Source: Muribaculaceae bacterium (GTDB taxonomy: Bacteria; Pseudomonadota; Alphaproteobacteria; Rs-D84). From it: a stretch of 5,590 nucleotides of DNA. Shown piece after piece: positions 1-5,590 of this stretch (the first letter of the stretch is position 1; each line of letters opens with the position of its first letter). Under the pieces are notes generated by a model, which had not been told where the DNA came from, searched no databases, and saw nothing but the letters and a program-made list of their open reading frames with translations. The stretch lies in assembly GCA_023665245.1 (NCBI GenBank), contig JAMPEH010000169.1, forward strand, positions 1 through 5,590, written 5' to 3'. A program made the position numbers and the translations under genes.

Positions 1-12
1 CTTACGCATCTC

Positions 13-249
13 ATGATCGAGGCCAATTACGACAGTGACCTGATGGATGCTGAACACATGGAGAAGAATCTTCGAGTCATGAGAACGCATATGAGCATTG
101 ACGCCCTGGAAGAATGGCTGAGAAGGTACGACGGTGCAAGAACCCTTGAGCAGATTTGGCTGCTCCACTTGTCGGATGGAAACAGCAACGCCGAAGAGTT
201 CAAGCGCAGGATTCAGGCAAGGACAGGAAGCGAGGTGTATGTGGCGTGA
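13..249 (+). CDS. Small hypothetical phage protein, possibly 5'-truncated by the window edge
   Basis: I do not recognise this 78-residue protein. It is charged and looks helical, with a central segment (around residues 29-54) containing EEWLRRYDG and EQIWLLHL. There is no signal peptide, membrane segment or cysteine motif. The ATG at 13 has no ribosome binding site in the 12 bases before it, and the frame is open back to base 1, so the real start may lie upstream and the gene may be incomplete here. In-frame ATGs at 43, 58, 79 and 91 also lack a convincing Shine-Dalgarno. The stop codon overlaps the GTG start of the next gene (GTGA at 246-249), and a GAGGTG just before it would serve that gene, so the two are probably translationally coupled. 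That coupling and the matching orientation are the main reasons for calling it real. Confidence 0.6.
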   Translation: MIEANYDSDLMDAEHMEKNLRVMRTHMSIDALEEWLRRYDGARTLEQIWLLHLSDGNSNAEEFKRRIQARTGSEVYVA

Positions 250-680
250 AGAACGCGGATTACCACTTCTATGCTCTCGAGTACAGCATTGAATACAAGC
301 ACCGCAGCGACAGCCGCAACGCGTTCAATCCAAAAGAAGCGCGCTACGAAATGCTCAGATCCAGCAGTATGGACGTCGCCATGCTCTGCATTGAAGGACG
401 AGAACGAAATCGGGATGAAGCGTACACATACTTCAATCGCGTGGTCGAGTTTGAGACTCGCGAGGAAGCCGAGAATCAGTGCAAGGCATGGTACTTGGAC
501 AGGCTGGAGCAAGTAATGGCGAAGTCGCGCGAATGGAACCAGCACCACCCAATCAAGAATGCGAGGCAGGACGCATCTTCTGTTACCGCCATAAACAGAA
601 GCCCCCTCAGCCATGAACGGAATTTGTTTGGTGAATGCCTTATGTACGCACCGGGCATGCGTCCTCCCGGTGGGCATTAA
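246..680 (+). CDS. Hypothetical protein, 144 aa, GTG start coupled to upstream gene
   Basis: This is an unrecognised protein. I chose the GTG at 246 because it forms a GTGA overlap with the upstream stop and is preceded by GAGGTG (232-237) at 8 bases, which pairs well with the 16S tail. The longer reading from ATG 156 would lie almost wholly over the upstream gene and adds an arginine-rich stretch typical of an out-of-frame reading. The N-terminal part (NADYHFYALEYSIEYKH) has alternating hydrophobic residues suggesting beta strands. The middle (residues 60-95, with EFETREEAENQCKAWYLD) looks helical. The last 25-30 residues, rich in Pro, Gly, Arg and His, look disordered. The 3' end of the gene is part of an imperfect hairpin that includes the stop codon. 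No catalytic motif is visible, and neighbours suggest only an early phage gene. Confidence 0.6.
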   Translation: MKNADYHFYALEYSIEYKHRSDSRNAFNPKEARYEMLRSSSMDVAMLCIEGRERNRDEAYTYFNRVVEFETREEAENQCKAWYLDRLEQVMAKSREWNQHHPIKNARQDASSVTAINRSPLSHERNLFGECLMYAPGMRPPGGH

Positions 681-683
681 GGC
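637..683 (+). other. Imperfect inverted repeat over the end of the second gene
   Basis: GCCTTATG at 637-644 pairs with CATTAAGGC at 675-683 (8 bp with one bulged T), and CACCGGG at 649-655 pairs perfectly with CCCGGTG at 666-672 around a 10-base loop. A small internal loop separates the two helices. The structure contains the TAA stop of the preceding gene. No T-run follows it on the plus strand, so it is not a standard intrinsic terminator. It could be an mRNA-stabilising 3' end, an antitermination-type element or a protein-binding dyad. The pairing is seen directly and the function is unknown. Confidence 0.5.
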
Positions 684-719
684 AAAGAAAAAGTGTCGCC
701 ATCATGCACCACGCGACAC
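684..719 (-). terminator. Possible weak intrinsic terminator for leftward transcription
   Basis: GTGTCGC at 693-699 and GCGACAC at 713-719 form a perfect 7-bp stem with a 13-base loop. On the plus strand the stem is preceded by AAAGAAAAA (684-692) and not followed by T. Read on the minus strand, the hairpin is therefore followed by TTTTTCTTT, the layout of an intrinsic terminator. The loop is long and the T-run interrupted, so efficiency would be modest. No minus-strand gene is supported to its right, so it would act on antisense or read-through transcription only. It could equally be a plus-strand RNA element with an A-rich spacer. Confidence 0.3.
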
Positions 720-899
720 CACCGAAATATATATCCATACAGCCGCAGACTCGCCCATTTCAAGGACGACCCTCACGACTCTCGGATATAGATAACCCGC
801 TTGGTAGAGGCAAAACCGACCCTCAGCGGACCTTGAGAAGCATATAAAGTTTGGGTGAAGATACCTGACTCCAGTTCGAATGATGCCGATGCGTGAAAG

Positions 900-926
900 C
901 TGCCGGAGAATCGCCCACTCCGGCAG
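900..926. promoter_or_regulatory. Perfect 9-bp dyad upstream of the replication organiser gene (candidate operator or leader hairpin)
   Basis: CTGCCGGAG (900-908) and CTCCGGCAG (918-926) are perfect inverted repeats separated by 9 bases, ending 32 bases before the ATG at 959. The size and symmetry suit a dimeric repressor operator. As RNA it would form a GC-rich hairpin in the 5' leader, upstream of the ribosome binding site. No T-run follows, so it is not a terminator. I found no second full copy in the window. The symmetry is seen directly and the role is inferred from position. Confidence 0.45.
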
Positions 927-943
927 GGTATTGGGAATCGAAC

Positions 944-950
944 GGAAGGA
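944..950 (+). promoter_or_regulatory. Ribosome binding site deciding the start of the replication organiser
   Basis: GGAAGGA lies 8 bases before ATG 959. The alternative upstream in-frame GTG at 893 would add 22 residues encoded across the perfect dyad and has no Shine-Dalgarno, so the ATG at 959 is preferred. Confidence 0.65.
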
Positions 951-958
951 ACATCAAC

Positions 959-1909
959 ATGGCGAGAACACGCAATGAAGCGGATATCCTGCTCGGATTG
1001 AAGTACGACAAACAAATACACAGGCTCAATGATCATGATTTGGCGGCATTGGTACGCGCCATCTATGACATGCGTCTCAGGGGATCGACCGACGAGCAAA
1101 TGACTCCTCAGGCAGAAATGCTCTTCAGCATTGTCTACGACGAAGTAGAAGAGAATGCAGAGAACTACGAACAGATAAAAGCCGAGAGGTCCAAAGCAGC
1201 CAATGCACGCTGGGAGAAAGTACGAGCCAGCAAAGCAGCCAATGCACATGAATCCGTAGCAACCGATCCGCAGATACGGAATGCAAGCGGCCAGAGTGAA
1301 CCGGCTGATATGCAAACGATGCAAATGCATGCAAACGATGCACGTGCATCAAGTGACATGCAAACGATGCAAACGATGCTAATAGATAAGATAGGAGTGG
1401 ATAGGAATAGATCTGATTTATTACCCCCTACTAGTTCTAACGAACTAGTATCCCCCCTAGGGGGCGAAGTGCCTGCTTCCGATCCCGAACCGCCTGAACC
1501 AGTTGCAGACGAGAAACCAAAGCCTCGACGGAAAAATTCCGCTGGACTCACGAAGGCGCAGGAAGCTCGCTTTGATCGCTGGTACGACGCATACCCGAAG
1601 AAGGTAGCACCTGGCGAAGCTCAGAAGGCATGGAAACGGCTTGATCCAGACGACCAGCAAACCGAGGTCATGATTCGGGCTGTTCAGACACAGCTGGAAA
1701 AGGATCGCAGATTTACCGAAGGCTACATCCCGAATCCAGCAACATGGCTGAATCGCCGCGAATGGGAAAACAATTACGATGGGCTGTCTGCGCCCACGCA
1801 GAACACGCAAAGGAGGCCGATGAACAATGACGCAACCGACTGGGGAGCATATGTGCGAGAGCACCCAGAAGTCCTCGACGGAGACGACGCGGACGCTGCG
1901 CCGACTTGA
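959..1909 (+). CDS. Phage replisome organiser / replication initiation protein (DUF6291-type N-terminus, O-like C-terminus)
   Basis: This 316-residue protein has the two-domain plan of many phage replication organisers. The N-terminal part (about residues 1-90: NEADILLGLKY, LVRAIYDMRL, MLFSIVYDEVEENAENYE, then ERSKAANARWEKVR) resembles the DUF6291 family found next to phage helicase loaders. A low-complexity linker (about 91-195) contains SKAANA and MQTMQ repeats and a Pro/Glu-rich part. The C-terminal domain (about 203-272) has FDRWYDAYPKKVAPGEAQKAW and YIPNPATWLNRREWEN, a signature common in replication proteins that pair with DnaC-like loaders. Its likely job is to bind the origin and recruit the loader-helicase complex. 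The linker DNA carries a repeat array that I read as the origin. The last 83 bases overlap the next gene, whose AGGAGG lies inside this one. The family reading is by recognition, not by a search. Confidence 0.82.
   Translation: MARTRNEADILLGLKYDKQIHRLNDHDLAALVRAIYDMRLRGSTDEQMTPQAEMLFSIVYDEVEENAENYEQIKAERSKAANARWEKVRASKAANAHESVATDPQIRNASGQSEPADMQTMQMHANDARASSDMQTMQTMLIDKIGVDRNRSDLLPPTSSNELVSPLGGEVPASDPEPPEPVADEKPKPRRKNSAGLTKAQEARFDRWYDAYPKKVAPGEAQKAWKRLDPDDQQTEVMIRAVQTQLEKDRRFTEGYIPNPATWLNRREWENNYDGLSAPTQNTQRRPMNNDATDWGAYVREHPEVLDGDDADAAPT
1192..1247 (+). repeat. 17-base direct repeat, two copies, inside the replication organiser gene
   Basis: CAAAGCAGCCAATGCAC occurs at 1192-1208 and again at 1231-1247, 39 bases apart start to start, in the same frame, and encodes the repeated peptide SKAANA. 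The repeat ends in AATGCAC, related to the ATGCA core of the downstream array, so these may be outlying binding sites. A duplication selected only at the protein level is the alternative. Confidence 0.6.
1310..1380 (+). repeat. Iteron-like array: four copies of ATGCAAACGATGCA
   Basis: The 14-mer ATGCAAACGATGCA occurs at 1310-1323, 1329-1342 and 1358-1371, with a fourth copy at 1367-1380 that overlaps the third and ends in T. The finer unit is a 9-mer, ATGCAAACG, arranged in doublets 9 bases apart (1310/1319, 1329/1338, 1358/1367/1376), some units degenerate. The core ATGCA also appears upstream at 1155, 1203, 1242 and 1281, outside the array. The array encodes MQTMQ-type residues in the protein linker. 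Repeats of this kind inside a phage initiator gene are typical binding sites for that initiator. Confidence 0.72.
1337..1350. repeat. 14-bp perfect palindrome inside the iteron array
   Basis: GATGCACGTGCATC is its own reverse complement and is centred on CACGTG. It overlaps the end of the second 14-base iteron, so one TGCAT half-site faces the opposite direction to the other units. It may be a dimer-binding site within the origin. Confidence 0.5.
1429..1450. repeat. Perfect 9-bp inverted repeat with 4-base loop after the AT-rich segment
   Basis: TACTAGTTC (1429-1437) and GAACTAGTA (1442-1450) flank the loop TAAC. The flanking CCCCC (1424-1428) can pair with GGGGG (1460-1464), which would extend the structure with a 9-base bulge on one side. 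It occupies the place of the palindrome in the lambda origin. It lies mid-gene, so it is not an operon-end terminator. Confidence 0.65.
1453..1464. repeat. 12-bp GC palindrome CCCCCTAGGGGG
   Basis: This perfect palindrome immediately follows the inverted repeat at 1429-1450. It has no loop, so as a single strand it would pair in competition with the CCCCC at 1424-1428 for the same G-run. It may be a protein site or part of a switchable structure at the right border of the putative origin. Confidence 0.5.
1811..1816 (+). promoter_or_regulatory. AGGAGG ribosome binding site inside the organiser gene for the helicase loader
   Basis: A full AGGAGG ends 10 bases before ATG 1827, inside the coding sequence of the organiser. 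It favours ATG 1827 over the in-frame ATG 1851, whose nearest GGGGAG is only 3 bases away. Confidence 0.65.
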
Positions 1910-2810
1910 TGGTGGAGTATTTCAGGACGTGCTTGTCGGCATCGTTGAGACACAGTGCGAAGTCAATGGCATTGCTGATCCCAGACGATTTCTTGACCCG
2001 GACAACGAGCCGAAGCCGGTGTCGTGTCCGCACTGCGGGGCGCCCATGCACCACCACAAGATCATGCAGGAGGACACGTTCGTCTGCTGGGTACCGATAC
2101 CGGGACCATGCGAAAATCCGGAGTGCCAGAGACTGGCCGCCGAGGAAAAGGCCCGCCGGGAGCATTGGGAGCGCGTGATGCAGTTCAAACAGGATCTTCC
2201 GAGGATTGGCATACCGCCGGAATATCTGGACGCGACATCGAAAAATTTCATGCTCGATGGGCCGCGTGCAAATCTCAAGAAGCCGCTGAAGATCGTGACG
2301 GATTATGCCAACAATTTCGCCGAAGGCCATGCGGACGGCAAGGGTCTGTATCTTTGCGGACCGTGGGGAAGCGGCAAAACGCACATGGCAGTGATCGCGG
2401 CACGTGGTGCACTGTGGCATGGACGCAAGGTGCGATTCGTAAGCTCGGTGGATCTGGTGCGGGAGCTGAAAGATTCTTTCGACCATGGCGGGACCGGAGA
2501 GACGATGGCGCCGTACAAAAACGCCACACTGCTGGTGATTGACGACATCGGCAAAGAATACGCATCGGCCATTGTCCTGAACATGCTGGCTGAGATCATC
2601 AGCACGAGATATGCCCACAGACGCCCTACGGTGTTCACCAGCAATTACATGCTCCGCACGGACAATCCAAACCAGATGGATCTGCAGGCGGCTCTCATGC
2701 GCCAGGGCGGTGGACTCGACAACGCCGGTGCAATCCTCAGCAGAATCAAATCACGCTGCAAGGTGGTGCCAGTGATCGCACCGGACTACCGGGAAGTGCA
2801 AGGAGTGTAG
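1827..2810 (+). CDS. dnaC: DnaC-like AAA+ ATPase, phage helicase loader
   Basis: This 327-residue cytoplasmic ATPase should load the replicative helicase at the origin together with the organiser encoded just upstream. The N-terminal part has a likely zinc-binding cluster: CPHC at 67-70, then C87, C95 and C100 with a stretch of histidines (75-77). The AAA+ core follows: Walker A GPWGSGKT at 178-185, Walker B LLVIDDIG at 235-242, a sensor-1-like TSN at 271-273, and a basic SRIKSR at 305-310 that fits the arginine finger/sensor-2 part of DnaC-family proteins. The length is somewhat longer than E. coli DnaC (about 245), the extra being at the N-terminus with the cysteine cluster. The start at ATG 1827 is chosen for its AGGAGG at 10 bases and overlaps the upstream gene by 83 bases. 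No DnaB-type helicase is in the window, so the partner is probably the host helicase or one encoded elsewhere. Confidence 0.88.
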   Translation: MTQPTGEHMCESTQKSSTETTRTLRRLDGGVFQDVLVGIVETQCEVNGIADPRRFLDPDNEPKPVSCPHCGAPMHHHKIMQEDTFVCWVPIPGPCENPECQRLAAEEKARREHWERVMQFKQDLPRIGIPPEYLDATSKNFMLDGPRANLKKPLKIVTDYANNFAEGHADGKGLYLCGPWGSGKTHMAVIAARGALWHGRKVRFVSSVDLVRELKDSFDHGGTGETMAPYKNATLLVIDDIGKEYASAIVLNMLAEIISTRYAHRRPTVFTSNYMLRTDNPNQMDLQAALMRQGGGLDNAGAILSRIKSRCKVVPVIAPDYREVQGV

Positions 2811-2812
2811 AC

Positions 2813-3085
2813 ATGGAATCGACGACCAAACACATTTTCACATGTGAACAAGGTGCGACCGAAGACGAGGTGACAATCTGGACGGATACACAAACAGGAG
2901 TCCAGTACCTTCAGTTCTTCGAGTATGACTGCGGATGCGGAGTGGCGACAGCAGTGACACCGCGACTCAATGCAGATGGCAGCTTGCATATAGCAACAAG
3001 GAGCATAGGAAATGGCGACGATACACAAAGAGCTTGCGGAAGTGAGCCAAGACATACAGAGCCAAATAAAGCGGCGACTGAGTGA
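2813..3085 (+). CDS. Small DUF6440-like protein with overprinted C-terminal tail
   Basis: This is a 90-residue protein with AAGGAG (2800-2805) 7 bases before the ATG and a 2-base gap after the helicase loader stop, clearly the same operon. Residues about 18-60 (DEVTIWTDTQTGVQYLQFF, then AVTPRLNADGSLHI) resemble the DUF6440 family, small beta-rich proteins common in phages and Firmicutes with a TGVNYL...GLTPLLDxDGK pattern and no known function. It differs in having a CGCG motif (YDCGCGV at about 38-44) in place of the usual glycine-rich turn, plus a third cysteine at residue 11. The last 24 or so residues (from about 67) overlap the next gene by 74 bases and read as hydrophilic out-of-frame sequence, so the functional domain probably ends near residue 62. 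The DUF assignment is by pattern only. Confidence 0.65.
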   Translation: MESTTKHIFTCEQGATEDEVTIWTDTQTGVQYLQFFEYDCGCGVATAVTPRLNADGSLHIATRSIGNGDDTQRACGSEPRHTEPNKAATE

Positions 3086-3317
3086 ATATCCAGGCATACA
3101 CTATGCCGTCACGCTGGTCGCGATGGGACATGATGGTCACATGGTGTCAACGGACCTCGACGCCGACCCGGTGGAGCTCGCAAAGATGATGGCAGCGCTG
3201 TTTTGGCGAGCGCAGATGCAGGGCCCGGAATACAACGACGCATTCATGGAGGCTTTCGACAAGCGCATGGAGGAAGTCTGCAGGGCAATGGGCTATGAAG
3301 GCGAGGTGCAGGCATGA
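3012..3317 (+). CDS. Hypothetical small acidic protein, 101 aa
   Basis: I do not recognise this gene. AAGGAG at 2998-3003 lies 8 bases before the ATG, inside the upstream gene, which strongly supports the start. The protein opens with a helix-prone charged segment (residues 5-27), then YAVTLVAMGHDGHMVSTDLD, which looks like a strand-turn-strand, then two probable helices (VELAKMMAALFWRAQMQ at 54-70 and AFMEAFDKRMEEVCRAMG at 77-94). It is moderately acidic, with no membrane segment or catalytic motif. It is joined to the next gene by an ATGA overlap at 3314-3317. The first 74 bases overlap the end of the upstream gene, and this frame looks the more protein-like of the two. Confidence 0.7.
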   Translation: MATIHKELAEVSQDIQSQIKRRLSEYPGIHYAVTLVAMGHDGHMVSTDLDADPVELAKMMAALFWRAQMQGPEYNDAFMEAFDKRMEEVCRAMGYEGEVQA

Positions 3318-3742
3318 CTGCGGCAAAATGCTTGATTGATGATCTCGAGAAAGTCATCAGCGATATCCGAGTCATCGCACCCAAGACAAGTGAGCCATAC
3401 CGGCTATTGGATATCGCGGTCGCAATCGAAGATGCCATTGACGCGTATCTTGCGGACGATCCGAAGACATGCGCAGAAGTCGCCAAGGAGTATTCGAGAC
3501 TGAGCCTCTTCGAGTGGCCAAATGCTGCCGCTGAAGTGGGCCACTGGAAACACGCGGGATCGTATTTCGACAATCCGACAGGCGGCAACTATGACCTGTG
3601 GCAGAGCCCTACGGACGAGCATACGCAGATCCAGGTGGGAGTCGCGAACGGCAAAGAATACGTGTGTGCAAGACACACAAAGAGACGCATTTCCCGGCCA
3701 CTCCCGGGGATGCCGGATGAAATCGCGAAGGCGTACGCATGA
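3314..3742 (+). CDS. Hypothetical protein, 142 aa
   Basis: This is an unrecognised protein. The ATG overlaps the upstream stop as ATGA, with GAAGG (3298-3302) in GAAGGCGAGG just before, so it is likely coupled. Residues 1-64 are acidic and helical (LIDDLEKVISDIRV, LLDIAVAIEDAIDAYL, EVAKEYSRLSLF). Residues 65-142 change character, with aromatic and glycine-rich parts (GHWKHAGSYFDNPTGGNYDLWQ), a segment that looks like beta strands (QIQVGVANGKEYVCARH) and a basic patch (KRRISR at 123-128). This suggests a helical N-domain with a separate C-domain. Its place among small early genes between replication and methylase modules gives no firm function. Confidence 0.7.
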   Translation: MTAAKCLIDDLEKVISDIRVIAPKTSEPYRLLDIAVAIEDAIDAYLADDPKTCAEVAKEYSRLSLFEWPNAAAEVGHWKHAGSYFDNPTGGNYDLWQSPTDEHTQIQVGVANGKEYVCARHTKRRISRPLPGMPDEIAKAYA

Positions 3743-4065
3743 ACACGAAGGAGCAAGGATTGATGGACCAGTGGGAGATCCGGCACTACCAGAGGATCGC
3801 GGCAGAAATCTACGCAATGAGCTTGATGTTTCTTGATTATGCGGCGGCGATGCTGGAAGAAGACCCGGACCAGGTCAGGAAGATGCGCAGCCTGTACGGA
3901 GCACTTGTGGATCAACAAAGGCCGATAGAGTTTGCGCACGAGTACGACAGCGACGATCCCGATAGGGACATGCTCGGCCAGATGGCGTTCATGATGGGAA
4001 ACGCTGCGGAATCACTCCGCACGCAGATAACGGACAAGGAGGCAAAAAATGACAAGAGCAAATGA
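3739..4065 (+). CDS. Hypothetical acidic helical protein, 108 aa (alternative start at 3763)
   Basis: I do not recognise this protein. It appears nearly all-helical (residues 10-40 and 44-60), then an acidic patch (HEYDSDDPDRD at 67-77), a methionine-rich hydrophobic turn (MLGQMAFMMGNAAESL) and a charged Lys-rich tail. Two starts are credible. ATG 3739 makes an ATGA overlap with the upstream stop and has GAAGG (3727-3731) at 7 bases. ATG 3763, giving 100 residues, has the better AAGGAG (3748-3753) at 9 bases. I list the longer form because of the ATGA junction, which recurs in this operon. The gene overlaps the next one by 17 bases. Confidence 0.68.
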   Translation: MNTKEQGLMDQWEIRHYQRIAAEIYAMSLMFLDYAAAMLEEDPDQVRKMRSLYGALVDQQRPIEFAHEYDSDDPDRDMLGQMAFMMGNAAESLRTQITDKEAKNDKSK

Positions 4066-4306
4066 TGTGTATGATGGGCGCTGCGGTGCATCCACAACGC
4101 TGCAGCGAATCATCGGCGATGCGGAGGACCTGCTGGACAGCCTGAAGACGTATGCGAACAAGGCAGAAAACACCGCCAACGAGCGCGTGTGGGGCGGCAT
4201 ACCCAATGTTCTGAGCTCGTATGCAGATGACTTCAAGTTCGTTGTTGAGGACTTGGAAAACCTGAGCGAAGCGACGGACGTGCTGAGAGACGCGGCCCTT
4301 GCATGA
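4049..4306 (+). CDS. Hypothetical acidic helical protein, 85 aa
   Basis: This is an unrecognised small protein. AAGGAGG (4036-4042) sits 6 bases before the ATG, among the strongest ribosome binding sites in the window. The sequence is acidic (about 16 Asp/Glu against 8 Lys/Arg) and looks like two long helices (STTLQRIIGDAEDLLDSLKT at 15-34, and SSYADDFKFVVEDLENLSEA at 56-75) joined by a loop with GGIP, a pattern compatible with a helical hairpin or short coiled coil. It starts inside the upstream gene and ends in an ATGA overlap with the methyltransferase start, so its translation is probably coupled to that of the methylase. No function can be assigned. Confidence 0.7.
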   Translation: MTRANDVYDGRCGASTTLQRIIGDAEDLLDSLKTYANKAENTANERVWGGIPNVLSSYADDFKFVVEDLENLSEATDVLRDAALA

Positions 4307-5538
4307 CGCTGGGAAGCCTCTTTGACGGCCTGGGAACATTCCCGCTTGCGGGAGCGCTGCACGGTATCACGCCAGTGTGGGCCAGTGAGGTTGACCCGGC
4401 TGGCGTGGCCGTCACCAGTGCAAGGTTTCCCGCCATGCGTCACCTGGGAGATATTCGGGGCATCCATGGCGGCGAAATCGAGCCGGTGGACATCATCTGC
4501 GGCGGCTCGCCTTGCCAAGATCTCAGTACATGCGGCGAGCGGGAAGGCTTGAAAGGCAAGAAGAGCAGCCTGTTCTACGAGATGGTGCGCGTGATACGCG
4601 AGATGCGAGAGGCCACGAATGGAGAATTTCCACGGTGGTGCGTATGGGAGAACGTCACCGGGGCGCTGACGAGCAATGGAGGAAATGACTTTGGCGAAGT
4701 GCTGCGAGAGTTCGCCGCAATCGGCGGTGCGGAAATTGAATCTTCTGGACCTTCGCGCTGGCAGAATGCTGGTGTCGTTGTGGCAGACGGTTTCTGCATC
4801 ACATGGCGAGTTCTCGACGCTCAATATTTCGGAGTCCCCCAATCTCGGCACCGCATCTTCCTTGTGGCAGATTATCGACGCCAACGAAGAACTCCATCGT
4901 TCACGGTATTTGAGCCCGAGAGCAGCAAACGGCATTCTGCGGCGTATGAGACGCCGGGACCCAGGATCTCTGATTGGACTGCAGGTGCGCTTGAGCGAGC
5001 AGGCATCGGGGACTGGTCCTCGGAGAGCCTAGATGGATACCGTGATGCGCGCGAGAAATTGGCGCATTGGATCGCGGATCACCTGGAAGAAGCGCTGGCC
5101 GAATACTACGCGAACAAGGCCGTGCACATCGGCGATGGCGTGCCATGGCGACTGATGCAGAGGGCCGCGAGCGCAGGGGATGTCCCGCCGGTATCCGTGC
5201 CGGTACCGTACCAGACGAACTTCTGGCCCAATCCCCATGCGGATGCGTACACAAGCACCAAAGCCTATTTCCAGGCGGCGTTCCAGCCAAACCGAGTGGG
5301 AGCGCTTACGGCAGGGGATCATATGGACCCGCCGACGGTTGCCATACGATATGCAGACGGCTTCGGGTATGTGCGGCGATTCTCGCCGAGGGAATGTCTG
5401 CGGCTGCAGGGGATGCCGAGCATGTGGTGTGACGGCACCGAGCGCAAGATCTCCGAGAGGGACATCTACCGAATGGCCGGGAATGGAATCGCCCTTCCGT
5501 GTGCAGAATACGTGCTTGGAAGGATCAGGGAGGAGTAA
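4303..5538 (+). CDS. dcm: DNA (cytosine-5-)-methyltransferase, phage-type orphan
   Basis: This complete 411-residue enzyme transfers a methyl group from S-adenosylmethionine to C5 of cytosine in a specific DNA sequence. Motif I SLFDGLGTFPLAG (5-17) binds SAM. Motif IV GGSPCQDLS (67-75) carries the catalytic Cys71. Motif VI ENV is at 116-118, motif VIII QSRHRIFLVAD at 180-190, motif IX-like RRFSPRECLRLQGMP at 358-372, and motif X MAGNGIALPCAEYVL at 391-405. The target-recognition region lies between VIII and IX (about 191-357) and is the least familiar part, so I cannot name the recognised sequence. All catalytic motifs look intact. No restriction endonuclease is visible beside it, so protection of phage DNA from host restriction is the likely role. 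The start is the ATGA overlap at 4303. A ribosome binding site is not strong there, suggesting coupling to the upstream gene. Confidence 0.93.
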   Translation: MTLGSLFDGLGTFPLAGALHGITPVWASEVDPAGVAVTSARFPAMRHLGDIRGIHGGEIEPVDIICGGSPCQDLSTCGEREGLKGKKSSLFYEMVRVIREMREATNGEFPRWCVWENVTGALTSNGGNDFGEVLREFAAIGGAEIESSGPSRWQNAGVVVADGFCITWRVLDAQYFGVPQSRHRIFLVADYRRQRRTPSFTVFEPESSKRHSAAYETPGPRISDWTAGALERAGIGDWSSESLDGYRDAREKLAHWIADHLEEALAEYYANKAVHIGDGVPWRLMQRAASAGDVPPVSVPVPYQTNFWPNPHADAYTSTKAYFQAAFQPNRVGALTAGDHMDPPTVAIRYADGFGYVRRFSPRECLRLQGMPSMWCDGTERKISERDIYRMAGNGIALPCAEYVLGRIREE

Positions 5539-5543
5539 ACAGG

Positions 5544-5590
5544 ATGCTGACGATCGAAGAGCTTGACCGGTTTCGGGAGGCACTTGTGAG
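5544..5590 (+). CDS. Start of a further gene, cut by the window end
   Basis: GGGAGGAG (5528-5535) lies 8 bases before ATG 5544, and the frame stays open to the window edge, giving MLTIEELDRFREALV and beyond. The gap after the methylase stop is 5 bases, so it belongs to the same operon. Fifteen residues are too few to identify it. Confidence 0.6.
   Translation, partial: MLTIEELDRFREALV

Follow-up and report, generated by a model that had tools for sequence, protein, structure and literature searches.

A candidate phage replication origin within its own initiator gene, bordered by a C-C-G fold-back element found in other phage initiator genes

Analysis of the window (the whole stretch of 5,590 nucleotides) identified an array of four iterons, an A+T/purine-rich tract and a fold-back element, which spans 155 nt in that order within a gene for an initiator or replisome organiser. 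The array is best explained, with a probability that we put a little under 0.8, as a phage replication origin that lies within the gene for its own initiator and in which a C-C-G element closes the opened region. Origins of this kind are already known, from lambda O and, for an organiser that is not of the lambda type, from SPP1 gene 38. That a non-lambda organiser with an origin in its own gene would be a new arrangement is therefore not supported, as SPP1 gp38 and gene 38 precede it (PMC6316719). The less expected part is that what had been described as separate palindromes form one C-C-G element, of which a short-spacer form is met again in initiator genes of other phages.

The initiator ORF (959-1909, forward strand) encodes 316 residues, and its ATG at 959 agrees with the start of a homologue, P0002. 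Residues 16-86 (1004-1216) matched DUF6291 (E 8.9e-8, above the Pfam cut-off), and the product also matched PHROG families for replication initiation (phrog_9474/270) and primosomal (phrog_9327) proteins. DUF6291 was the sole Pfam match at E up to 1, the lambda O-type N-terminal domain (Phage_rep_O) being absent, and there was no match in NCBIfam. Structure prediction produced a confidently modelled helical region at approximately residues 11-100, followed by a linker (approximately residues 101-195, encoded at 1259-1543) of low confidence, with a mean pLDDT of 38-61 per 10-residue block from residue 101 to 190. The C-terminal domain (YPKK ... IPNPATWLN; 1556-1768) had a pLDDT of 80-96 per block over residues 201-270 and was kept across 12 aligned sequences, the window's own among them. 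A fold search of the initiator against the PDB gave no match at E <0.001, and a search of viral structure models gave 22 matches with mostly low TM-scores, 14 of which were named replisome organiser, HTH, DUF6291 or DUF1376. These searches thus showed no DNA-binding fold for DUF6291. The adjacent gene (1827-2810, forward strand) encodes a DnaC-like helicase loader (phrog_50, E 2e-46; IstB_IS21, E 2.5e-19), such that an initiator-type product and a nearby loader gene, as expected for an in-gene iteron origin, are both present, by family match only. On the 5' side of the initiator gene, the stretch 681-958 contained no matched gene. Together, the domain matches, the pLDDT values and the next-door loader supported the proposal that the array, with its parts in the lambda order, falls where an initiator-like gene encodes its linker.

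The iterons are four forward-strand copies of the 14-mer ATGCAAACGATGCA, at 1310-1323, 1329-1342, 1358-1371 and 1367-1380, the last of which differs at one base and shares 5 bp with the third. Two reading frames are used (0, 1, 0 and 0, respectively), so that the copies are not simply a peptide repeat; it is the DNA that is repeated. Of 2000 synonymous-codon shuffles of the ORF, 15 had four 14-mers with at most one mismatch, as did none of 1000 dinucleotide shuffles. However, the repetition may partly stem from the peptide, because at least three copies of a 14-mer were obtained in 369 of 2000 synonymous shuffles. DNA folding of the iteron stretch (1305-1385) was ordinary (z -1.6). Adjoining the iterons is the presumed unwinding region, a forward-strand tract of 43 nt at 1381-1423 with an A+T content of 0.72 and a purine content of 0.67. 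Among all 5548 stretches of that length in the window, only 2, including this one, are as A+T-rich. Direct repeats within the initiator gene and an adjoining A+T-rich tract, the two sequence features of an in-gene iteron origin, were thus both found.

The four 14-base repeats, the tract of about 43 nt, a perfect 9-bp inverted repeat and a 12-bp palindrome had all been listed in the earlier note, and all were confirmed by reading and by computation. The two "palindromes" are, however, a single element on the forward strand (1424-1464), comprised of a first C-run (C5, 1424-1428), a hairpin spacer, TACTAGTTC-TAAC-GAACTAGTA (1429-1450; the perfect 9-bp inverted repeat, with TAAC as its loop), a second C-run (C6, 1452-1457), TA and a G-run (G5, 1460-1464). 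The G-run, together with 1453-1457 and TA, makes the perfect 12-bp palindrome CCCCCTAGGGGG (1453-1464), and the C5 run, which had been overlooked, is part of the same element as the inverted repeat. A 9-bp inverted repeat with a loop of up to 10 was present in 44 of 2000 synonymous and 8 of 1000 dinucleotide shuffles of the ORF, a slightly lenient null as the shuffles were scored minus the first 200 nt and the real gene was scored whole. A C5-n(0-2)-G5 arrangement was present in 37 of 2000 and 0 of 1000 shuffles, respectively, and the DNA fold of 1415-1470 was stronger than that of any of 200 shuffles, whichever strand was folded (z -3.6 and -4.0). Taken alone, each feature of the array is unlikely, yet not extreme under the synonymous null.

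P0002 (62% against the window protein) was the sole close homologue among the proteins searched. Its 12 residues over the element are identical to those of the window protein, and the linker before them is identical at 25 of 83 positions. The identical residues beside a diverged linker, and the iterons in two frames, would fit a constraint at the DNA level. Single-protein scans with the window protein found no homologue loci in viral or genome contigs, and a scan with P0002 found one distant locus, which was left out of the counts. The hairpin-spacer pattern of the window had 0 matches in viral contigs. The inverted repeat by itself was tried as a search string and rejected, as the four contigs it found had no C-runs in the flanks.

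To assess recurrence, relatives were collected via the C-terminal domain (115 non-redundant genes, of which the window's is one) and searched on the coding strand for a strict pattern, C4+ n TA n C4+, with a 1-7 nt spacer containing TA. The pattern was identified in 32 of 115 genes in the sense orientation and in 1 of 115 antisense, compared with a mean of 2.8 and a maximum of 7 in 200 rounds of synonymous shuffling of the 115 genes, and in 1 of 294 other ORFs of at least 200 aa. Viral genes (17 of 58) and genome loci (15 of 56) both carried it. The typical short-spacer form in the relatives is CCCCCC-TA/ATA/TTA-CCCCCC-n-GGGGG, mostly behind a purine-rich tract. In one of the 32 genes (L075) the element is in the C-terminal part, and the other 31 were used for the position statistics. 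These 31 genes are spread over 11 of 20 N-terminal clusters, and the 40 nt 5' of their elements have a mean purine content of 0.73, versus 0.57 for the genes. Equal length of the two C-runs was seen in 23 of these 31 genes, against an average of 9.8 under permutation, with 0 of 20,000 permutations reaching 23, and a G-run of at least four is beside them in 25 of 31, its length being weakly related to that of the C-runs (rho 0.28, p 0.16). The element is in all three reading frames (20/7/4), and the proline codon CCC has a share of 0.76 within it and 0.23 outside. Repeat-rich linkers (at least 20 nt of repeated 10-mers) were also common, in 85 of 115 relatives against a mean of 33.0 and a maximum of 38 in 20 rounds of synonymous shuffling, and fold-back scores were moderately raised (37 of 115 versus a mean of 10.6). 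C5..G5 pairs were as frequent sense as antisense (20 of 115 each), counts that carry no strand information because the pattern is self-complementary.

The strict pattern is absent from 83 of the 115 relatives. The window is among these, as its C-runs are separated by 23 nt, and it has both the G-run beside the C-runs (G5, 1460-1464) and the purine-rich tract upstream (0.67). We describe its element as a probable hairpin-spacer variant, as in phage D3, of the C-C-G element that initiator genes of other phages carry with a short spacer.

The element was also found beyond these relatives. In a second C-terminal family, two C-runs were present in 44 of 44 genes (antisense 1; shuffles mean 10.7, max 19) and the strict form in 38 of 44 (antisense 0; shuffles mean 3.2, max 9), with 34 of 44 instances sharing one frame. 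The dominance of one frame per family indicates that shared ancestry or coding constraint contributes. In a third family, 3 of 21 genes had the strict pattern, and most of the other 18 bear, by eye, another G+C-rich inverted repeat there. The short-spacer form is also carried by a DUF6291 initiator whose C-terminal domain is DnaB_2 and by the D3-like phages phi1 and phPA-G, and the carriers include Clostridia, Pseudomonas and Bordetella phages and prophages, among others. The element is not universal among phage initiator genes: lambda and TP901-1 have no paired C-runs, and neither have 6 of another 10 named phages. Nor is the bare pattern specific to origins. In a viral scan, 22 of 40 places at which it occurred were within initiator-like genes. 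In whole genomes the corresponding figures, by our reading, were 7 of 26 places examined for one bacterial family and 3 of 6 for one genus, and the strict pattern also marks dispersed repeats and intergenic places. A loose pattern was discarded as a marker, having a high background in whole-genome scans. Among the matches listed from the open-access literature, mainly titles and abstract starts, there was no report of the C-C-G element in phage origins. Of 19 papers with text matches to its DNA strings, 16 were, by title or abstract, on vertebrate mitochondrial DNA and none was on phages.

The sequence anatomy described above was directly observed, as were the recurrence of the element, its bias to one strand, its presence in three frames and the match in length of its C-runs; all of the functional steps that follow are inferred. 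Copies of the DUF6291 domain would bind the four iterons, and the resulting complex may, by analogy with lambda and SPP1, open the A+T/purine-rich tract at 1381-1423. The C-terminal domain, presumed to contact the helicase loader, would recruit the DnaC-like protein encoded next door, which would then place the helicase on the opened strands. The C5-hairpin-C6-TA-G5 element would bound the opened region on its right. Within it, the G-run could pair with either C-run in single-stranded or supercoiled DNA, and the spacer hairpin might draw the two C-runs together into a folded DNA element. The element at 1424-1464 probably forms a fold-back or G-tract structure next to the unwinding region, where it may serve as a barrier, as a structure that holds the strands apart or as a transcription/R-loop site.

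The last of these roles is the alternative that best survives. Here the origin would be opened or primed by an RNA:DNA hybrid quadruplex or R-loop arising from lower-strand G-tracts, a mechanism that has been put forward for mitochondrial CSB II. The explanation is limited to the element and is compatible with an in-gene origin. The strand bias (32 sense versus 1 antisense) is consistent with it, as is the resemblance of the two matched tracts with a TA/TTA/ATA spacer to teleost CSB-2 (PMC3739747). The G-tracts of human CSB II can adopt DNA, RNA and hybrid quadruplexes in vitro (PMC8780183), and the lambda origin requires transcription (PMC5043065). However, the G-rich RNA would need to be antisense to the gene, a simple sigma-70 scan of 650-2300 yielded no promoter-like site, and the C-runs of the window are 23 nt apart. 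Moreover, the string has little length or complexity, and CSB-2 as printed in the table of PMC3739747 has no complementary G-run beside it, whereas the phage form has one in 25 of 31 genes. We therefore consider a transcription-coupled site rather unlikely.

The same scan bears on the possibility that the iterons are an operator merely for autoregulation of the operon and that the true origin is elsewhere in the phage. The sequence covers only 5.6 kb and the stretch without a matched gene (681-958) precedes the initiator gene, which would suit an operator. Yet the array is about 350 bp into the gene, away from any promoter-like site in the simple scan, and the A+T-rich tract and C-C-G element come next, as in other initiator genes, making this explanation improbable. 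We give little credence to the hairpin being an mRNA element, such as a terminator, pause or attenuator within the replication operon. The fold is strong (with DNA parameters) and the bias is towards the sense strand, but no T-run follows the hairpin on either strand, no Rfam match reached the gathering score, and the loader gene downstream has to be transcribed; a terminator scan of 650-2300 gave two sites, neither at the element (shuffles mean 2.5). Retention of the C-rich stretch for the protein, as a proline-rich hinge (PPxPPxGG) between domains with the DNA runs as a by-product, deserves very little weight, for while the region is a low-confidence linker in the structure model and one frame dominates per family (20/31; 34/44), giving PPxPP-like peptides, the three frames yield differing peptides (e.g., TPPIPPAGG in L062, HPLTPAGG in L039 and NNPPTPLSEKRG in L013), the pattern is lost under synonymous shuffling, run lengths are matched, and CCC is the proline codon far more often inside the element than outside.

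The in-gene origin closed by a C-C-G element, our preferred reading, can be compared with several known systems. The lambda origin has four iterons within the initiator gene O, followed by a 39-bp A+T-rich region, with gene P next (PMC6022878). The window shares the four in-gene iterons and the A+T-rich region after them, so that the order of parts in the "lambda-like" description stands. That description misses the main feature, the C-run/C-run/G-run element, which lambda O lacks after its A+T-rich region and which many other phage initiator genes have. The systems also differ in their repeats (18 nt in lambda, 14 nt in the window), in the initiator (lambda O type versus DUF6291 with another C-terminal domain) and in the gene that follows (P versus DnaC-like). 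SPP1 is similar to the window in having in-gene repeats and an AT-rich element in a non-lambda organiser: gp38 binds the oriL direct repeats within gene 38, which adjoin an AT-rich unwinding element (PMC6316719). Orf73 of Pseudomonas phage D3, annotated as a replication initiation protein and followed by a DnaB-like helicase gene, has CCCCC, an inverted repeat, CCCCCC, A and GGGGG behind a purine-rich tract, the long-spacer order of the window. Its inverted repeat has another sequence and 7-bp arms, and there was no origin annotation at orf73 in the stretch examined.

The last comparison is with teleost mitochondrial CSB-2, which PMC3739747 describes as "a poly-C stretch separated by TA or TTA" and which belongs to a set of blocks believed to aid RNA primer formation. 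The likeness, poly-C runs split by TA/TTA near a replication priming region, is to the short-spacer core string and not to the window's own form, and CSB-2 is non-coding, lacks the complementary G-run in the printed sequences and belongs to an unrelated replicon. Tentatively, we speculate that the in-gene origins of many phages have in common a module, host-read or structure-read, that consists of a purine-rich tract, a matched C-run pair and a G-run, whatever initiator family binds the iterons. Such a module might open or prime the origin either as a folded element (G-tract, triplex or alternative-hairpin) or as a transcription-coupled R-loop element, and would be the convergent equivalent of mitochondrial CSB-2. 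Its folded form, rather than a linear site, would be what matters, because the window and D3 split the run pair by a hairpin. If the element is an origin module, it could assist sequence-based origin finding in metagenomic phages across several initiator families, and it raises the question of why matched C-runs and a G-run are beside a presumed unwinding region within a reading frame that must make room for them. The core string equals that of CSB-2, which is no more than a lead; its presence at the priming region of mitochondria would justify a test for a physical mechanism common to both.

The window (5590 nt, G+C 0.55) looks like a phage early operon, judging by its gene order. The end of a gene matching PHROG 'metal-dependent hydrolase' comes first, followed by an ORF that matched nothing at E 0.05 or better, a region in which no gene was matched (681-958) and, directly after it, the initiator gene (959-1909). 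The product of this gene matched DUF6291 with an E of 8.9e-8, which passes the Pfam cut-off, as well as PHROG replication initiation proteins. The gene for a DnaC-like helicase loader (1827-2810) is next, with small ORFs and then a cytosine methyltransferase gene downstream. A simple scan spanning 650-2300 detected no promoter-like site in 681-958. In the AlphaFold2 model of the initiator, based on a 40-sequence alignment, two regions (approximately residues 11-100 and 200-270) were predicted with confidence and the linker between them with low confidence; overall pTM was only 0.36. All features of the origin-like array fall within the DNA encoding this linker (about 1259-1543).

The four iteron copies (1310-1380), the A+T- and purine-rich tract (1381-1423), and the inverted repeat and GC palindrome within 1424-1464 were found by computation to be present as the earlier note had claimed, with small corrections. 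The iteron copies occupy two reading frames, one encoding MQTM and the other ANDA. Direct reading of the first three copies identified a hyphenated dyad, TGCA-N5-TGCA, within each, a symmetry shared with the iterons of lambda, which are likewise described as hyphenated (PMC6022878). By analogy with lambda and SPP1, the initiator would bind the iterons and the adjoining A+T-rich tract would open; these precedents (PMC5043065, PMC6316719, PMC6022878) make this the natural reading. Taken at the level of sequence, the interpretation of the array as an origin appears well supported.

Comparison with a close homologue, P0002 (62% identical to the window initiator), showed identity at 59 of the first 70 residues and at 25 of 83 over residues 71-153. 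The 12 residues LPPTSSNELVSP (155-166, nt 1421-1456) were identical in alignments of the two proteins, and the nucleotides encoding them span the first C-run (C5, 1424-1428), the inverted repeat and most of the second C-run (C6, 1452-1457). P0002 also has two ANDR peptides which, at the protein level only, are compatible with a GCAAACGAT core.

What the earlier note had described as a palindrome appears, from comparison of sequences, to be part of a DNA element that recurs in phage initiator genes and consists of two C-runs and a G-run (in the window C5, a hairpin spacer, C6, TA and G5, 1460-1464). Relatives were collected using a 12-sequence alignment with the C-terminal domain as bait, taking the best 80 viral and best 80 genome loci. 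The initiator ORF was recovered in 137 of the 160 loci (23 were missed by the search pattern), and these ORFs and the window were dereplicated by shared 12-mers to 115 genes, whose N-terminal parts formed 20 clusters. Their linkers are repeat-rich, with repeated 10-mers (at least 20 nt) in 85 of the 115 genes, against a mean of 33.0 and a maximum of 38 genes in 20 rounds of synonymous shuffling. Family-specific repeat arrays, each different, were seen upstream of the C-terminal domain in loci L071, L037 and others; such arrays could match N-terminal domains to DNA sites.

The strict pattern, two runs of at least four C separated by a 1-7 nt spacer containing TA, was present on the coding strand of 32/115 genes and on the opposite strand of 1/115, compared with a mean of 2.8 and a maximum of 7 after synonymous shuffling (200 rounds) and with 1 of 294 other ORFs. 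It was absent from 83 of the 115, including the window, whose spacer is 23 nt. One locus (L075) had the pattern in the C-terminal part of its gene and was left out of position-specific counts, leaving 31 genes. The 40 nt before the element were at least 65% purine in 27 of these, as were positions 25-65 nt after it in 4 and the whole gene in none. The two C-runs were of the same length in 23/31 (permutation mean 9.8; 0/20,000 as high; Spearman 0.81), and 25/31 had a G-run of 4 or more up to 25 nt 3' or up to 15 nt 5' of the element, its length only weakly related to that of the C-runs (rho 0.28, p 0.16). Spacers included TA (7), TTA (6) and TATAGT (4), and the frame after the first C-run was 2, 0 or 1 in 20, 7 and 4 genes, respectively. 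Proline codons were CCC in 76 of 100 cases inside the element versus 109 of 464 elsewhere in the same genes. In L042, L046, L060 and Faecalibacterium phage FP_Lagaffe (L364), the G-run was 5' rather than 3' of the two C-runs.

A scan of viral contigs with CCCCCHWACCCCCCN{2,12}GGGG returned at least 80 loci, the even-numbered half of which were annotated. Twenty-two of 40 annotated hits were inside an ORF matching PHROG 'replication initiation', 'primosomal' or similar (E 1e-5 or better), a count that excludes those of the 13 ORFs without such a match that resemble initiator fragments; at the other 5 hits there was no ORF that reached 100 aa. Of all 68 ORFs of at least 100 aa, 11 had a Pfam match (E 0.001) to HTH_36, 8 to DUF1376, 2 to DUF6291 and 1 to Phage_rep_O, among other matches. 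Since these matches are diverse, the element accompanies several kinds of initiator.

A second family, with the C-terminal motif LTTxGxQAQ, was selected because members had appeared in the DNA scan. At least 80 loci were collected, of which 65 yielded an ORF; 44 genes remained after dereplication and dropping of contigs already in the scan, a set in which genes near-identical to scan genes but on other contigs stayed. Two C-runs were found on the coding strand of 44/44 and the opposite strand of 1 (shuffles: mean 10.7, maximum 19), and the strict TA form in 38/44, antisense 0 (shuffles: mean 3.2, maximum 9). Run lengths, mostly 6-6-6, were equal in 40/44 (permutation mean 28.0; 0/20,000 as high), the spacer was ATA in 36, and frames were divided 34/8/2. 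These sequence counts show the element to be near-invariant within the family and, because the family was chosen through the element, do not tell how common it is in phages at large.

A third family, likewise chosen via the element, yielded an ORF in 59 of 79 loci (20 missed; one scan contig omitted) and 21 genes after dereplication. Only 3/21 had the element (shuffles: mean 1.9, maximum 7), all from phages with similar proteins (L453-L455), and 2 had any two C-runs on the antisense strand; the presence of the element in this family does not track the C-terminal domain. Most of the other 18 genes have a different G+C-rich stretch where the element would lie, often GGCGCATCGGCTGACGCC-like and with inverted-repeat arms by eye. 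A stretch of this type recurs in L457-L531, in the region before a YP.R motif. These loci are probably mainly from enterobacterial phages, as the C-terminal domain of the family is also matched by SfV and mEp460. The stretches suggest that a G+C-rich fold-back beside an A+T-rich tract may be the more general rule, with the C-C-G element one version of it.

Ten named phages, a non-random sample chosen from tblastn hits, were also inspected. Two C-runs within 8 nt were found in four (Pseudomonas phages phPA-G and phi1, FP_Lagaffe and Bordetella avium phage IFTN8) and not in SfV, Tritos, Cy-LDV1, psageB2, AbTJ or JonJames. Paired C-runs were not found in lambda O or TP901-1 rep, nor the short-spacer form in phage D3 orf73. 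Downstream of a purine-rich tract, D3 orf73 has CCCCC-TGAAA-CTGTTCC-TTC-GGAACAG-ATTTCCG-CCCCCC-A-GGGGG, the same order of elements as the window but with a different hairpin. A search of 451 loci, a set to which the window does not belong, for two C-runs split by a spacer with arms of at least 7 bp and followed by a G-run also returned L243, L323, L332 and L340, none recognised as an initiator gene. Phages phi1, phPA-G and D3 are all Detrevirus, and because these D3-like phages carry either form we read the hairpin spacer, from two sequence instances only, as a variant of the short one.

Outside phages, CCCCCHWACCCCCN{2,12}GGGG was present in 26/297 genomes of one family and 6/47 of one genus. 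With one place examined per genome and ORFs assigned by reading, 7/26 and 3/6, respectively, were in an initiator-like gene; the remaining places were dispersed repeats, lay between genes or in ORFs of other kinds, or were antisense. Four of the initiator-like ORFs were scanned, and two had HTH_36 and DUF6017, one DUF6291 and DnaB_2, and one DUF1376. We take HTH_36/DUF6017 proteins to be initiators of plasmids or integrative elements. In four genes from genomes of one bacterial family (L316-L319), the linker has CCCCCAAACCCCC or CCCCCCAACCCCCC together with a G-run; the two scanned were both HTH_36 plus DUF6017 proteins, and on the basis of such genes the element may reach beyond phages. Many CCCCCTAACCCCCTTCCCCGAAGGGG-type repeats were seen per single bacterial genome in G311 and G283, which is probably a phenomenon of another kind that shows a similar pattern.

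Since it turns up alongside different initiators, the element is, we infer, more likely to be read by host machinery, or through the structure it forms, than by the initiator. The matching lengths of the C-runs and the tolerance of a hairpin between them argue for a folded form. For the upper strand of the window, pairing is predicted between the first C-run and the G-run, with the spacer hairpin enclosed; the lower strand is predicted to prefer separate hairpins. By its geometry the lower strand, with two G-tracts and one C-tract, could form a triplex, or a hybrid quadruplex with RNA.

An origin inside the initiator gene is of a known kind, including in a non-lambda organiser: novelty of the latter arrangement is not supported, since SPP1 offers a precedent (PMC6316719). 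A putative lambda-like origin within a replication gene has also been described for phage KIRK (PMC7924643). Among the papers listed in searches of open-access literature, none was seen to report the C-C-G element in phage origins. The string of its short-spacer form is that of teleost mitochondrial CSB-2 (PMC3739747).
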